From positions 1 to 64,000 of IMG/VR virus record IMGVR_UViG_3300037234_000551: a stretch of 64,000 bases of DNA; one strand, 5' to 3'. The position numbers and the translations under genes are program-made. The notes under the pieces were generated by a model. That model was not told where the DNA came from. It ran no database searches and was given only the letters and a program-made list of their open reading frames with translations. Shown piece by piece: positions 1 through 64,000 of this stretch; position 1 is the first letter of the stretch, and every line of letters starts with the position of its first letter. The DNA is from a virus.

Positions 1-1
1 A

Positions 2-148
2 AGAATTACTGAGAGACCCTGGCGGTATTATTATTACCGTTTTGTTGAAAAGGACTCCTCGAAGGCTGAAAAGTATGCAGGTAAATATCCTGAACTTTTA
101 ATCAGAAGGGGGGTAGTGGGTCGAATAATCGGAGAGAGAAATGCCTGA
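2..148 (+). CDS. 3' end of a truncated upstream gene, unknown
   Basis: An open frame runs in from the window edge and stops at TGA 146-148. It gives about 48 C-terminal residues, basic and tyrosine-rich, ending IIGERNA. It overlaps the next start codon by 8 nt, as most neighbours in this genome do, which supports translation. The rest of the protein lies outside the window and I do not recognise it. Confidence 0.55.
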   Translation, partial: RITERPWRYYYYRFVEKDSSKAEKYAGKYPELLIRRGVVGRIIGERNA

Positions 149-737
149 TGATCATGAAGCGAAAGAGCGAAAGAATATGATGAAATATGGAATGTTAGAA
201 GATGATGTTAACCCAATGCTCGCTGAGACAAAAATGTGGATTACTGAAGATGCAGTTTCTCAGTGGGCATATTATCAGTGCCTTAAACTTAAAGAGGATA
301 ATAAGCCCATTGATCCTGAGTTAAAGGATATGATTATAACTTCTAAGTGGGCATATATGTATTGTCAGCATGTTGAAGATGAACTTGATATGAGGCAGAA
401 AATTGTAGAGTCTGAATGGATACTGAATTACTGTACACAGATTCGAGATGATAATGAAGTTATGAGTAGATTGACTGATCCTGCTGATGTTCAACTTTAT
501 CTTCATTATAAGAAAGATCGACTAGAGAGTAGGGTGCAGATTTATTCAAGTGAGGATCAGAGGAGGCAAGCGGACAAAAAGAAAAGAAACAAGGAGCTAG
601 GAGAAACAGAGGATAAAGAAGTTATTCTTAATGAGTCAGGTCTTCCAGAGTTTATAGAAGTAACGGTGGAGGGCAAGAAAACATTCAAAAGGGTAAGGGA
701 TATAATTTCTAAAATTAGGAGGAGGAAAAAACGTTGA
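141..737 (+). CDS. Hypothetical protein with internal W-x-x-x-Y-C repeats
   Basis: A 198-residue soluble protein of unknown function. Its N-terminal half contains three short repeats spaced about 35-40 residues apart, each with a Trp followed by Tyr-Cys or Tyr-x-Cys (WAYYQC, WAYMYC, WILNYC) and an acidic run. This suggests a repeated helical unit. The C-terminal tail is strongly basic (RRRKKR). The start at ATG 141 follows GGAGAGAG. It sits in an overlapping pair with the next gene. Confidence 0.7.
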   Translation: MPDDHEAKERKNMMKYGMLEDDVNPMLAETKMWITEDAVSQWAYYQCLKLKEDNKPIDPELKDMIITSKWAYMYCQHVEDELDMRQKIVESEWILNYCTQIRDDNEVMSRLTDPADVQLYLHYKKDRLESRVQIYSSEDQRRQADKKKRNKELGETEDKEVILNESGLPEFIEVTVEGKKTFKRVRDIISKIRRRKKR

Positions 738-2176
738 TGAGATTTGAGAAGAACGACTCAAAGAGTTGGACTGTGACTGTGGAGGATCGTGAGTTTCCTC
801 TTCAAATGACAGCATCTTCTATAACGAATAAATTTAATATAGTTACAGATTTCATCGAGAGAGTTTCTAAACTCTGTGGTCAGGAGTTTGATGATTGGTT
901 ATATGAGTTTCTTTCTAAGTATGTAGACGATCCTGAAAAGAGGTTTGCCTATTTATCTGAAAATGTTCCTATGATCAAGAAATATGTTGATATGACCATA
1001 GAGATGGAGAATGTAGACTTTAGTCAATTTGTCGATGAAAGTAAAGCGAAAAAGACGTCAATTCTTTTTAACGCAGACGAGATTAAAAGGATATTTCAAC
1101 TATCTAGTTACTTGAAGTTGTACGCGATTATCTCAAATAGTGAAAATATGAGATTGAGCGACCGCTTACACAAAAAGATTTACAATCAACTAGCGGATGA
1201 TATTTTAGAGACTGAAATAGTCTTTAAAATCTTCAATGTGATTAAAACCAAAACATTTCGATATAATCTCACGGATCGTTATATGTGGGATTATATTAAG
1301 ATGATACAGGGAAAGGGAATTGATGTTCATGTGATTGAGATATTTAATTTTATTATGAACTCGATTCTTGTTCTTTGTGATGGTCGAAACCCTATTACCT
1401 ACTTTGTTGGAGTTGTTGATGAATCTGTGAAATGGTTTCTAAGATCGGTTTACAAAGGGTCAATTATTTATGACGACTCTGTTGCAACTGAAGATATACA
1501 CTCACAGAGCGTGAACAATCTTAAGACATATTCTTACAATGACACTTTGGGAAGATTGAAAGGCGTTGCGTATGGGCAGATATATGACATGATTGAGCGT
1601 CCAACTCTCTCTAGTGTTGACGGTGAGAAGAATTCTGACAAATCAATAATTGAATTTCAAAATCGAGCTGGTCTGATAAAGTTTGTATCGCCTTTATGTG
1701 AGTGTCTTGTTTTCCCTGTTTTGTCTAGACTAACAAACATACCTTATATCCATTTCAAGACTATTTCGCCTGATCATGCTGCTGTCCTTTCTGTATATTT
1801 ACATAGGTTGTTAAAGGGGATTTTCAAAAGTCAATATAAGAGTTTATTCTCTCTGTTAGACTTTTATCCTCTTGAGCAACCTTCAGTTACCACTACTTAC
1901 AAGTTGAAAGGGATTCACAATTATATAAATATACAGAATGAGACAGATGATTTTCTTGGTTTTAGAACAAAGTTGTATCCTCACAGAGTCTTGAGTTATT
2001 TTGTTGGGCGAATCTCAAGAGTTAGTTTTTGCAACATTTTTGATGGACAGAGGTTAGTGGGTATTCCTCTATCTAAGATTGAAGATGATATGATAAGGTT
2101 CTATACCTTATTCTTTGCAAACAAGTTAAGTAACGAATTTGAAGAGATGAGAATATCAATGAATTCCGATTTTTAA
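737..2176 (+). CDS. Hypothetical 479-residue protein
   Basis: A large soluble protein with no motif I can name. It is rich in Lys, Ile, Phe and Asp, with no signal peptide or obvious zinc site. ATG 737 lies downstream of a long GGAGGAGG; TTG 734 in the same frame is an alternative. By size it could resemble the roughly 460-520 residue accessory (promoter-specificity) subunits of jumbo-phage RNA polymerases, but I see no sequence evidence for that. It is closely coupled to the preceding gene. Confidence 0.75.
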   Translation: MRFEKNDSKSWTVTVEDREFPLQMTASSITNKFNIVTDFIERVSKLCGQEFDDWLYEFLSKYVDDPEKRFAYLSENVPMIKKYVDMTIEMENVDFSQFVDESKAKKTSILFNADEIKRIFQLSSYLKLYAIISNSENMRLSDRLHKKIYNQLADDILETEIVFKIFNVIKTKTFRYNLTDRYMWDYIKMIQGKGIDVHVIEIFNFIMNSILVLCDGRNPITYFVGVVDESVKWFLRSVYKGSIIYDDSVATEDIHSQSVNNLKTYSYNDTLGRLKGVAYGQIYDMIERPTLSSVDGEKNSDKSIIEFQNRAGLIKFVSPLCECLVFPVLSRLTNIPYIHFKTISPDHAAVLSVYLHRLLKGIFKSQYKSLFSLLDFYPLEQPSVTTTYKLKGIHNYINIQNETDDFLGFRTKLYPHRVLSYFVGRISRVSFCNIFDGQRLVGIPLSKIEDDMIRFYTLFFANKLSNEFEEMRISMNSDF

Positions 2177-2190
2177 AGGAGTCAAATACA

Positions 2191-2631
2191 ATGGTAACGC
2201 TATCATCTATGAATAAGTTAGTCACTTCGGGAAAGTTGTACATTGACAGCGCTGCCGAAAGAGAAGTGAAGAGAGTGATCAAGTATGCTGAGAGTCATAT
2301 TGTTTCTCACTCTGCATTAGAAGCAATGGTGGCTGGTCGGGTAACTCCAGTAGGAGATAAAAGGGGTCACGTTTGTACATTCCGAAGGAATTATAGAATT
2401 GTTTACTCTATAGAAGAGCAGGCGATTGGATTGTGCAGACACCTTTCAGTATCACTCGCCCAAACTAAGCATGTTCCCGGTAAAGCTGCGTTGAATGAGA
2501 TATTAAAGTTGTTTGGTTTTGATGGGGATATTAGGGATTGTTATGTTTGGGTAGAGGAGCTTGAGCACGTTAATGCTGTCAATATTGTCCAACCTTTAAA
2601 GTGGGATAGAGAAACTTCCACTATTACCTAA
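2191..2631 (+). CDS. Hypothetical protein, 146 aa
   Basis: A soluble protein with a GGAGTC ribosome site 8 nt before ATG 2191. The middle contains a short beta-like stretch (VCTFRRNYRIVYSI). The second half has acidic helices. No known motif was recognised. It ends the first gene group: an intergenic gap of about 70 nt follows, and then exported proteins begin. Confidence 0.7.
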   Translation: MVTLSSMNKLVTSGKLYIDSAAEREVKRVIKYAESHIVSHSALEAMVAGRVTPVGDKRGHVCTFRRNYRIVYSIEEQAIGLCRHLSVSLAQTKHVPGKAALNEILKLFGFDGDIRDCYVWVEELEHVNAVNIVQPLKWDRETSTIT

Positions 2632-2700
2632 AAATCCATTTAGTAAAAATTCAATTACAAGAGGAGTGCGTCATTTGAATCCTTGAAAGGAGGGTGTTAC

Positions 2701-3267
2701 ATGAAGAAAGATAAGGAAATAAATTTTTCACCGGCATTCACTATATTCATAGTGATTGTTTTAACGACACTATTTTCATTTTGGTTTATGTCACCAGCTA
2801 TAGGACAGGATGGACAGAAGAGCAAGGACGTTCAATCTGTGCCTGCTCCTTCACAGAAAGCAGTGAAGATTGAACCTCCTGTTCCAGCGACGAATCCAGT
2901 TCAACTTAACAATCTTCTGACTGCAGCTCAGGTAAACCCGACTGCAAGGGTTGTTAGTTTAGCAACTGAAAAAGGACCAGCCAAGTTTCACAAATTTAAT
3001 GCCCCAGCTGATGGAAATGGTAAGTACATGGTCTACGAGGGGTCAGAGGGTGCAGTCAATGCAATTGTGGAGAGTGGCAAGGTTGTGGGTTCTGAATCAG
3101 TTGGTCTTGGTATAGAAGACTTGGGTCAGGTGCAGACAGGAGATATTTCAAGCCCTGACTGTTGGCACTGTTATCAACTAGATGGTAGAAATCACTGTCT
3201 GTATGAAAAGTGTGCTACAAAAAGTTCACAACCAAAACCAGATAGTACAATACCAAATATACAGTAG
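2701..3267 (+). CDS. Exported protein with C-terminal CWHCY cysteine motif
   Basis: 188 residues beginning MKKDKE, then a hydrophobic segment at about 11-33 ending near SPAIGQ. This reads as a signal peptide or N-terminal anchor. A proline-rich linker follows, then a small domain, and near the C-terminus a four-cysteine motif CWHCY-x5-9-HC-x4-C. The same motif is in the next gene, so the two are paralogues. ATG 2701 is preceded by AGGAGGGTGTTAC; the upstream in-frame ATG at 2683 would place that site inside the gene, so I reject it. The cysteines could form disulfides or bind metal in the periplasm. Function unknown. Confidence 0.8.
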   Translation: MKKDKEINFSPAFTIFIVIVLTTLFSFWFMSPAIGQDGQKSKDVQSVPAPSQKAVKIEPPVPATNPVQLNNLLTAAQVNPTARVVSLATEKGPAKFHKFNAPADGNGKYMVYEGSEGAVNAIVESGKVVGSESVGLGIEDLGQVQTGDISSPDCWHCYQLDGRNHCLYEKCATKSSQPKPDSTIPNIQ

Positions 3268-3282
3268 AATGGAGGGTTGATC

Positions 3283-4203
3283 ATGAAGAAACTAACAATA
3301 CTGCTTATGGCAGTCTTTCTGGCGTTGTGTGTGGGTGTGGGTATTGCCCAAATGAATAAGGGCGATCTTATCAACAAGCAAACTGAAAGCGTTCAGCAGG
3401 GTAGGGTATTAACTGACTCGGATTCTGGTGAGGCTTCCAGAGCGAAGAAAGGAATGGAGAAGCCTAATCCCAAGGAGGAGTCTGTTGTTAGTGGTGCGAA
3501 AAAAGAACCTTTGATGCCTGGAGATGAGATTATGGTTATTTTGTATCCATCTCCACCCGCTTTTGATCCAAGTCCAACATATCAGTTTGGCGATGGAATA
3601 AGAGGGACTCGACCTCCTTCAGAGATGAATAAAGCTGACCTTATAGAGTCACTGCACGCTAAGAAACCACCCAAAGGTTATCGTTATGTACTTGGATTTA
3701 CTCCGAAAGAGGATGGCCCTTTTGTCGTCTACTCTACTCGTAATGGCACTATTACTGCCATGTTGAAAAAGGGAAGTAAAAAACCTACAAAGTATGAACA
3801 CCAAGGTTTGATAATAGATGACTTGGCTATAGAAACTGACCAGCGCTCCAAAAAGCTCTTTGTAGGTGGACTCAGTGTAGTACCCGGAGGTACGAGCGAG
3901 GGAGATGGTGGTCCCACTTGTTGGCATTGTTATGAAATAAATGGGGAAACTCATTGTTTTGAAGTGGAGTGTCCCTTTGATATTTCAAGCGGTGAAGGTG
4001 AACCATCTGTAAGTCCTGAAGTACTCAGGATAGTGACACCGAAAGATCCTGGTTCAAGTCTTCCACCTGGTAGTACTGTCCCTGGTGGTCCTGGTGGTAG
4101 GAGTACTGGTACAACATCAACTGGCGATCCTGGAAGGGGAACTCAAGATGGTTCGTCTTCTTCCAGTTCATCAACAACAATTGAAAGAGGAGGAGGTGGT
4201 TAA
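3283..4203 (+). CDS. Exported protein, CWHCY paralogue with Gly/Ser-rich tail
   Basis: 306 residues with a clear signal peptide (MKKLTILLMAVFLALCVGVG, likely cleaved after GIAQ). A variable, probably disordered, proline-rich stretch follows, then a conserved core, the CWHCY-x-I-x-G-x-x-HC-x4-C motif near residues 210-228, and a Gly/Ser/Thr-rich low-complexity tail ending in GGGG. It shares the cysteine motif with the gene immediately upstream. ATG 3283 follows GGAGGGTTGATC. Probably a secreted or surface protein of the infected cell; role unknown. Confidence 0.8.
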   Translation: MKKLTILLMAVFLALCVGVGIAQMNKGDLINKQTESVQQGRVLTDSDSGEASRAKKGMEKPNPKEESVVSGAKKEPLMPGDEIMVILYPSPPAFDPSPTYQFGDGIRGTRPPSEMNKADLIESLHAKKPPKGYRYVLGFTPKEDGPFVVYSTRNGTITAMLKKGSKKPTKYEHQGLIIDDLAIETDQRSKKLFVGGLSVVPGGTSEGDGGPTCWHCYEINGETHCFEVECPFDISSGEGEPSVSPEVLRIVTPKDPGSSLPPGSTVPGGPGGRSTGTTSTGDPGRGTQDGSSSSSSSTTIERGGGG

Positions 4204-4204
4204 T

Positions 4205-4555
4205 TTGAGAGGGAGGATGTTACTATTCTCATTGATGTTGTTGTTTTTCTCATTCATGGTCTTTTTTCTATTCTCTAGCATTTCTTTTGCTCAGAACATT
4301 ACGATTACTGGACAGGGGAGTGAGTTGAGCGTTCAGATTGACGATGGTACTTGTATTGAGTTTAAGATGGAGGTGAAAGAGAATCAAGTTACTCTAGCCG
4401 ACGGAAAAACTGTTACCCATAGTCGGGTGGAGTATAAGTACTGGCGTCCATGTGGTGAGAAAAAGTGGACCAAATATGAGAAATATGATATTAGTCTGCT
4501 GAGGAAACCAAGTAGTACACCAATTATCAGTGTTCCAAAAAAGAAATATCTCTAG
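4205..4555 (+). CDS. Small exported protein
   Basis: TTG start at 4205 chosen because AGAGGAGGTGG sits about 9 nt upstream. The nearby ATG 4220 region touches its Shine-Dalgarno and is less likely. The 116-residue product has a long hydrophobic N-terminus (LLFSLMLLFFSFMVFFLFSS) ending SFAQ, a good signal-peptidase site. The small beta-rich mature domain has two cysteines. Third exported gene in a row, overlapping the 3' end of its neighbour's transcript unit. Confidence 0.7.
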   Translation: MRGRMLLFSLMLLFFSFMVFFLFSSISFAQNITITGQGSELSVQIDDGTCIEFKMEVKENQVTLADGKTVTHSRVEYKYWRPCGEKKWTKYEKYDISLLRKPSSTPIISVPKKKYL

Positions 4556-4563
4556 CCGAATCG

Positions 4564-4675
4564 CTCGGGGTCAAATGATTCCAAAAATTCACAGAAAGAA
4601 AATTTATGGATGTATTGCAATCCGGTGAATAGAAGCAGGTGGTGTGGAAGACCACGACCCCGAGTGTTTTCTTTT
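4564..4675 (+). ncRNA. Multi-stem structured RNA ending in a U-rich run (complex terminator)
   Basis: A 9-bp closing stem CTCGGGGTC (4564-4572) pairs with GACCCCGAG (4656-4664). It encloses a 6-bp stem ATTCAC/GTGAAT (4587-4592 with 4625-4630) and a hairpin GTGGT/ACCAC (4639-4643 with 4651-4655). TGTTTTCTTTT follows directly. This is either an elaborate intrinsic terminator or a small structured RNA with its own terminator. No coding frame fits it. Confidence 0.6.
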
Positions 4676-4686
4676 ATGGAGGGGCC

Positions 4687-4890
4687 ATGATACTTTATGT
4701 TTTACAAAAGTCTACTAGTTCTTTATGTAAGTATTGTGAGGAATATACATACTTACTCATCGAGAAGGAGCCAAATCCTTTAGTTACTCCAATTTTCTTT
4801 ATCTGTTTTAATTGTAAAAGAGTTTTTCAAGCAGGTGTTGGAGAACTTAAACCAGAAATGGAGGATGAGGATGTTATTTCACCTGACTGA
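4687..4890 (+). CDS. Small two-CxxC zinc-ribbon-like protein
   Basis: 67 residues; ATG 4687 follows GGAGGGGCC. It contains CKYC and CFNC pairs about 28 residues apart, a plausible zinc ribbon, and an acidic C-terminus. Its end overlaps the start of the radical-SAM gene by 20 nt, so the two are translationally coupled. A second radical-SAM gene at 42.5 kb is also preceded directly by a 67-residue Cys-rich ORF. It could be a partner or substrate of the enzyme, but that is inference. Confidence 0.65.
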   Translation: MILYVLQKSTSSLCKYCEEYTYLLIEKEPNPLVTPIFFICFNCKRVFQAGVGELKPEMEDEDVISPD

Positions 4891-5644
4891 GCATTGTACA
4901 TTAGAGTGCCCTCATTGCTTTGTCGAATCTAGTCCTAATGAGAGGCATGCAAACGACCATGTAGTTCGGAAGTTTGTTAGGTTCGCTAAATCAATGGGTG
5001 CTTTCAAAATTGGTATTGCTGGAGGTGAACCAACTGAGCACCCTATGTTTGTGACCTATATGAACTATATCCTAAAGAAACTTTCATCTCAGTATCGAGC
5101 CATTGTTCTGATGACTAATGGAAGATTTCTTTTGGACTCACATCTTATGAAGAAACTTATCAATATGACTAAGAAGTACCCATTGTTTATTCAGGTATCA
5201 GCTCTAAAGGGAATTTACCCTCGAAGAGATGAAACTATTGAGTTCTACCATATGAGTGAGAAGAGGTTTCGCCAAGATAGTGTAGTGCTTATTGAGGATA
5301 TAACGGCAATGGAAAATTTAGGTCGAGCAGTTGGGAAAGATTGGTCACATCTTGGCGAACTCTATCAAAGAATGAGTCCGATGTGTTTTAATATCTTTTC
5401 AGTTGTCAGGTCTGGCCAATTTTCAACTTTAGTAGAGTCACTCCAGTGGGTTGAAGCTAATGTAAGTGGTTCATTTTGTAAACCTTTAATTGCGTGGGAT
5501 GGAAGTTTTTACGCTGGAGAAACGCCACTCTGTTTGAAACTTGGGAACATTCTTACTGATACTCCTGAGCAAATCTTTGAAAACATCAAAGAAAATAGCC
5601 CTTGTGGACAGTGTGGTCGCGATGTTCCACCAATGCCTTATTGA
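4871..5644 (+). CDS. Radical SAM enzyme
   Basis: 257 residues from ATG 4871 (GGAGG 6 nt upstream; longer in-frame starts at 4835 and 4865 are possible). The CxxxCxxC cluster motif is at C9, C13 and C16 and would hold the [4Fe-4S] cluster that cleaves S-adenosylmethionine. GGEPTEHP provides the conserved GGEP SAM-binding motif around residue 50. Near the C-terminus are further cysteines (SFCKP, PLCLK, PCGQCG), resembling a SPASM/twitch auxiliary-cluster domain. Such enzymes usually modify peptides or nucleotides; the substrate is unknown. It lacks the short length and spacing typical of QueE. Confidence 0.85.
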   Translation: MLFHLTEHCTLECPHCFVESSPNERHANDHVVRKFVRFAKSMGAFKIGIAGGEPTEHPMFVTYMNYILKKLSSQYRAIVLMTNGRFLLDSHLMKKLINMTKKYPLFIQVSALKGIYPRRDETIEFYHMSEKRFRQDSVVLIEDITAMENLGRAVGKDWSHLGELYQRMSPMCFNIFSVVRSGQFSTLVESLQWVEANVSGSFCKPLIAWDGSFYAGETPLCLKLGNILTDTPEQIFENIKENSPCGQCGRDVPPMPY

Positions 5645-5652
5645 GGTGAATA

Positions 5653-5859
5653 ATGGAACTATGGCTAAAGAAGATATTTATATTGTTTCCGTGGATACTA
5701 TTGAGAGTGGTTAGACCTATTCTTTCAGAAGATCATCCTTCAAGAGATTGGACTTGGACTAGTCTTGCTGAACACGGTACTGATATTTTGTACTTTTTTG
5801 CAGGATGTTACTGGTTTAGCATTCTTTTAATTATATTGTGTCTAAAAATAATATTCTAG
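5653..5859 (+). CDS. Small membrane protein, 68 aa
   Basis: The N-terminal hydrophobic segment (about residues 5-25) and C-terminal one (about 46-67) flank a short polar loop, so two membrane passes are likely. ATG 5653 follows GAGGTGAATA. Directly downstream of the radical-SAM gene with an 8-nt gap. Phage inner-membrane proteins of this size include holin-like and superinfection proteins, but nothing here decides. Confidence 0.55.
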   Translation: MELWLKKIFILFPWILLRVVRPILSEDHPSRDWTWTSLAEHGTDILYFFAGCYWFSILLIILCLKIIF

Positions 5860-5903
5860 GAGGTGCCCGTAGAAAAAATAATTTTTGAAAGGAGGATGTT
5901 ACT

Positions 5904-6308
5904 ATGAAAAAAATTCTGTTAGTTATAATTGTGCTTCTAGCTGGTTGTGTTATGACACCTGAGAAGCAGAATTATATTGACTCAATTGGACAAGAACCTT
6001 TTGTATTTGAAGTACCAAAGAGGAAAGTGGATAGTTCTTGGAATCGGGCGATAAATTGGATAACCAATTATAGCTCTACTAGCATTCAGATGATTACAGA
6101 AGACAAAATTATTACATTTCAGCCCCCAAAGAATTCTGCAACGGTCGGTTATATTGTTAAGAAAGAGGAGGCAAGAGGCGGTTTTGAGTTTAATATAAGC
6201 TGTTTTGGGGGCAGTCAAGCCTTTGAGAAAGTGACAATAAATTGTCGCTCATTAGTCCATTATATTAGGTGGGGTGTTAGTCCGCCTGATGGTGTGATAA
6301 AACCTTAG
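5904..6308 (+). CDS. Lipoprotein, 134 aa
   Basis: Signal sequence MKKILLVIIVLLAGC with a textbook lipobox (LAGC, Cys at 15), so it should be lipidated and membrane-anchored in a Gram-negative periplasm. The mature part is a small beta-rich domain with two cysteines in its second half. An excellent GGAGGATGTTACT leader precedes ATG 5904. Function not recognised. Confidence 0.8.
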   Translation: MKKILLVIIVLLAGCVMTPEKQNYIDSIGQEPFVFEVPKRKVDSSWNRAINWITNYSSTSIQMITEDKIITFQPPKNSATVGYIVKKEEARGGFEFNISCFGGSQAFEKVTINCRSLVHYIRWGVSPPDGVIKP

Positions 6309-6320
6309 AAAGGAGAATCA

Positions 6321-6545
6321 ATGGATAAGTTGAGGGCGAACTTAAAATATAATATGACTAAACAACAAATTGGAAAGTTCGAGAAGTCCTTGGCAATTGA
6401 AGAGAAAAAATTGATTCTCCAGCAGGCCATTGTTGATGGAATTAAATCTCAACTAGAAGATCTCTATCAGGAGGCTCAAGACTATGAGCAACGTCGAAAC
6501 GACCTTCTCGAATTCCCGAGTCGAAAAGACCTACAAGATGGTTGA
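6321..6545 (+). CDS. Small coiled-coil protein
   Basis: 74 residues, almost all charged helix with heptad-like leucines and isoleucines (about residues 18-65), so probably a coiled coil. AAAGGAGAATC precedes ATG 6321. It overlaps the next ORF by 62 nt in another frame, which is long for this genome. One of the two may begin further in. Confidence 0.55.
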   Translation: MDKLRANLKYNMTKQQIGKFEKSLAIEEKKLILQQAIVDGIKSQLEDLYQEAQDYEQRRNDLLEFPSRKDLQDG

Positions 6546-6669
6546 GAAAGACGGTATAATGGGAATTAAATGTCTGGTTTGTAATATGACCAGTTATTTT
6601 CCTATGGATATCGAAAAGAAATATTGCGAAAACTGTAAAAGATTTCATAATGAAATCTCTCATAAGTAG
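6484..6669 (+). CDS. Small zinc-ribbon protein
   Basis: 61 residues with CLVC and CENC pairs separated by about 18 residues, typical of a zinc ribbon. It overlaps the preceding gene by 62 nt; ATG 6484 has AGGAGGCTC 5 nt upstream, so the overlap looks genuine. One of many tiny zinc-ribbon genes in this window. Confidence 0.6.
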   Translation: MSNVETTFSNSRVEKTYKMVEKDGIMGIKCLVCNMTSYFPMDIEKKYCENCKRFHNEISHK

Positions 6670-6723
6670 GCGCACTAGGGGCAGAGTATCAAAATTAACT
6701 TCCCTTGAAAGGAGGGTTAAACG

Positions 6724-7386
6724 ATGAAGAGGATGTTACTAATAGGATGCCTGATTACCATTCTGGCATTCAGTGCTTTCGGATGTTCTGGGGGTTCAAA
6801 AGACGCCCACGCCGAAGAGATGCCACCATACAAACCCATAAGCATCCGTATGTTTGACTTGTATGCTGCAACCGAGGATGGTCATGTATTCTATCGACCT
6901 CACGATACAAAGGTATGGGTTACGGATGAGGATGAACAAGCCTTTGTGAACGGAGACAAACTCAGGTATGGTGGGAAATACGGTATGGACGGAATGGTTG
7001 AAGCTCCAATTATTATATGTCGACCTGTTGATTACCGTTATTCGCTTCAGATAGCTGAAACAGAGGACTATGGTGTAACCTCGGATCAGATAACGGTATA
7101 TCCGCCTCCAACTGATTTAGTGGTGCAGGAACAGCATGTTGATATTAGGGTGTATTCACCCGAAGGAAAATTGCTCTGGTATTTCAATGGTGTTTATATT
7201 AGTTACAATGATTTGGACATATATAAGGCTGGTGGAAACTTGAGGTTCCGAGCTGTAGGGATAGATTGGTTATCTCAGGGTACCTACCTTGTAAAGGCTC
7301 CAATTGTAACTATCACTGAGGACCTTTTGATTGGGCCAATTACACGGTCTGATGAAGATGGTCCGCAAGGTGATTTGCTAGACTAA
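6724..7386 (+). CDS. Lipoprotein, 220 aa
   Basis: Signal peptide MKRMLLIGCLITILAFSAFGC with a lipobox (AFGC, Cys 21). A Ser/Gly linker leads to a beta-rich mature domain of about 190 residues without further obvious motifs. AAGGAGGGTTAAACG precedes ATG 6724. The gene ends just before a strong multi-stem terminator, so it probably closes the transcription unit of exported proteins that begins near 5.9 kb. Confidence 0.8.
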   Translation: MKRMLLIGCLITILAFSAFGCSGGSKDAHAEEMPPYKPISIRMFDLYAATEDGHVFYRPHDTKVWVTDEDEQAFVNGDKLRYGGKYGMDGMVEAPIIICRPVDYRYSLQIAETEDYGVTSDQITVYPPPTDLVVQEQHVDIRVYSPEGKLLWYFNGVYISYNDLDIYKAGGNLRFRAVGIDWLSQGTYLVKAPIVTITEDLLIGPITRSDEDGPQGDLLD

Positions 7387-7391
7387 CGTAT

Positions 7392-7467
7392 CCCGCCGGT
7401 GGGGACCTTTCTAAGGTGGATGGGGATGTGCGCCTCCTGTCCATGTTGCCCTATCGGCGGGTTTTTT
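7392..7467 (+). terminator. Multi-stem intrinsic terminator
   Basis: The closing stem CCCGCCG (7392-7398) pairs with CGGCGGG (7455-7461), extended inward by TGGGG/CCCTA. Inside is a hairpin ACCTT/AAGGT (7405-7409 with 7413-7417) and a second, looser GGA..TCC arm. Six T residues follow directly. The 50-nt branched interior is far more elaborate than an ordinary terminator. Confidence 0.75.
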
Positions 7468-7483
7468 AAGAGGAGTTAAGAGG

Positions 7484-7975
7484 ATGGAACCGAGATATAG
7501 AAAAATGTATTACTCATATGACTTAAATGAAAGGATGTCTGGTCTTGAGATCCTTCTTTACATATTGGCTGCTTTTTTAGTTATAATTATAGCGAATGGG
7601 ATCATAGAACACATGAGGGTTGAACCGAGGACAGTTCCGATTATTGGAATTTCTAAACCTATAATCAAACCTGTAGAACAAATGGATTTGGTTATGGGTG
7701 CAGCTAATGTAAAGAAGATTCGAGAGTCCTGGTACAAGGTTTATTTTTCTGTTATTAACCGTGACGAAAAAGTTTTTACAGGTATTATTCACGCTAACAT
7801 TACTGAAAATGGTCGAGTAACTCAAACTGGAATTTATCCATGTTCTCTTGAATCTGGAGAAGAGAGGCTGGTAACATACTTCACAAATGTTAAACCTACC
7901 TATGTAACATTGAGAATTGAGGGCATGGGTTTAGGTTTTGGTGCGAGATTCAGGGAGGTAAAAAATAAGTTATGA
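7484..7975 (+). CDS. Membrane-anchored protein, 163 aa
   Basis: A short polar N-terminus, one transmembrane helix at about residues 21-42, then a beta-rich domain of about 110 residues probably facing the periplasm. There is no lipobox. Starts with GAGGAGTTAAGAGG before ATG 7484 and overlaps the next gene by 4 nt (ATGA type). Unknown function. Confidence 0.7.
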   Translation: MEPRYRKMYYSYDLNERMSGLEILLYILAAFLVIIIANGIIEHMRVEPRTVPIIGISKPIIKPVEQMDLVMGAANVKKIRESWYKVYFSVINRDEKVFTGIIHANITENGRVTQTGIYPCSLESGEERLVTYFTNVKPTYVTLRIEGMGLGFGARFREVKNKL

Positions 7976-8247
7976 CTAGTCTTCATAGGAATGTTCCCAT
8001 AGATTTGGTTAGGCAATTTGCTGACCTGGATTCTATTTGTATTGCGGAAGTCGATATTGATGAATCTTATGATAGGCAAATTGAAATAATTGCTATGCAA
8101 GTAGGTCATTGGTCTCAGGAGTGGATGGTGAGAACAGAGTTTCTTACAAGTACAGTTGTCCCTCTTGGTGTCAAAATTATATTGGTAAATATGACGATTG
8201 AGGATGGCATAAGAGTTTGTATGTATGAGGCCATTCTTAGGTCGTAG
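7972..8247 (+). CDS. Hypothetical protein, 91 aa
   Basis: A compact alpha/beta protein without cysteine motifs or membrane segments, translationally coupled to the upstream membrane protein (4-nt overlap). Not recognised. Confidence 0.6.
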   Translation: MTSLHRNVPIDLVRQFADLDSICIAEVDIDESYDRQIEIIAMQVGHWSQEWMVRTEFLTSTVVPLGVKIILVNMTIEDGIRVCMYEAILRS

Positions 8248-8259
8248 GGAGGAGCGAGG

Positions 8260-8643
8260 ATGTTACACAGAAAAAATATTCCATTTATAGATATAGTTAT
8301 TCTTGCATTTGTTGTGGTTTTGGCTCTAGTGGTCGGTTTTTTGCCGGGGTGTGCCATCAAGCAACCTAGTACTATGACAGTTGATGAACGACTTGAACCT
8401 TATCGTTACCTCATCAGAGATACACTACTTAGAAGTAATGAGGTGGGCGTCTTTGTTGATAACAATTATTATGACCTTGACAATGAGCAGAGGATAAATT
8501 TTGCTCAAAATTTGTCATGGTCATATTACCCACGTGTGGTGGTTGTCAAAGATGTAAAAACTAACTATTTACTTATGACTATTAGTGAAGATAGGCATAT
8601 ACAGTTGATTTGGCAACAGGAGTACAACAAAGGGGATAAGTAG
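8260..8643 (+). CDS. Lipoprotein-like protein, 127 aa
   Basis: The hydrophobic N-terminus (residues about 10-28) ends FLPGC, an acceptable lipobox although the n-region is longer than usual. The mature part is about 95 residues, mixed alpha/beta, with conserved-looking aromatic residues. Start at ATG 8260 after GGAGCGAGG. Part of the 7.5-9.1 kb group of small coupled genes. Confidence 0.65.
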   Translation: MLHRKNIPFIDIVILAFVVVLALVVGFLPGCAIKQPSTMTVDERLEPYRYLIRDTLLRSNEVGVFVDNNYYDLDNEQRINFAQNLSWSYYPRVVVVKDVKTNYLLMTISEDRHIQLIWQQEYNKGDK

Positions 8644-8907
8644 GTGGTAAAAAGAAAAACTACAAAATTTGGGTATGACGTACCGAAGTTTGATCCGAAG
8701 AAACCTATTCTTGAGACCGTTATTGGTGGTGGGAGAATTGCTAAATGTTGTCCCACCTTAGGTCCTAGACGATGCCCGTATATAAGGTCGACCAAGACGG
8801 GTATAATGAAGTGTTCCCAATACACTGAACCCTTGAAAAAATGGCAACGGAATGGGTATTGTTATATGTATGATACCTATAATTGGGAGGAGGATAATAT
8901 TGATTAA
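8644..8907 (+). CDS. Small cysteine-rich protein
   Basis: GTG start at 8644 immediately after the upstream stop (TAG-GTG). 87 residues with C-C (KCCP), C (RRCP), C (KCSQ) and C (GYCYMY), a possible metal site. No membrane segment. Function unknown. Confidence 0.6.
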   Translation: MVKRKTTKFGYDVPKFDPKKPILETVIGGGRIAKCCPTLGPRRCPYIRSTKTGIMKCSQYTEPLKKWQRNGYCYMYDTYNWEEDNID

Positions 8908-9133
8908 ATTCACTTCAACAGGCAAGAACACTACTTTGATAGGACTTGGCATTTCGGAGGAGAATGTCAGAAGACTCAAAGCAGCTCAACCCATTTTGAT
9001 CAAGGGTAGCGAGTTAGGTTTTGACTGGTTGGAGATTCTGATTTTCTATGGTAAGGACGAAGAGGAGTTGAAAAAAACAGTTAAGGCTACCTTAGCAGTT
9101 GATAAACTTATCAGCAAAGCGTCGGAGGAGTGA
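8900..9133 (+). CDS. Small acidic protein
   Basis: TTG start at 8900 with GGGAGGAGG 6 nt upstream is much better supported than the longer open frame that begins at 8852 inside the neighbour. The 77-residue product is helical with a Lys/Glu-rich C-terminal half. Overlaps the preceding gene by 8 nt. Confidence 0.55.
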   Translation: MIKFTSTGKNTTLIGLGISEENVRRLKAAQPILIKGSELGFDWLEILIFYGKDEEELKKTVKATLAVDKLISKASEE

Positions 9134-9136
9134 AAG

Positions 9137-9619
9137 ATGTGGAAAAAGGAAACTCAACATCAAGAGGAGACAGAAAATCCAAAGATAACCTTAGAAGTTG
9201 ATGCTCAACTAGCCTTCGCTCCTCACTTGAAAGAGTTGAAAAAGCAGACCCTTCGTTTTACTCTCCAAGATACAGCCGTAACTATAACTGAGACCTCAAA
9301 AGATGGTACTGAAAGAAAAATTGGAGAGATTGTTGGTTCTATGGGCGGAACAATTGAGATAAGAGATGAGATATTAGAGGAGACGTGGGTCATTCGTCCA
9401 TTAGATTTGTGGAAAGCATTTGCCAAAGTGAGGGAGCCTTTAAAAGGGAAAACACAACCATGTCCATATTGTAAGAGGCCAATTCCTGACAGTGGTGTGT
9501 TTGGACTACCAACTTACACAGACGTCCCTGAGAATCATGCAAAGGACTGTCCTATAAGAGAGATAATGGAAGTCAGACTAGCTGATCTAGAGAGGGGGAC
9601 ACATGAAAGCGAAGTGTGA
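9137..9619 (+). CDS. Hypothetical protein with C-terminal zinc finger
   Basis: 160 residues. The first 110 look beta-rich (a TVTIT/ERKIGEI pattern). The C-terminal 50 carry CPYC and H-x3-DCP, a probable C2HC zinc site. GGAGGAGTGAAAG precedes ATG 9137. Its 3' end overlaps the next gene by 17 nt. Confidence 0.65.
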   Translation: MWKKETQHQEETENPKITLEVDAQLAFAPHLKELKKQTLRFTLQDTAVTITETSKDGTERKIGEIVGSMGGTIEIRDEILEETWVIRPLDLWKAFAKVREPLKGKTQPCPYCKRPIPDSGVFGLPTYTDVPENHAKDCPIREIMEVRLADLERGTHESEV

Positions 9620-9806
9620 TAGATGTGGTAAAGATAATGGTGGCATATCTATTATGTCATACTTTAATACAGATGAGATATGTATGGAGTGTGATGAAAA
9701 GGAAAGAGAACACCCAAAATTCAGAGAGGCCCTTGAAGCAGATCAAAAGGCTGTTAGGGCAGGGAATTTCAACTTCCCTGGTATAGGAAAACCAGCTGAC
9801 TTATAG
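9603..9806 (+). CDS. Small zinc protein ending GIGKPADL
   Basis: 67 residues: CDRCG near the N-terminus and CMEC about 22 residues later, then a helix and the C-terminal signature GIGKPADL. I know similar small two-CxxC proteins from phage genomes, where they are usually annotated as hypothetical. The 3' end of this gene (from about 9777) is duplicated downstream at 10035-10069, after the next ORF. Confidence 0.7.
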   Translation: MKAKCDRCGKDNGGISIMSYFNTDEICMECDEKEREHPKFREALEADQKAVRAGNFNFPGIGKPADL

Positions 9807-9827
9807 GAGTTACAAAGGAGTAGAAGA

Positions 9828-10034
9828 ATGCCAGATTCTACGTATGTTTTAGGCTCAAGTCGTTCAGAGACAGCAGTGGTGAGAGATTATATAACGATGC
9901 AAGGAGGACGAGTTAGTCTGCTTTTGTACTTAGTAGAAGTTGACTCACCAATTAAGATCCTTTTTCACGAAATAGTCCCTATTGGTCAGATTGATCAAGT
10001 AACAGATAATACCCTTAAAGATTTGGAGTTATAA
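9828..10034 (+). CDS. Small ORF between duplicated gene ends
   Basis: 68 residues, mainly beta-like, AAAGGAGTAGAAG before ATG 9828. Not recognised. It is flanked by the true 3' end of the upstream gene and by a near-perfect copy of that end, so it looks like an inserted cassette. Confidence 0.5.
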   Translation: MPDSTYVLGSSRSETAVVRDYITMQGGRVSLLLYLVEVDSPIKILFHEIVPIGQIDQVTDNTLKDLEL

Positions 10035-10069
10035 TTTTACTGGTATTGGCAAACCAGCTGACTTATAGA
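10035..10069 (+). repeat. Duplicated 3' end (GIGKPADL-stop) of the gene at 9603
   Basis: About 29 nt ending ACCAGCTGACTTATAG match the 3' end of the gene at 9778-9806 with two differences, and read FTGIGKPADL-stop. There is no start codon of its own, so it is a remnant, not a gene. Confidence 0.75.
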
Positions 10070-10091
10070 TGAGAGGAGTGAAGAAAATATT

Positions 10092-10532
10092 ATGCAAAAG
10101 ATAATTGTGGGCACCATATTGTTTCTAGCTATGGTATTTCCGAGAGTAGCTTTAACTAGTCCAGTTGTTAAGATGTTCCAGCCTTTGGGTTGACTGTGTT
10201 GTTCTAAGTGGGTGGGACACCTACAAGATAATGGATTTGAGGTCATTAAGACTTACAAGAGTGAACAAGAGATGAGGACTCTTAAACGAGAAAGCATGGT
10301 GCCAGAAGAATTAGAGTCCTGTCATACGTCTTTGGTAGACGGATATATCATTGAGGGTCATGTACCTGGAAGTGCTATTGCAACACTTCTAAAGGAGAGA
10401 CCAGAAATAGTTGGTCTTGCGGTGCCAAAGATGGCCCTTGGTCCGCCCGGGATGGAAGGCACTAAACCTCTATCATACAGTATCTGGGCCTTTACAGATT
10501 ATGGCAGGATATGGGTATATCAGAAAAAGTGA
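10092..10532 (+). CDS. Candidate selenoprotein: exported DUF411-like metal-binding protein with in-frame TGA
   Basis: From ATG 10092 (GGAGTG upstream) the frame encodes a signal-peptide-like N-terminus (KIIVGTILFLAMVFPRVALT). It then reaches TGA at codon 34 (10191-10193) and continues in the same frame to 10532. The downstream part matches the DUF411 family as I know it: a KW after the cysteines, ELxSCHTxxVDGYxxEGHVP, a helix, and GLAVPxMxxGxPGME. DUF411 proteins start their domain with C-x-C-C-x-K-W; here it reads TGA-L-C-C-S-K-W, so the TGA occupies the first cysteine. A hairpin follows 15 nt later. Either selenocysteine is inserted or this is a pseudogene with a single nonsense change. DUF411 proteins are periplasmic and linked to metal (copper) handling. 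Confidence 0.7.
10208..10224 (+). promoter_or_regulatory. Possible bacterial SECIS-like hairpin
   Basis: GTGGGT (10208-10213) pairs with ACCTAC (10219-10224), 6 bp with one G-U, closing a GGGAC loop. The loop starts 20 nt after the TGA and opens with G. Bacterial SECIS hairpins are expected about 16-37 nt after the UGA with a G among the first two loop bases. The fit is reasonable, but short hairpins are common. Confidence 0.4.
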
Positions 10533-10548
10533 AAGGAGGATAAGGAGG

Positions 10549-11319
10549 ATGAGAAGATTATTTTCGATAATATTGGTGTTTGTGTGTTTGTTGTTGATTC
10601 CATTTGCAGCTAATGCTAAAGATAAACCAATGGATGAGTTTCAGCCCACGCCAGCTTCCTATATCTGGTATGATGCCAGGACCTACGCAGACGATTCTTT
10701 ATCGAGGAGGGTAGGTGGATGGCACTTTGTTGTAGAATGGGCAGGAGATCTTCCTACTTTTGATGATGCGCAAGCTATAGTTGATAAAATCAAGAAAATT
10801 GAGTTCGTCAATAATACAACAGGTCTTGAACTAGTTTTTCTTCCTGAGACATTGCAAAGATATATCTGGAGGGGAAGTCATAGCGTTGGTGCCTACTTAT
10901 GGCTGGGCCACGAATGGATTGCTCAGGGTGAATGGACAGCAACCGTATTCGCAAAGGGTGGAAATTATAGTAAGGATTTCTCCCTTACTAAAGATGAGAT
11001 CCTTGTACCCAAACCTCCATTTATTCAGATTATAGATACAGAAGCAGTCACAGGTGGTACACTAATTACATATAAGGCCCCACTCACTGACTGGGAAGGT
11101 CCCATAAGAGTCATGCTTAGAATTATGACAGACGGGAATGATGATGGTTTCCGTGATGAATGTATAGATCAAATTAATCTTGCTGGTCCTTCAGATCAAC
11201 TCCAAACCGTGGTAGTACCTTATTCTGGAAGTGAAGTGGAAGGAAGAATGGAGTATAGGTATACTATAGGTACGGTTATTGGTGTAAGCCGAACAGTTAT
11301 GTATTTTGATTTTCCATAA
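10549..11319 (+). CDS. Secreted protein, 256 aa
   Basis: ATG 10549 follows GGAGGATAAGGAGG. Signal peptide RRLFSIILVFVCLLLIPFAANA, cleavage likely after ANA. The mature protein of about 235 residues is aromatic and beta-rich, with no cysteine cluster. It may be surface-exposed or periplasmic. The open frame extends upstream to 10411 but only through the DUF411-like gene, so the internal ATG with the strong ribosome site is the start. Confidence 0.75.
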   Translation: MRRLFSIILVFVCLLLIPFAANAKDKPMDEFQPTPASYIWYDARTYADDSLSRRVGGWHFVVEWAGDLPTFDDAQAIVDKIKKIEFVNNTTGLELVFLPETLQRYIWRGSHSVGAYLWLGHEWIAQGEWTATVFAKGGNYSKDFSLTKDEILVPKPPFIQIIDTEAVTGGTLITYKAPLTDWEGPIRVMLRIMTDGNDDGFRDECIDQINLAGPSDQLQTVVVPYSGSEVEGRMEYRYTIGTVIGVSRTVMYFDFP

Positions 11320-11390
11320 GAGTTTTGAAAGGGGCATTTAAGTTTGAAATTTATGGGTATTAAAAATAAAAAATAGAAGGAGGTGGTAAA

Positions 11391-11642
11391 GTGAAAAAGT
11401 TAATGGCATTTTTGGTGGTGTTGTCCTTGACTGTTGTCGTGACTTACTGGGACGGAAAGGAGATACGAACAACTACAGCAGATAAGATGTACACTGGTCA
11501 AGTTGGTATATCACTTTCTGACATTGGTAACCCAGCTGATCGAAATCCGAGGATAAGACCAAAGACTATACTTCCCTATCGTCATATTATTAGAATAGAC
11601 ATCGTTGATGATGGGAAAATCGTACCCTGGTATCGCAGATAA
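11391..11642 (+). CDS. Small exported or membrane-anchored protein
   Basis: GTG 11391 with AGAAGGAGGTGGTAAA upstream, an exceptionally strong site. 83 residues: hydrophobic N-terminus (LMAFLVVLSLTVVVTYW) followed by a small basic domain, probably anchored. TAATGG overlap with the next gene. Unknown function. Confidence 0.65.
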   Translation: MKKLMAFLVVLSLTVVVTYWDGKEIRTTTADKMYTGQVGISLSDIGNPADRNPRIRPKTILPYRHIIRIDIVDDGKIVPWYRR

Positions 11643-11884
11643 TGGAATATGATCCATGTGTTGGTTGCGGTTTTTGTTGTCTTGAAGCACCTTGTATTGC
11701 TGCTAGTTATTATAACTGGATTGAAAATGGTCGTTGTAGTAAACTCAAGTGGGATGAAGAGGCTAATCGGTACTGGTGCTTACAGGCAAAGGAAAACAAA
11801 CCCTTTGCAATAATGATATACGTCGGAGAAGGGTGTTCGTCAAATTTGAACACTTGGCGAAAAAATGTAAAGGATAGGGGATGA
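11642..11884 (+). CDS. Small YkgJ-like Cys-cluster protein
   Basis: 80 residues. CVGCGFCC near the N-terminus, then C at 18, 32 and 46, and a late C-S-S, resemble the CxxCxxCC signature of the YkgJ/UPF0153 zinc/iron-cluster family. Such short versions occur in phages with unknown role. It begins one base before the end of the previous gene. Confidence 0.6.
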   Translation: MEYDPCVGCGFCCLEAPCIAASYYNWIENGRCSKLKWDEEANRYWCLQAKENKPFAIMIYVGEGCSSNLNTWRKNVKDRG

Positions 11885-11897
11885 GGGAGGAGGATTT

Positions 11898-12572
11898 ATG
11901 AAAAAGTTATCTGATGTGAATTTTACGAGAGTCTTGGTAGTTTTACTGGCAGCATTTGCTGTCATTGCATGGTCGTGGGGTTTTTCGGATAATACTGTTG
12001 TGCAGAAACAGACTTATTCGTCTGAGTCATCTGGTAGTGCTACATCCGAGTGCAATTGTTGTGGTGCCGCTGATGGGGGCAACTTGAATGTTTGTGATGG
12101 GGATGGTCAGAGATTAGGATTTCTGGTCTCCCATGAAGCAAACGGTAACTGGACTGAGGTCTATGTTCCAGAGGTCAATGCAATAATCAAAGTGAGTTGC
12201 TCATTTAGTCAGGAGAACTATGTTCCTGATAATGAGAGAATCTACTTTGATGATGAAAACTGCGAAGGTAATGCATATGTGGCAACTGGACTGTTCACTC
12301 AAAACTTTAATGATATTAATGTTCTGATTCTGAATGTGGATGGAGATGCTGAGAGATTTTTCAGAGTCTCTGATCCAACTCCTTGTAGTACCACATTTGC
12401 TGCATCACTGGAACCTAATGGGAGTCCCAATCTTCAGTCGGAACTTAATAACTCGGGCAATTGTGTTGCTACAAATGGTGTACCGAGTAAGGTATTTCCT
12501 GTGGATGAAGTGACAGACGATATGCCATTCAATTGGCCACCGGTTTGTCCATGGAGATATTCAGCAAACTAG
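11898..12572 (+). CDS. Exported protein with Ser-rich linker and Cys pairs
   Basis: 224 residues: hydrophobic signal/anchor at about 10-31, a Ser/Thr-rich stretch, ECNCCGAADGG, and a beta-rich domain with several further cysteines likely to form disulfides in the periplasm. GGGAGGAGGATTT precedes ATG 11898. It resembles a small surface or fibre-like protein but I cannot assign a family. Confidence 0.7.
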   Translation: MKKLSDVNFTRVLVVLLAAFAVIAWSWGFSDNTVVQKQTYSSESSGSATSECNCCGAADGGNLNVCDGDGQRLGFLVSHEANGNWTEVYVPEVNAIIKVSCSFSQENYVPDNERIYFDDENCEGNAYVATGLFTQNFNDINVLILNVDGDAERFFRVSDPTPCSTTFAASLEPNGSPNLQSELNNSGNCVATNGVPSKVFPVDEVTDDMPFNWPPVCPWRYSAN

Positions 12573-12587
12573 TTTGTAGAGGGGAGG

Positions 12588-12806
12588 GTGAAATTATTTA
12601 TGCAGAAGCCTTTGGATTTCCGAGTAGCTCATGCGCAGAAGATTTGTCAATTAGCTGCCCAGTTTGGTACAACAAGAGCAGCTGAAATTTTGAAAATTGA
12701 CCGGTCAGAAGTTTATCGAGCAATAGGGCAAAATCCGGATCTTGCTTATGAAGCAGGATTCAAGTTCCCTAGAAGGAGAAACAAAAAGGCTAGAAAGCAT
12801 GTTTAA
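12588..12806 (+). CDS. Small helix-turn-helix DNA-binding protein
   Basis: GTG 12588 after GGGGAGG; an internal ATG 12600 is possible. 72 residues. LAAQFGTTRAAEILKIDRSEVYRAIGQ reads as a Fis/resolvase-like helix-turn-helix, and the C-terminus is very basic (RRRNKKARK). Probably a transcriptional regulator. A strong multi-stem terminator follows directly. Confidence 0.65.
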   Translation: MKLFMQKPLDFRVAHAQKICQLAAQFGTTRAAEILKIDRSEVYRAIGQNPDLAYEAGFKFPRRRNKKARKHV

Positions 12807-12811
12807 CGATA

Positions 12812-12883
12812 GGCGGCAGTCGAGTTTGGCGGGATGCAACCAAATTGGATGCAACCAAGACTCGATTGCTGCCTTATTTTTTT
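12812..12883 (+). terminator. Branched terminator with two copies of a TTGG-loop-CCAA hairpin
   Basis: A 14-bp outer stem GGCGGCAGTCGAGT (12812-12825) / ACTCGATTGCTGCC (12860-12873), with two G-U pairs, is followed by TTATTTTTTT. The loop holds two direct copies of GGATGCAACCAA (12832-12843, 12847-12858). Each can form a mini-hairpin TTGG/CCAA presenting an ATGCAA loop. Confidence 0.8.
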
Positions 12884-12898
12884 CCGAGGGAGGTAATA

Positions 12899-13309
12899 AT
12901 GAGGGGCAGAAAAGCAAAACTTAATAGGAATAAAACAATTTTAGAACTTAGACTTCAGTCAGGTTGGTCTTTGAATCAGATTGGTGATAAGTATAATTTA
13001 TCTAAACAACGAGTTAGTCAAATTTGTCAAATGTGGGCACCCCGTTTTGGTCTTGAAGAGGAGTTAGAGCAACACATAACTGAAGAGAAATTACAAATGT
13101 TACTTAGAAAGTTGGATAGAGAGCAAAAGGAAGAAACCAAGAAGATGATGAATCAAGTCGAGAAAGATCAGCGTTATATGAATGTGCTCTATTTGATAAA
13201 GGTTGAGGGGAAAACACATCGGGAAACTGCTAAGTTGACCCGTTTACATAGAAATACCATTAACCGTATTAGTAATCACGAATGGGATAATTACAAACAC
13301 TATTTTTGA
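12899..13309 (+). CDS. Two-HTH protein, sigma-region-4-like
   Basis: 136 residues from ATG 12899 (GAGGGAGGTAATA upstream). SLNQIGDKYNLSKQRVSQIC (about residues 26-45) resembles the region 4 helix-turn-helix of sigma factors and RNA polymerase-associated regulators. A charged coiled segment follows, then a second HTH-like unit, THRETAKLTRLHRNTINRI, near 105-125. With two phage RNA polymerases in the window, a promoter-recognition or activator role is a reasonable inference, not shown. Confidence 0.65.
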   Translation: MRGRKAKLNRNKTILELRLQSGWSLNQIGDKYNLSKQRVSQICQMWAPRFGLEEELEQHITEEKLQMLLRKLDREQKEETKKMMNQVEKDQRYMNVLYLIKVEGKTHRETAKLTRLHRNTINRISNHEWDNYKHYF

Positions 13310-13331
13310 CTATTAGAGGGAGGAGGCAACA

Positions 13332-13574
13332 ATGGAATATGATGAAGAAGCCTTGGCGGGGATTAACATCGACGAACCTGTAATGTTTGTGTCTCATTCT
13401 AAGTTAGAACGGTCGGGTGATTCACTCTATAGGTCGGAGTGTCCCGTATGTCTTAAAGGCGTTTTTCTTATGAGACGTAACGAGAAGACTCTTCATCTAG
13501 AAGAGCATGACAACTGCATACTTTGTGGGCAGAGGGTGTTTTATGATGACCTGGAGGATGGGGTCTTAGTATGA
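13332..13574 (+). CDS. Small zinc-binding protein
   Basis: 80 residues with CPVC and CILC separated by about 25 residues, plus nearby His residues (HLEEHDN). Probable zinc finger. GAGGGAGGAGGCAAC precedes ATG 13332. Confidence 0.65.
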   Translation: MEYDEEALAGINIDEPVMFVSHSKLERSGDSLYRSECPVCLKGVFLMRRNEKTLHLEEHDNCILCGQRVFYDDLEDGVLV

Positions 13575-13590
13575 AGTAGGGAGGATGTTA

Positions 13591-15183
13591 ATGAGGCATA
13601 TCAATAAGATTGCCAGCAGGTTGAGGCTGCTCTCATGTGTGAAACTTGTTAATTGTTGTAGCCTAATAGTAGATACGCCCGGTCTCCCTACTCATTTTGA
13701 AGGCTATGAAGTCAAGCCTGAGTTAATCGACGGTTCAAAATTAAGGTTTATAGGTCCAGACCTTCATGATAAATGGAAGATCTATATTCTTAAGGGAGAT
13801 GAGTGGGTACGCTATATGAGACCAATTTCAAGCGGTATGTTAGAGGGTTTTATTAAAAATCATTATGAGAAAATTCATACAAAAGTAAAGGAGGAAGTTA
13901 TGGTTGGTAAGAATCTTGCTGCATCAGTTACAAAGTATAATATGCTCATGCTCCAAATTACAGCTATGAGTCCGAGGAGTATATTTACTATTGTTGACCT
14001 TGTGGAAGCTCTAGAGAAAGTTGGAGCCAAGATAGATGAGCACACTATTTACAATTATTTGGAACCTCTGATTCAGGCAGGTTATGGTCTACGAAAGATG
14101 AGACCTGTGGGAAAAAAACGCTCCTATTATCAGGTTACTACAACTATTCCTATAGGTATAAGTACTTCACAGGCTAGAGATGAGGCGAAAAAACTTATTA
14201 AGTTGAGGGGAGGAAAAATTATAACTGAGGTTGTTAATTACACACCTGTTCGTAAGGTATTGTTTGATGACTCAAAAGCAGAAGATGCGATAAAGTATTA
14301 CTCGTCCCTACCAACTAGAAAGAGCTGGAGCAGTGTAAGAAAGAAAGCGGTAGGGAGGAAGGGACTGAGTCTATTTGATTCTATGTATTACACTCTACTA
14401 GGATTGGATAAAGGATGTATATTTGTTCTTGAGGATTTGAGGAGTCTTTTGGCGGGTCAGCAAGTGCATATAAATAAACCTGCTCAAAGACAATATATGG
14501 ATATCTTATTTAGAGCAAATTGTGGTATTGATAAAAGGAAAACTAGTCATGTGCTTGGTCGGATTTTTTACTTGATCTCCGATGAACTCCCTCCAAAAAC
14601 TGATGATTTAACATTATCATTTTTTAAAGAACTTGGAAAAGGTGCCCGTAGGAAGATTGAGTATGTTGATTATCCAATTCGCGTTGAAATGAAATTTAAA
14701 GATGATCAGTTGAAGGCGATCTGGGAATCTATTTGTGATTCTAAGGTGCCTGGAGATGATAAGTTGGAGGAGTCCATATCCCGACTTGAGGAAGAAGAGT
14801 TGGATAGTTCCTTCTTAGATCGTCAGGATACAGACGAAGATTTGGGAAGACAAACCTTTACATTTCTGACAAGGCAGATGCAAAGGATTGAACAACTCCA
14901 AGCTAGAGTTGAAGAGTTGGAGAATGCGCCAGATCTCAGACTTGAACTTGAGTCAAGAGAATCTGAAATAAAGAAACTTAATGAAACAATTACTGATCGG
15001 TTTGTTCGAATTACTGATCTGGAAAAAGAAGTGAGGCAAGTTAGGGGAGAGAGTACTAAGAAGTCCGTTCGAATTGCTGAATTGGAGTCGTACTTGAAGA
15101 AGGCTAAAAAAGATTCCGACACGATGACAATTGCAGAGAGAATGAAAGCATTGAAAGAAAAGGTGCGAGGAGAGAGGTTGTAA
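13591..15183 (+). CDS. Winged-helix plus C-terminal coiled-coil protein, 530 aa
   Basis: ATG 13591 is preferred over ATG 13585 because GGGAGG directly abuts the latter. Residues about 110-185 look like a winged helix (FTIVDLVEALEKVG ... TIYNYLEPLIQAGYGLRK...YYQV). Residues about 425-510 form a long coiled coil. The C-terminus ends TIAERMKALKEKV. The gene at 31229 has the same order of parts and a similar end, so the two may be distant paralogues. Possibly DNA-binding, perhaps in transcription or replication. A terminator follows. Confidence 0.75.
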   Translation: MRHINKIASRLRLLSCVKLVNCCSLIVDTPGLPTHFEGYEVKPELIDGSKLRFIGPDLHDKWKIYILKGDEWVRYMRPISSGMLEGFIKNHYEKIHTKVKEEVMVGKNLAASVTKYNMLMLQITAMSPRSIFTIVDLVEALEKVGAKIDEHTIYNYLEPLIQAGYGLRKMRPVGKKRSYYQVTTTIPIGISTSQARDEAKKLIKLRGGKIITEVVNYTPVRKVLFDDSKAEDAIKYYSSLPTRKSWSSVRKKAVGRKGLSLFDSMYYTLLGLDKGCIFVLEDLRSLLAGQQVHINKPAQRQYMDILFRANCGIDKRKTSHVLGRIFYLISDELPPKTDDLTLSFFKELGKGARRKIEYVDYPIRVEMKFKDDQLKAIWESICDSKVPGDDKLEESISRLEEEELDSSFLDRQDTDEDLGRQTFTFLTRQMQRIEQLQARVEELENAPDLRLELESRESEIKKLNETITDRFVRITDLEKEVRQVRGESTKKSVRIAELESYLKKAKKDSDTMTIAERMKALKEKVRGERL

Positions 15184-15207
15184 CTGAATTAATTAGAGTA
15201 AAGTAAG

Positions 15208-15246
15208 GAGTAGCCGTCAGGAGGCCCGGACACTACTCTTTTTTTT
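15208..15246 (+). terminator. Intrinsic terminator
   Basis: GAGTAG (15208-15213) pairs with CTACTC (15233-15238), with inner GTC/GAC pairing, followed directly by about nine T residues. It ends the transcript of the 13591 gene. Confidence 0.8.
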
Positions 15247-15321
15247 GTTTCTTTAAGAACAAATTAAAAATGTTACTATAGTAAATTCTTGAACAAATAC
15301 CAGGTTATCCGGGAGATAAAA

Positions 15322-16008
15322 ATGGGTTATCCGCAACATCCAGAAACAATTACTATTAAAAATAAGTTCTACCCGAAAGGTTTACGGGAGATAGATACAT
15401 ATAAATATTATCAAAAGATGAAGAGTAAACTTTTGAAGGAAGTTGCCGGAAGAGACCTGATGTTTTACATTGCCACCGATGTTGATAAACTTACTATCAG
15501 ACGATCAGGAAAAGGGACTGAATACATACGTTTAACTAATGCAAATTGGGATGATGAGATTCACGGTCGAGTTGTTAGCATTCACTCAGCAATGAAGAAG
15601 ACTGACAATATTGCCATTGTTGATATTGATACTGATAATTTTGGTAAGGCAAAGAAGGCGGTCGCTGACTGTTATAAAGTTCTCTTAAAGAGAGTTCCGA
15701 TTGTTGATAGAGTTCAAGTCAGATTCACAGGTAAGGCTAGTTTTCATTTGTTTTGTAAGTTGAATAGGACAATGAATGTTGACTCAATTCGACTTCTATT
15801 GAAGAAAGTTCTTTCAACTTCTCCAGAGTTGAGAAATTATGCTGTTGAGTTTAAGAGAACCCCGGGTCAAGTAAATCTTGATCTTGCACCAAATAAATTT
15901 CGTGGCAATTTTATTACATTACATTCATTGTCGACTTGGGGATTGAAATGTATAGAAGTTAAACTAAATAAGGTATCGTCTTTTACGCCAAATATGGCGA
16001 AAATTTAA
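15322..16008 (+). CDS. LigD-PolDom-like archaeo-eukaryotic primase (AEP)
   Basis: 228 residues from ATG 15322 (CCGGGAG upstream; a TTG at 15289 lacks a site). The layout follows the LigD polymerase domain / PrimPol-type AEP fold: FYPKG..EIDTYKYYQKM near the N-terminus, then IVDIDTD with catalytic Asp 101 and 103, VRFTGKASFHLF with the SxH motif (S140, H142), and finally VNLDLAPNKFRGNF..LHSLST with the third acidic residue and the conserved N...R. It is expected to make primers or fill gaps for replication or repair. There is no fused ligase or helicase. It stands just upstream of RNA polymerase 1. Confidence 0.75.
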   Translation: MGYPQHPETITIKNKFYPKGLREIDTYKYYQKMKSKLLKEVAGRDLMFYIATDVDKLTIRRSGKGTEYIRLTNANWDDEIHGRVVSIHSAMKKTDNIAIVDIDTDNFGKAKKAVADCYKVLLKRVPIVDRVQVRFTGKASFHLFCKLNRTMNVDSIRLLLKKVLSTSPELRNYAVEFKRTPGQVNLDLAPNKFRGNFITLHSLSTWGLKCIEVKLNKVSSFTPNMAKI

Positions 16009-16116
16009 TGAATGATTTCAACAACTTGAAAATTCATTGTAATTATACAGAACGGCAGTGGATGAATTTTTAAATCTAATAATTTCAATATGTTAGAGTG
16101 AAGATTTCAACAACTT
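16008..16116 (+). repeat. Intergenic hairpin and 14-bp direct repeat
   Basis: GATTTCAACAACTT occurs at 16014-16027 and again at 16103-16116. The first copy sits in a hairpin ATGAAT-TTTCAA-CAAC-TTGAAA-ATTCAT (16008-16037); the second runs into TTTTTTG. Likely regulatory (operator or terminator) ahead of the RNA polymerase 1 operon. Confidence 0.5.
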
Positions 16117-16154
16117 TTTTGTTTTCGAGAAACAATTGAATAAGGAGCAACTGA

Positions 16155-16634
16155 ATGAAGGAAATTTTAGTTTTCACAGACGACATATCTAAGTACGGGG
16201 TCTATCGAAGTTACCTCGAAACTGGAGTGTCGAGTACGAGTTTAAGGGCTACTCTAGATGAAGTTTTTCATCATATTGCAAAGAAGCCAGTTAATGTTGT
16301 GATTGTAGATACTGAAGCACCCTGTGTCCGGAAGAAAGATGTAAAGTTTCTTAGGACTCTAGTTGAAAAAGATATTGAAGTTTTTCTTATGGTTGATGAA
16401 ATTACTGATGAATGTCTGATTGCTTGTAACAAGCATGATCGTGTTACTGTTGTAAAGAAACCATTTGATGCAGACATTCTTGTTGCTAAATTAGGTATAG
16501 GTATGGACTTAGATGCTGCAGAGAAAGATATTGATCAAGAGGCGGTCTGTAGTTTTGATAGTCCATTTTATGATGCAGAAGAAGAACAAGATACCCAATG
16601 TTTGGAGGGAAATGACGATGAAGCATACGGATAA
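16155..16634 (+). CDS. Receiver-domain-like (CheY-like) protein
   Basis: 159 residues. The N-terminal 120 follow the response-regulator alternation: an acidic pair near the start (FTDD), VIVDTE with a candidate phospho-acceptor Asp at the end of strand 3, FLMVDE, and VVKKPFD with the conserved Lys-Pro. There is no output domain; the tail is acidic. It could be a degenerate receiver used for protein contacts in the RNA polymerase 1 operon. AAGGAGCAACTGA precedes ATG 16155. Confidence 0.6.
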   Translation: MKEILVFTDDISKYGVYRSYLETGVSSTSLRATLDEVFHHIAKKPVNVVIVDTEAPCVRKKDVKFLRTLVEKDIEVFLMVDEITDECLIACNKHDRVTVVKKPFDADILVAKLGIGMDLDAAEKDIDQEAVCSFDSPFYDAEEEQDTQCLEGNDDEAYG

Positions 16635-17067
16635 AGACATGATTATTCTTGAGGAGTTAATTAGACGGGCCTATGAGCATGTGAGGCCATTCAGTTATCA
16701 TAAAGACTTAGAGTGGTTAAGTGATCCGGAACTCCGAGCGGGTCTTTTTGAGAAATTTCCCAAGTGTTATCTAAGTCTTTCAATCAATAGGAAAGACGTT
16801 CCGTTTTTCCCAATCTGTAATCGGATTGGGTTCGTCGATCCTAGGATTGTAATGTTTTCAATGAAACTTGCAAATAAGTTAGCTACTCTTGGAGATCCTA
16901 GGGTTGATGTAACCAACTTGCAGGGTGTGACAAAGAGGCTAGAGTTTTTGCATAGGAAGTACTCTAAAGAGGTTCCAAAACCAGAAGACATGGCTGTCAA
17001 GAAGGCCATGATAACCAGAATGCTGAGTAAAATTAAGAAATATTTGGCCGCTCAAAAGGGTGAGTAA
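16618..17067 (+). CDS. Hypothetical protein, 149 aa
   Basis: ATG 16618 lies 9 nt after GGAGGG; ATG 16612 is also possible. The open frame upstream is only the shadow of the receiver-like gene. Helical, basic C-terminus. Its stop overlaps the beta' start (TAATGA), so it is translated together with RNA polymerase 1. Unknown. Confidence 0.65.
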   Translation: MKHTDKDMIILEELIRRAYEHVRPFSYHKDLEWLSDPELRAGLFEKFPKCYLSLSINRKDVPFFPICNRIGFVDPRIVMFSMKLANKLATLGDPRVDVTNLQGVTKRLEFLHRKYSKEVPKPEDMAVKKAMITRMLSKIKKYLAAQKGE

Positions 17068-20000
17068 TGATTAGACTCCTTGACGTTGATAAGTTTGTCA
17101 AAAGTTTGACTCCGGTAACTTCGACTGACTATTGGCTTAGGACGGGAGAATTTCATCCAGAAGGTCTTTTCTCTGAGTCAATTTTTGGACCAGTTGGTTC
17201 TAGAGATAGGAGAACAAAATACTCGTATGTGAATCTCCATACTACTACAATTCATCCTTCTGCATATACGATTCTAGCTCAGCTAGATAAGAAAGTCGAA
17301 AAGTTCTTATCTACGGAAGAGCAATTTGTTCTGGATACTAATGGTCGGTTGAAAATTGAAGATGGAGGAGTGACCGGCATAAAGGCCTTTATTGAGCTAT
17401 TTCCTGATATAAAGTTTCGTGCTGACACAAGTCAAAGAAAGAAATTTGTTAAAGTACTTAATGATGCGTATAAAAAGAAAACTCTTTTCATTGATAAACT
17501 TCCAATCATCCCTCCAGATTTTCGTTCTGCTTTTCAAGACGATGCCGGCAATTGGGTAGTTGATGAAATGAATGATATTTATCTGGCGATCATACGTCGT
17601 TCATTTCAAGTTCAGAGTTCGGCAAAAACTGGTCCTCTGTTTGATCTGTTGAATTGGGGATTACAATCATCAGTCATTGACCATGATAAGTATATTAGAT
17701 CAAAGATAGCTAAAAAGAATGGAATTATTCGTCAACAGTTAGCTGGAAAGAGAGTTGATTTTTCTGGTCGTGCAGTGATCACACCAGGACCTAGTTTAAA
17801 GGTTAATGAAATTGGCCTTCCATTTAGAATGGCAGTTAGTTTGTTTGAACCTTTCATTATTCATCATTTGTTATATTCTGGAAAGGTTGATAGAGATGCT
17901 CTCGAGATAGGAGTCAAGGCATTTACTGAATTAGAGTTATCTGTTGATAGTGTTCAAAGAGTATTGAAGTCGATTAGGGATGGGGATGAAATGCCTAAAT
18001 CTCTTTATGATTTGTTTGCTGAAGCAGCTGAAGTTGTTATGATTGATAGAGTTGTCCTTTCAAAACGAGATCCAGTATTGCATCCAGAATCTATTCGAGC
18101 TTTTAATCCGAAGTTAGTTCATGGAGATACAATTCAAATAAATACTATGCAAGTGGGTGGATTTAATGCCGACTTTGATGGTGATACAATGGCGGTATAT
18201 CACCCACTTACAAATGAATCTCAAAATGAAGCAAAAGAAAAAATGATGAGAGCTCAGTCAGGTGAGTCCTCAAGGGCAGTAACTTTTGAACTTGGTAAAG
18301 AGATGTATGTAGGACTATATACTATTACTAAAGATGTAAAGAGAACATCATCTCCTATTGCTGTGAGCGAGGAAGATTTAGAAAAGGCAACTGATCCTTA
18401 TATTCCAGTTACATATAGACGTCGAAGAACTACAATGGGTAAAGCTATTTTTAATAGTTGTTTTCCTCAAGACTTTGATTATATTAATAAATTGGCTTCA
18501 AAGAAAGTCATTAATGTTATTGTAGATGAATTGTTTAAGAAGTATGAAGATGACGTTGTAAGAGAGAGCGTTTCAAGAATGGAACGCGTTGGTTTTAAAT
18601 TTGCAACAATTATGGCCCCCAATGTTTCATTAGATCAAATTGAACTTCCAGATGAAATATATCAATTAAAGAAGGATCTAGATAAAGCATCTACTGAAGA
18701 AGCAGATACAATTCTTCGAAAAATGGAGCAGATTTTAAAGAAGCATTTAGAAGGTAAGGGTATATATGATTTAGTTGAATCTGGTGCTGCAAGAGGTTGG
18801 GGGGGTCCAATGCAGATACTGGTAGCAAAGGGAATTGTATCCGATCCCACCGGAAGAATACTAGATCCGATTAAAGGTTCATTTTCCGAGGGTCTGAATA
18901 ATACAGAGTTTTTCAATCAGTCATATGGGTCAAGAAGAGGTATAATTGATCGAGTCCATAATACTGCCGAGACGGGTTATTTCTCAAGGCAGTTAGCATA
19001 TGTTTTAGATTCTGTTGAACTTGATAGGACAGTAAGAGATTGTCGGACCGACCGGACTATGGAGTTAAAACTTGATAAAGATTTAATGAGTCGTATGTTT
19101 GGAAGAAATCTTATTGAGAAAGGTAAAGTAGTACCATTTAATGCAGCTGATTATAAAAGCGGAGATATGGTCAATGTCAGAACTCCTATTTATTGTTTAA
19201 CTCCAAAAGTTTGTTTTACTTGTTATGGTCGTTTGGTTGAAAGACATAAAAGTCCATATATAGGAATGGTTGCTTCACAAATAATTGGAGAACGTGGAAC
19301 TCAGTTAATAATGAGAACATTTCACACTGGTGGAGCTGTTGAAATTAAACGGAAGGAAATGTTGAAAGATATTGTCAGTAATGAACCATCACTTACTCAA
19401 TCAAATATTAAGAAATACTTGGAACAACAAGAGAGTTATTTAGTTGCCAAGGAGGATTGTATTGTAACTATTGATTTATCAAATTACGATATGAATAATA
19501 ATATAAGAATTGCGGATGGGGTAGTATGGGTTAAGAGTCTTTTATGTCAGATAGATTATAAGGATATTCAATTTAGTATTGCTCTAGATTATCCTGTTGA
19601 ACTTCAAGCAAGAAATGTAGAGAAAGTTGGAAAGGAATTTATCAAATTATACTTCTCTAAAAATACTTATGTTCTTGAAGTAACTCTTGAGGCAGTAGAA
19701 ATTGAGAAGCAGGTCAATTATGTTACAAGATTGTTAGCAGGTCGAGAGATTTATAAAGATGTAAGTCATTTATTTAGAAAATTATTTGCTGTTTATAAAG
19801 AGATGTCTGGTATGGATATTGTCCATCTTGAAGTTCTTATATCAAATGTACTAAGAGATAGATCCGATACAAGCACTCCTGCACGATTGGGTAAGACTTG
19901 GGATCCAATAATGATAAACTTTAAAGAGATTGTTTTTACTACAGGTTTTGTCCACTCTGTTGCTTTTGAAGATATAAGGAAAGCTGTTTGGACTGGTTTA

Positions 20001-20069
20001 ACAGCTGATCGAACATTCGAACCTAGTATTCTTGAAAAGGTTGTAACTGGAAAACTTGTGAAAGGTTAA
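17067..20069 (+). CDS. RNA polymerase beta' subunit (set 1), unsplit
   Basis: 1000 residues carrying the whole beta' plan in one chain: the N-terminal FHPEGLFSESIFGP (about 29-41), RQQLAGKRVDFSGRAVI, the catalytic NADFDGD at 367-373 (three Mg-binding Asp), a bridge-helix region ESGARGW, and trigger-loop-like GTQLIMRTFHTGGA (about 744-757). The N-terminal zinc-binding cysteines found in bacterial beta' and in the second copy (51977) are missing here, though VCFTCYGRL keeps one downstream CxxC. Jumbo-phage multisubunit polymerases such as those of phiKZ relatives usually have beta' split into two or more proteins, so a single chain is notable. Forms set 1 with the beta at 20412. Confidence 0.95.
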   Translation: MIRLLDVDKFVKSLTPVTSTDYWLRTGEFHPEGLFSESIFGPVGSRDRRTKYSYVNLHTTTIHPSAYTILAQLDKKVEKFLSTEEQFVLDTNGRLKIEDGGVTGIKAFIELFPDIKFRADTSQRKKFVKVLNDAYKKKTLFIDKLPIIPPDFRSAFQDDAGNWVVDEMNDIYLAIIRRSFQVQSSAKTGPLFDLLNWGLQSSVIDHDKYIRSKIAKKNGIIRQQLAGKRVDFSGRAVITPGPSLKVNEIGLPFRMAVSLFEPFIIHHLLYSGKVDRDALEIGVKAFTELELSVDSVQRVLKSIRDGDEMPKSLYDLFAEAAEVVMIDRVVLSKRDPVLHPESIRAFNPKLVHGDTIQINTMQVGGFNADFDGDTMAVYHPLTNESQNEAKEKMMRAQSGESSRAVTFELGKEMYVGLYTITKDVKRTSSPIAVSEEDLEKATDPYIPVTYRRRRTTMGKAIFNSCFPQDFDYINKLASKKVINVIVDELFKKYEDDVVRESVSRMERVGFKFATIMAPNVSLDQIELPDEIYQLKKDLDKASTEEADTILRKMEQILKKHLEGKGIYDLVESGAARGWGGPMQILVAKGIVSDPTGRILDPIKGSFSEGLNNTEFFNQSYGSRRGIIDRVHNTAETGYFSRQLAYVLDSVELDRTVRDCRTDRTMELKLDKDLMSRMFGRNLIEKGKVVPFNAADYKSGDMVNVRTPIYCLTPKVCFTCYGRLVERHKSPYIGMVASQIIGERGTQLIMRTFHTGGAVEIKRKEMLKDIVSNEPSLTQSNIKKYLEQQESYLVAKEDCIVTIDLSNYDMNNNIRIADGVVWVKSLLCQIDYKDIQFSIALDYPVELQARNVEKVGKEFIKLYFSKNTYVLEVTLEAVEIEKQVNYVTRLLAGREIYKDVSHLFRKLFAVYKEMSGMDIVHLEVLISNVLRDRSDTSTPARLGKTWDPIMINFKEIVFTTGFVHSVAFEDIRKAVWTGLTADRTFEPSILEKVVTGKLVKG

Positions 20070-20072
20070 GAG

Positions 20073-20411
20073 ATGGAATTAAGAAAACACCATTTCGTTA
20101 AGAAGGATTGGGGTAGTGAATTGTGGTTTGAAAACAATGAATCATACTGTGGAAAACTTTTGACAATTGAAAAAGGAAAATGGTCCTCAAAGGGAAAAAG
20201 ACATTATCATCCAGTAAAAGATGAAACCTTTTTTATTTTAAATGGAACTATTTTATTAGAAGTTGAGGGTGAAGCATTTGTATTGGGAGTTGGTCAATCT
20301 CATCGTATACTTCCAGGACAGATGCATAGATTTAAAGGTGTTACTGACTGTCAATTTATTGAGGTATCTACACCTCACAAAGATGAAGATTCAATAAGGG
20401 TGGAGAATTAG
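20073..20411 (+). CDS. Cupin-domain protein
   Basis: 112 residues forming one cupin barrel: HYHPVKDETFFILNG supplies the metal-binding H-x-H and Glu, and PGQMHRF the second histidine. It resembles the C-terminal domain of mannose-6-phosphate isomerase / GDP-mannose pyrophosphorylase type sugar cupins. It lies exactly between beta' and beta with 3-nt and 0-nt gaps, so it is made with the polymerase. A role in transcription is not implied by the family; it may be a hitch-hiker. Confidence 0.8.
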   Translation: MELRKHHFVKKDWGSELWFENNESYCGKLLTIEKGKWSSKGKRHYHPVKDETFFILNGTILLEVEGEAFVLGVGQSHRILPGQMHRFKGVTDCQFIEVSTPHKDEDSIRVEN

Positions 20412-23400
20412 ATGGCTATTTTTAAACTCGACAAAATGCGACCTTATACTCAAATTGCAACCGGTCTCCGATTCCCTCTTAAAAAGAAATTTATGCTTAT
20501 GTACTTTAGTGAGAATTCGAACTTTCTTGACGATTATCCAAAGTTGGGAATCAGACGAGTTGATGTTCGATATGCACTTGTTCCGGTTACAAAAATTCCT
20601 AGAACTAGACTGACCTCAGAAGTTAGAAAAGCATATAAGTCTTTGGGAATAATGTCGTATTCAACAAATATGAAATTTCCAGAGAATAGAAATATATACT
20701 ATGATCTATCACAATATTTAGTTGCAATTGATGAGGCATATAAACCAAAGAATTATAGACAAAGAGCTGGGTTTCTCATAAAGAATATTTTGTTTAAGTC
20801 TATTAATAGTCTTTCTCCTGAATATCAAAAAGTTTTTATGTATACTGTAGATGCAACTAAACCGATGAATCAGTTTCGTGATCGTAAAATATTTCCAATC
20901 CTTCAGATGATAAAGGCTGAAGGGGTGACATTTGATCATCTACTGTTTGGAACGATTGATGAGTCGAGTACGAAGTATCGTCTTTTAGTACAGAATAAAG
21001 AGTTTAACTATCAAAAGATGCTTACTTATATTAGGAAAGTTAAACCGATAGATATGGAGAGGGAGGAGCAGGAAAACATAAATACAGCAACAGATGTTGT
21101 TATGGCGAAAGTTTCCAAAGAGTTATCTCCTAAGAGTCAAACTAAAGTAAGAGATGCAGTCAAGACATTTTTTAATAGAGATAAAAAGGCTGCTGAAAAA
21201 GTTGTATCTAAAGAGATTAAAAAGGATGAGATGGAGCAGGTTGCTACTGCATCAATTTTATTTGATGTGAGTGGAGATTTGGATAAGTCCAAGAGGATTG
21301 CAAAATCAATTCCAAGAGAGAAAAGAATTGTTGCATTAAAGGCAGTAGATAAAGCATTTATTGATGAATTACTTAAACCTCAGCCAACAGTTAGCACCAC
21401 CGAAGATATTGTCGTTCAGACTTCTAATGTTCCAAAAATGGTTGATAATAAATCTCCTGAGCATCTTTTTCAGAAAAGACAGGTGGACTTTACGACTAAT
21501 TTGAAGAAAGACATGACGAATGTTTTCAGAACTCTTGAGAAGAAAGAAGTACCTATCAAGATTAAGTCTATAACGATAACTGATAAAGCAACTCGAAGGG
21601 GAGAATTAGATAAATCAGATATTAGTATTATAACTGTGGTACTTATTGATAATTTTGGGAATACTCATACAGTTGAAATGGAAATGCCGAAGATTGATCC
21701 TGCTTCTGGAACATTTAGAATTCATGGTAGAAGAAAATGTTTGATTAATCAAATGATTCAGAATCCCATTACTTTTCCAAAGGCACACGAGTCTAAATTT
21801 GAAAGTATTTATTCTCTGTTTCGTATATATAGTAAGAGAGGCAGGAAGAAGAGTTATCTTGAAATATTTATGACTTATCGACTTCCGTTTCTTGTAGTGT
21901 TATCTTTTGCTTTTGGTTTTAAAGAAACTATGAAATTGTATGGTGTCAAATATAATGTTGGCGAGACAAAGGTTATTAAGAAGACGGACTTTGGTGTGCG
22001 AGTTAATGAGACTCAGGCAGTATTTTTTGAGGGTGCTAATACTGAACTCAAAGAGGAATTGTGTCAATCTCTAATTCAAGCGAAACCTCATCTATATAAT
22101 GTTGAGGCACCATTTCCTGATAAGCAATATTGGAATAATTTAATTATTGCGATGACTGGTCGTATAGCTTCGACATTTTTGATTACCTCTAATGTGGAGA
22201 ATATTGTTGATCCAATTGCAAGACAAGTGCTTATGAATAAACAACTCCCGACTGATCTTCATATGATTATGAAGTATATGGCTATAGGAGTTATAGAGGG
22301 TCGTCTTGAAGATAGAAATGACTTATCTCACCAACGAATAAGAGCATCAGAGGTCCTTGCACACTTTGCTTTGAAACAAGTGCTTGCTGCATATACTGAA
22401 TATAAAGAGCAAGTTCTTGCCGGCAATACAAAAGCTGTTCTTAGGATTGTTCCACGTAAATTGTTGAGCGACTTTATAAATTCTCAAATAGTTGTTGATA
22501 TGGAATATGTCAATCCAATTGAAGAGATGGCAGTTATGACTAGGACCACTCCAATTGGTCGAAACATTGGTGGTATTCCAGATAAGAGAGCAATGCAGGG
22601 AGCTGCTCTTAATGTACATAAATCGTACTTTGGTAATGTTGATCCGTTGGATACGCCAGAGAGTGATAGTATTGGTATCACTCAGCATCTAACGGTTAAT
22701 GCTCTCATCACTTCGGCTAGAGGTTTATTTCAGACTAAAGCTGCTACCAATACTGAACACTCGGGTATGTTATCTGTTTCAAGTGCTATGATTCCATTCA
22801 TTGAAAATAATGATGGGGTTAGGATTATGATGGCGGCTAATCAATCTAGGCAAGCGGTGCCATTGAAGAACCCAGAAGCTCCTGATGTTCAGTCTGGTTA
22901 TGAGTCTATTCTACCTAATGTTTTATCAGATGTTTATGTAAAGAGGTCTCCTTGTGCAGGAAAGGTTAAATCAGTCACAGAAGATAGAATGGTAATTACT
23001 TGTAGTGCTGGAAGGGCACAAGGGATTGATCTTAGTCCGGTTCATCTTAGATCTGGAACTAGCAAGGATACTCTTAGTGTATTTAAACCCACTGTGAAAG
23101 CAGGCAAGACTGTCAGAAAGAATCAAATTGTTGCTGAGGGAAGTGCACTCGCTGGTGGAACTATGGCCTTGGGTCGAAGTCTCTTAACAGCAATGATGCC
23201 ATATAAAGGTTATAACTTTGAAGATGCAATAGTTATAAGTGATACTTTGGTGTCTGGAGATAAACTAACTTCGCTTCATGGATTGACTGAGGATGCTTTG
23301 ATTTCAAAGGATGATAGACTAATTAGTATTATTGATGTTGGAGCGAACACAAAGAAGGGGGAGCCTCTACTTCGGAGAACAATTGGCGAGATTGAAGAAT

Positions 23401-24503
23401 TACTAGGTTATGAAGAAGATGAAGGTGAGACTATAGCTGGTGGGGAATATACTCTCAAAAGCCCAGGCGGAAAGGTCGTTGAAATTGAAGTATTTTCAAA
23501 TGTTGGAGAAGCAAAATTTCCTACATTGAAAAGTTTAGTTGCAAGAACTAGAAAAAAGTATGGGGTAGCAGCGAAGGAGAAGTTCACTGTAAGAGGAGAA
23601 ACAATTAAGGGAGTTTTAGTAAGGTTCAAAATTGAACAAGAACTTCAAATTGGTCAGGGGGATAAACTCTGTAATCGTTTTGGTGGTAAGGGAATTGTAT
23701 CTCTTATTGAACCAGAGAGTGAGATGCCCCGAACTCCTTGGGGAGAAAGAGTTGAAATTATTCTGAATCCTTTGGGGATACTTGGTCGAATGAATATGGG
23801 GCAGTTATATGAATTATATTGTGGTTTAGTATCTAGGGAGTTAGCGAAGAGATTCCTTGAGATAAAGAAACAAGATCAAGTAGCTGCTTTGATGAAACGA
23901 GTTACAAATAAGTTGGATACATCAAAGAATAAAGAATACTCTAATGCTCTAGCTAACGGTATTAAAAGGTTGTCTCCTGCTAAGTTTAAGCAGATGTTAC
24001 AACAGATAAGTCAGAAGAAGGCTGTTCCTCTTATCATCCCTCCGTTCAAGGCACCTAGTCATAGAGAAATTCAAGCTGTTCTTAAGATGTTGAATTTGAA
24101 ACCTGGATATAAATTATTTATACCAGAATATAATACTAAGACTAAATCAGATGTTCCTGTTGGTTATATGTATATTTATAAACTTGAACATATTGGAGAT
24201 TTGAAAATTCATAGTCGAAGTACTGGTCCTGTGAAACCAAAGACTCTTCAACCAACTGCAGGTAAGAGAAGAGGTGGTGGCCAGAGAATGGGAGAAGCAG
24301 AAACATATTCTCTTATCTCATATAATTGTCCAGCTCTCCTTGCTGAAATGATGGGTCCTCTAAGTGATGATCATGTTACAAAGAATGAAATTGTTTCTGA
24401 AATTGTTCAGACTGGTGGTGCTGGATATAGAGAACCAAAGATAAATCCAGCTGGAGAAGTTCTTGAAAGTTACTTTACTGCTATGATGCTTTCTGGGAGA
24501 TAG
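20412..24503 (+). CDS. RNA polymerase beta subunit (set 1), unsplit
   Basis: 1363 residues. The C-terminal half has the beta signatures in order: GYNFEDAIVISD, GDKLCNRFGGKG (about 1083), NPLGILGRMNMGQLYEL (about 1117-1131), and QPTAGKRRGGGQRMGEAE (about 1276-1295). These match the bacterial KVGDKMAGRHGNKG, GVPSRMNIGQ and GGQRFGEME blocks. The N-terminal half is long and divergent, with a charged stretch at about 215-290 likely to be a helical insert. Together with the beta' at 17067 this gives a full catalytic core; no alpha, omega or sigma homologue is recognisable. Confidence 0.95.
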   Translation: MAIFKLDKMRPYTQIATGLRFPLKKKFMLMYFSENSNFLDDYPKLGIRRVDVRYALVPVTKIPRTRLTSEVRKAYKSLGIMSYSTNMKFPENRNIYYDLSQYLVAIDEAYKPKNYRQRAGFLIKNILFKSINSLSPEYQKVFMYTVDATKPMNQFRDRKIFPILQMIKAEGVTFDHLLFGTIDESSTKYRLLVQNKEFNYQKMLTYIRKVKPIDMEREEQENINTATDVVMAKVSKELSPKSQTKVRDAVKTFFNRDKKAAEKVVSKEIKKDEMEQVATASILFDVSGDLDKSKRIAKSIPREKRIVALKAVDKAFIDELLKPQPTVSTTEDIVVQTSNVPKMVDNKSPEHLFQKRQVDFTTNLKKDMTNVFRTLEKKEVPIKIKSITITDKATRRGELDKSDISIITVVLIDNFGNTHTVEMEMPKIDPASGTFRIHGRRKCLINQMIQNPITFPKAHESKFESIYSLFRIYSKRGRKKSYLEIFMTYRLPFLVVLSFAFGFKETMKLYGVKYNVGETKVIKKTDFGVRVNETQAVFFEGANTELKEELCQSLIQAKPHLYNVEAPFPDKQYWNNLIIAMTGRIASTFLITSNVENIVDPIARQVLMNKQLPTDLHMIMKYMAIGVIEGRLEDRNDLSHQRIRASEVLAHFALKQVLAAYTEYKEQVLAGNTKAVLRIVPRKLLSDFINSQIVVDMEYVNPIEEMAVMTRTTPIGRNIGGIPDKRAMQGAALNVHKSYFGNVDPLDTPESDSIGITQHLTVNALITSARGLFQTKAATNTEHSGMLSVSSAMIPFIENNDGVRIMMAANQSRQAVPLKNPEAPDVQSGYESILPNVLSDVYVKRSPCAGKVKSVTEDRMVITCSAGRAQGIDLSPVHLRSGTSKDTLSVFKPTVKAGKTVRKNQIVAEGSALAGGTMALGRSLLTAMMPYKGYNFEDAIVISDTLVSGDKLTSLHGLTEDALISKDDRLISIIDVGANTKKGEPLLRRTIGEIEELLGYEEDEGETIAGGEYTLKSPGGKVVEIEVFSNVGEAKFPTLKSLVARTRKKYGVAAKEKFTVRGETIKGVLVRFKIEQELQIGQGDKLCNRFGGKGIVSLIEPESEMPRTPWGERVEIILNPLGILGRMNMGQLYELYCGLVSRELAKRFLEIKKQDQVAALMKRVTNKLDTSKNKEYSNALANGIKRLSPAKFKQMLQQISQKKAVPLIIPPFKAPSHREIQAVLKMLNLKPGYKLFIPEYNTKTKSDVPVGYMYIYKLEHIGDLKIHSRSTGPVKPKTLQPTAGKRRGGGQRMGEAETYSLISYNCPALLAEMMGPLSDDHVTKNEIVSEIVQTGGAGYREPKINPAGEVLESYFTAMMLSGR

Positions 24504-24505
24504 TA

Positions 24506-25111
24506 ATGGCACATGATGCTAATCTTCAAATACTCACAGCATATGTTGATCCTGAACCTGAGGTCGATTCGGATATAACTCAATATGATTATACTGCGGA
24601 TAATATACTTAGGTATGATCTTCTAGAATTTTATGATGCCATTGGTAAGGAGGAATTCAAAGAAGTTTATCGAAATTTCATAACGGATATTAGACTTCGA
24701 TCCTTTGATGCCCAGCAGGCTCTCTGTGAGAAGATTATAAAGAGAGTATTGGAGATATATGATTTTGAGTTTCCTGAACGAGTTGAATTAGAAAATCAAT
24801 ATCATTTTGATGAGGTTTATAAGTTAGTTAAGTTTACAGAATTTGATAATATTGACTTTATTGGAGATGTTTGGAAGTATTTGAAGGTGGATCCAAGAGG
24901 AGTTAATGTTGAACAGTACTGCTATGATAAGGGTACTGAAATTGTTGAAGCTATTACAAATCAGATTGAAACTTATGACTCTGAGCAGTTATTTGCTATA
25001 TTTCTTAGAACATATATAAAAGACAAACTGATCAAGTGGTTTATCGAAGCTAGTGAAAAGAACAAGTCGTTAATTTCATTGAGAATGATTGAAGGAGAGA
25101 TTAATGGATAA
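24506..25111 (+). CDS. Hypothetical acidic protein, 201 aa
   Basis: Starts 2 nt after the beta stop and is therefore part of the RNA polymerase 1 unit. Acidic and helical throughout, with many Asp/Glu and Tyr/Phe; no cysteine motif. It could be an accessory polymerase subunit, by position only. Confidence 0.7.
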   Translation: MAHDANLQILTAYVDPEPEVDSDITQYDYTADNILRYDLLEFYDAIGKEEFKEVYRNFITDIRLRSFDAQQALCEKIIKRVLEIYDFEFPERVELENQYHFDEVYKLVKFTEFDNIDFIGDVWKYLKVDPRGVNVEQYCYDKGTEIVEAITNQIETYDSEQLFAIFLRTYIKDKLIKWFIEASEKNKSLISLRMIEGEING

Positions 25112-25355
25112 GATCAGTGTTATAAAAGGTACGGTTGTTATCGAGTGTGCGAGAACAGATTTGATTGGAGTCGATCAAACTCCAGATGGAGTTGTGTTTA
25201 CACTAAAGGGCGGACTACTCCTCCATGTGACTGACACCGATATGCCAATTCATACGAAAGACATAATGAAGAACGCTGGGGATAGTTTTCAAAAGGGTCA
25301 TCTTAAGTTCAATCTTGAAAGTTATAATACTCCAACGTCTCTCGACCTCCTGTAA
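25104..25355 (+). CDS. Hypothetical protein, 83 aa
   Basis: ATG 25104 with GAAGGAGAG upstream, overlapping the previous gene by 8 nt. Beta-rich, ends TSLDLL. Last gene before a non-coding region of about 340 bp. Confidence 0.6.
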   Translation: MDKISVIKGTVVIECARTDLIGVDQTPDGVVFTLKGGLLLHVTDTDMPIHTKDIMKNAGDSFQKGHLKFNLESYNTPTSLDLL

Positions 25356-25695
25356 TTTTTTTGGCAATAGACTACCTTCTATATATATTAATTTGTAGAA
25401 GGGTAGTGATTGTTGACTTTTTACATTAGGTGTATTTCACAATAATATACCCCCTTTCATAGAAGACAATTTTCTGGTTGGCATTCGCTACCCTTTTTTA
25501 ATTGTTTAACCGAGCATGTAAGACACTTGGGAGGGCTGCATTTGCGGTTCGTTGAGTTTACTCACTTGGGGTGAGTTTATTCACTTGGGTGCATTGCTCA
25601 CAAATAGAAATCAAATAAAACTCAAGTAAAACCCAACTGAAGTTTTCTTGAGTATAGGAAATTTCCGTTGGCAGAAAGGAGGATGCAAGGGGAGG
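25356..25695 (+). promoter_or_regulatory. Non-coding region with hairpin and tandem direct repeats
   Basis: No supported gene. It holds a hairpin CTACCTTCTA / TAGAAGGGTAG (about 25370-25405, one bulge). It also has two tandem copies of an 18-nt sequence TGAGTTTAYTCACTTGGG (25553-25570 and 25572-25589), plus a partial CACTTGGG at about 25525. AT-rich tracts separate these. Short tandem direct repeats in a gap after the polymerase operon could be operators, promoters or an origin-like element. Confidence 0.55.
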
Positions 25696-25920
25696 ATGAA
25701 AGGTAAAGACTTTTTAGTACCTGGTGACTATGTTGAGAAAGTGTGTAAACTGGGCAAGGGAGAGGAAACCTGTAGGTACCTGATAGTTGGTAGTGGTGGG
25801 TTTGAGTGTGGAAAAGATAGTGGATTTCAAGAAAAGATCGACAAAAATTTTGAGCAGGGAATTATGGTAGCTACAGGTGATAACTGCACAGGAATCACAA
25901 ATGTTACAGGAGCTGCATGA
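25696..25920 (+). CDS. Small Cys-containing protein
   Basis: ATG 25696 with AAAGGAGG about 13 nt and GGGGAGG directly upstream. 74 residues with four scattered cysteines (VCK, TCR, ECG, NCT), glycine-rich. Unknown. Confidence 0.5.
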   Translation: MKGKDFLVPGDYVEKVCKLGKGEETCRYLIVGSGGFECGKDSGFQEKIDKNFEQGIMVATGDNCTGITNVTGAA

Positions 25921-26174
25921 TGTGGCCATTTGAATGTGGTATTGTCAGACACAAATTTAGACCAAGGTTCTCTTACAGTTTTCCGGAGAAATTGGAGTTG
26001 GCTACGTTAACAGATCTAATTGTAAAGTTAGGAGGTCAGAGAGAAGCAAATGGTATGCCCCTTATGGCAGGGGAAGTTGGAGTAGTTGTTAAGTCTTTTC
26101 TAAACCGAAACTACATCTATGACATCTGTGAGAAATGTGGAGAAATAAGAGATGAAAGGAGTGAGAACACTTAA
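25917..26174 (+). CDS. Small zinc-knuckle-like protein
   Basis: ATG overlaps the previous TGA (ATGATG). 85 residues with an early C/H pair (FECGIVRH) and a late CEKCG. Possibly one zinc. Unknown function. Confidence 0.55.
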   Translation: MMWPFECGIVRHKFRPRFSYSFPEKLELATLTDLIVKLGGQREANGMPLMAGEVGVVVKSFLNRNYIYDICEKCGEIRDERSENT

Positions 26175-26291
26175 GATCGCAGATTTATGTTTTTCTCCTA
26201 GTGCGCACAGTCAAATTACCGTAAGGCAGAATGATGTTAACTATGTACATACCAAACTCCTGATTTGGAGCTTTTACTTTGTGGTGGGCGT

Positions 26292-26435
26292 ATGGATAAG
26301 TTAATCCGCAGGGTAAAAAATCGAATTATTGACAAGATTAACAAAAGTGAGGATCTAAAGAAAGTCCTCCAAACTGCCCGTTTGTGGAGAGTTAGAGTTC
26401 CGAAACAGTTAAAGAAAGATATTGAAGAAAAGTAG
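26292..26435 (+). CDS. Short basic ORF, 47 aa
   Basis: ATG 26292 to TAG 26435, nearly half Lys/Arg and helical. The ribosome site (GGTGGGCG) is weak. It lies in a mostly non-coding stretch just before the long hairpin, so it may not be translated. Confidence 0.35.
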   Translation: MDKLIRRVKNRIIDKINKSEDLKKVLQTARLWRVRVPKQLKKDIEEK

Positions 26436-26449
26436 ATTAGCATGGCTAC

Positions 26450-26555
26450 GTCGATCGCTCGACTGCTAGCATCGCTGATTTACTCACTTACCCGATAATA
26501 ATAATAAGGGATAAATAGTGAGTAGATTAGCGATGCTAGCAGTCGAGTGATCGAC
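26450..26555 (+). repeat. 39-bp inverted repeat (long RNA hairpin)
   Basis: Arm 26450-26488 pairs with 26517-26555 over 39 positions without a gap: 36 Watson-Crick and 3 G-U pairs, around a 28-nt AT-rich loop that has its own CCC/GGG. All three departures being G-U points to selection at the RNA level. The sequence CTCTTTTTGTTTTTGG follows 15 nt later, so it may act as a terminator. It separates the polymerase 1 region from the replication genes. Confidence 0.85.
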
Positions 26556-26602
26556 AACTCGGGGTTAACTCTTTTTGTTTTTGGATAAGGAGTCGTGACG
26601 GT

Positions 26603-27178
26603 ATGTTTAAAACCATGTCTGCCGAGAAGTTTGTTGAGCGACTAAATGTTGATGTCTACCCGATTACCGTCGTCAAGTTTCTGTTGAATAAGAGGAAAAT
26701 ACTGTATTACTTCTCGAAAGCTGCAGATAAAAATTTCGAGATTCGAGGAATTAAATATCAGGTTGATAACTCGATTTGCGAACCATGCAATTCGAAAGAT
26801 GACGGAGTCCTTTGTAGACAACATACTTCGATTCAACGAGTAATAGATTCTGAGAGGGTCGCATTTGACGTTGATACGAACTGTTATTTCTTTAAGAATG
26901 AGATCTTCAGAAGGGTCGGTGAAAGAGTAGTAATAGTCTATTGCCCTCACCCTAAGTTGATTGCAGGAGATATAACAGACGAGAAGGTTAGAAAAGTTAA
27001 TCCAGTTACTATCGAAGACGAAGCAATGGAAATACCCGAATTTAAAGAGATTAATAAGTTCATCTCTAGCGATCTTCTAGACCAGCATGTAAAATGTTGG
27101 TTCAATGATGAATTCTCAATTATTACAGTTCCGGAGGATAGAAATTCATCGAATTGGTGTTTGATTTCAAACAAATAG
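26603..27178 (+). CDS. Hypothetical protein with CxxC/CxxH site
   Basis: 191 residues; residues about 58-75 contain CEPC and LCRQH, a possible zinc site. Otherwise alpha/beta with acidic patches. TAAGGAGTCGTGACGGT precedes ATG 26603. It opens the replication/recombination block and lies 13 nt before the SSB-like gene, so a role in DNA metabolism is plausible but not demonstrated. Confidence 0.7.
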   Translation: MFKTMSAEKFVERLNVDVYPITVVKFLLNKRKILYYFSKAADKNFEIRGIKYQVDNSICEPCNSKDDGVLCRQHTSIQRVIDSERVAFDVDTNCYFFKNEIFRRVGERVVIVYCPHPKLIAGDITDEKVRKVNPVTIEDEAMEIPEFKEINKFISSDLLDQHVKCWFNDEFSIITVPEDRNSSNWCLISNK

Positions 27179-27191
27179 GAGGATTACTAAG

Positions 27192-28130
27192 ATGAGCGGT
27201 ATCGAAGAATATGAAGGTTTAGCAGAAGCTGGCTATGAATCAAGACAACCAGTTAGTCCGGAGGACGAGTTCTACCACTCTATTTATGTCGCAGGTCAGT
27301 CGAGAAAAAATCAAAGTGGTGTTCAAGAGGAAGCAGGAAAGTTACAGGTTAGAGGTGTTGAGTATAACCTTGGAAAGGCCTACATGATTATAACTCATGT
27401 TAAGGCACTTCTTGCAAAGATAGATAGAGATCCCTCAGGTCGTGAAAGTGTCAAGTGTTTCTCGTATCAGCAAGGAGATCCGCCTTGGTATGGAACGTCT
27501 GGAGTCAAGTGTGGTATAAACTCAGCAGAACGAGCAGCTGCTGATTTCTGTAATCCCTGTCGAGCACAACTAGTTGTTGGTGGTATATATTGTGATGCCC
27601 AAGGCAATCCAGTAGTGGACAAGGAAAAGAAGCCGACATTTGTCTTTATTCGTGGTAAAGGGATGAAGTACTCTAGAGTTGCGGATTATATAAACAATCT
27701 GCAAAGCGATGACTTCGAACCTATATTTACTCCAGTTACCGATGAGTCGAAAAGATTCGAGAAGATTCATGTTAATAACAAGAGATTTGTTACGGAAATT
27801 GGAGTTGCAACCGAGGAGTCCAATTGGGGTCCAAGGCAAGTATTTGATTTAAGTCGAGGAGTCCAGCTGTCAAATGAGACAGTTATGAATGTACTTCGTA
27901 TAACAAAGAAAACTCTTGATAAGTTTAATGAAAAGTTTGACTGGTCAAGGGGTAAACAGGTGAGTGGTTACGCTGAAACGGCAGCTGTCCCACCAGAACA
28001 GCAGATTCCTGAAGTCACGCCTCCACCTGAGGCGGCGGAACAACCAGCTGCACAATCTACTGAACAACCTGTACAACCTACACAAACTGAACCAGCAAAA
28101 CAATTTACTTTTGACGATATTGATTTTTAA
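27192..28130 (+). CDS. Probable single-stranded-DNA-binding protein (gp32-like in role)
   Basis: 312 residues. A zinc-site-like cluster (VKCFSY...VKCGI...DFCNPC, about residues 90-118) lies in a beta-rich core, as in T4-type gp32. A disordered Pro/Gln/Glu/Thr linker follows, then a short acidic C-terminal tip FTFDDIDF. That tip closely resembles the DDDIPF-like tails by which SSBs recruit partners. Position, ahead of AAA+, helicase, topoisomerase and gp46/47 genes, fits. The core is not close enough to any family for me to be certain. Confidence 0.65.
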   Translation: MSGIEEYEGLAEAGYESRQPVSPEDEFYHSIYVAGQSRKNQSGVQEEAGKLQVRGVEYNLGKAYMIITHVKALLAKIDRDPSGRESVKCFSYQQGDPPWYGTSGVKCGINSAERAAADFCNPCRAQLVVGGIYCDAQGNPVVDKEKKPTFVFIRGKGMKYSRVADYINNLQSDDFEPIFTPVTDESKRFEKIHVNNKRFVTEIGVATEESNWGPRQVFDLSRGVQLSNETVMNVLRITKKTLDKFNEKFDWSRGKQVSGYAETAAVPPEQQIPEVTPPPEAAEQPAAQSTEQPVQPTQTEPAKQFTFDDIDF

Positions 28131-28199
28131 TTAAACTTGGTATTTTGGAACATTGAGACAATTACAAATGCCTATAGTACATCTCGAAGGGAGTATAGG

Positions 28200-29414
28200 A
28201 TGAGCGAAGGTCAGGAGGCACAAAAGTATTTTGAAAGGTTGAATATCGCGGTTCTGAGTATCAATCGAATCAAGGAACTGGTTAAAACTCACATTCTAAA
28301 TGTCATGGCCTGTTGGGACCAAGGAAAGGATGTTTTAAAGCAGGCCTTTCACATACTTGGCCCGGCGGGCGTTGGGAAGACTGAAATCTGTTTGCAGATT
28401 AGCGATGAATTAACCAAGGAGACTGGAAAGCAGTTTGACCAAATTAAAATCCAGTGTCCCGTGCTTTCGAGAGATGATTTTTTGATTCCATTTCCGGTGA
28501 CAAGGGATGGGGAGCAGAGGTTCAAAATGTTGTACTCTGATTTTATTCCTACTGATCCGGATAGTTTTGGAATCTATATAATTGATGAGTTCTCAAGGGG
28601 TGATCACAATTTACAGCAACTTCTCTGGCAAGTACAGAATGAGAACAAAATCCATCTGTTTCCTTTCCCAAAAGGATGGTTTGTTATTTCTCTGGATAAT
28701 CCAGATGATGCTGAATATAGTGTTGATCAACTTGAGGATGCTGCAGGATTAAGGAGGATGTTACACTTATATGTTGAAGTATCTCCACAAGATTTTCTAA
28801 ACCATGCAATTGCGAATGGTTTTCACTCTTTAACAGTTGAGTTTATTCAGTCACATCCTGACTACCTTTATGATTTTGACGCACAGAAAAGAGGTAGCGT
28901 CTATGCGAACCCTGCGAGTTATGAGAGGGTATCAAACCTTCTATGGGGTTATGAAGCAAGGGGTGGAATATCTGCTAGCCACAATGAACTTGACTATCTA
29001 ATCTCTGGTTTGTTGAATGTGAATATGACTCGTTTATTCATGGAGTTTGCTAGAGAAAGAAAGGATATCAATCCGAGGGATGTCTTTAGTGATTATCCTA
29101 AAGTCAGGAAACAGGTGAGACAATATGTGAAAGAGCAAAATAATGCCAAACTTGGAGAACTGATGGTGGCGTTTACCACATTTGTTTCAACTTCAAGACC
29201 TGACTATACAGTTAAAGAGCAAAGAAACATTGTTGCTTTTCTGACAGACATCCCGATAGATACTGCTGCTCTTTTCGTATCTCAGGTTGACAATTTTAGT
29301 AGGACGTCTGATGAGTTTCGTTATATAACAAAACTCCATACTGATCTGATGAAGTTGTCTGAGAGATATAGAAAAGACTTTTATGAACCAATTGTTACAG
29401 TCGGAAAGGGCTAA
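28200..29414 (+). CDS. MoxR-type AAA+ ATPase
   Basis: ATG 28200 (GAAGGGAGTATAGG upstream) is preferred to an upstream TTG at 28137. 404 residues: Walker A GPAGVGKT at about residue 60, Walker B IYIIDEFSR near 130, and a sensor-like ISLDNPDD. This is the MoxR/RavA class, which works as a hexameric remodelling ATPase with a VWA partner. The partner lies 2 nt downstream. Substrate unknown. Confidence 0.85.
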   Translation: MSEGQEAQKYFERLNIAVLSINRIKELVKTHILNVMACWDQGKDVLKQAFHILGPAGVGKTEICLQISDELTKETGKQFDQIKIQCPVLSRDDFLIPFPVTRDGEQRFKMLYSDFIPTDPDSFGIYIIDEFSRGDHNLQQLLWQVQNENKIHLFPFPKGWFVISLDNPDDAEYSVDQLEDAAGLRRMLHLYVEVSPQDFLNHAIANGFHSLTVEFIQSHPDYLYDFDAQKRGSVYANPASYERVSNLLWGYEARGGISASHNELDYLISGLLNVNMTRLFMEFARERKDINPRDVFSDYPKVRKQVRQYVKEQNNAKLGELMVAFTTFVSTSRPDYTVKEQRNIVAFLTDIPIDTAALFVSQVDNFSRTSDEFRYITKLHTDLMKLSERYRKDFYEPIVTVGKG

Positions 29415-29416
29415 AT

Positions 29417-30766
29417 ATGACCCCAGATGAGAGATTAAAACAACTGGTCGCTAAGATGGTCTTGGGGAACTCATATTGGGGTTACTTGTTCTCGAGGCTA
29501 GCGAGAAGGTCGACTAAGGGCCTCCCATCTATTATGGGTGTTGCTCCAGAACACGATGGGATGATCGCACTATATTACCAACCAGAATTAGTGGATGTAG
29601 CAAGTGATGATGTTCTCATGCTCGTTTTGGAGCATGAAGGGATGCACGTACTTAATAAGCATATTCCAAGGTTGATAAGAATGTTAGCGAATGAGTTGAA
29701 TGAAAAACGCAAACCAATGAAAAGTCAAATTTGGAATATTGCTGCCGACTGTTGTGTTAATACACAAATGAGTATGCCCAAAGAAGTGATGGTAGGCGAC
29801 ACGAAAGTTTATCCTCAATTTCCTGATGATCATAAATTGCCACCGGACAAGATCACTGAACACTATTTTAACTTGTTGATGAAAAGAGTTAAGGAGATTC
29901 AGTGTCCTCAATGTGGGGCATCTGGGGAAGGTCTTGGTCAGTCCGAGAAAGGTGAGGGTGGTCAGCAGGAACCGGAACAAGTGACTTGTCCTAATTGTGC
30001 CGGTGGAGGTGAGATGCAACTAGATGATCACACTCCCTGGACAAAAAATTTGGAAGGAGTTACTGACCTTAGTTCCCTCTCAAGAAAAATAGACACCAAT
30101 GTTGGAAATGTCATTAGAGAGGCAGTTAAGAATTTTAACAAAAGGAGAGGTACTCTTCCATCTCATGTTCAGGATTTAATCGAAGAGGCTCTTAGACCTC
30201 CAAAGGCACCATATTACGAGATTATCAGGAGACTTGTTCGAGGATCTCGTTTGTCTAAATTTCGGAGATCTCCTACAAGAATTAACAGAAAGAGGGCGTA
30301 CCTGTTTACCCTTTCAGATGATGGTAGTCCAGTATTTTCACCATTTCCCGGAAAGAAGAGAGACTACTCCTTCTATATCTCTTTGATAATTGACACATCA
30401 GGTAGTATGTCAGTAGATGAAATTCTTGATGCTCTGTCTGCTTGTGGAAGTATTATGGAAAAGGATCGTCACACAAGAGTTGTGGTTCTTGAGTGTGATG
30501 CAATACTTCAGAAAGAGTATGAAGTAAAGAAACTTCGTGACATACAGTTTAAAGTAAAAGGTAGAGGGGGTACAGCAATGGCTCCAGCTCTCAAACGAGC
30601 AAGGGAGTTGGGAACAGATGTTACTCTTGGTTTCACAGATGGATATACAGAGGATATAAATGCTCTACCACGGAAAATGTTACCAAAGAAACTCATTTGG
30701 TGTGTACCAGAAGCGAGAGGCAACATTGATTTACTGAATCGAACTGGTTACATTGTGAGGATCTAA
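29417..30766 (+). CDS. VWA protein with HExxH metallopeptidase-like domain (MoxR partner)
   Basis: 449 residues. The N-terminal domain has LEHEGMHVLNKH (about residue 75), an HExxH zinc motif as in DUF2201-type putative metallopeptidases. Two CxxC pairs (CPQCG...CPNC) follow at about 160-195. The C-terminal von Willebrand A domain has IIDTSGSMS (MIDAS DxSxS), and later GGTAM and GFTDG complete the metal site. MoxR AAA+/VWA pairs act together on protein complexes. Here they sit between SSB-like and topoisomerase genes. Confidence 0.85.
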   Translation: MTPDERLKQLVAKMVLGNSYWGYLFSRLARRSTKGLPSIMGVAPEHDGMIALYYQPELVDVASDDVLMLVLEHEGMHVLNKHIPRLIRMLANELNEKRKPMKSQIWNIAADCCVNTQMSMPKEVMVGDTKVYPQFPDDHKLPPDKITEHYFNLLMKRVKEIQCPQCGASGEGLGQSEKGEGGQQEPEQVTCPNCAGGGEMQLDDHTPWTKNLEGVTDLSSLSRKIDTNVGNVIREAVKNFNKRRGTLPSHVQDLIEEALRPPKAPYYEIIRRLVRGSRLSKFRRSPTRINRKRAYLFTLSDDGSPVFSPFPGKKRDYSFYISLIIDTSGSMSVDEILDALSACGSIMEKDRHTRVVVLECDAILQKEYEVKKLRDIQFKVKGRGGTAMAPALKRARELGTDVTLGFTDGYTEDINALPRKMLPKKLIWCVPEARGNIDLLNRTGYIVRI

Positions 30767-30767
30767 C

Positions 30768-31166
30768 ATGGACAAAAAAGGTTTTAAAGTAGCAAAAGGA
30801 GTGATGTTAGTTGGTGAGTGGGATCATGCGGTTATGTATCGAGTTGCGTGTGATTGCAAAGACCCTGAGCACGATGTCACGATTGACATGGAATTTGACA
30901 AAAGACTCGGTATGATATTTCTACAGCTTCATAAGGACGTTGAGTATTGTCATTATGATATTGATGCTTCAGCATCCGAGAAGCTTAGAAATTATTGGAG
31001 AACTATAAAGGCGGCCTTTAGGTTAGTCTTTACAGGATATCTCAAAACTAGCACAGAGTTTCTGTTACAAGATTTGGATCATATAGACTCCTTCATTGCA
31101 GCACTTATGAGAGGGAGAACATTTTGTGCTGAGAAACTTGAGGAATTTAAGAAGCAACAAGAGTAA
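30768..31166 (+). CDS. Hypothetical protein, 132 aa
   Basis: Begins 1 nt after the VWA stop. The first half is beta-rich with a CDC-x-DPEH segment and the second half is helical. A terminator follows, so it ends the SSB/MoxR/VWA unit. Not recognised. Confidence 0.7.
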   Translation: MDKKGFKVAKGVMLVGEWDHAVMYRVACDCKDPEHDVTIDMEFDKRLGMIFLQLHKDVEYCHYDIDASASEKLRNYWRTIKAAFRLVFTGYLKTSTEFLLQDLDHIDSFIAALMRGRTFCAEKLEEFKKQQE

Positions 31167-31172
31167 AAAAAA

Positions 31173-31204
31173 GACCTGGGTAGCTGAGCTACCCGGGTCC
31201 TTTT
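31173..31204 (+). terminator. Intrinsic terminator hairpin
   Basis: GACCTGGGTAGC / GCTACCCGGGTC, 12 bp with one G-U around a TGA loop, then CCTTTT. The T run is short but the stem is strong. Confidence 0.75.
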
Positions 31205-31228
31205 ATGAATTTTGAAGGAGATTTACAA

Positions 31229-32149
31229 ATGAAAAAAAGTGAACTTTTTCCGGTTTTGATAGGTTACGTTTCCGATCTCCCTCCAAACACAATTTTGGAT
31301 ATAGAAGTTTTACACCGACTCCTTGCGGATAAACGTAGTCTTAACGTAAGGGTGTCTACTCTTAAACAGTATCTTACTCTTTTGGCGAACGCGGGATTTT
31401 CAGTTAAGAAGAAAAAAATTACTAGACAAAAACCAGTATACTTTGTGGTTGGAGAAGGCAACAACTGGCCTTTCAAACTCTCTTTTTCAGAAGTGAAGGA
31501 GTTATCAATAAAGAAAGGATCAGCAAATGTTGAACTAGTTGCCTCAAGGGAAGATCTTGGTAAACCCCTAATATCTATGTATAAGAAAACTGAATTTGAT
31601 AAACCAGACTCTGTACTTGAGGTCAAAGAAGAGAAGGAATCTCCTGAATGGCACGATATAGATTTTGAGCAGTTGACAGATGAGAATCTCAAAGAAATTC
31701 TTGTTTCGACTAAGATTAGTGAAAAGTCAATTGGAAGAATTCTTTGGCAGGTTCTAGCTGATACTTTTTCTAAAATTAACGAGATGATTTTTGCGCTTGC
31801 GAACTATGAGAAAGAGCTTTCAAGGATAAGAAAGTATAAGGCTGATTTAGAAAGACAGAAGTTAGCACTTGAGGGTGAGCGAACAAATTTAGAGAATCAA
31901 GTTGAGAATATGGAGCGAACATTATCTGCGTGTGAAAGCAGAATCAAAGATTTAGAAGAATTGAACACTCAAATAGGAAGTAATTTTCTTAAAGAAGAAG
32001 AGAACACCAAGAAGCTGGAGATCGAAGTTTCTCAGTTGCAAAGAGATAAAGAAATTCTGGACAAGAAACTTAGGACAGCATTAGGTAAGCCACAAAAATT
32101 TGCAACAATTGGGGAGTTTATGCAAGCTAAGGAAGCTAAGGGAGGTTAG
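31229..32149 (+). CDS. Winged-helix plus coiled-coil protein, 306 aa
   Basis: ATG 31229 (TTGAAGGAG upstream) preferred over ATG 31205. Residues 10-80 resemble a winged helix (ILDIEVLHRLLADKR ... TLKQYLTLLANAGFSVKK...YFVV). Residues about 200-285 are a coiled coil, and the end is FATIGEFMQAKEAK. The same architecture and a similar last helix occur in the protein at 13591. It immediately precedes the topoisomerase B subunit (1-nt gap). Confidence 0.75.
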   Translation: MKKSELFPVLIGYVSDLPPNTILDIEVLHRLLADKRSLNVRVSTLKQYLTLLANAGFSVKKKKITRQKPVYFVVGEGNNWPFKLSFSEVKELSIKKGSANVELVASREDLGKPLISMYKKTEFDKPDSVLEVKEEKESPEWHDIDFEQLTDENLKEILVSTKISEKSIGRILWQVLADTFSKINEMIFALANYEKELSRIRKYKADLERQKLALEGERTNLENQVENMERTLSACESRIKDLEELNTQIGSNFLKEEENTKKLEIEVSQLQRDKEILDKKLRTALGKPQKFATIGEFMQAKEAKGG

Positions 32150-33958
32150 ATGGCAAAAAAGTATACCTCATCTGAAGTTAAGGTCCTCGATGAAGTCACC
32201 CATATACGCTTGAATCCTGGTATGTATATTGGGGAGACGGCAACCCCTGTCCATTTAATTGAGGAAGCATTAGACAATAGCCTTGATGAATGCTTGGCAG
32301 GGTTTGCCAGCGTCGTGGCAATAAATCTAGATACTAAAAATCATATCTATCAAGTGATAGACAATGGTAGAGGAATTCCGATTAGCAAGGATATTCCTAG
32401 ACTAATTTCAAGTAAACTTTTCTCTGGTGCAAAATTCCAGGGAATAAAAACAGCATACGATATTTGCAGCGGACGTCATGGTGTTGGTCTGGTTGCAATA
32501 AATGCTCTCAGTGATTTATACAAAATTGAGATATATAGAAATAGTAAGAGAGCATTGTTTGAGTTTGAAAATGCTAAGTTTCGAAGAAAAGAAATCAAGA
32601 AGTTTAGTGATCAGAAACCTTTTTCCACAATGATTCAATTCAGACCAGATAAGACGATATTTGAAAACTTGGTTCCAGACATCCAAAGAATCAGAAATCG
32701 TCTACTAATTGCTTCAGTCGAGTTACCAAAGTGTACATTTGCTTTGAGTGTAGACGGAAATCGTGAAGTTATTAAATTAGACATGCAAGAATACTTTATG
32801 AACTATTGTCTAAAGGATTCTGATAAAGAGATCTCACCAATCATTGATATTAATCCTGATTTGAGACCAGAGAATTTCAAAGTTAAATTTTGTTTTTCTA
32901 GAAATGGAACAACAACACCAAAAGTTCATACATCTGTCAATCTCCTTCCTGTAGAAGGAGGAGGAAGTCACATAAATGTATTCTATGATATTCTGAAGGA
33001 TATGTTTATGTCGAGGGCGAAGAAATTTGGACTGAAATTTCAACCAAACGATTGTCTTTGTGGATTGAGAGCATACTTGAGTCTGTCTCTGAAGAATCCT
33101 GAGTTCTCAGGTCAAATAAAATATCGACTTACGAATACTAAGAATGATTTATTGAAATTGACGAATCCTCTTAAGCAGAAAATTGAGCAACATTTTGATA
33201 AGAACCAGAATTTGCTTGAGCTCCTGCTTGAGCAGTTTGAATTATATAGGAAGAAACTAGATTCAAAAAGATTGAGGACTTTTACAAATGGAAAAAGAGC
33301 GTCTACGAAATTTACTAAACTCCGTGATTGCACCGATTCTAAAGGTGAATTATTTATCGTGGAAGGAGATTCGGCTGGTGGGTCTTTTATCAGCTGTCGT
33401 GATCCTCGTAGGCATGCTATCTTTCCTTTACGAGGGAAAATCCCTTCTATCGTTGGGGCTAAAGATATACTTAAGAACAAAGAGGTAGGAGAATTAATTC
33501 AAGCATTAGGAACAGGAGTTGGACCTCACTTTGATATTAGTGGTCTGAAATATGAAAAGGTCATTTGTGCCACAGATGCGGATGAAGATGGGGGACATAT
33601 TTTCTGTCTTCTAACAATTATCCTTGCCAACTTGGTTCCAGATGTGATAAAAAATGGACACTACTATCTAGTCCAAACTCCACTGTATGCAATAACTGAA
33701 GGTAAACAATTTATCCCATTATGGACTGAAAAGCAAGTTGCGAAAGCAAGAGAAAAGAAAAAGAAGATTTCTCGTTTTAAAGGTCTTGGAGAATTGAATC
33801 CAGACCAGCTAAAAGTGTGTGCAATTAATGAAAAGACGAGGAAGTTAATTCCTATTAAATTTTCAGATAATTTAGGTAAAATAATGAAGTTATTTAGTGA
33901 TGTTAATACAAAGAGGAAATTACTGAACATGGAGGAAAAACATGACAAAGAAAGATGA
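32150..33958 (+). CDS. Type II DNA topoisomerase, ATPase/TOPRIM subunit (GyrB/ParE-like)
   Basis: 602 residues. GHKL ATPase motifs: EALDNSLDE (about 43), DNGRGIP, GRHGVGLVAINALS. TOPRIM: VEGDSAGG (about 403) and DADEDGGHI (about 474), holding the catalytic Mg. The order and length fit a compact phage topoisomerase large subunit such as T4 gp39 fused with its gp60 part. It passes DNA duplexes through breaks made by the partner at 34343, relaxing replication forks. Confidence 0.95.
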   Translation: MAKKYTSSEVKVLDEVTHIRLNPGMYIGETATPVHLIEEALDNSLDECLAGFASVVAINLDTKNHIYQVIDNGRGIPISKDIPRLISSKLFSGAKFQGIKTAYDICSGRHGVGLVAINALSDLYKIEIYRNSKRALFEFENAKFRRKEIKKFSDQKPFSTMIQFRPDKTIFENLVPDIQRIRNRLLIASVELPKCTFALSVDGNREVIKLDMQEYFMNYCLKDSDKEISPIIDINPDLRPENFKVKFCFSRNGTTTPKVHTSVNLLPVEGGGSHINVFYDILKDMFMSRAKKFGLKFQPNDCLCGLRAYLSLSLKNPEFSGQIKYRLTNTKNDLLKLTNPLKQKIEQHFDKNQNLLELLLEQFELYRKKLDSKRLRTFTNGKRASTKFTKLRDCTDSKGELFIVEGDSAGGSFISCRDPRRHAIFPLRGKIPSIVGAKDILKNKEVGELIQALGTGVGPHFDISGLKYEKVICATDADEDGGHIFCLLTIILANLVPDVIKNGHYYLVQTPLYAITEGKQFIPLWTEKQVAKAREKKKKISRFKGLGELNPDQLKVCAINEKTRKLIPIKFSDNLGKIMKLFSDVNTKRKLLNMEEKHDKER

Positions 33959-34334
33959 GAGAGTTGATGTAAATAAAGAGATTGAGGTTCATGGAGTTCT
34001 ACCTGAAGATGATAGTCATATATTTATGGTGCATACGCATGGCATGGAAAAGTATGAACTTCCAAATCTTTTAGTTGAAGCTAGTGAGATCTTTACATAT
34101 GTAGCAACTTCCCTTTTAAACTCCATGTGTGATTGGTTGATAAATGATGTTAAAAAAGCTAACCTTGATAATGCCAAAAGCGATCCTGTTGTATTGCGCG
34201 GGTTGCCAAATATGGAGTTTATAGAAACAGTATATGATGGAGAAAAAGTATGGAAACTGACTCCAACTGAAAAAGTAGAGTGTGCCTGTTGTAATATTTC
34301 TGACGGTAAACCAGAAGGGGTAACCACACATTAG
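33942..34334 (+). CDS. Hypothetical protein between topoisomerase subunits
   Basis: 130 residues; GGAGGAAAAAC before ATG 33942, overlapping the B subunit by 17 nt. The C-terminus has CACC, a possible metal site. Co-expressed with both topoisomerase subunits; function unknown. Confidence 0.65.
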   Translation: MTKKDERVDVNKEIEVHGVLPEDDSHIFMVHTHGMEKYELPNLLVEASEIFTYVATSLLNSMCDWLINDVKKANLDNAKSDPVVLRGLPNMEFIETVYDGEKVWKLTPTEKVECACCNISDGKPEGVTTH

Positions 34335-34342
34335 GGGTTAAG

Positions 34343-35668
34343 ATGGACAAGAATGTTCCAGACTTATATAGATCATATGGTCAATATGTGAACGCATTTC
34401 GAGCGTTCCCTTTAGACTTAGATGGGTTAAAACCTGTTGAGAGAAGAGTACTTTTATCAGCATATCAAATTGCAAGCGAAAGATTTGTCAAGAGCGCTAG
34501 AGTCGATGGTCATTGTCTCGGTCACTACCATCCTCACGGGACTTCCTATGGGACGATTGTTCAACTTGTTAGGCAGGGTTTCTTGAATGGGCAGGGTAGT
34601 TTTGGGGCCAATATAGGGGTTGAACCAACCCCTCCTGCTGCCATGAGATACACTGGTTGTAGATTATCAAAAACTACCAAGAACCTTGCCTTCAAGTTGA
34701 TCAAGTATGTTCCTTGGCAATTAGGAGAATTGGACGAGAAAGAACCATTATTTCTTCCAACAATGTTCCCTCTCTGTTTACTTGGAGAAGAGTATACTCA
34801 AGGTATAGGTTTTGGTTATAAAACATTCATTCCGTGTTTTAGAATTGAAGATCTATATAAGAGGTTATTATTTCTTCTTGGTCAGAGGAAGACAAAACCA
34901 ATTATTAAACCAATATCAGATTGTGCAATTGTTTCTTCAGACAAAGAAATTGAGAGTCTATTATTAACTGGTAAGGCTTCTATTTCTGTTAAAGGAGTTA
35001 GCATAGCACATCCAAAGGATCATTCAGTTATTTTAAGGTCGTGGCCTCCAGGTAGAAAGTTTGAGTCTCTACTCAATAGGTTTGCAGAGGAGAGGGAGAA
35101 TAATGATATTGGTTTTCAAGATCTCTCAACAGAAGAAACATATATTGTATTCAAAGTTTTGAAGCAGAGAAATAAAGATGCGATATACAATAAGTTTGTG
35201 AAAAAGTTAGACAAAGTGCTTACAGGCAATATCCCGTTTGAAATGATTGTTGTTGATTCTAATAGACAAGTTAGAGTAGCATCAGTTGATGAGTTGTTAC
35301 TAGGTAGCCATAAGATGTTTCTTAATTCAAATGTAGCAATGTTGGAGTCTGAGATATCTCGCTATCAAAACATAAGGAAGGAGTATTTAGTACTTCAAGC
35401 TATTAGACCGATTCTGTCTGAGCATCTGAAAGAAGAAATAAAGGATGTTAAACTGGTAATTGACGATATTTGCAAAAGGACTGATTTGAGCAAGAAAATG
35501 GTTACTAGTCTTTTTGCAAAGTATAGAATTAATAAACTTCTGAGTCTATCCATTGATATAGATGAGATAAATCAGGAGGTTACGAACTTGAAAGCAAATT
35601 TAGGTAATGCCTTTCAATTTTCATTAGATCAGTATGCGGAGGTCATGAATGGCAAACAAAAAAAATAA
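34343..35668 (+). CDS. Type II DNA topoisomerase, DNA-cleaving subunit (GyrA/ParC-like)
   Basis: 441 residues, about the size of T4 gp52 and much shorter than GyrA since the C-terminal beta-pinwheel is absent. DGLKPVERR, the GHYHPHGT winged-helix loop, and PAAMRYTGCRLS with the DNA-linking Tyr at 103 are all present. Partner of the subunit at 32150. Lack of the wrapping domain argues for relaxation or decatenation rather than negative supercoiling. Confidence 0.95.
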   Translation: MDKNVPDLYRSYGQYVNAFRAFPLDLDGLKPVERRVLLSAYQIASERFVKSARVDGHCLGHYHPHGTSYGTIVQLVRQGFLNGQGSFGANIGVEPTPPAAMRYTGCRLSKTTKNLAFKLIKYVPWQLGELDEKEPLFLPTMFPLCLLGEEYTQGIGFGYKTFIPCFRIEDLYKRLLFLLGQRKTKPIIKPISDCAIVSSDKEIESLLLTGKASISVKGVSIAHPKDHSVILRSWPPGRKFESLLNRFAEERENNDIGFQDLSTEETYIVFKVLKQRNKDAIYNKFVKKLDKVLTGNIPFEMIVVDSNRQVRVASVDELLLGSHKMFLNSNVAMLESEISRYQNIRKEYLVLQAIRPILSEHLKEEIKDVKLVIDDICKRTDLSKKMVTSLFAKYRINKLLSLSIDIDEINQEVTNLKANLGNAFQFSLDQYAEVMNGKQKK

Positions 35669-36119
35669 ATTATCTAGATTGGTAGAAGCATTACCAGATC
35701 TCCTTCGTAGAGCAGAAGAACACAATGAAGATTGCCTCAATTGTAATGGTCGGGGCATAAGTTACAGAAAAATTGATATCTATGCTCCATGTTACAATTG
35801 CAGATCATCTGGAAGAGTTCCATTCGTGGACAATATTATTCCAAAGAACAATCCGCCTGACTTCGATGTGATGAGAGATATTGCTGAACGAAATGTCCAT
35901 ATACTTACTAGATTTATTAGAGAAGAATACGCTAAAATTGGAGTTGAGGTGGATATAAGGCTCAATTTTCCAAACCCAAATCGTGGTAGTATAGCAAGAC
36001 ATTGGGAGGAAAGAAATTTAGATAGGCCACCCTTTGGGGATATATATCCAGCGGATGGCAATCTTGAAGAGAAAATTATGCTTGAACCGCTAAGGGAGGA
36101 GAAGAAATGTACTCTGTAA
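35649..36119 (+). CDS. Hypothetical protein with DnaJ-like CxxC zinc site
   Basis: 156 residues. CLNCNGRGISY...CYNCRSSGRV (about 27-52) is a pair of CxxCxGxG-like motifs as in the DnaJ zinc domain. The rest is not recognised. GGAGGTCATGA precedes ATG 35649, overlapping the topoisomerase A gene by 20 nt. Confidence 0.65.
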   Translation: MANKKNKLSRLVEALPDLLRRAEEHNEDCLNCNGRGISYRKIDIYAPCYNCRSSGRVPFVDNIIPKNNPPDFDVMRDIAERNVHILTRFIREEYAKIGVEVDIRLNFPNPNRGSIARHWEERNLDRPPFGDIYPADGNLEEKIMLEPLREEKKCTL

Positions 36120-36526
36120 CTAAAACCTTCAGAGTTTCATGTGGTCATCGTTTGAGCAAACATCCAGGTCTCTGTAAGAATTTTCACGGTCACAATTTGA
36201 AAATTGAAGTTACTGTTTCAAGCAGAACTCTTGATGAAAACGGAATGGTAATTGACTTTTCAAGTTTGAAGAAAGAGATTGAGGGAATTGTTACTGACTG
36301 GGATCATGCGTTATTTCTTAATGTAAATGATATAGAGTGGGCTGAATTTATGAAACAGAAGGAGATGAAGGTAGTTATAGTTCCTGGAGAACCTACTGCT
36401 GAGAGAATGTGCTCTGAGTTATTTATTACATTGAGAGAGAAGATGAGAAGTCTAGAGAGACCTGTACACATAAAGAGAGTTAGGATTTGGGAAAACGATG
36501 ATTCAATGGCAGAGTATGAATCGTAA
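36107..36526 (+). CDS. queD: 6-carboxy/6-pyruvoyl-tetrahydropterin synthase (QueD-like)
   Basis: 139 residues. The zinc histidines (CGHRL and NFHGHNL), the catalytic Cys in LCKNFHGH, VIDFSSLK, and DHALFLN with the Asp-His pair are all in place, so it should convert dihydroneopterin triphosphate to 6-carboxy-tetrahydropterin. This is an early step to preQ0 and 7-deazaguanine, used by many phages to modify DNA against restriction or by tRNA modification. No QueC, QueE or DpdA is recognisable within the window, so the rest of the pathway must be elsewhere. Confidence 0.85.
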   Translation: MYSVTKTFRVSCGHRLSKHPGLCKNFHGHNLKIEVTVSSRTLDENGMVIDFSSLKKEIEGIVTDWDHALFLNVNDIEWAEFMKQKEMKVVIVPGEPTAERMCSELFITLREKMRSLERPVHIKRVRIWENDDSMAEYES

Positions 36527-37935
36527 TGTATACTTTAAAAAAGAGAGCAGGCATTGCAATACCAAGAACCTATGAGAATGATGCGTTTTATGTGAAAATG
36601 AGAGCTTCCTTAACAAGAAGGTCACTAGACTATCATCAAGAATCAATATTTGTAGTTCACAGGTTCTTCTTGGAGTCTGAGAAGTTTTTGACAGTTCCTA
36701 GGTTCTTCCCGATACATGAGTACATTTCAGACTGTCATATTGAAGACCACAGTCATGTGGGTGAGGATATTAAGATAGATCATAACATAAAGTTTCGAGA
36801 TGAGTTACAAGAAAATATGGTTAATCACATGCTTAGTTGTAATAATGCAACAATTCAAGCACCACCTGGATCTGGAAAGACTGTAGTTGCGCTGTATGTG
36901 ATTGCTATTAAGAAAAAGAAAACACTGATTCTAGTTCACAGAGACACTCTTGTTGATCAGTGGGCAGAACGTGCGCTAGAGCATACAAATATAAATAAAA
37001 ATGATATAGTAAGATTAACGTCGTCTAATTTCATTCACGCTCTCAAGAAACCCCTAATAATTACGACTGATCAGACGATGGTATCAATATTAAAGAGAAA
37101 TAGATATAACTTTCTAGTAGCATTGAATCAAGCAAACATTGGAATGTTTATTGCGGATGAGGTACATACTTCTGTTGGAGCTCCAAGATTTTCAGAGTGC
37201 TCCATGCACATGCCGGCTAGGTTGACTTATGGTCTAAGTGCGACTCCATATAGATATGACGGCAATGGAGATATTATCAATTACCACTTGGGCGAAACAT
37301 TCACACCTGAGGGTGAAGCATCTGTTATGGATGCAAAGGTTACAGTTGTTCTGTTTGATTCTGGAATGCTGAACAGAAGTTATAGATATATTTACTGGGG
37401 TGATAAGTTTCAAAGATCTAGATATTTGAGTCAATTAAAGAAATCAGAAGTTTTCATGTCTTTATGCAAGGGTCTCTTGACAAAATTTTCTGCTAATGGT
37501 AGGGAAGTTATATTCGTCTCTGAAAGAATTAAAATGATTGAGGAACTCTTCAAATGGTTGAAAGTTCCTAGCAAATCAATGTTTATTAGAAATGCAACAA
37601 ATGAGGAGTTGAAATTTCAAGTGACATTTGCAACTCCTGGTAAAGTAAGAGATGGAGTTGATATTCCTAAAAAAGACTGTTTGATTATGACAAGTCCAAT
37701 AAGAAACATTGAGCAAATATGTGGACGAGTTGTAAGGGAAGCAGATAATAAAAGTAGACCTGTAGTTGTAGACATGATTGATGTAGGAGTTTCAGAGATA
37801 CGAGAAACATATTATGGTCGATTGAGGTTTTATCGGGATAAGCAGTGGGAAGTAGACTACCTTATTGCATACTCCGATGGGCGAATAAATGAAATAGATG
37901 AACAAGTGGCAATCGAAATAATCCGGGGTGAGTGA
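36526..37935 (+). CDS. SF2 DNA helicase, UvsW-like
   Basis: 469 residues. Q/Walker A region APPGSGKT (about 112-119), motif Ia LVHRDTLVDQW, DEVH box (IADEVH, about 208-213), SATPYR motif III, and near the C-terminus GRVVREA, motif VI. The N-terminal 100 residues form a DNA-binding extension. UvsW of T4 reverses forks and unwinds R-loops and branched DNA; the neighbouring gp47/gp46 genes match that setting. Confidence 0.9.
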   Translation: MYTLKKRAGIAIPRTYENDAFYVKMRASLTRRSLDYHQESIFVVHRFFLESEKFLTVPRFFPIHEYISDCHIEDHSHVGEDIKIDHNIKFRDELQENMVNHMLSCNNATIQAPPGSGKTVVALYVIAIKKKKTLILVHRDTLVDQWAERALEHTNINKNDIVRLTSSNFIHALKKPLIITTDQTMVSILKRNRYNFLVALNQANIGMFIADEVHTSVGAPRFSECSMHMPARLTYGLSATPYRYDGNGDIINYHLGETFTPEGEASVMDAKVTVVLFDSGMLNRSYRYIYWGDKFQRSRYLSQLKKSEVFMSLCKGLLTKFSANGREVIFVSERIKMIEELFKWLKVPSKSMFIRNATNEELKFQVTFATPGKVRDGVDIPKKDCLIMTSPIRNIEQICGRVVREADNKSRPVVVDMIDVGVSEIRETYYGRLRFYRDKQWEVDYLIAYSDGRINEIDEQVAIEIIRGE

Positions 37936-38165
37936 TGAAACTATCAGTTGAAGAATATATAGATTATAGTCATTTATGTATACTAGAGACTCTTTTAGAA
38001 AAGAGTGTTGAGTTTCAACGACTAAACTTACCTTCAAGAGATGTGTTATTAGGAGAAGTGAAGGGTGAATTAAGGAGGTTCGATAAGTTGGACCGTGATA
38101 GGAGAATAGCCGCTACAAGGTCTGGAGAGAGTATGGCGCATAGGATCTATGGAACCTGGAGATGA
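37932..38165 (+). CDS. Hypothetical protein, 77 aa
   Basis: Coupled by a 4-nt overlap (ATGA) to the helicase and 3 nt from the nuclease gene. Helical, charged. Not recognised. Confidence 0.65.
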   Translation: MMKLSVEEYIDYSHLCILETLLEKSVEFQRLNLPSRDVLLGEVKGELRRFDKLDRDRRIAATRSGESMAHRIYGTWR

Positions 38166-38168
38166 ATT

Positions 38169-39191
38169 ATGAAATTCGCATTGTCAGCAGATTGGCATTT
38201 TGCTGGTTATACTCAAGATAAGTTGATTGGTGGTCTACCTGAAAGATTGACGGTCTTGAAGGGTTGTATTGAGTCAATGCTAACACATTGTAAGGAGCAT
38301 GGGATTGATAGGGTTATTGTTGCTGGAGATATCCTTCATGGAAAATCAATTATTTATGCTCTTGCTCAATCAGTTTTGATAGACCTTTTCAATGCTTATT
38401 CGGATATAGAGTTCTTTCTGTTAGACGGTAATCATGACCTATCCGGAAAGGGTGAGGATGCAGTATCGGCACTAAGAGGTCTGGTTGCGTGTGATAATGT
38501 TATACTTATCGTAAAAGATTATTGGGAACATGATGGTGTTGCTTTTGTTCCCTACTCTTATAATATGGTAGATATTATTAAGCAGAACTCTTGTAAGTTT
38601 CTTATTTCCCATTTTGGATTGAATGAAGCTATATTAAATTCTGGAGTTAGTATAGTTTCGAAGATGGGTCTTAGAGACCTCGTTGGGAAATATGAATATG
38701 CTCTTCTTGGTCATTATCATTTGCCACAGGAGATGATCGCTAATGAAATTAAAGTATACTATGCAGGGTCTCCAATTCAATTAGATTGGGGTGAGAAGCA
38801 CGAGGAGAAAAGATTTCTGATTGTTGATACAGAAACTGAAACAATTGAATCTGTGCCAACCGTTGGTTATAAGCAGTATCACGAGTTTAAGATAACAAAT
38901 GAAAATCGAGATGAGATAATAGACAAGGCAAAGAAATTTCAAGCAATAGGTCATGAGGTTAGAATATTTCGTGATGATTTGGGAGTTGATATTGAACATA
39001 TTGCTGAAGAATTTCTCATCATTGACAAGGCCGAAAAAGATATTACTGATAGAGGCATTGAGTCTAGCATGTCTCTAGATGAAAAGTTTTCGAAGTACTT
39101 AGATATAAAAGGAGTTAAACCGGAAGATCAACCAAAGTATTTAGAGGTTGGTCTCCAGATTGTCGAAAGGGCAGCAAAGGAAACACAATGA
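38169..39191 (+). CDS. Recombination nuclease subunit, SbcD/Mre11-type (gp47-like)
   Basis: 340 residues with the calcineurin-type phosphoesterase motifs: SADWHF, VAGDILHG, LDGNHD, ISHFGLNE and LLGHYHLP, which ligate two Mn ions. With the gp46-like SMC ATPase at 39727 it forms the end-processing nuclease that prepares DNA for recombination. Two small genes separate the pair. Confidence 0.92.
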   Translation: MKFALSADWHFAGYTQDKLIGGLPERLTVLKGCIESMLTHCKEHGIDRVIVAGDILHGKSIIYALAQSVLIDLFNAYSDIEFFLLDGNHDLSGKGEDAVSALRGLVACDNVILIVKDYWEHDGVAFVPYSYNMVDIIKQNSCKFLISHFGLNEAILNSGVSIVSKMGLRDLVGKYEYALLGHYHLPQEMIANEIKVYYAGSPIQLDWGEKHEEKRFLIVDTETETIESVPTVGYKQYHEFKITNENRDEIIDKAKKFQAIGHEVRIFRDDLGVDIEHIAEEFLIIDKAEKDITDRGIESSMSLDEKFSKYLDIKGVKPEDQPKYLEVGLQIVERAAKETQ

Positions 39192-39484
39192 CAAAAAAGA
39201 AGAAGGCAAACCTGTACAACCCAGCTAATGTTACAATAAAAGATCTCTTGGATTTAATGGTGACTCTTGCTGGTGGTCCTGTAGATGAGGAACTCACACT
39301 TAAGGAACAGGATGCAATGACTGCGGTTGCTGGAATGCTGATAAGATCTGGCTATCAAGTAACGAGATATTCTATCTTATCATATTTTGATTCTGATGAC
39401 TTTGATGGAATCGAGCAACACGCACAGGTATGGATAGAAAGATTATTTGGTTCAGTGCTATGGGTGGATGATGAGAAAAGTTAA
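39188..39484 (+). CDS. Hypothetical protein, 98 aa
   Basis: Overlaps gp47 by 4 nt. A basic N-terminus then a small alpha/beta domain; ends WVDDEKS. The last bases of this gene are repeated just before the gp46 start (39719-39742). Unknown function. Confidence 0.65.
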   Translation: MTKKKKANLYNPANVTIKDLLDLMVTLAGGPVDEELTLKEQDAMTAVAGMLIRSGYQVTRYSILSYFDSDDFDGIEQHAQVWIERLFGSVLWVDDEKS

Positions 39485-39742
39485 ATGGAGAAATTATGGA
39501 TGATAAACTTTATGATTTTCTGCTCAAATTACCAAGGGCAAACCTCATTCATTTGATGTGGTCCGCTTTGGACGAAATGCAACATTACAATGGTCAACCA
39601 AGAACCGCAGCGATTGTAAAGGCGCTGGATGCAAAAGAATTAAAAGACGGATGGAAATTGCCCACGCTCAAAAAAGTAAGGGAATCCACAGACAACATTG
39701 GTCTTTAAGGAGCATTATGGTGGATAATGAGAAAAGTTAAAT
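39463..39742 (+). repeat. 24-nt direct repeat flanking a small gene
   Basis: Copies at 39463-39486 and 39719-39742 (core ATGAGAAAAGTTAAAT) differ at one base. The first is the end of the 39188 gene; the second reads VDNEKS-stop and supplies the ATG of the gp46-like gene. The 39496 gene lies between, so it looks inserted with duplication of the upstream gene end. Confidence 0.75.
39496..39708 (+). CDS. Small conserved-type phage protein, 70 aa
   Basis: Contains SALDEMQHYNGQPRTAAIV, a pattern I have seen in small phage proteins of unknown role. Helical. AAATGGAGAAATT precedes ATG 39496. Located between the two halves of the recombination nuclease inside a duplicated boundary. Confidence 0.65.
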   Translation: MDDKLYDFLLKLPRANLIHLMWSALDEMQHYNGQPRTAAIVKALDAKELKDGWKLPTLKKVRESTDNIGL

Positions 39743-41937
39743 TCAAAAAGGCAGGAGCTGAGAACTTTTGTTGTTACATTGAACCAGTTGAGATCGAATT
39801 TAAAGGAGGTCAACTCGTTCTTATAAGCGGTCCTAACGGAGTTGGTAAGTCGACTCTATTCGATATAATTCCATTTACATTCTATGGAGTTACAACGAAG
39901 AATTCGAGAGCAGATGATGTAGTAAATACAACCGTTGGTAAGAATTGTAAGACATGGGTTGAGTTCGATGTTGATAATATTGAATTCTTAGCTGAGCGTT
40001 ATCATAAGTTTACCAAAGTCGGAAGTACCGTTATCTTGAAAGAGAAGAGAAATGGGAAATTCGTTGACATTGGAAAAGGTCATAGGGAGGTCAAACCGAT
40101 AATTGAGCGTCTCATTACTCCTGAGAAACTCTTTATGAATACCCTACTGTTTGGCCAAAAGGTTAAGAATTTCTTTACTGACCTAACTGACTCTCAGCAA
40201 AAGGAAATATTTAGGAAGATATTAACGTTAGATGATTATGTCACATATTCAAAGGTATCTACTGAGATCCTTAGTGAAGTTGAGAAAATCATACTTTCAA
40301 TTGAAGGTGATATAAAAACTCAAGAGATTTTAATTGAGGAAACAAAATCTCTGATCGCTCATTTCGAACTTGAGAAAAGAAAGTTCTATGATCAAAAGCA
40401 AGTTGAACTTGAATTTCAAAATACTCGTTACAGGAAAAGACAAGAAGATGTAAATACTCTAGAGGTCTCTATCAAGGAGTATATGGACTTAGACCTTGAG
40501 TCAGAAATGAGTAAGAACTCTGAGCAAATCAATCAGACATATTCAAAGTTGTCTTCAATTGCTTCAGATATAGAAGCTAACATTAATGAAGTAAAGTCAA
40601 AGGCAGCATTGAAACTTTCAGAAATGAATACCGTTGCTGACGATACGAAGCGGAAGGCACATGAGAAACTTGCAGATGCTATTTACAAAGTTGACAAAAT
40701 ACTTAATGAAGAAGATAAAGAATTGCTGTTAAGTATTAATGAGATAGAAAATCAGAAATCCCAGATGAGACTGAAATCAGTTACTAATGGTGACAGAATT
40801 CATGTAATGCTTGAACAGACTAAAGAGTTTAGTAATGCCATATTGGACGGACAGGTGTCAGTATGTCCAACTTGCAAGCAAGAAATTGATGAACCAACTG
40901 TCACAATTCTTAATGAGCACCTGGATGAAATAAATACAAAAATTGAACAGCTTCGGCAAGAGAATTCCGAAATAGATAAAGAAGTTCTTAAACTACAGGG
41001 AGAAGTTGAAAAACAACACATTGAACTCGCAGAGATAAAGGCAAAGGCAAGCAGGGAAGCAAAGACTCATCGAGATGCCCACGCAGAGATAATTGAAGGA
41101 ATTGATAAGAAACTTGGTGAACTTACAGAGCAAATAAATGAGTTAACAATCCAGGCAATTGATGGTATTCGAGAGGAGTCTGAAAAGAAAAGAAAGTTTT
41201 TAGACCTGGAGTTGGAGAATTTGAGGAATAAGGCGGCTGGTCTTCAAGCTAAACTTGATCACCGCATAACCCTTGAGAAAGATCTTGCGGGTCTGGAGTC
41301 CGAGCTAAAATCAATTGAAGAAATGATTAAGTCAATCGAAGAAAAGGAGTATGACGAGATTCACCTAAGAGAAGCAATTCAAAAAGAGGAAGTGCTTATT
41401 GGAGCAGTTGTAACTCTCAAGAAAGACTTGGAGATTGAGAAGAAGGAAATAAAAGTCCTTGAGTTTTGGAAAGGAGCTTTCTCATCTGCTGGTATTCCAA
41501 GTATGTTAATTGATGAATCAATTCCCTTTATGAATAGGAGGATATCATATTACTTGGAGAGAATTGCAGGTGGAAGATATATTGTGTCATTCGATACGTT
41601 GAAAGCTACAAAAGCTGGAGAGATGAGAGACAAAATTTCAGTGAATGTTCTTGACACCAAGACCAAGGCAAACTCACGAGTACAATTTTCAGGAGGTCAG
41701 ACAAGACTTGTAGACATCGCCACCATTTTAACCCTTGGCGATCTACAAAATCTCATCCATGATATGCAGTTTAACATCATATTATTTGACGAGATATTTG
41801 ATGCACTCGACGATGAAAATATATCGTATGTATCAAAGTTGCTTCGTTCACTTATAAATGAAGATAAGAGTATATTTATTATTAGTCATAGACATATTGA
41901 TCAAATTGATGCAGATGAAAATTTGAGATTTCTGTAG
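39727..41937 (+). CDS. Recombination ATPase, SbcC/Rad50-type (gp46-like)
   Basis: 736 residues: Walker A GPNGVGKST near residue 37, long coiled coils (about 170-350 and 400-590) around a zinc hook CPTC at about 380, then signature FSGGQTRLVDIA, Walker B IILFDEIFDALD and ISHRH switch His. A complete Rad50-like SMC ATPase that bridges DNA ends and drives the nuclease at 38169. Confidence 0.93.
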   Translation: MRKVKFKKAGAENFCCYIEPVEIEFKGGQLVLISGPNGVGKSTLFDIIPFTFYGVTTKNSRADDVVNTTVGKNCKTWVEFDVDNIEFLAERYHKFTKVGSTVILKEKRNGKFVDIGKGHREVKPIIERLITPEKLFMNTLLFGQKVKNFFTDLTDSQQKEIFRKILTLDDYVTYSKVSTEILSEVEKIILSIEGDIKTQEILIEETKSLIAHFELEKRKFYDQKQVELEFQNTRYRKRQEDVNTLEVSIKEYMDLDLESEMSKNSEQINQTYSKLSSIASDIEANINEVKSKAALKLSEMNTVADDTKRKAHEKLADAIYKVDKILNEEDKELLLSINEIENQKSQMRLKSVTNGDRIHVMLEQTKEFSNAILDGQVSVCPTCKQEIDEPTVTILNEHLDEINTKIEQLRQENSEIDKEVLKLQGEVEKQHIELAEIKAKASREAKTHRDAHAEIIEGIDKKLGELTEQINELTIQAIDGIREESEKKRKFLDLELENLRNKAAGLQAKLDHRITLEKDLAGLESELKSIEEMIKSIEEKEYDEIHLREAIQKEEVLIGAVVTLKKDLEIEKKEIKVLEFWKGAFSSAGIPSMLIDESIPFMNRRISYYLERIAGGRYIVSFDTLKATKAGEMRDKISVNVLDTKTKANSRVQFSGGQTRLVDIATILTLGDLQNLIHDMQFNIILFDEIFDALDDENISYVSKLLRSLINEDKSIFIISHRHIDQIDADENLRFL

Positions 41938-41949
41938 AAAGGGGGGTTT

Positions 41950-42120
41950 ATGCCGACATGTCCATTCTGTGGTTATCGAGTTAGAAAGGGTTTAGGAAAT
42001 AAGAGAAAGGTGAGAGGTACAAATACATGGGCACACAAGAGGAAAAGATGTCCAAAAAAACCAAAAGTGTACGTCGATGGACCGAGATACCCAATTCAGA
42101 GATCAAGTATCACACCGTGA
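41950..42120 (+). CDS. Tiny basic zinc-finger protein, 56 aa
   Basis: ATG 41950 after GAAAGGGGGG. Begins MPTCPFCGY, then a very basic stretch with a late H-x4-C (HKRKRC), so a C2HC zinc finger on a Lys/Arg-rich peptide. It overlaps the next gene by 94 nt in another frame; both have plausible ribosome sites. Confidence 0.55.
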   Translation: MPTCPFCGYRVRKGLGNKRKVRGTNTWAHKRKRCPKKPKVYVDGPRYPIQRSSITP

Positions 42121-42323
42121 TAGTATCTGATGGCCATGTCCATAGCCTACATTTAAATGGGAGATTGAAAGGGATATCTCCTACCCCGTCAAAGGTTGTA
42201 ACAGTTATGGGTAATATAGGTCCTTGTGAGGGTTGTATAGTACGACCGAACTGTGCAGAAATGTGTGATGCAAAGGAGACTGCCTTAGTCTATGACATGA
42301 TGACCAGGAGGGAAAGGACTTAA
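42027..42323 (+). CDS. Small Cys-cluster family protein (PCxxC-x5-C-x3-C)
   Basis: 98 residues; GAGAGGTAC before ATG 42027 (ATG 42048 alternative). Near the C-terminus it carries GPCEGCIVRPNCAEMC, one of six copies in the window of the pattern (P)C-x2-C-[IL]-x4-C-x3-C. Followed at once by another member of the family. Confidence 0.65.
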   Translation: MGTQEEKMSKKTKSVRRWTEIPNSEIKYHTVIVSDGHVHSLHLNGRLKGISPTPSKVVTVMGNIGPCEGCIVRPNCAEMCDAKETALVYDMMTRRERT

Positions 42324-42526
42324 TGATAGAAGTCAAGTCGTGTATTCTAACTATTGGCAGAATATCAATGTACACTTCTAAGACAGTAGCTGAAACTAAG
42401 GGTTATAAGTCGAGATATCTAAAAAGGAGTAAAGAACCTATCGTAAATAATCCCTGTGATAGTTGCCTGATTATTTCCACTTGTACTGTCTGGTGTGATG
42501 AGAAGAAAGAGTATCTTTGGGAGTGA
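42323..42526 (+). CDS. Small Cys-cluster family protein, 67 aa
   Basis: Start overlaps the previous stop (TAATGA). The C-terminus carries NPCDSCLIISTCTVWC, the six-member family motif. It ends 2 nt before the radical-SAM gene, so it is made with it and could be its partner or peptide substrate, by analogy with how peptide-modifying radical-SAM enzymes are arranged. Confidence 0.65.
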   Translation: MIEVKSCILTIGRISMYTSKTVAETKGYKSRYLKRSKEPIVNNPCDSCLIISTCTVWCDEKKEYLWE

Positions 42527-42528
42527 AG

Positions 42529-43593
42529 ATGGATAAAATTCAAATTGTAAGTTGGCTCTTGACAAGGAGGTGTAATCTCTCCTGTGATTACTGCAGGATT
42601 GCGAGAGATTACAAAGCTAGACCGAAGAACGACTATCCATCTTTGGGTCATTACCTTAAGATGGAAATGTCAACGGGTTATGTGCTTGAATGTCTGGGCC
42701 GACTTCATGCACATAATCCAAATTGCTTTCACATTTTGTATGGCGGCGAACCCTTACTAAGAAAGGATCTACCAGAGATTGTAAACTATTGTAATGACAA
42801 TGATATTAACTACACTATCATAACTAACAACAGCGATGAAGTTCAGCCAATGTTAGAAAATTTGATAGAGAAAACTGATTATATTACTGGACTGACATCC
42901 TCAATTGATCCAATCATCTTCTCAGCGGAGGAGGAATCGGACCGGGTCAAAAAGAGCATCAAGGGTCTTGAACGGCTAAGAAAGTATCGAGAGTGTATAA
43001 AAGATCTCGTTGCTGAGATAACCGTTGATAGCAAAACAGTTGGTCATTTATATCAACTTGTTTATGAGCTAACTCAACTGGGCATAAGCAGCGACATCAC
43101 AGTCATTGACATCGCAAAGAGTCCATACTATGACTTTGCTCATATTACGGACTCGGATCTGCTAGTGCAGAAAGACAGTGTACTTCTAGATGCTTTCGGT
43201 CGAATCCTTGACAACAAACTAGATGTTCATATGGCCTCGGTCCTCCTCCCTGCGATAGTAAGTATACTTCCGGCAGAGTTGGATTGTGAAATTGAAAAGG
43301 ACGTGCACAACTTAACAATTGATGCAGATGGATCAGTTAGACTATGCCTTAGGATCAGGGGTAAGTCAACTCCGTCAATAAAAGCAATCAATTATATAAG
43401 TGAGGACGGACGTCTTAATCCTGTGTTGAAGAAGATGCTTGCAAAGGATAAGAAAAATTTCTGTCGGAAGTGTAACTGGACTTGTATGATTATGTCCAAA
43501 TTGTTGTCGAAGAATCCAAATCTCTTTGATGACTTAATCCATAAGGAAAGGAGGGCAGATGGTAAAAAGGGCGTCTCCAAAATCAATGCATGA
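42529..43593 (+). CDS. Radical SAM enzyme with C-terminal Cys cluster (SPASM-like)
   Basis: 354 residues from ATG 42529 (TTGGGAG upstream). CxxxCxxC at C15, C19 and C22, then YGGEPLL, the SAM-binding GGEP. The C-terminus has LTIDADGSVRLCLR and later FCRKCNWTC, a pattern typical of SPASM/twitch auxiliary clusters. Such enzymes often modify ribosomal peptides or act as maturases. It lies directly after two Cys-cluster mini-genes. The substrate is unknown. Confidence 0.85.
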   Translation: MDKIQIVSWLLTRRCNLSCDYCRIARDYKARPKNDYPSLGHYLKMEMSTGYVLECLGRLHAHNPNCFHILYGGEPLLRKDLPEIVNYCNDNDINYTIITNNSDEVQPMLENLIEKTDYITGLTSSIDPIIFSAEEESDRVKKSIKGLERLRKYRECIKDLVAEITVDSKTVGHLYQLVYELTQLGISSDITVIDIAKSPYYDFAHITDSDLLVQKDSVLLDAFGRILDNKLDVHMASVLLPAIVSILPAELDCEIEKDVHNLTIDADGSVRLCLRIRGKSTPSIKAINYISEDGRLNPVLKKMLAKDKKNFCRKCNWTCMIMSKLLSKNPNLFDDLIHKERRADGKKGVSKINA

Positions 43594-43999
43594 ACGTGGT
43601 TTGGAGACTAAAGAAGGTTTGTTTAAGAAGTATGGATTGACCGGAAAATTTGATAGAAATACCATTGTAGATTATGTTTGCAGAACTGGCCTGAGACCTA
43701 GTTCCAGAGGAAGAATTAACACAATTATCAAATATCTAATTTACCAGAAACACATAAGGCCTGCAGACAATGGGAAGTTTACTGTTTGGTATAGAGATAA
43801 GGGAGAAAAACCTGCACCAGATGTAGAAGTTACAACTGTGGTGAAAGAGTGGAGTGTTCCAACAGAGGTGTTCCTTGAGAAAATTTATCCTCATCTAAAA
43901 GGCTCTAAACTTAATGTGAGTCTTGAGAGTACTCCACTAAATATTAGCTTCCTTGCAGAGTTGCAACAACTTCTTGGGAAGTATTTTGGAGGTACCTGA
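43559..43999 (+). CDS. Hypothetical wHTH-like protein, 146 aa
   Basis: ATG 43559 after AAAGGAGGGCAG, overlapping the radical-SAM gene by 35 nt. The stretch NTIVDYVCRTGLRPSSRGRINTIIKYLIYQKHI resembles a winged helix. Contiguous with the start of the ubiquitin-like cassette region. Confidence 0.6.
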   Translation: MVKRASPKSMHERGLETKEGLFKKYGLTGKFDRNTIVDYVCRTGLRPSSRGRINTIIKYLIYQKHIRPADNGKFTVWYRDKGEKPAPDVEVTTVVKEWSVPTEVFLEKIYPHLKGSKLNVSLESTPLNISFLAELQQLLGKYFGGT

Positions 44000-44305
44000 A
44001 TGGCGGATGATGTAATCAAGAGCGCAGTTGAGTTTCTTGAGAGAATCAAGGCTGAAGATGAGGTCACCATAAAGTTCAGAAAAAAGAACAATGAGGAAAG
44101 AATAATGAGGTGCACTCTCAACTTTGGTAAAATTCCGAAAGAAAAGCATCCAAAGGATGTGAACCTTGCAAAGATCCTCAAACTAATAGATAAGCACAAG
44201 ATTATTCATGTGTATGATCTTGATAAGAATGATTGGAGAAGTGTCCCTTTTGACAGGACTGAGTGGCTTAGGACTGCTGAGAAACAATATGCGGTAAGAA
44301 AGTAG
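44000..44305 (+). CDS. SH3-barrel-fold small protein (DUF2693-like)
   Basis: 101 residues. The pattern FRKKNNEERIMRCTL..GKIPKEKHP ... IIHVYDLDKNDWRSVPFDR fits small beta-barrel proteins found in phages and plasmids that act on template-like lysines and a WR signature. The biological role is not known to me. It starts directly at the previous stop. Confidence 0.6.
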   Translation: MADDVIKSAVEFLERIKAEDEVTIKFRKKNNEERIMRCTLNFGKIPKEKHPKDVNLAKILKLIDKHKIIHVYDLDKNDWRSVPFDRTEWLRTAEKQYAVRK

Positions 44306-44312
44306 AGGGATA

Positions 44313-44675
44313 ATGAGGATCCAGAAGAACTTCGTAATGGGTACGTTGGAGGTTGCACCTGAGGAAGGGAGGCTATGGTTAAAGACCCAAAGTTGTGATT
44401 TGAGAGTAAGCAAACTTTCATTCAAGAATGTTGAAGAATCATTTTCGATGATAGATATACAGGGCGGTCAAGCTGTTATGGTGCCTGAAGCTGAAGAATA
44501 TGATGAGACAATGTTAAACTTTGTTGGTAGTATCTACAGTTGTGTTCAGGCAGAGTCAGTAAATAGGGAGATGAGAGGCCAAGATAAACAAGAATTCCTG
44601 GACCACGTTCTTAAAGCTGTACAGAGTTGTGTGTCCACTTTTGAAAAAGGAAAGGGAAATGTCTATCCTAAATGA
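44313..44675 (+). CDS. Hypothetical protein, 120 aa
   Basis: ATG 44313. Beta-rich N-terminal half and a helical C-terminal half with two cysteines. Overlaps the next gene by 17 nt. Part of the cassette-leading gene group; not recognised. Confidence 0.6.
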   Translation: MRIQKNFVMGTLEVAPEEGRLWLKTQSCDLRVSKLSFKNVEESFSMIDIQGGQAVMVPEAEEYDETMLNFVGSIYSCVQAESVNREMRGQDKQEFLDHVLKAVQSCVSTFEKGKGNVYPK

Positions 44676-45024
44676 ACTTTTGGCGAAGGTTGCATCAGCT
44701 GAATTGGATGAGCAAGTCAAGCAGCTATGTGATGTGATTTTTGAAGAAGAAAAAGATAATATAAAACATATGGATGGTTTACCCACAGGCCCAAACATCT
44801 TTCTCTGTCTAGAAGTACCAGGTAGAAAACAAGGAGAAGTTGCCTTTGTTGCTCTTGAGAGAGAAGCGAAGGAACAGTATATAACAAGTATTTGGGTGAA
44901 AGGACCACCTTCCTCGGTGGACAAACCAGCTAGGAGAATTAAAGCAACCGAACTAAAGGAGGTAAAGGCTGAAAAAATTCTTCTACACTTTGCAGAAACT
45001 TATAAACATATGAAGGGAGATTAG
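44659..45024 (+). CDS. Hypothetical protein, 121 aa
   Basis: ATG 44659 after AAAGGAAAGGG; the longer frame from 44629 lies within the previous gene. Acidic/basic alpha-beta protein with two cysteines. Unknown. Confidence 0.6.
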   Translation: MSILNELLAKVASAELDEQVKQLCDVIFEEEKDNIKHMDGLPTGPNIFLCLEVPGRKQGEVAFVALEREAKEQYITSIWVKGPPSSVDKPARRIKATELKEVKAEKILLHFAETYKHMKGD

Positions 45025-45027
45025 GGT

Positions 45028-45465
45028 ATGGTATCCGAGAACTTGAGACGAGAAAATCTGGAAGGCAAAACAATTGTTGATTTAAACCAACTTTGCCGTG
45101 ACTACGATGTCAAAGGAGTTATCGGCCGTCCGAAGGGAGACATGGTTAATTACATGGTAGCCTTCAATGAGGGTCGTCCGGTTGAAGAGGTTATGACCGA
45201 GCAGGGTCAGGTACAACCACCGACTCCACCTCCAGATTCTGGAACTCCTGGAAGTGAACCTGAGGCAGCTGGCGGATCGCCCGAGGGTTGGCAGAATCTC
45301 AGTGAGGTTACTGAGGAGGGTGAGGAAGTTGGAGAAGCAACTCCAGAGACACCTCCAGAGGCACCCACACCAGAGACTCAAGCTGAGGCTGTACAGCCAG
45401 AGACAAGTGAGCCTGCTGAGGAGGAGTCGACTGAACCTGAGACCGTTCAGTCTCAATCTGTCTAG
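45028..45465 (+). CDS. HeH/SAP-like domain with long acidic Pro/Glu/Thr tail
   Basis: 145 residues. Residues about 10-45 (LEGKTIVDLNQLCRDYDVKG...KGDMVNYMVAF) look like a helix-extended-helix/SAP-type DNA-binding unit. The remainder is a disordered, Pro-, Glu- and Thr-rich acidic tail. The ubiquitin-like protein at 49680 has the same type of N-terminal domain, so both could be recruited to the same partner or DNA. Confidence 0.65.
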   Translation: MVSENLRRENLEGKTIVDLNQLCRDYDVKGVIGRPKGDMVNYMVAFNEGRPVEEVMTEQGQVQPPTPPPDSGTPGSEPEAAGGSPEGWQNLSEVTEEGEEVGEATPETPPEAPTPETQAEAVQPETSEPAEEESTEPETVQSQSV

Positions 45466-45482
45466 TCTCTGAGGAGTAGGCG

Positions 45483-47987
45483 ATGAAGCGTGAAAGAAGT
45501 GAGATAATCATAAGTGAAAAGTTTTCCAGTCTTTGTTTATCTGATTATGAAGTTGGTAAAGAAGATGAATCAACTCCTAAGATAAGACAAAGAATGTTAA
45601 ATACAACCGACTTAGTTAACCGTTTAATGACTAGAGTGGCTAATCGCCGGCCAGATGAAATTCTTCCTCAGAATTGTCGATTCATTCAACCTATAAGCAC
45701 TGGAGGGAGGGTCGTAGTTATTGAAGACCCTCCCTGCTCCAGAACAATTCGGTTGGACATGGATTTGGAGCACAATATTGAGAAGTTGAGGAAGACTGGA
45801 AAATTGAAACACTATGGTTATACTCAGAAATTGCTGAAGATGTATCGAGGACCTAGACCCTATAAACTTATACTAGGTTTTCCATATATTGTTTACATAA
45901 TGAGTCTTACCACACACTATGAGCTAAATGGCCTTAAGATTTTCTATCGACTGCACCCGATAACTAGTCCATCAGACTATCTGTTTACTCCAAACTTGTT
46001 GAATATTGATGGTAGTTATAATGTGTGCTTGGGAGAAGGTTCAGCTTATGGTAATAGCACTCCAGAAACCTGTACTAGAGCTCTCAATAGATTTTGGAAC
46101 AATAGTTTTAATACAGATTATCTTCATGCATATAAAAGCTATGAAGATGTTGGAGAAGTGTCCGATTTTCTAACCTGGCAATATTACACACATCGAGATC
46201 CGATGTTTGTGTTTAATGTGAAATGGAAAGCTCATAAAAGAACCCTTAAAGAGGAAATCAGTAGGATATCAGGTCATAGAAGACTGAAACCAAAAAGTTA
46301 CAATTTCTATAACCTTACTGAATTATTTACCGAACCCGTTATGACAGACGAGAGGAAAGTTTTTCTTGATCCATGTGAAAGTGTAATATTGGGTAATGAA
46401 GTACTTTCTATAGGTGATAAGATTGACATTGATGGTGAAGTATATTGGGTTAGCGGATTTAAAGGTATGATTGGCTATCCTGCACAAGCGGTTATGCTTA
46501 TAGATGATAATAATGAGTTGTCTGAAAAGCTGTTGACTGAGAAGTTGAGGGATGACTTAGCCAAGAAGTTGGTTAAAGTAAACATCATAAAGTCTCTCGA
46601 ATTAAAGAATGGAGTTACCATAAAACCTGGAGATGTTGTTGAGTTGAGTCAACCATTTAAAAGTTACCGTAAGGTAAATGAAATTAGAATTGCTCTAGAT
46701 GAAAGCACTGAGGTTAAACTTGGAACAGACTATTACTTTGCCGATGCTCTAGAATTAAAGATATTTGATCAGAAGGTAAGACTGTATGACATGGAGATGG
46801 AGATCGGTCGTGAGTATAATTTGATACATCGACAGATTGATATTCTTGTCTATATGGGACACTCTGTCGAACTTAAGGGAATTGATGTTACTAATGAAGG
46901 CATGTTGCACGTACACTTCAAAAATGATGAGTCTGGCTATGAAGTGAATGAATCCTACGAGACTCTTGAAACTAAGTATAAGTTAGTGGAAGAGGACACT
47001 TCTGTCCATTATCCTGTCTTTCGAATTGGACCTAAGATATTTACATCTAGTAACGGAGAGCATAGGATGATGAAGGGTACTGGCATTATTTATACTGGTC
47101 TCAATCATGAGTCGTCCCTAAGGTTTGGCTACAATAAAGATCTTGCTCTGGAGCACCTTTTGTCAAATGGAGAGTTCAATCTTCCAAGTTATGATGTTGA
47201 CCTAAACTTTAGGGTTGGGGATAAAGTGATTTTTGTAGATTGGGAGAACAGCCCTGAGGATATTACTGTAATAAGGGAGATAATAGGCATAAGTCGTGAT
47301 GAGAACGATATTCTCAAAATAACCGCACAAAGCAATGAAGGCGACATAAGGACTATGGATTATGCTGACCTATCTCGTGCTAGAGTGCATATTGGAAAGA
47401 TTAGAAAAATTGTAGAAGAGTATAACGGTCTAAGAGCGGGAACAAAGTTAAAGGCCAATGTTACGGGAATTAGTAAATTTCCCAAGAAAGATGTAAATCA
47501 AATCATTGGTTTTATAACTGATACTGGAACTGATGTTCCTCTTATGTTGTGTTCGAATCGTTGTACCCTTTGGGCACATGAGGATTATCTTTCCAAATTC
47601 TCATTTCTATCTCCATCCTCTCGGTTGTGGAGTCGAGTGCAAGTTGCATCACCACCAATTAGGTTTGCGTTACAAGTTGGAGATTTTAATTTATATTCAT
47701 ATTCTTCCAGATGGGCTCCATACATGATGTTCAAAGATCCCCATGGAGGGACAAGAAGATTTCCAACTACCCATATGTGCAAGTACATAACAAGTGGATC
47801 TATATATCCAGATGAGAGAATCACAAAGTGGGGTTTACTACAACCTCGTTTTACCCAACGACAAGTTGATAGGTTTGAACTTAAGTACGTTTTTCCTAAT
47901 ATGCACGGTGGTTACATAGAGGTTCCGGATAGAGCTGGTTTGAGAATGCAGGCAGATTGGAGGTGTGCATGTTCAACGTCTTCGTAG
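45483..47987 (+). CDS. Large protein with E2-like (PRTRC protein B-type) domain
   Basis: 834 residues. Residues about 127-215 contain the E2-like core: beta strands, then YLFTPNLLNIDGSYNVCLGEG with the Pro-Asn of the HPN-like motif (170-171) and a candidate active Cys at 182, then PETCTRALNRFWNNSF. This matches the prokaryotic E2-like proteins of PRTRC cassettes (protein B) as I know them. E2s accept the ubiquitin-like protein from the E1. The remaining 600 residues are beta-rich with repeated motifs such as GDKIDIDGE / GDKVIFVDWE, perhaps a target-binding part. Directly followed by the JAB, E1 and Ubl genes. Confidence 0.75.
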   Translation: MKRERSEIIISEKFSSLCLSDYEVGKEDESTPKIRQRMLNTTDLVNRLMTRVANRRPDEILPQNCRFIQPISTGGRVVVIEDPPCSRTIRLDMDLEHNIEKLRKTGKLKHYGYTQKLLKMYRGPRPYKLILGFPYIVYIMSLTTHYELNGLKIFYRLHPITSPSDYLFTPNLLNIDGSYNVCLGEGSAYGNSTPETCTRALNRFWNNSFNTDYLHAYKSYEDVGEVSDFLTWQYYTHRDPMFVFNVKWKAHKRTLKEEISRISGHRRLKPKSYNFYNLTELFTEPVMTDERKVFLDPCESVILGNEVLSIGDKIDIDGEVYWVSGFKGMIGYPAQAVMLIDDNNELSEKLLTEKLRDDLAKKLVKVNIIKSLELKNGVTIKPGDVVELSQPFKSYRKVNEIRIALDESTEVKLGTDYYFADALELKIFDQKVRLYDMEMEIGREYNLIHRQIDILVYMGHSVELKGIDVTNEGMLHVHFKNDESGYEVNESYETLETKYKLVEEDTSVHYPVFRIGPKIFTSSNGEHRMMKGTGIIYTGLNHESSLRFGYNKDLALEHLLSNGEFNLPSYDVDLNFRVGDKVIFVDWENSPEDITVIREIIGISRDENDILKITAQSNEGDIRTMDYADLSRARVHIGKIRKIVEEYNGLRAGTKLKANVTGISKFPKKDVNQIIGFITDTGTDVPLMLCSNRCTLWAHEDYLSKFSFLSPSSRLWSRVQVASPPIRFALQVGDFNLYSYSSRWAPYMMFKDPHGGTRRFPTTHMCKYITSGSIYPDERITKWGLLQPRFTQRQVDRFELKYVFPNMHGGYIEVPDRAGLRMQADWRCACSTSS

Positions 47988-48970
47988 CTGACGGAAATCA
48001 AGAAGTACCTGACGACGATGTCTTTTATGTAGTCGCAGGGAACGGCATTTTCATTAGAAAGAAATTGGGAATCTTGGATGCGCTAGTTCCGGCAACTAAA
48101 ATACCTCATTTGAATCATGTGGTTTCGTATGCAACGCTAGACTTGCCAAGAATCCCAAAAAATGATTTTGCCGAAATTGTTAGTTTCTTTAGAGAAGTTT
48201 ACGAGGAACATAAGGCTGAAGCAGTTGCTTTACTTCACTTCAATGAAGATAAAAAACATTATAAGATTCAAATACCTTTTCAAGAAGTTACTGGAGGTTC
48301 TGTTGACTATGAAAGAACTTTACCTTGGCAAGAACAGGGGTACATTCTTATGTGTACTATTCATAGTCATGCTGGATTTGGAGCTTTTCACTCCACTACA
48401 GATCACACAGATGAGAAGCACTTTGATGGTTTACACATAACTGTTGGAGATCTCAGCAAAGACCTTCACACTATTTCAACATCAGTTGTGGTAAATGGTA
48501 AGCGCTTTATAACTGATACCCACGAGTATGTTGAAGGAGTAGAGGATATTGAGTACACTAACTATACTCAACATATGTTTCGCCCTACTTTCAAAATGGT
48601 AAAGGGGGTGAAAGTTTACGAGAAAGAAGTTAAGAAGCAGAAAGGTTTTCATGTTGAGAGTGTTCCCTTTGAGCGTACGTGGATGGACTTTGTTGAAAGA
48701 AAATCTCCTACAGTTTATTATGTGGGATTACCACACGCTCAGCGAGGTAGGGTTCAATCCCCTGTCGATCCCAGCGAAATGCCCCACGGATCCTGGCTCC
48801 CACATTGGTACAGACGTCACGGAATCGTCATTAACCCCGACGAGTACGACCCTTTTGACGGTCTTGAACCGGATGAAGGTGGTGGTGGATTCTATACTGG
48901 GCAAGAAGTGTTCCACCAACAAGAACTCCCCCTAATTCCTGAAGATAAAGAGGAGTCTGGCGATGATTAA
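47969..48970 (+). CDS. JAB/JAMM-domain protease (PRTRC protein A-type)
   Basis: 333 residues from ATG 47969 (TTGGAGGTGTGC upstream). HSHAGFGAFHSTTD gives an exact JAMM zinc motif H-x-H-x7-S-x2-D (H132, H134, S142, D145); E84 in KAEAVALLH is the likely catalytic Glu. JAMM proteases cleave isopeptide bonds after ubiquitin-like proteins or trim their C-termini. The gene overlaps both E2-like and E1 genes by a few bases, so the four are one unit. Confidence 0.88.
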   Translation: MFNVFVADGNQEVPDDDVFYVVAGNGIFIRKKLGILDALVPATKIPHLNHVVSYATLDLPRIPKNDFAEIVSFFREVYEEHKAEAVALLHFNEDKKHYKIQIPFQEVTGGSVDYERTLPWQEQGYILMCTIHSHAGFGAFHSTTDHTDEKHFDGLHITVGDLSKDLHTISTSVVVNGKRFITDTHEYVEGVEDIEYTNYTQHMFRPTFKMVKGVKVYEKEVKKQKGFHVESVPFERTWMDFVERKSPTVYYVGLPHAQRGRVQSPVDPSEMPHGSWLPHWYRRHGIVINPDEYDPFDGLEPDEGGGGFYTGQEVFHQQELPLIPEDKEESGDD

Positions 48971-49667
48971 CCCCCCTTCTGAGTTATCCATCAAAGTCAT
49001 AGGTATAGGTGGAGTCGGTACAATCCTGGCAGATAAACTTTCCAGATTCCTGAATTATGGTAATGGAGTTGATACCAGGATTACTTTTGTAGATGGAGAT
49101 ACCTTTGAACCAAAGAACAGAGATAGGCAAGAATTTGCAATCGCTGGAGGCAAGAAGTCATTAGTAAAGGCCTCCGAGTTTCAAGAGAAGTATCACGAAT
49201 TAAATTACAGTGCATTTGATGAATATGTTAATCCCCGTAATGTAGGTACGTTTATCAAATCGGGAGACATAGTCTTCGTATGCGTAGATAATCATAAGAC
49301 GAGAAAAATAATCTCAGATTTTACCAAAACACTCAGTGACATTGTTGTAATATCAGGAGGGAATGAGTTCACTGATGGCAATGTTCAAATCTTTGTCAGA
49401 AGGGAGGGTAGAAGTTTAACCCCGTCATTGAGTGATTACCACCCGGAAATTGAACATCCAAAGGACAGGACACCGGGTGAAATGACTTGCGAGGAATTAG
49501 CACAATCAGAACCCCAGTTATTCTTCACAAACCTTGGAGTTGCAACGTTTATGTGCTTTGCATTCTACAATACTGTTGTGAAGAATAACCCCAGTTACTC
49601 TGAAGTATACTTCGATGTCCTATCAATGAAAGCAGATTCGAAATCCAGAAAACCCTTAGATTCTTAA
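48963..49667 (+). CDS. ThiF/E1-like ubiquitin-activating enzyme
   Basis: 234 residues. GIGGVG (14-19) binds ATP, FVDGD carries the Asp at the end of strand 2, KNRDRQ the Arg, and VCVDNHKTR is the conserved Cys-x-Asp-N segment. MTCEEL places a candidate catalytic Cys at 175, as in PRTRC ThiF proteins, which read C-x-x-x-x-x-x-x-P/Q-L/F. It should adenylate the C-terminal Gly of the Ubl encoded 12 nt downstream. Confidence 0.88.
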   Translation: MINPPSELSIKVIGIGGVGTILADKLSRFLNYGNGVDTRITFVDGDTFEPKNRDRQEFAIAGGKKSLVKASEFQEKYHELNYSAFDEYVNPRNVGTFIKSGDIVFVCVDNHKTRKIISDFTKTLSDIVVISGGNEFTDGNVQIFVRREGRSLTPSLSDYHPEIEHPKDRTPGEMTCEELAQSEPQLFFTNLGVATFMCFAFYNTVVKNNPSYSEVYFDVLSMKADSKSRKPLDS

Positions 49668-49679
49668 AGGAGATCGGAA

Positions 49680-50168
49680 ATGGCAAGAGGATTCACAAGA
49701 GAGCAACTGGATGAAAAGACGGTTAAGGAACTTCGTGGTGTAGCCAAGAATTTGGGTTGTGTTGGATATTCCAAGAAACCCAAGGCTACTGTTATCGAGC
49801 TCATCATAGAGAAACAGGGTGGTCCGGTAACGGCTGCTCCTTCGACTGCGAAAGCGAAGGCTGCTCCTGCAAAGAAAGATGATAAACTCTCTCAGGCCGA
49901 GTTCAGCTTGCAGAGTGTCCTTACCAAACCAAGTGCGAAGTTTGGTGACAAGACAACTACAACTATCCGAGTGTCTTGTGGGGCTGCTGCAGGTGACTTC
50001 AGTGTATGCGGCAAGACAGTTGGTGCCGTGTCTGAGTTTCTTCGGGAAGTCTTGAACATTGACCGAATGGCCCAAGGTGTTGTCAATGGAAAGACTGTTG
50101 ACGGCAGCTATTTGCTGAAAGATGGGGACAATCTAGAGTTCCTAAAGGCAGCAGGCCGGAAGGGATAG
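49680..50168 (+). CDS. Ubiquitin-like protein with N-terminal HeH/SAP-like domain
   Basis: 162 residues. Residues 1-47 form a helix-extended-helix-like unit (LDEKTVKELRGVAKNLGC). An Ala/Lys linker follows, then from about 88 a beta-grasp-like domain ending DGDNLEFLKAAGRKG. The mature C-terminal Gly is already exposed, and the -A-x-G-x-KG end resembles the PRTRC protein C (Ubl) tail. Two-domain fusion of a DNA-binding-like unit to a Ubl is unusual. GGAGATCGGAA precedes ATG 49680. Confidence 0.72.
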   Translation: MARGFTREQLDEKTVKELRGVAKNLGCVGYSKKPKATVIELIIEKQGGPVTAAPSTAKAKAAPAKKDDKLSQAEFSLQSVLTKPSAKFGDKTTTTIRVSCGAAAGDFSVCGKTVGAVSEFLREVLNIDRMAQGVVNGKTVDGSYLLKDGDNLEFLKAAGRKG

Positions 50169-50317
50169 AGTCAGAAGAAATAGAAAGTTGTCTCCATTGT
50201 GGTGGTGTGGGTTATAGACTCCACACCACTGCATGGGGGGCCAAGTATGAAAGATACTGTGTTTGCGTAGAACTTCTGGCCGAATGGAGAAAAGTTAGTG
50301 AATCTAGAACTTATTAA
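50168..50317 (+). CDS. Zinc-ribbon-like open frame without a standard start
   Basis: The frame just after the Ubl stop encodes a convincing little zinc protein, CLHCGGVGY ... YCVCVE, ending with TAA at 50317. It has no ATG, GTG or TTG before the first Cys; the only in-frame GTG is at 50207. It could be translated from an unusual start, by a frameshift from the Ubl gene, or be a remnant. Confidence 0.3.
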   Translation, partial: ESEEIESCLHCGGVGYRLHTTAWGAKYERYCVCVELLAEWRKVSESRTY

Positions 50318-50711
50318 GAAATACGATGATTATTACCTTGTTAGAAATGAACAAGGCGAGGAAATTAAGTTGTACATTCTTAAACAAGAAGAGCTCGACG
50401 AAATCAGGCGTAAAGGCAACCTTAAAGTTGCCGAGGGTCTAGATTCTAAGATGTTGATGCGCCTTTCATCAATGTTGGAAACCATTGATAAGGCAGAAAT
50501 TCTCATTGAGCATTATGAGGGGGCAGCAACACGACTAGTCGAGCACTTGAAGATGTGCTATGATGAAGTTGGACGACCAAATCTATTTCACCATCCTATA
50601 AAGAATCTTGACCCGGAACAATATGGTCGTGCTCAGACGTTTCGTAAAGAAACTAGAAATTTAATAGAAACAGTTCATGAGGTAATTGAACTTAAACGTG
50701 AGTCAAAATAG
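50298..50711 (+). CDS. Hypothetical protein, 137 aa
   Basis: GTG 50298 with ATGGAGAAAAG upstream. Alpha-helical, charged, no cysteine motif apart from one Cys. Last gene of the ubiquitin-like unit before a strong hairpin. Unknown. Confidence 0.65.
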   Translation: MNLELIKKYDDYYLVRNEQGEEIKLYILKQEELDEIRRKGNLKVAEGLDSKMLMRLSSMLETIDKAEILIEHYEGAATRLVEHLKMCYDEVGRPNLFHHPIKNLDPEQYGRAQTFRKETRNLIETVHEVIELKRESK

Positions 50712-50713
50712 CG

Positions 50714-50744
50714 GTGACCGGGATCATTTATTGATCTCGGTCAC
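50714..50744 (+). terminator. Strong intergenic hairpin (terminator)
   Basis: GTGACCGGGATCA / TGATCTCGGTCAC, 13 bp with one G-U, TTTAT loop, followed by TATTCTCT. The downstream T run is broken, so strong but not classical termination. It separates the E1/Ubl unit from the E1-like 2/RNA polymerase 2 unit. Confidence 0.7.
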
Positions 50745-50782
50745 TATTCTCTAATTGAAGAACAAACAATAAAGGATCGAGC

Positions 50783-51652
50783 GTGAAACAAAGAATCGCA
50801 ATCCTTGGAGTCGGATCTTTAGGTGGCTATCTAGCGGAAAGTTTAGCTAGTACTGATAGTCTAAAAGAATTAATTTTGATTGACAATGACATTGTACAAG
50901 AGAAAAATACTAGAAATTCGATTTACACAAAAAGAGACGTTGGAGATTTAAAAGTAAATGCCATGTATAATCTCTTGAAGTCTCTCAATGAAGATATTAT
51001 AATAGCAATATCCAGAGAGAAATTTATAGAAGGAGAAACCGAACTTCCCACCTGTGACTTAGTCATAGATTGTAGAGACTATGTCTATGATCGAGGCGAT
51101 GTAATAGATGTTCGAGCATCTATTTCTGGCCGATACCTTATTATCGACTGTCGAAAAAATGTAACATATCCTTTTAATTACGACGGCAGATATAACCTAC
51201 CTTTAAAGAAAACTGATCTTAAGAATGCTGCACTACAGCTTGCTATCCTAATTGATAGTAATAGTATTATTAATCAGTGGGTAGCTGAGCAGGAAATATA
51301 TGAGCTAAGTTTAGATCATCACGCAAGAGAGATTAGAAGAGATATTCAAGATAGAAGAAAAGACACAGATTTAGTTTATGAACCTGACGTAGATGATGCT
51401 AGACTACTAAAACTAGAACAGAGTTTTCGGCCAATTATGGAGGTAAATCAAAAGAAGGATGTTAAAGTTTGCTTGGGTGAGAAGGAGAGGCATGTTGGTT
51501 GTAAGATTGTTCCTAGAGGCCAATTGAACACCCCTCAGGCTGTAGTCTCCAGTTTAAAATCGGTAATGAATCTCTATCCGTTTGAAAGGAGTTTCATAAT
51601 TCGAGTTGAGGGAGATCATATTCAGTTATTATTTGTTACGGGCGGTGCGTGA
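50783..51652 (+). CDS. Second ThiF/E1-like protein
   Basis: 289 residues from GTG 50783 (GGATCGAGC upstream). GVGSLGG (9-15), LIDND (32-36) and KNTRNSIY (Arg 44) give the E1/ThiF adenylation fold. The catalytic-Cys position is uncertain: CDLVIDCRDY has cysteines but no TCEE-like motif. The C-terminal third (about 190-289) is a separate domain. It heads the operon of RNA polymerase 2 and is followed by an E2-like gene. Confidence 0.8.
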   Translation: MKQRIAILGVGSLGGYLAESLASTDSLKELILIDNDIVQEKNTRNSIYTKRDVGDLKVNAMYNLLKSLNEDIIIAISREKFIEGETELPTCDLVIDCRDYVYDRGDVIDVRASISGRYLIIDCRKNVTYPFNYDGRYNLPLKKTDLKNAALQLAILIDSNSIINQWVAEQEIYELSLDHHAREIRRDIQDRRKDTDLVYEPDVDDARLLKLEQSFRPIMEVNQKKDVKVCLGEKERHVGCKIVPRGQLNTPQAVVSSLKSVMNLYPFERSFIIRVEGDHIQLLFVTGGA

Positions 51653-51975
51653 TGAGAATATTAAATTTCAATACGCGCCTTTTCCCCCTAAGATTTTTTT
51701 ATAAAGGAGACACGTTTCCCATTTCTAAGATAAATAAAGAGTATATGATAACTAACTATAAAATATATCTTGTAGATGGTCGTATTGACAAGGTAATTAT
51801 TGACTCTAAGCATCCGAATGCTCATCCTGATACAGGGGAGTTCTGCTTAGATGAGCAAATCAAGAAACAAGAGTATAATAATAATCTAAGAAAATTTATT
51901 GAAATGGTAATGTGTAATTTTTATCTTGACGACTGCTACTTCAAACCATGGCTAGACTTCAGTTGGGAGGAGTAA
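51649..51975 (+). CDS. Compact E2-like protein
   Basis: 108 residues; GTG 51649 overlaps the E1-like stop (ATG 51652 alternative). It carries KHPNAHPDTGEFCLDEQ: HPN at 55-57 and Cys 66 nine residues after the Asn, close to the HPN-x8-C arrangement of ubiquitin-conjugating E2s. Strands before and a helix with DDCY after it also fit a minimal UBC fold. No family assignment is certain. Located directly before RNA polymerase 2 beta' (1-nt gap). Confidence 0.65.
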   Translation: MMRILNFNTRLFPLRFFYKGDTFPISKINKEYMITNYKIYLVDGRIDKVIIDSKHPNAHPDTGEFCLDEQIKKQEYNNNLRKFIEMVMCNFYLDDCYFKPWLDFSWEE

Positions 51976-51976
51976 T

Positions 51977-54682
51977 ATGCCAAGTCTTCTTGACATTAAC
52001 GAGTTTTCTAAGGAGTTAAAAGAAGTTACCTCAATAAAGATGATGGCGAAAAAGAAGTTCCATCCAAAAGGACTGTTCTCTGAGCAGATCTTCGGCCCAG
52101 TTAGGAATTTTACTTGTCAGTGTGGTACGTATTATGGAATTTCTGGTGCTGGTGGAACTTGTGCTGTATGTGAGGTTGATATTGTTAATAGTGATGAGAG
52201 GAGAAGGAAGTTTGCTAGAATAATCCTTCCTTTTCCGGTTGTGAATCCAATTTTCTATGAATTGGTAGCTGATATTGGAGGTTCAAAAATAAAAGGCCTT
52301 CTAGATAGTTTAATGAGAAATGAACAAAGTATTTTATATGTGATTGACGATGAATATGGAGTCGCTACTGATGATTCAGCGATTCCATCTGGTGCAGAGA
52401 AATTTGAGAAAGTTGTAGCAATTGACAAACTTGTAAGGGACCTTTCCCATATGTTTGTTGAGGATGGTATTCTTGAGTGGAAAGTGATTAGAGATAACTT
52501 GGACAAACTGTTTATACACAATGTCCTTGTATTGCCCCCTGACCTTAGACCGGCTGCGAAAAATATTGAAAGAAACAACCAAGTGGTTGATCAAATAAAT
52601 AGATATTACATTCAGATACTTACGAAGAAAGAAATTATGAGAGACACAATAGTTGACATACATAGGGATAAGAAGCTTTTCTATAGCTACTTTACCCAAA
52701 TTCAGAAAGATGTGAATGAGTTGTACTCACACATTATTTCTAAATTAGCAAAGAAGGAAGGTCTGATTAGGGGAAATATCTTAGGTAAGAGAATTGATTT
52801 TTCTGGTCGAGCTGTGATAATTCCTGACCCTGTATTGAAATTAGATGAATGTGTTTTACCTTACCTGATGTTTCTCGAACTGTTCAAATTACAGATATCT
52901 AAGAAACTCATAGAGATTGGTAGATTTAAATTACTGAATGATTCTATTGACTTTGTTGATGATTGTATAGAAATGAGATCTCCAGTGCTCTATCGAGTTT
53001 GTGAAGAAATTGCTGAGGATGAAGTCTGTTTACTGAATAGACAACCTTCATTACACCGATTGAGTATGGTTGGTTTTAACATCAAAATATCTCTAGATAA
53101 TGTTATTAAGATCCATCCATTAGCATGCCCTGGTTTCAACGCTGATTTTGATGGAGATCAAATGGCAGTCTACATTCCAATTTCTGAAGAATCAAAGAAT
53201 GAGGTGAGAGAAAAATTTCTCATAACGAAAAATTTGAGTAATCCAGCGAATGAGAGTTTAGCAACAATTCCAAGTCAAGACATAATTCTTGGAGTATTTG
53301 CCCTAACAAATGATAGTTTTTCTGAATTATCAAATAAAGTTGAGTTCAAGGGAGAACAAGTTAACGAAGGAGTAAAGATATTTAATGAATGTTTACCAGA
53401 GGACTATCCTCTGATTAATGAGGCAGTTAGAAAGAGAAAGTTGATGATTATACTCAATGATATTAAAAATAGATATGATGTGGAAGTTGTTCAGGAAGTT
53501 CTAGATAAGATAAAATTTATTGGTTTTAAGTACTCAACCTTATTTGGGGCGACCATGTCTCTTGACTCATTTGATGGAGATTTGTCCAAGATAAAAGATG
53601 AGATATACTCGGGTCAAAGTATAAGAAATCAGATTGAAATGATCTCTAGTGAAAAAACCACAAAGGCGCTTCGAGACAGTTTTAAGTATTCATACATGGT
53701 TGAGTCTGGAGCAAGAGGAAGTTGGGATCAGGTTGGGCAGATAATATTGACCCGAGGTTTTATCTCCAATTTCAAAGGTCAAATTCTTCAGACACCAATT
53801 AAACATAGTCTTTTAGAAGGTTTGACTCATGAAGAGTTTTTCAACTCCACATATGGTTGCAGAAAAGGACTCTTGGATGTTGCACTCAATACTGGTGCGT
53901 CTGGTTATTTGTCAAGGAAGTTAATCTTTGCTTGTGCAAATCTTCAGATTGGAGACCACGAAGATTGTGGAACAACTGATCTTCTTGAAGTCCATGTGAA
54001 GAATGATAGAAAGGCAAGAATGCTGATTAATAGGCACTACAATGATAATGGAAATCTAGATAAGATAACTAGTGAGAATCATTTATCTTTTGTCGATAAA
54101 GTAATTAATATTAGAAGTCCAATATTTTGCAAAACTTCAAAAGTATGTAGAACATGCTACGGAGACTTGTATAAAGTTTTGGATAGTAGGTTTGTTGGAG
54201 TTATTGCTGCACAAAGTCTAGGAGAGTGTAATACCCAACTCGTCTTAAGGACTTTTCATACATCTGGAGTTGCCCATGTGAAAGAGGGAGAACAAGCAGA
54301 TGATGAAGCAGTAAGACAGATGGATATTATTGGTGACCTTGCAACAGCATCTAAATTGCTACATAAGTTTGATAAGAAGAATCACACAAGTATTGTCTCT
54401 GATCTCTTTGATGTCTACAACACAAATCGAAGCATCCATCATGTTCATTTTGAATGTGTGGTTTCTCAATTAATGTGGAAAGGCACAAGAAAGTGGAGAC
54501 TGTTAGAAGGACGAGAAAAGTTAAGCCCAGAATATCACTCAGTACAGAAAGTACCAAGTTATGAGAGTTGGTTACTAGGTTTAGCATTTTCAAGACCAAA
54601 GCAACATATCTTAAAAGGAATTTTGCAACCAGGAAGATACTACGGAGTTATGGACAAGATTCTATGCGGAAAGGAGTTATAG
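51977..54682 (+). CDS. RNA polymerase beta' subunit (set 2), unsplit
   Basis: 901 residues. FHPKGLFSEQIFGPVRNFTC starts the N-terminal domain with the zinc-binding C47, C49, C62 and C65. LGKRIDFSGRAVI, the catalytic NADFDGD at 388-394 and a C-terminal SGVAHV-type trigger-loop region follow. This is a more bacterial-like beta' than set 1, which lost the zinc site. One chain carries the whole subunit. GAGGAGTAATA precedes ATG 51977. Confidence 0.95.
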   Translation: MPSLLDINEFSKELKEVTSIKMMAKKKFHPKGLFSEQIFGPVRNFTCQCGTYYGISGAGGTCAVCEVDIVNSDERRRKFARIILPFPVVNPIFYELVADIGGSKIKGLLDSLMRNEQSILYVIDDEYGVATDDSAIPSGAEKFEKVVAIDKLVRDLSHMFVEDGILEWKVIRDNLDKLFIHNVLVLPPDLRPAAKNIERNNQVVDQINRYYIQILTKKEIMRDTIVDIHRDKKLFYSYFTQIQKDVNELYSHIISKLAKKEGLIRGNILGKRIDFSGRAVIIPDPVLKLDECVLPYLMFLELFKLQISKKLIEIGRFKLLNDSIDFVDDCIEMRSPVLYRVCEEIAEDEVCLLNRQPSLHRLSMVGFNIKISLDNVIKIHPLACPGFNADFDGDQMAVYIPISEESKNEVREKFLITKNLSNPANESLATIPSQDIILGVFALTNDSFSELSNKVEFKGEQVNEGVKIFNECLPEDYPLINEAVRKRKLMIILNDIKNRYDVEVVQEVLDKIKFIGFKYSTLFGATMSLDSFDGDLSKIKDEIYSGQSIRNQIEMISSEKTTKALRDSFKYSYMVESGARGSWDQVGQIILTRGFISNFKGQILQTPIKHSLLEGLTHEEFFNSTYGCRKGLLDVALNTGASGYLSRKLIFACANLQIGDHEDCGTTDLLEVHVKNDRKARMLINRHYNDNGNLDKITSENHLSFVDKVINIRSPIFCKTSKVCRTCYGDLYKVLDSRFVGVIAAQSLGECNTQLVLRTFHTSGVAHVKEGEQADDEAVRQMDIIGDLATASKLLHKFDKKNHTSIVSDLFDVYNTNRSIHHVHFECVVSQLMWKGTRKWRLLEGREKLSPEYHSVQKVPSYESWLLGLAFSRPKQHILKGILQPGRYYGVMDKILCGKEL

Positions 54683-54933
54683 TGAAAGTAGAAGGACTTC
54701 TACATTCATTTGATGTGTCTTGTCAAACGAGACAATTTACTAGGAGGAGGTTATTGAGATTTATAAGATTGAATGCTCATTTACTAAAAGACCATCAATT
54801 TTATGGATGGATAATGAAAAAAGTTGATAGGAACTATATGACTGATATTACAGATAGTGATGTGATAAATTTTGTAACATGGATTGCAAAAAAGACGGGA
54901 GGACAAGTTGAACATACTCAATCCGTACTTTAA
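54682..54933 (+). CDS. Small basic protein between beta' and beta
   Basis: GTG 54682 overlaps the beta' stop with AAGGAGTTATA upstream. 83 residues, basic, helical (RRRLLRFIRLNAH). It overlaps the beta start by 26 nt. Perhaps a small polymerase-associated protein, by position only. Confidence 0.6.
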   Translation: MKVEGLLHSFDVSCQTRQFTRRRLLRFIRLNAHLLKDHQFYGWIMKKVDRNYMTDITDSDVINFVTWIAKKTGGQVEHTQSVL

Positions 54934-57907
54934 AGTTAATGAGGAGAACAATATTTTTTCAATTCGAAAAAATGAACTCTCCTCCTTAACTGAGAAGGTA
55001 AGGGAAATTCTGAAACCTGCTGAGGAACTAGGATTTGAAGTAACTGATTTTTGTATCAAAGAATCAAAGTTTACCTCAGGAGAGTTGTTCAAAACCCTAA
55101 AGCAGAACTTGGTTATTAAGTTACAAAAAGGGAACTCTGAGATTGATCTGAGTATGGCAATACCAAAACTCATTGATCATAATTACATAATGATAAAAGG
55201 TAGGAAAAAGATTCCACAATTCCAACTTTTTGATATTCCCATTGTTACAAGAGGAAAATCAATTAAGTTAAGAACGAATGTTGCTTCAATAATGGTCTTT
55301 GAGGAAAGGCAACAACCACATATAAAATTGAGTATTCTTGGTAAGAAAGTCTCATTTGCTTTAATTATGTTTGCTTACTATGGATTAGAAGAAATGAATA
55401 CACGATTTGGTCTGTCTAATATGACAGTAAGTGGAAATACTGCACTTGATAAGCTAATGCTAGACTTGAAAGTCTACTATGATAACTCAAGAGATTGGAC
55501 ACAAGATGATTTTATGAATGAGATTGGGAGACATTACTCTCAATACAATGTGAAGTCAAAGGGAGAAGATCTTATATATGCCCTTGATTTAATTCTTAAA
55601 ACTGATGTAATGTCAGCTGAATACTTTGCGACTGGATCTATATTAGAAGAATTATATGAGGCCATTGCTGGTAAAGAATATGATGATACCGACTTTAGAA
55701 ATAAGAGAGTTAGATGTGCAGAATATATGATTTTATCAAAGGTTTCAAAGGCTGTCTTTGATTTATGTATGTCTAATAGGACAACTCGTCAACCGAAGTT
55801 TAATATAAACTCATCTCAGATTCTCTCTGAGTGTAATGTGTCTGATATTGTTCAATTCGATTTTGCGATTAACCCAATTGAAGAATTGACCAGGTTATCA
55901 AGAGTAAGTCTGATTGGACCTGGAGGTTTTAATCGTGAGAATGTTCCTGAGCATTTGAGAGACATTTGTCCTAGTATGTTTGGGAGAATATGTCCAGTTG
56001 ATACGCCAGATAGAGATAACTGTGGAGTTATTCAGAACTTGCTTCCAAATGTGAAATTAGATAGCAATTTGAGATTTTCTGAGGAGGTTCTGGATAAACA
56101 AGTTATTTCTATTCCTGTTTCTATGGTTCCATTTCTTGAGCATAATGATCAGACGAGATTGCAGATGTCTGCATCTCAGATGAGACAGTCAATAATGCTG
56201 AGGAGTTTTGATAAACCCATAATTCAATCTGGTTGTGAAGGTCTATACACTGACTTCACTCAATTTGTTAAGAGAGCAAAAAAGAGCGGAGAAGTCGTAC
56301 ATCAGGATGGTAAATTCTTAGTTGTTAAATATGATGATAATGAAACTGATGTTTTTGATATTGCGTATCGAAAGATATATGTTGAGAATATGGATATTAT
56401 GAAAGTTTATGTTAAGGTTGGGGACAAGTTTGGAGCTGGAGAAATTCTAGCTGAAAGCGGTTTTGTCACTGACGGAGAAATAAACTTTGGAAGAAATCTG
56501 TTAACCGCTGTCATGACATACTATGGTCATAATTATGAAGATGGAATAGTTATATCTGACCGATTAGTTAAAGAGCGAATTTTTACTTCTATACACTATC
56601 GAGATTTATCATTTACGGTTCCACCAAATAAAGTTCTTTTGAGTCTAGCTAATAGTGATTATAAACCATTACCTGATATAATGGAAGATATAGATCCTGG
56701 TCAACCATATGCGACAATGAAAGAAGTAACATCTGGTTTAGACTTTTACTCCGTTTTTGAAGAACAAATGCCTCTTACAACCAGAAAGAAGGTTCGGATA
56801 ACTGATATAAGTATATATGCAAATGTGTGGAATAAGGAGATACCTGAGTATAGAGATTGGATTGAAAAGAAGCTAGAAGATCAAAAACAGAAGGAAAGTG
56901 AATTTCAAAAGGTCATATTTGACCATCTTCCAACTGTAGAAGCAAAACAGTTTATTCGAGATCGAAATTTGAGTAAATTCTCTCACATTGGTCGATACAA
57001 AGTTAAGGGCGAACCAGTTAATGGAGTTCGTATTGAGATGTTTGGTGTCTATCTTAGACCAATACAGGCGGGAGATAAAATTGCAAACAGACATGGTAAT
57101 AAGGGAGTTATCTCTAGGATAGTTCCACATGAGAAAATGCCTCAACTTCCGGATGGAAGGAATGTTGATATTTGTATAAATCCTCTAGGGATAATTTCGA
57201 GAATGAACATTGGTCAGTTATTTGAGTTACACTTAGCAATGTCTTTTGTGGACTTAAAAGCAAAACTAATTGAAATGATTGATAAGGAGGAAAGTCAGAA
57301 AGACATTAAGAAAGCGTTGCTTCATTATATTAAGACTGCGGATAATACTGAAGACAAATGGTATTATAAGCAGTTTAAAGAGCAACTTCCCAAAACAATT
57401 GATAAAGGGTTTATTGATAAGTTGTCATTGATTCAACCTCCATTTGAGTCTGTTTCATTGGAGATGGTCAAAGAAGCAATGGGGAGAACAGGAACTCAAT
57501 TTGAGTATGGTATTTATGATCCTATCTCGAAAGAAAATCTTCTAAATAAAATTGCTGTTGGTTATATCTATTTCTTTAAGATGGTTCATATAGCTGAGAC
57601 AAGACTTGCAGCAAGGGGGATTGGATCATATGCAAAGAAAACCCTTCAACCGTTAGGAGGTAGAAAACACAGGGGCGGTCAGAGATGTGGAGAAATGGAA
57701 ACTGCGTGTCTAATTGCACATGATGGACCAGTTAATTTGGCTGAATTTCTGACAACAAAATCGGATTGTATAGACTTGAAAAATAGATATATCAACGAGA
57801 CGATTGAGTCAGAGTTCATCAAACCAAAAGAAGATGAAGATGATGTTTCTGAGTCGGTTAAATTGTTAGATGCATACTTTAATGTGATTGGAGTTTCGAA
57901 AGAATGA
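54908..57907 (+). CDS. RNA polymerase beta subunit (set 2), unsplit
   Basis: TTG 54908 is preferred (GGGAGGAC upstream); an upstream TTG at 54884 is possible. 999 residues. Beta signatures in order: MTYYGHNYEDGIVISD, GDKIANRHGNKGVIS (about 722), NPLGIISRMNIGQLFEL (about 757-773), QPLGGRKHRGGQRCGEME (about 912-929). Shorter than bacterial beta and than set 1 (1363), chiefly at the N-terminus. With 51977 it forms a second complete core. Confidence 0.95.
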   Translation: MNILNPYFKVNEENNIFSIRKNELSSLTEKVREILKPAEELGFEVTDFCIKESKFTSGELFKTLKQNLVIKLQKGNSEIDLSMAIPKLIDHNYIMIKGRKKIPQFQLFDIPIVTRGKSIKLRTNVASIMVFEERQQPHIKLSILGKKVSFALIMFAYYGLEEMNTRFGLSNMTVSGNTALDKLMLDLKVYYDNSRDWTQDDFMNEIGRHYSQYNVKSKGEDLIYALDLILKTDVMSAEYFATGSILEELYEAIAGKEYDDTDFRNKRVRCAEYMILSKVSKAVFDLCMSNRTTRQPKFNINSSQILSECNVSDIVQFDFAINPIEELTRLSRVSLIGPGGFNRENVPEHLRDICPSMFGRICPVDTPDRDNCGVIQNLLPNVKLDSNLRFSEEVLDKQVISIPVSMVPFLEHNDQTRLQMSASQMRQSIMLRSFDKPIIQSGCEGLYTDFTQFVKRAKKSGEVVHQDGKFLVVKYDDNETDVFDIAYRKIYVENMDIMKVYVKVGDKFGAGEILAESGFVTDGEINFGRNLLTAVMTYYGHNYEDGIVISDRLVKERIFTSIHYRDLSFTVPPNKVLLSLANSDYKPLPDIMEDIDPGQPYATMKEVTSGLDFYSVFEEQMPLTTRKKVRITDISIYANVWNKEIPEYRDWIEKKLEDQKQKESEFQKVIFDHLPTVEAKQFIRDRNLSKFSHIGRYKVKGEPVNGVRIEMFGVYLRPIQAGDKIANRHGNKGVISRIVPHEKMPQLPDGRNVDICINPLGIISRMNIGQLFELHLAMSFVDLKAKLIEMIDKEESQKDIKKALLHYIKTADNTEDKWYYKQFKEQLPKTIDKGFIDKLSLIQPPFESVSLEMVKEAMGRTGTQFEYGIYDPISKENLLNKIAVGYIYFFKMVHIAETRLAARGIGSYAKKTLQPLGGRKHRGGQRCGEMETACLIAHDGPVNLAEFLTTKSDCIDLKNRYINETIESEFIKPKEDEDDVSESVKLLDAYFNVIGVSKE

Positions 57908-58206
57908 AACACAGAAAAACTGGTTTAGAAATTGCTACTAATCTAGAGGAAGCGTGGGAAAAATTTCCCTATGATTATAAATGTTATGTACTAAGGATCT
58001 GTCCTGAGTGCGGTGAGTTGTTGCGGGTTTTTCAAGAGCCACACAATGCTATGTCCTGTGGTAAGTGTGGTTTCTATGCTGGAATTGAAATAACTGAACA
58101 TAACAGAGAACATTTTACAATAGGTAGAGCGCCAGGTCTAGGTACGACCGGAAGGAGACCTAAGAAAGTAATGCCTTTGAAAAGCACAAGTTTCGGAAAG
58201 GTGTAA
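57904..58206 (+). CDS. Zinc-ribbon protein, 100 aa
   Basis: Four-nt overlap with beta 2. CPECGELL and CGKCGFY form a classical C4 zinc ribbon at about 40-70; the basic tail has GTTGRRPKK. A small nucleic-acid-binding or transcription-factor-like protein is possible. Confidence 0.7.
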   Translation: MKHRKTGLEIATNLEEAWEKFPYDYKCYVLRICPECGELLRVFQEPHNAMSCGKCGFYAGIEITEHNREHFTIGRAPGLGTTGRRPKKVMPLKSTSFGKV

Positions 58207-58207
58207 T

Positions 58208-58384
58208 ATGTCAACCTTAGATAAAGGTTCAATAACAATTTCTAAAAAGGGAGTTGATCAAGTTAGAAAAGTTTTAGAAGAAGTTATCGAATTTGAAGAG
58301 TGCTTTGCACATGAGGTAGGAGAATCTAACTGTCTCCATTGTAATGCAGACTTAGCACACAGTTACTTAAAGGAGGATGAGTGA
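58208..58384 (+). CDS. Tiny protein with CLHC motif, 58 aa
   Basis: ATG 58208 (GGAAAGGTGTAAT upstream) to TGA 58384. A helical first half, then NCLHCNADLAH, similar in part to the CLHCGG of the startless frame at 50168. Short and tightly packed between neighbours. Confidence 0.6.
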   Translation: MSTLDKGSITISKKGVDQVRKVLEEVIEFEECFAHEVGESNCLHCNADLAHSYLKEDE

Positions 58385-58672
58385 ATGGCGAAAGTTTACA
58401 ATTACTATGAAATGAAGTTACGAAGATTCTCCAAGGAGATGGTAGAGATTGTTGATAAAATAGTGAAGATAGAAAAGAAGTGGACTTTGGGTGCAACAAC
58501 TGTTGAAGAAGCACGTACAGATTTACTAATGGTAGGGGAGTTGATTAAGACTTTGACAGACAAAGCACTAGAGTTGAATGTAATTGGTGATAAGTATGAT
58601 CTTGTCAAGTTCAGACTCGATAACTCAAGAGCAAAGATAAGGAAAGCACTTAGAGGAGATTGGGGTGAGTGA
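58385..58672 (+). CDS. Hypothetical helical protein, 95 aa
   Basis: AAAGGAGGATGAGTGA precedes ATG 58385. Charged and helical, ending in a basic stretch RKALRGDWGE. Its last 11 nt overlap the acceptor stem of the tRNA-like gene. Confidence 0.65.
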   Translation: MAKVYNYYEMKLRRFSKEMVEIVDKIVKIEKKWTLGATTVEEARTDLLMVGELIKTLTDKALELNVIGDKYDLVKFRLDNSRAKIRKALRGDWGE

Positions 58673-58763
58673 CGGAATCTTAAAATAGTGGCAGACGTAC
58701 GTGGCAAATCAGGTGTCACGTAGCCGTAAAAGGCTATTGCGGGTTCGACTCCCGCCTCACCCC
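58662..58763 (+). tRNA. Unusual class II tRNA-like gene, 8-bp acceptor, anticodon uncertain (TCA or CAG)
   Basis: The acceptor GGGGTGAG/CTCACCCC is 8 bp, stacked directly on a perfect T arm (GCGGG-TTCGACT-CCCGC), so 8+5 bp as in bacterial tRNA-Sec. A long variable arm GCC/GGC is present. The anticodon arm pairs TACGTGGCA with TGTCACGTA (9 bp, one G-U) around AATCAGG, whose central triplet is TCA (reads UGA). But the base before it is A, not the usual U33. Shifting by one gives U33-CAG-G37 (Leu) with a broken stem. The D loop carries about 10 extra bases. No CCA encoded. Candidates: tRNA-Sec or opal suppressor, aberrant tRNA-Leu, or decayed tRNA. Confidence 0.55.
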
Positions 58764-58789
58764 TCACTTTTTAATCTGAGGTATCTGAA

Positions 58790-59197
58790 ATGGCAAAAAT
58801 CTACATCTATTCAAGGAGGCAAATACAGAGGTTACTCCCTTCAAGTAAATCAATTTTAATCTCCATAACCGATCCAGGTCGAGATTATCCGAAAGTTACC
58901 GGTGGTTGGAGATCCCTCCAATTAAGATTCCATGACATTGATGAAGTAAGGGAAAAGGGTGATGTAATAATTAATGATTGGCATGCAGTGAATATACTTA
59001 AGTATCTCGATATGACTCAACCTGAAGAAATCGCGATTAACTGTGAAGCGGGAATTAGTCGAAGTGCAGGCGTTGCGGTCGCACTAGAGGAAATTCTAAA
59101 TGGGAACAACAAAGCGTACAAAAAGTATCCAAACCATAATCGAAGGGTTGCTTCAACGATACTTCGGGTATGGCACGAAAGATTTAGTGGGAATTAA
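58790..59197 (+). CDS. Dual-specificity/tyrosine-phosphatase-like protein
   Basis: 135 residues. INCEAGISRSAG holds the Cys-x5-Arg phosphatase loop (C85, R91), with Asn in place of the usual His before Cys, and NDWHA near 62-66 may supply the general acid Asp. Small DSP-like proteins are found in large phages; substrates are unknown. CTGAGGTATCTGAA precedes ATG 58790. Confidence 0.75.
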   Translation: MAKIYIYSRRQIQRLLPSSKSILISITDPGRDYPKVTGGWRSLQLRFHDIDEVREKGDVIINDWHAVNILKYLDMTQPEEIAINCEAGISRSAGVAVALEEILNGNNKAYKKYPNHNRRVASTILRVWHERFSGN

Positions 59198-59381
59198 TTT
59201 AGACGAAGATTCTGAAGATCCATGTCTTGAATGCCTTTTAGTTTCATCTTGTCATACTCAGTGTGGTCAGAAGGCAGCACACAAAATGTTAGACTATCTA
59301 AATAGTCCTGGTATAAATCCGAATAGTTGCGTTATTGGTTACACACAAAATAAGAAGACGAAGGAGTTGAGAATAATATGA
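59187..59381 (+). CDS. Small Cys-cluster family protein
   Basis: Open frame from 59100, but a start there would overlap the phosphatase gene by 98 nt; GTG 59187 is chosen (weak site), so the start is uncertain. It carries DPCLECLLVSSCHTQC, the six-member Cys-cluster motif. Confidence 0.6.
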   Translation: MGINLDEDSEDPCLECLLVSSCHTQCGQKAAHKMLDYLNSPGINPNSCVIGYTQNKKTKELRII

Positions 59382-59635
59382 AATTAGATTGTTTTTATCA
59401 TTGTAGATTTTGTCAGGCCAATTTTCCTGATGTAATTGAAACTGATGAACCGCTTGAAAATATATTAACGTACCTATTTCGTTACAACTTCATGTATAAA
59501 GCCCATGAGTGTGAGAAAGGTCCTAGTAATATTGCTAAAAAAATGAAAGGGGTAATTGGAGTTGCTGACCTAACTGGACTTAGATTAGCCGAGGAAGAAG
59601 ATGCCGAATCCATTCATTCCGATAACAAAGGCTGA
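59378..59635 (+). CDS. Small zinc-finger protein, 85 aa
   Basis: ATG overlaps the previous stop. CRFC with a following H-x-C (KAHEC) gives a likely C2HC zinc site; the C-terminus is acidic. Confidence 0.65.
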   Translation: MKLDCFYHCRFCQANFPDVIETDEPLENILTYLFRYNFMYKAHECEKGPSNIAKKMKGVIGVADLTGLRLAEEEDAESIHSDNKG

Positions 59636-60182
59636 GGATAAGTGGAACTCAAAGGCCTACTCACATAGAGCTGTTAATATGTTTATCTGCCCTCTCTGTG
59701 GTTGGGATTTAAAAATAACTGGTATACAGCAGGCTAGTGATTTTGTTCCTATTGGCGATAAAAAGATTAGATGGGCACACTACACTCTAAGATGTGGTAT
59801 GTCAAATAATTGTAAATTTGAAATTAAAACCTACTTTAGAAAGTGGAAACAGAGTTATACTTCTCGTCCCATGCCAATGACGAAACTTCAGAGGCATAAA
59901 ATACATAAAAAGATAAGGAAAAATGTTGATGCCAAATGGGAAAGTATGAATTACTATAACAAGTGTTTCTCAATGGATGTTTGTCCTGAGTGTGGAGAGA
60001 AACTTGTAATGGCCTTAACTACTGCTGGGACTGGTTTTAGTTATATACCACAACTTAGAGTTGAATGTTCACACAACCTAATAAAAGTTGGTGAAAAAAA
60101 CCATTGTAGTTTTTTAACAACTGCAATTATTAGTTTGGAGGTTGGAGGTCTTATGTACGCAAGGTTGGCACCCAATATATAG
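59601..60182 (+). CDS. Two-zinc-ribbon protein, 193 aa
   Basis: Two similar units: CPLCGWDL ... RCGMSNNC near 30-75 and CPECGEKL ... CSHN...HC near 125-185, each a C4-type ribbon, so an internal duplication. Basic linker. Overlaps the previous gene by 35 nt. Probably nucleic-acid binding; ends just before tRNA-Trp. Confidence 0.65.
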   Translation: MPNPFIPITKAEDKWNSKAYSHRAVNMFICPLCGWDLKITGIQQASDFVPIGDKKIRWAHYTLRCGMSNNCKFEIKTYFRKWKQSYTSRPMPMTKLQRHKIHKKIRKNVDAKWESMNYYNKCFSMDVCPECGEKLVMALTTAGTGFSYIPQLRVECSHNLIKVGEKNHCSFLTTAIISLEVGGLMYARLAPNI

Positions 60183-60183
60183 T

Positions 60184-60261
60184 ACGCACGTAGCTCAGTC
60201 TGGTTAGAGCATCGGGCTCCAAATCCGAGTGCCGGGGGTTCAAATCCCTCCGTGCGTGCCA
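60184..60261 (+). tRNA. tRNA-Trp (CCA)
   Basis: Cloverleaf complete: acceptor ACGCACG/CGTGCGT, D arm GCTCAGTCTGGTTAGAGC, anticodon stem TCGGG/TCCGA with loop CTCCAAA (anticodon CCA), T loop TTCAAAT, discriminator G and encoded CCA. Confidence 0.95.
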
Positions 60262-60272
60262 TATGATTCTAT

Positions 60273-60346
60273 TGCCGGGTCGTCTAACGGTAGGACATAA
60301 GTCTTTGGAACTTATCATCGGGGTTCGAATCCCTGCCCGGCAGCCA
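60273..60346 (+). tRNA. tRNA-Gln (TTG)
   Basis: Acceptor TGCCGGG/CCCGGCA, anticodon stem TAAGT/ACTTA with loop CTTTGGA (anticodon TTG), T loop TTCGAAT, discriminator G and CCA encoded. Eleven nt after tRNA-Trp. Confidence 0.94.
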
Positions 60347-60421
60347 CACTGTGTGGCCAAGTGGTTAAGGCAACGGATTGCAAATCCGTGATCCCCGGTT
60401 CGAATCCGGGCACAGTGTCCA
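60347..60421 (+). tRNA. tRNA-Cys (GCA)
   Basis: Acceptor CACTGTG/CACAGTG, anticodon stem ACGGA/TCCGT with loop TTGCAAA (GCA), T arm CCCGG-TTCGAAT-CCGGG, discriminator T (the usual U73 of tRNA-Cys) and CCA. It abuts tRNA-Gln with no gap, so both come from one precursor. Confidence 0.94.
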
Positions 60422-60432
60422 AAGGATCTAAA

Positions 60433-60591
60433 ATGAAGTTGCTATTACTAATATTAAAGAGGAAAGTAAAATGGAGTTTTTGTTCTGGATGCCTAATAAA
60501 AAGATGGAAGTTCAAGAGATGGTACGGAAATGAGGAAGAGTGTCGACTCGTTTGTCAATGTCCATTCTGTGGAACCCTTAGCTATACATAG
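60433..60591 (+). CDS. Small basic Cys-containing protein, 52 aa
   Basis: ATG 60433 follows AAAGGATCT directly after tRNA-Cys. FCSGC and CQCPFCG give a zinc ribbon; the middle is basic. The frame running upstream through tRNA-Cys is an artefact. Confidence 0.55.
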   Translation: MKLLLLILKRKVKWSFCSGCLIKRWKFKRWYGNEEECRLVCQCPFCGTLSYT

Positions 60592-60598
60592 GTGAGAG

Positions 60599-60853
60599 AT
60601 GTTATGTCCTTGTGATGAATGTTTGATTTCAACAATGTGTTCAGAGGAATGCCTTGATTTATATAGATTTATAAACAAGGCAGCAAATGGACTTATGTGC
60701 TTAAAACAAGGGGAGTATATAGAAACATTACCTAATAAATTAAGACAAAGAATTGAAGATTTTAGTTATCTAGACTTTCACTATATGATACGAAAATATT
60801 CTGATTGTACTGAAGTTAGCATAGAGAGGAAAAATAAGGAGAGGGTAATATGA
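60599..60853 (+). CDS. Small Cys-cluster family protein, 84 aa
   Basis: Starts MLCPCDECLISTMCSEEC, the family motif at the very N-terminus, then a helical part YRFINKAANG ... LRQRIEDF. The two following genes share both parts, so they are tandem paralogues. GGTGAGAG precedes ATG 60599. Confidence 0.72.
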   Translation: MLCPCDECLISTMCSEECLDLYRFINKAANGLMCLKQGEYIETLPNKLRQRIEDFSYLDFHYMIRKYSDCTEVSIERKNKERVI

Positions 60854-61146
60854 TTTATCCTTGCAAAGATTGTCTAGTTGATCCAATGTGTTCTGATAAG
60901 TGTATTGATTATCTTGCATTTGTCAATAGCTCAGCAGATAACCTAGGTGAAATGAGTGCTGACGAAATTGCATATATAATAACGGAAGTTCCACTTGAGA
61001 TAAGAAGGAAGATTCAAAAATTTGTTAGTGAGGGAGTTCGTTACGCTGAGGATGTCCAGAGGAATTTTTATAGAGGAATTGAGATACACGGTTTTCGAAC
61101 AGAGGAATCAAGCGAATGCTCAACTACCCTTGTAGGAATTGCTTAG
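60850..61146 (+). CDS. Small Cys-cluster family protein, 98 aa
   Basis: MIYPCKDCLVDPMCSDKC, then YLAFVNSSADN and EVPLEIRRKIQKF, aligned with its two neighbours. ATGA overlap with the previous gene. Function unknown. Confidence 0.72.
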   Translation: MIYPCKDCLVDPMCSDKCIDYLAFVNSSADNLGEMSADEIAYIITEVPLEIRRKIQKFVSEGVRYAEDVQRNFYRGIEIHGFRTEESSECSTTLVGIA

Positions 61147-61370
61147 TAGTCATTACATGCTCAGAGGAGTGTGATGATCTTCGTAGTTTTTTAGAAAACA
61201 CTGCTGATATATATTACTTATTTACACAAGACGAACTCATCTCATACAGAGAGTTGCCGAATTCTGTAAGAAGTAGAATTTTTGATATGGCCTTTGTTGA
61301 TGGTAGGGCCAGTAAACAATTATACCGAAAAAGAAGGGAGGAGCTTTATGGAGAATGTGCTACTGCTTAA
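61116..61370 (+). CDS. Small Cys-cluster family protein, 84 aa
   Basis: MLNYPCRNCLVVITCSEEC, then LRSFLENTADI and ELPNSVRSRIFDM: third tandem copy. Overlaps the previous gene by 31 nt and the HNH gene by 23 nt. Confidence 0.7.
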   Translation: MLNYPCRNCLVVITCSEECDDLRSFLENTADIYYLFTQDELISYRELPNSVRSRIFDMAFVDGRASKQLYRKRREELYGECATA

Positions 61371-61869
61371 TGCTGACTACACTTACTTGTGTTCGGTTCG
61401 TTGGCAAAGGGCGGTATGCCTTATGATTCAGAACAAAGTTGAAGTTTTGAAGCATGGTGACCGTCAAGTTGCTAACGTTGGGCGGACCGTCGTGATCACT
61501 CTTCCTTTGATCCTACGGCTACTGAGAATGGTCCGCTCAATTTACAAGAACAAAGTCCCATTTAGACCAAAGAATGTGATAATCCGGGACAACTGGACTT
61601 GTCAGTACTGCGGTAGCACGGATAAAGGAAATTTAACAATAGATCATCTAATTCCAAAGTCACGCAACGGAAAACATAATTTTGAAAACTGTGTGGCTTC
61701 TTGTAAAGATTGCAATAACAAGAAAGGCAATAGGACTCCAAGAGAAGCAAATATGTTTATCAAGAGGCAACCCTATCAGCCTACCATTTCTGAATTTCTC
61801 ATGCTGAGAATGAAAGAATACGGAATCCATGATCTATTGAAGGAGATATGGTGTGACTGCTCAAAGTGA
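61348..61869 (+). CDS. HNH endonuclease
   Basis: 173 residues from ATG 61348 (GGGAGGAGCTTT upstream). Zinc pairs CQYC (85, 88) and CKDC (119, 122) surround the HNH core TIDHLIPKSRNGKHNFEN with catalytic His 100. A free-standing phage HNH nuclease of the type with an N-terminal VLLLNADY segment; could be homing or a packaging/recombination nuclease. No Tas-type Nop domain is visible in it. Confidence 0.88.
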   Translation: MENVLLLNADYTYLCSVRWQRAVCLMIQNKVEVLKHGDRQVANVGRTVVITLPLILRLLRMVRSIYKNKVPFRPKNVIIRDNWTCQYCGSTDKGNLTIDHLIPKSRNGKHNFENCVASCKDCNNKKGNRTPREANMFIKRQPYQPTISEFLMLRMKEYGIHDLLKEIWCDCSK

Positions 61870-62002
61870 ATGGAAAGCGATGCATGAACTAAGTTGGTTA
61901 GGTAGAATGTGGAGAAAGGTACAACTTTACTTCACAGGTCATTGGACGCTCTGTGATGAATGTAGGCGATTTAGTCCTCAACTGTATTGTCCATGGTGTT
62001 AA
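61853..62002 (+). CDS. Tiny zinc-ribbon protein, 49 aa
   Basis: GTG 61853 with AAGGAGATATG upstream, TAA 62000-62002. Amphipathic first half, then LCDEC...YCPWC, a C4 zinc ribbon at the very C-terminus. Overlaps the HNH gene by 17 nt. Confidence 0.6.
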   Translation: MTAQSEWKAMHELSWLGRMWRKVQLYFTGHWTLCDECRRFSPQLYCPWC

Positions 62003-62288
62003 ACGTCTTGGTGGCGATGTGGCGGCAACACATCTGCGTCTCAAAGACCTCAGACGCAACAGTCCTAAGTAGGTTAAAACTGAAAGGGCGGTTACCTCAA
62101 ACAACAGGGTAACGACAAATTAGTAGATCCCCTGCTCGGGAAGAGTGAGGCACTACTAGAAATGGTTTACCGTGTCGGCGAAAATCCGGCCCACCAAGTT
62201 AAATATCTTGGCCGAGCGTGACCCAGCACGTCCGGGAGCTCTGACTGGACTATATTCAACTCCCGGGTCAATTTTAAGGAGAGGAAAA
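62003..62288 (+). ncRNA. Structured non-coding region, possible RNA
   Basis: No convincing gene. Several GC-rich stems: TGCGTCT/AGACGCA (about 62035-62060), GTTACC/GGTAAC around a CAAACAACA loop, TAGTAG/CTACTA with an inner CCC/GGG, and CCGGGAG/CTCCCGG (about 62232-62266) closed by GACCC/GGGTC. It does not match tmRNA, RNase P or group I intron signatures I know. Lies between two zinc-rich small genes and near tRNAs, where large phage RNAs are often found. Confidence 0.45.
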
Positions 62289-62498
62289 GTGAAGAAGGAG
62301 AAATTTATGGACTGCCTGTCGACTGCCTTTGGATATGGAATTCAGCAACGAAGCAGTAGAAATGAGAGTGTTGCCACTATCATAGCTTGGTGTGGTTATG
62401 CTAAGCTACCGAAGCCTCATACAAAAGCAATTTATGAAGCTTATAAGGCAGGACGTTGTGAGAAAAGTGCAAGAGTGGGCAAAATGGAGGACTTATGA
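62289..62498 (+). CDS. Small basic protein, 69 aa
   Basis: GTG 62289 after TAAGGAGAGG; ATG 62307 after GAAGGAG is equally possible. Helical, basic, with two cysteines (DC, WC). Longer readings upstream pass through the structured region and are rejected. Confidence 0.55.
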   Translation: MKKEKFMDCLSTAFGYGIQQRSSRNESVATIIAWCGYAKLPKPHTKAIYEAYKAGRCEKSARVGKMEDL

Positions 62499-62932
62499 GT
62501 AAGCTGAGAGAGAGAGAGGATGTTATGAGTATTGAGAGATGGAGAGAATTAGCCGAAAGGGGAACATCTGGGGATATGGTTTATGGTATTCTCAGAGATT
62601 GGAAAGAAGAAGTTAAACAATTACAACAGTGGGTAGATGATCTTCAGTCTGAGATGTACATTAACTGTGTGTATTGTGGTCATCGCTATGGTCCACAGGA
62701 TGAAGTGCCTGCTACTATGGCAGAAGCACTGAAAGAACATATTGAAATATGTGAAAAACATCCAATGATGAAGATAAGGATTGACAACGCTGAACTAGCA
62801 AGTAAGTTACTTCATAGGGAGAAGGAAGTAGAACCTCTAAGAGAGAATGTAAGAGGACTCTTTGAGATTATTGAGCTACTTAAAGAGCAGATAAAGGAGC
62901 TCCAAGATGGCAAAACTAATGATAGTAGTTGA
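62495..62932 (+). CDS. Coiled-coil protein with zinc site, 145 aa
   Basis: Central CVYCGHRY ... H-x3-CEKH forms a C2H2-like zinc site at about 59-90, between two charged coiled-coil segments. ATG 62495 overlaps the previous stop (GGAGGACTT upstream). Function unknown. Confidence 0.65.
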   Translation: MSKLREREDVMSIERWRELAERGTSGDMVYGILRDWKEEVKQLQQWVDDLQSEMYINCVYCGHRYGPQDEVPATMAEALKEHIEICEKHPMMKIRIDNAELASKLLHREKEVEPLRENVRGLFEIIELLKEQIKELQDGKTNDSS

Positions 62933-63125
62933 TGTACCTGAAGTCTCATATAATAAACTACGAAGAGCAATGTTAGAACATCGAGATATTGGTGGAGTTT
63001 CTTTTGAAAAGAAAGGTACTGTTACTATTAGTAGTTATATAATAGAAGAGGCTCGACAGAAAGATATTCCGGCCTATGATCCATCAACACTTTATGAGTT
63101 TGGAATAATAGGAGTGAGACCTTAG
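62907..63125 (+). CDS. Small protein, 72 aa
   Basis: Begins MAKLMIVVDVPE, a beta strand, and has a beta-rich middle. GGAGCTCCAAG precedes ATG 62907. Ends 5 nt before tRNA-His. Confidence 0.6.
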   Translation: MAKLMIVVDVPEVSYNKLRRAMLEHRDIGGVSFEKKGTVTISSYIIEEARQKDIPAYDPSTLYEFGIIGVRP

Positions 63126-63130
63126 TTAGA

Positions 63131-63210
63131 GTGTCGGTGGCCCGAATTGGTAAAGGGCGCAGGGTTGTGGCCCCTGTTGAGCGTGGGTTCGATTCCCACC
63201 CGACACCCCA
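63131..63210 (+). tRNA. tRNA-His (GTG)
   Basis: Acceptor GTGTCGG/CCGACAC, D arm GCCCGAATTGGTAAAGGGC, anticodon stem CAGGG/CCCTG with loop TTGTGGC (GTG), T arm GTGGG-TTCGATT-CCCAC, C73 and CCA encoded. The base before the acceptor is A instead of the G-1 that normally pairs with C73 in bacterial tRNA-His. Confidence 0.9.
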
Positions 63211-63223
63211 TGAAAGGATATCA

Positions 63224-63502
63224 ATGCATGAACTACAAGATTGTGTGAAATATTTGCGTAAGAGCATTCATAATGCTCATATGATTAAAGTTATACCTAT
63301 TGTTGTGGTACTGGATGCCGATGGAGAATTGATACATAATCACATGGAGCATCCAGAACCAATTACTAGACCTCAACTTATAAAAATTTTGGCCAACTTA
63401 CATGAACAAGTTGCTAAAGATTATAATAATCTAAAAAAGACAGCAGCAGATCCAAAGGAAGCAGAAAGAATTCTACATTGTTTAAGTGGACCAATCCCAT
63501 AG
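63224..63502 (+). CDS. Hypothetical protein, 92 aa
   Basis: ATG 63224 follows GAAAGGATATCA. A helical, His-rich small protein (HNAHM, HNHMEHPEP) with two cysteines. The last 18 nt coincide with the first, degenerate unit of the terminal repeat array. Frames extending upstream pass through tRNA-His. Confidence 0.6.
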   Translation: MHELQDCVKYLRKSIHNAHMIKVIPIVVVLDADGELIHNHMEHPEPITRPQLIKILANLHEQVAKDYNNLKKTAADPKEAERILHCLSGPIP

Positions 63503-64000
63503 AGCAACCCAAACACAACGAGTGAACCAGCCCATGAGAGCAATCCAAACACAGAGAGTGAACCAGTTTGAGTTAGTAAACCAATGACGAAGAGTGAACC
63601 TTCTACCATCAGAAAACCATACGATGAGAGTGAACCAAGTGAAGAGGAGAAATCCATTGGGACAGAGTGAACCAACAGTCCATAGAAACCTAGATAGTAA
63701 AGTGAACCAATGCTATCCAGTTAACCTGAGCGGAGGAAGTGAACCAGAAGTCCGCAGTAACCAACGAACATGAGTGAACCACGAACACGAAATAAACCAG
63801 CCGAGATTAGTGAACCAGAGTATGTCAGAATCCAACAAAAGAAAGTGAACCAGTCTGTATAAGATAACCTATAGAAACTAGTGAACCAGTATGGTAAAGA
63901 AATCCTTTGCGGTCAAGTGAACCATGGAGCCCGAGTAACCCGGTGATCATGTAGTGAACCACGGGATGCCAGTAAACCACTCCTTTTCAGTGAACCTGTA
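63485..64000. repeat. TIGR-like array (tandem interspaced guide RNA), 36-nt period
   Basis: An 8-nt anchor recurs every 18 nt, 29 times, to the window end and probably beyond. Odd anchors are AGTGAACC, invariant in 14 of 15 (the first is AGTGGACC); they start at 63485, 63521, 63557, 63593, 63629, 63666, 63701, 63738, 63773, 63809, 63844, 63880, 63916, 63953 and 63989, that is every 36 nt with at most 1 nt deviation and no drift. Even anchors are a degenerate AGNAANCC (AGCAATCC, AGTAAACC, AGAAAACC, AGTTAACC, AGATAACC...). Between anchors lie unique 9-12 nt spacers. Two short repeats, two spacers of about 9-10 nt and 36 nt overall match the organisation I know for TIGR arrays, whose RNAs guide Nop-domain Tas proteins to DNA. 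No Tas gene is visible in the window. Transcription strand unknown. Confidence 0.85.

What the first reader, a model, noticed from the sequence alone, without database searches (positions are those of the whole stretch)
63485..64000. TIGR-like guide RNA array at the window end
Invariant AGTGAACC and degenerate AGNAANCC alternate every 18 nt, giving 36-nt units with two unique spacers of about 10 nt. Over 14 units the odd anchors stay within 1 nt of an exact 36-nt grid: 17- and 19-nt half-units compensate each other. Ordinary iterons or decaying satellites would drift. The geometry is that of TIGR arrays (TIGR-Tas, RNA-guided and found in phages), but the anchor sequences and the 1-nt compensation may be a distinct variant. 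No Nop-domain Tas protein is recognisable among the genes here, so the effector should lie just beyond position 64000 or elsewhere in the genome.
Basis: partly seen in the sequence, partly recalled or inferred. Interest (0 to 1): 0.95.

Follow-up and report, generated by a model that had tools for sequence, protein, structure and literature searches.

The report
TIGR guide-RNA array in jumbo phage
The repeats are a real TIGR array: a string of short two-part RNA guides carried by a very large uncultivated virus of bacteria, whose partner protein (Tas) is missing from this DNA fragment but sits about 130-140 thousand bases from the same array in a close relative.

Summary
The array continues past the window end to contig position ~64866: 38 units, mostly 36 nt, each with four 9-nt parts (edge AGTGAACCA, spacer A, loop AGNAANCCA, spacer B). 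No Tas gene lies on the 72.6-kb contig. The contig is syntenic with a 277-kb phage contig (G006) that holds the orthologous array at the same site, and a second array pair directly upstream of a Tas gene ~142 kb away; a second assembly (G022) shows the same at ~133 kb. That Tas protein matches solved TasR and TasH by sequence and predicted fold and has no recognised nuclease domain (TasA type). 58 of 98 viral loci with AGTGAACC arrays carry a Tas gene nearby. Guides of the window array recur, as intact A/B pairs, in Tas-adjacent arrays of relatives. The claimed 1-nt compensation is chance: the grid drifts by +6 nt. No target was found; own and related genomes match at chance level. Within this clade, guide substitutions favour spacer positions 3, 6 and 9, which suggests coding targets but is not proven. 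A new member of a known kind, with an unusually remote array.

The parts
63485..64000 (+). TIGR dual-repeat array, first 14 complete units plus the start of unit 15; it continues to contig position ~64866 (38 units in all)
   Evidence: Exact edge repeats and spacings; 0 expected by chance
63485..63493 (+). First, degenerate edge repeat AGTGGACCA, overlapping the 3' end of the upstream reading frame
   Evidence: the G006 array also begins with AGTGGACC at its syntenic site
63521..63556 (+). Unit 2 as an example: edge AGTGAACCA, spacer A GCCCATGAG, loop AGCAATCCA, spacer B AACACAGAG; its homologue opens the arrays of G018, G005 and G006
63738..63772 (+). Unit 8: guide GAAGTCCGC / ACGAACATG, present with an identical spacer pair in the Tas-adjacent array of G006
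63701..63737 (+). Unit 7: guide ATGCTATCC / (A)GCGGAGGA, shared with the G006 remote array and with the Tas-adjacent array of G035
63131..63207 (+). tRNA-His (GTG) upstream of the array (context, not part of the system)
63224..63502 (+). Small gene of unknown function ending inside the first array unit (start inferred at MHELQDC...); array and gene probably share one transcript (inference)
   Evidence: overlap read directly from the sequence

Best explanation
The feature is a dual-repeat TIGR array of a TIGR-TasA system of a jumbo-type tailed-phage lineage. Shown: 38 units of edge-spacer-loop-spacer; the same array at the same place in three related contigs; a Tas protein with its own arrays elsewhere in the same genome of the nearest large relative; the same guides shared between remote and Tas-adjacent arrays. 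Inferred from the published family: the array is transcribed from the + strand, Tas binds the pre-RNA through box D (here AG) and box C (here CC/CCA) of edge and loop, the RNA is cut inside each edge to ~36-nt tigRNAs, and the RNP made by the distant tas gene binds DNA sites whose two strands pair with spacers A and B. As the Tas of the relative lacks a recognised nuclease domain, the likely result is binding, bending or blocking of target DNA (a silencing role against other mobile elements or host genes) rather than cutting. The targets are unknown.
For: Geometry 9+9+9+9 and 36-nt period, as published for TIGR (PMC12045711). Profile A1 of the array-associated proteins: TasH E 5e-51, TasR E 3e-41, IS621 E 7e-11; the G006 Tas alone: TasR E 3e-13; its AlphaFold model (pLDDT 80) has TasR 9mty (E 6.5e-8) and TasH 9w04 (E 1.8e-7) as best folds, then IS110-type IS621 and box C/D Nop. 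Synteny of the whole contig with G006:67868-135440 and orthologous arrays. Tas and arrays on one contig, 142 kb apart and in a second assembly 133 kb apart; the tas start codon follows the last edge of its adjacent array directly. Guides shared between remote and Tas-adjacent arrays. 58 of 98 viral loci with this repeat carry Tas within the fetched flanks.
Against: No Tas on the window's own 72.6-kb contig, so for this very phage the effector is inferred from relatives. No RNA data. No targets found. Box D reads AG rather than the UG of TasR arrays; the paper says these motifs diverge, but its supplementary alignments were not readable here.
Confidence: 0.93

Rival explanations
1. Orphan or decaying array: the window phage has lost tas, and the array is a relic or serves another function (for example a source of RNA decoys).
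For: No Tas on the contig. Two deviating edges, degenerate loops, and unit lengths of 35-38 nt.
Against: 35 of 38 units have an exact 8-nt edge plus one-mismatch edges only; spacer pairs are kept with 0 differences in 18 nt in several units across phages whose DNA is 73-91% identical while loop letters differ. The contig is a fragment (IMG/VR 'linear'), and in the relative tas lies far outside the stretch syntenic to it.
Confidence: 0.06
2. Protein-binding iterons or a centromere/partition site (ParB-like) or a replication origin: DNA repeats bound by a phage protein, with no RNA.
For: Regular spacing of a short invariant motif; some TIGR loci are operonic with ParB-like genes (PMC12045711).
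Against: The spacers are conserved in pairs between arrays at different genome positions and in different phages, which iterons would not need; two different alternating anchors; the same repeats lie next to Tas proteins in most loci; lengths drift, so there is no helical phasing.
Confidence: 0.01
3. Repeat within a protein-coding gene (36 nt = 12 codons).
For: Most bacterial-genome hits of the same pattern are such protein repeats, and reverse-strand frames of 84-131 aa cross the array.
Against: 35-, 37- and 38-nt units break every frame; reverse-strand frames are short and overlap in different phases; the spacers are not periodic in the way of a peptide repeat.
Confidence: 0.001

Closest known systems
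TIGR-TasA / TasH / TasR systems (Faure et al. 2025, PMC12045711)
   Same: Alternating edge and loop repeats of ~9 nt, two 9-nt spacers per unit, 36-nt period, box C 'CCA' end of both repeats, truncated terminal edge (AGTGAA), Tas protein with Nop fold in the lineage, carried by phage.
   Different: 38 units, against the 5-15 reported as typical; the array lies 133-142 kb from tas in the relatives, with further arrays at tas; box D is AG; no terminator hairpin seen after the array, which runs straight into the next small gene.
TasH of Salicola phage (PDB 21kl, 9w03, 9w04) and TasR (PDB 9mty)
   Same: Best sequence-profile and fold matches of the lineage's Tas.
   Different: The lineage's Tas (387 aa) has no HNH or RuvC match; only Transposase_20/HHH was recognised.
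CRISPR arrays
   Same: Repeats with unique spacers.
   Different: Two alternating short repeats, 9-nt paired spacers, no cas genes; shared guides sit inside arrays and not at one end.

Membership tests
TIGR-Tas | Two distinct alternating 8-12-nt repeats with ~9-nt spacers, ~36-nt unit | tested here: met
TIGR-Tas | Unique spacer pairs along the array | tested here: met
   All units differ in spacers
TIGR-Tas | Box D and box C shared by edge and loop | tested here: met
   AG....CC(A) in both repeats; AG in place of the TasR-type UG
TIGR-Tas | Array ends with truncated edge repeats | tested here: met
   3' end AGTGAA|GGGG, the same in G018; the 5' end is a degenerate AGTGGACC, not clearly truncated
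TIGR-Tas | Predicted rho-independent terminator after the array | tested here: inconclusive
   The array runs into a start codon 8 nt after the last edge; no formal terminator scan was run there
TIGR-Tas | Nop-domain Tas protein in the genome | tested here: inconclusive
   Absent from the 72.6-kb fragment; present in syntenic relatives G006, G022 and G001, and in the Tas-related contig G035
TIGR-Tas | Array next to tas | tested here: not met
   This array is 133-142 kb from tas in the relatives; sister arrays with shared guides are next to tas. The paper describes typical placement, not a strict definition
TIGR-Tas | Processing to 36-nt tigRNA bound by Tas | not testable with these tools
   Needs small-RNA sequencing
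TIGR-Tas | Dual-strand DNA targeting | tested here: inconclusive
   No target found in 1.49 Mb of related phage DNA or with selected guides in IMG/VR
CRISPR | Single direct repeat of ~25-36 nt and cas genes | tested here: not met
   Repeat structure; no formal cas search was run

The most novel reading that the evidence does not exclude
TIGR guides in this phage lineage are a shared, slowly evolving repertoire that moves as whole A/B units between a remote array and Tas-adjacent arrays, and that tracks protein-coding targets: homologous guides differ mainly at spacer positions 3, 6 and 9 (37 of 62 substitutions, mostly transitions), as if following synonymous change in a target read in a fixed codon phase (A, 2 nt, reverse complement of B). 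An alternative of equal interest is that this TasA tolerates mismatches at every third base.
Probability: 0.3. Interest if true: 0.82.

Novelty: new member of a known kind. Interest (0 to 1): 0.58.

Why it matters
What TIGR guides target, how arrays change, and what nuclease-less TasA does are open questions stated by the discoverers (PMC12045711). This lineage offers orthologous arrays in several related phages, guides shared between arrays at different genome positions, and one Tas that presumably serves arrays 130-140 kb apart. Comparing such guides gives a handle on targets and on array evolution that single loci do not. If the codon-phase signal is real, the targets are conserved genes of a host or of rival elements.

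Tried and rejected
Pfam Nop (PF01798) finds no Tas in these phages: the model is too distant, so its silence means little. Self-targets and targets in related phages (both geometries, gaps 0-2) are at chance. Exact or degenerate target scans in IMG/VR: 13, 4, 0, 1 and 94 hits that did not converge on one gene or contig; full contigs behind some hits hold no convincing further guide matches. An apparent excess of amino-acid-level matches in G006 was an artefact of two guides hitting Thr/Ser-rich proteins. Palindromic targets (spacer A like spacer B) are not enriched. The genome-contig hits of the repeat are almost all protein-coding repeats; only two Spirochaetales MAGs carry the repeat with a Tas. 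No match to the lineage's Tas in the annotated phage collection by single-sequence tblastn. Conservation of spacers against loops could not be scored without bias, because homologous units are recognised by their spacers.

Full report
Check of the observation. The repeats are present as described and cannot be chance (13 matches of the paired-edge pattern, 0 in 100 shuffles). The window cuts the array: the contig is 72,602 bp and the array ends at ~64866 with a 3'-truncated edge AGTGAA. It has 38 units. Aligning the 23 units of exactly 36 nt gives edge AGTGAACCA, 9 random positions, loop AGNAANCCA, 9 random positions. Unit lengths of 35, 37 and 38 come from loops or spacers one or two bases shorter or longer.

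What it is. In TIGR arrays two distinct 8-12-nt repeats alternate with 9-nt spacers, both repeats carry box D and box C, and 36-nt RNAs are cut from mid-edge to mid-edge (PMC12045711). The array meets this point by point. The same edge in triplicate occurs in 98 stretches of IMG/VR contigs, with chains of up to ~46 units. Clustering the proteins of these loci without any prior family gave one family of ~309 aa in 49 loci, and 58 of 98 with a profile. The profile of this family finds TasH (E 5e-51), TasR (E 3e-41) and the IS110-type recombinases in the PDB. Pfam sees only the Transposase_20 helix-hairpin-helix.

Where the effector is. No Tas is on the window's contig. The contig aligns along its length with G006 (277,131 bp), and parts of it with G005 and G018. 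All three have an array at the same site. G006 also has two arrays at 219477-220837, immediately upstream of tas (218138-219298), 142 kb from the remote array at 75563-76472. A separate assembly of the same or a very close phage, G022, has them at 31186-32095 and 163856-165216 with tas at ~165.4-166.6 kb. The tas ribosome-binding site follows the last edge of its array directly. The Tas (387 aa) has an AlphaFold model with mean pLDDT 80 whose best PDB matches are TasR and TasH, then IS621, then archaeal Nop proteins. No nuclease domain was recognised, hence TasA type (inference).

Link between the remote array and Tas. Units 8 and 31 of the window array recur in the Tas-adjacent array of G006, and units 7, 26 and 27 in Tas-adjacent arrays of G035, whose Tas is 83% identical. 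In these pairs both spacers are kept while loop letters differ. Among clade guides 33 homologous pairs were found, against 0-3 when B spacers were shuffled, so A and B are inherited together. At the syntenic site shared units mostly keep their order, while other units are gained or lost inside the array; this differs from the end-polar growth of CRISPR arrays.

Guide evolution. In the clade, 37 of 62 substitutions between homologous guides fall at spacer positions 3, 6 or 9 (binomial P 2e-5; internal positions 3 and 6 alone 19 of 36, P 0.002), and 24 of those 37 are transitions. The tree edges behind these counts include a few near-duplicate comparisons and perhaps one or two chance pairs, and position 9 borders the next repeat, so the P values are optimistic. 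Other clades show no such phase (compare). Guides such as CAN-GCY-TGC / CCN-GAR-TGG read as synonymous variants. This fits coding targets in a fixed phase, or tolerance of every third base by this TasA. It is a lead and not a result.

Targets. No self-targets: with gaps of 0-2 nt, matches with up to 3 mismatches in the own and related genomes are few and shuffles of the guides over 1.49 Mb of related DNA give as many. Five target scans in IMG/VR did not converge. One degenerate scan (unit 31) gave a single hit, in frame, in a small phage gene that resembles DUF1064 from memory, but the rest of that 65-kb contig has no convincing further guide matches. An amino-acid-level excess proved to be a low-complexity artefact.

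Mechanism. Shown here: array anatomy, orthology, association of the repeat with Tas, guide sharing, Tas fold. From the published family: expression, processing, dual-strand targeting. Inferred: one Tas charged with guides from arrays on both sides of the genome, acting without cutting. Membership: by architecture it is a TIGR array; the one usual feature not met is adjacency to tas.

Noticed in passing
window 17067-24503 and 51977-57907: Two complete pairs of multisubunit RNA polymerase beta' and beta genes (1000/1363 aa and 901/1007 aa) in one phage; the nearest annotated phage relatives of one beta' are only 27-29% identical.
   Followed up: partly
window 66100-66395 (contig coordinates, L001:3101-3396): About 296-nt intergenic stretch conserved at 84-91% in G018, G005 and G006, strongly folded, with no Rfam match: a candidate structured RNA.
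   Followed up: partly
window 61985-62280: Similar intergenic candidate RNA; about 190 nt of its middle is absent from G005 and G006 but present in G018, so it looks like an insertion. No Rfam match. An HNH gene (61282-61869) lies just upstream.
   Followed up: partly
window 25527-25569: Match to the Rfam motif DUF3800-VI RNA (42 bits), with short tandem repeats at 25553-25703.
   Followed up: no
L001:4605-5456 (contig ~67604-68455): Phage-encoded FolE2 (GTP cyclohydrolase, PF02649, E 6e-64), perhaps part of a 7-deazaguanine pathway.
   Followed up: no
L179 and L186 (Spirochaetales MAG contigs): AGTGAACC arrays together with a Tas gene in bacterial assemblies: the only two such cases among 39 hits of the pattern in genome contigs.
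   Followed up: partly
L122 / G006 ~1.6-22 kb: G006 encodes proteins with long Thr/Ser runs, which confounded the peptide-level target search.
   Followed up: no
L073, L029, L059, L076 and others: Other phages keep the edge AGTGAACC but use quite different loop repeats (e.g. GATTTTAACA, AGCGAGCCA, ACAGACACA), so the edge is far more conserved than the loop across TIGR clades.
   Followed up: no
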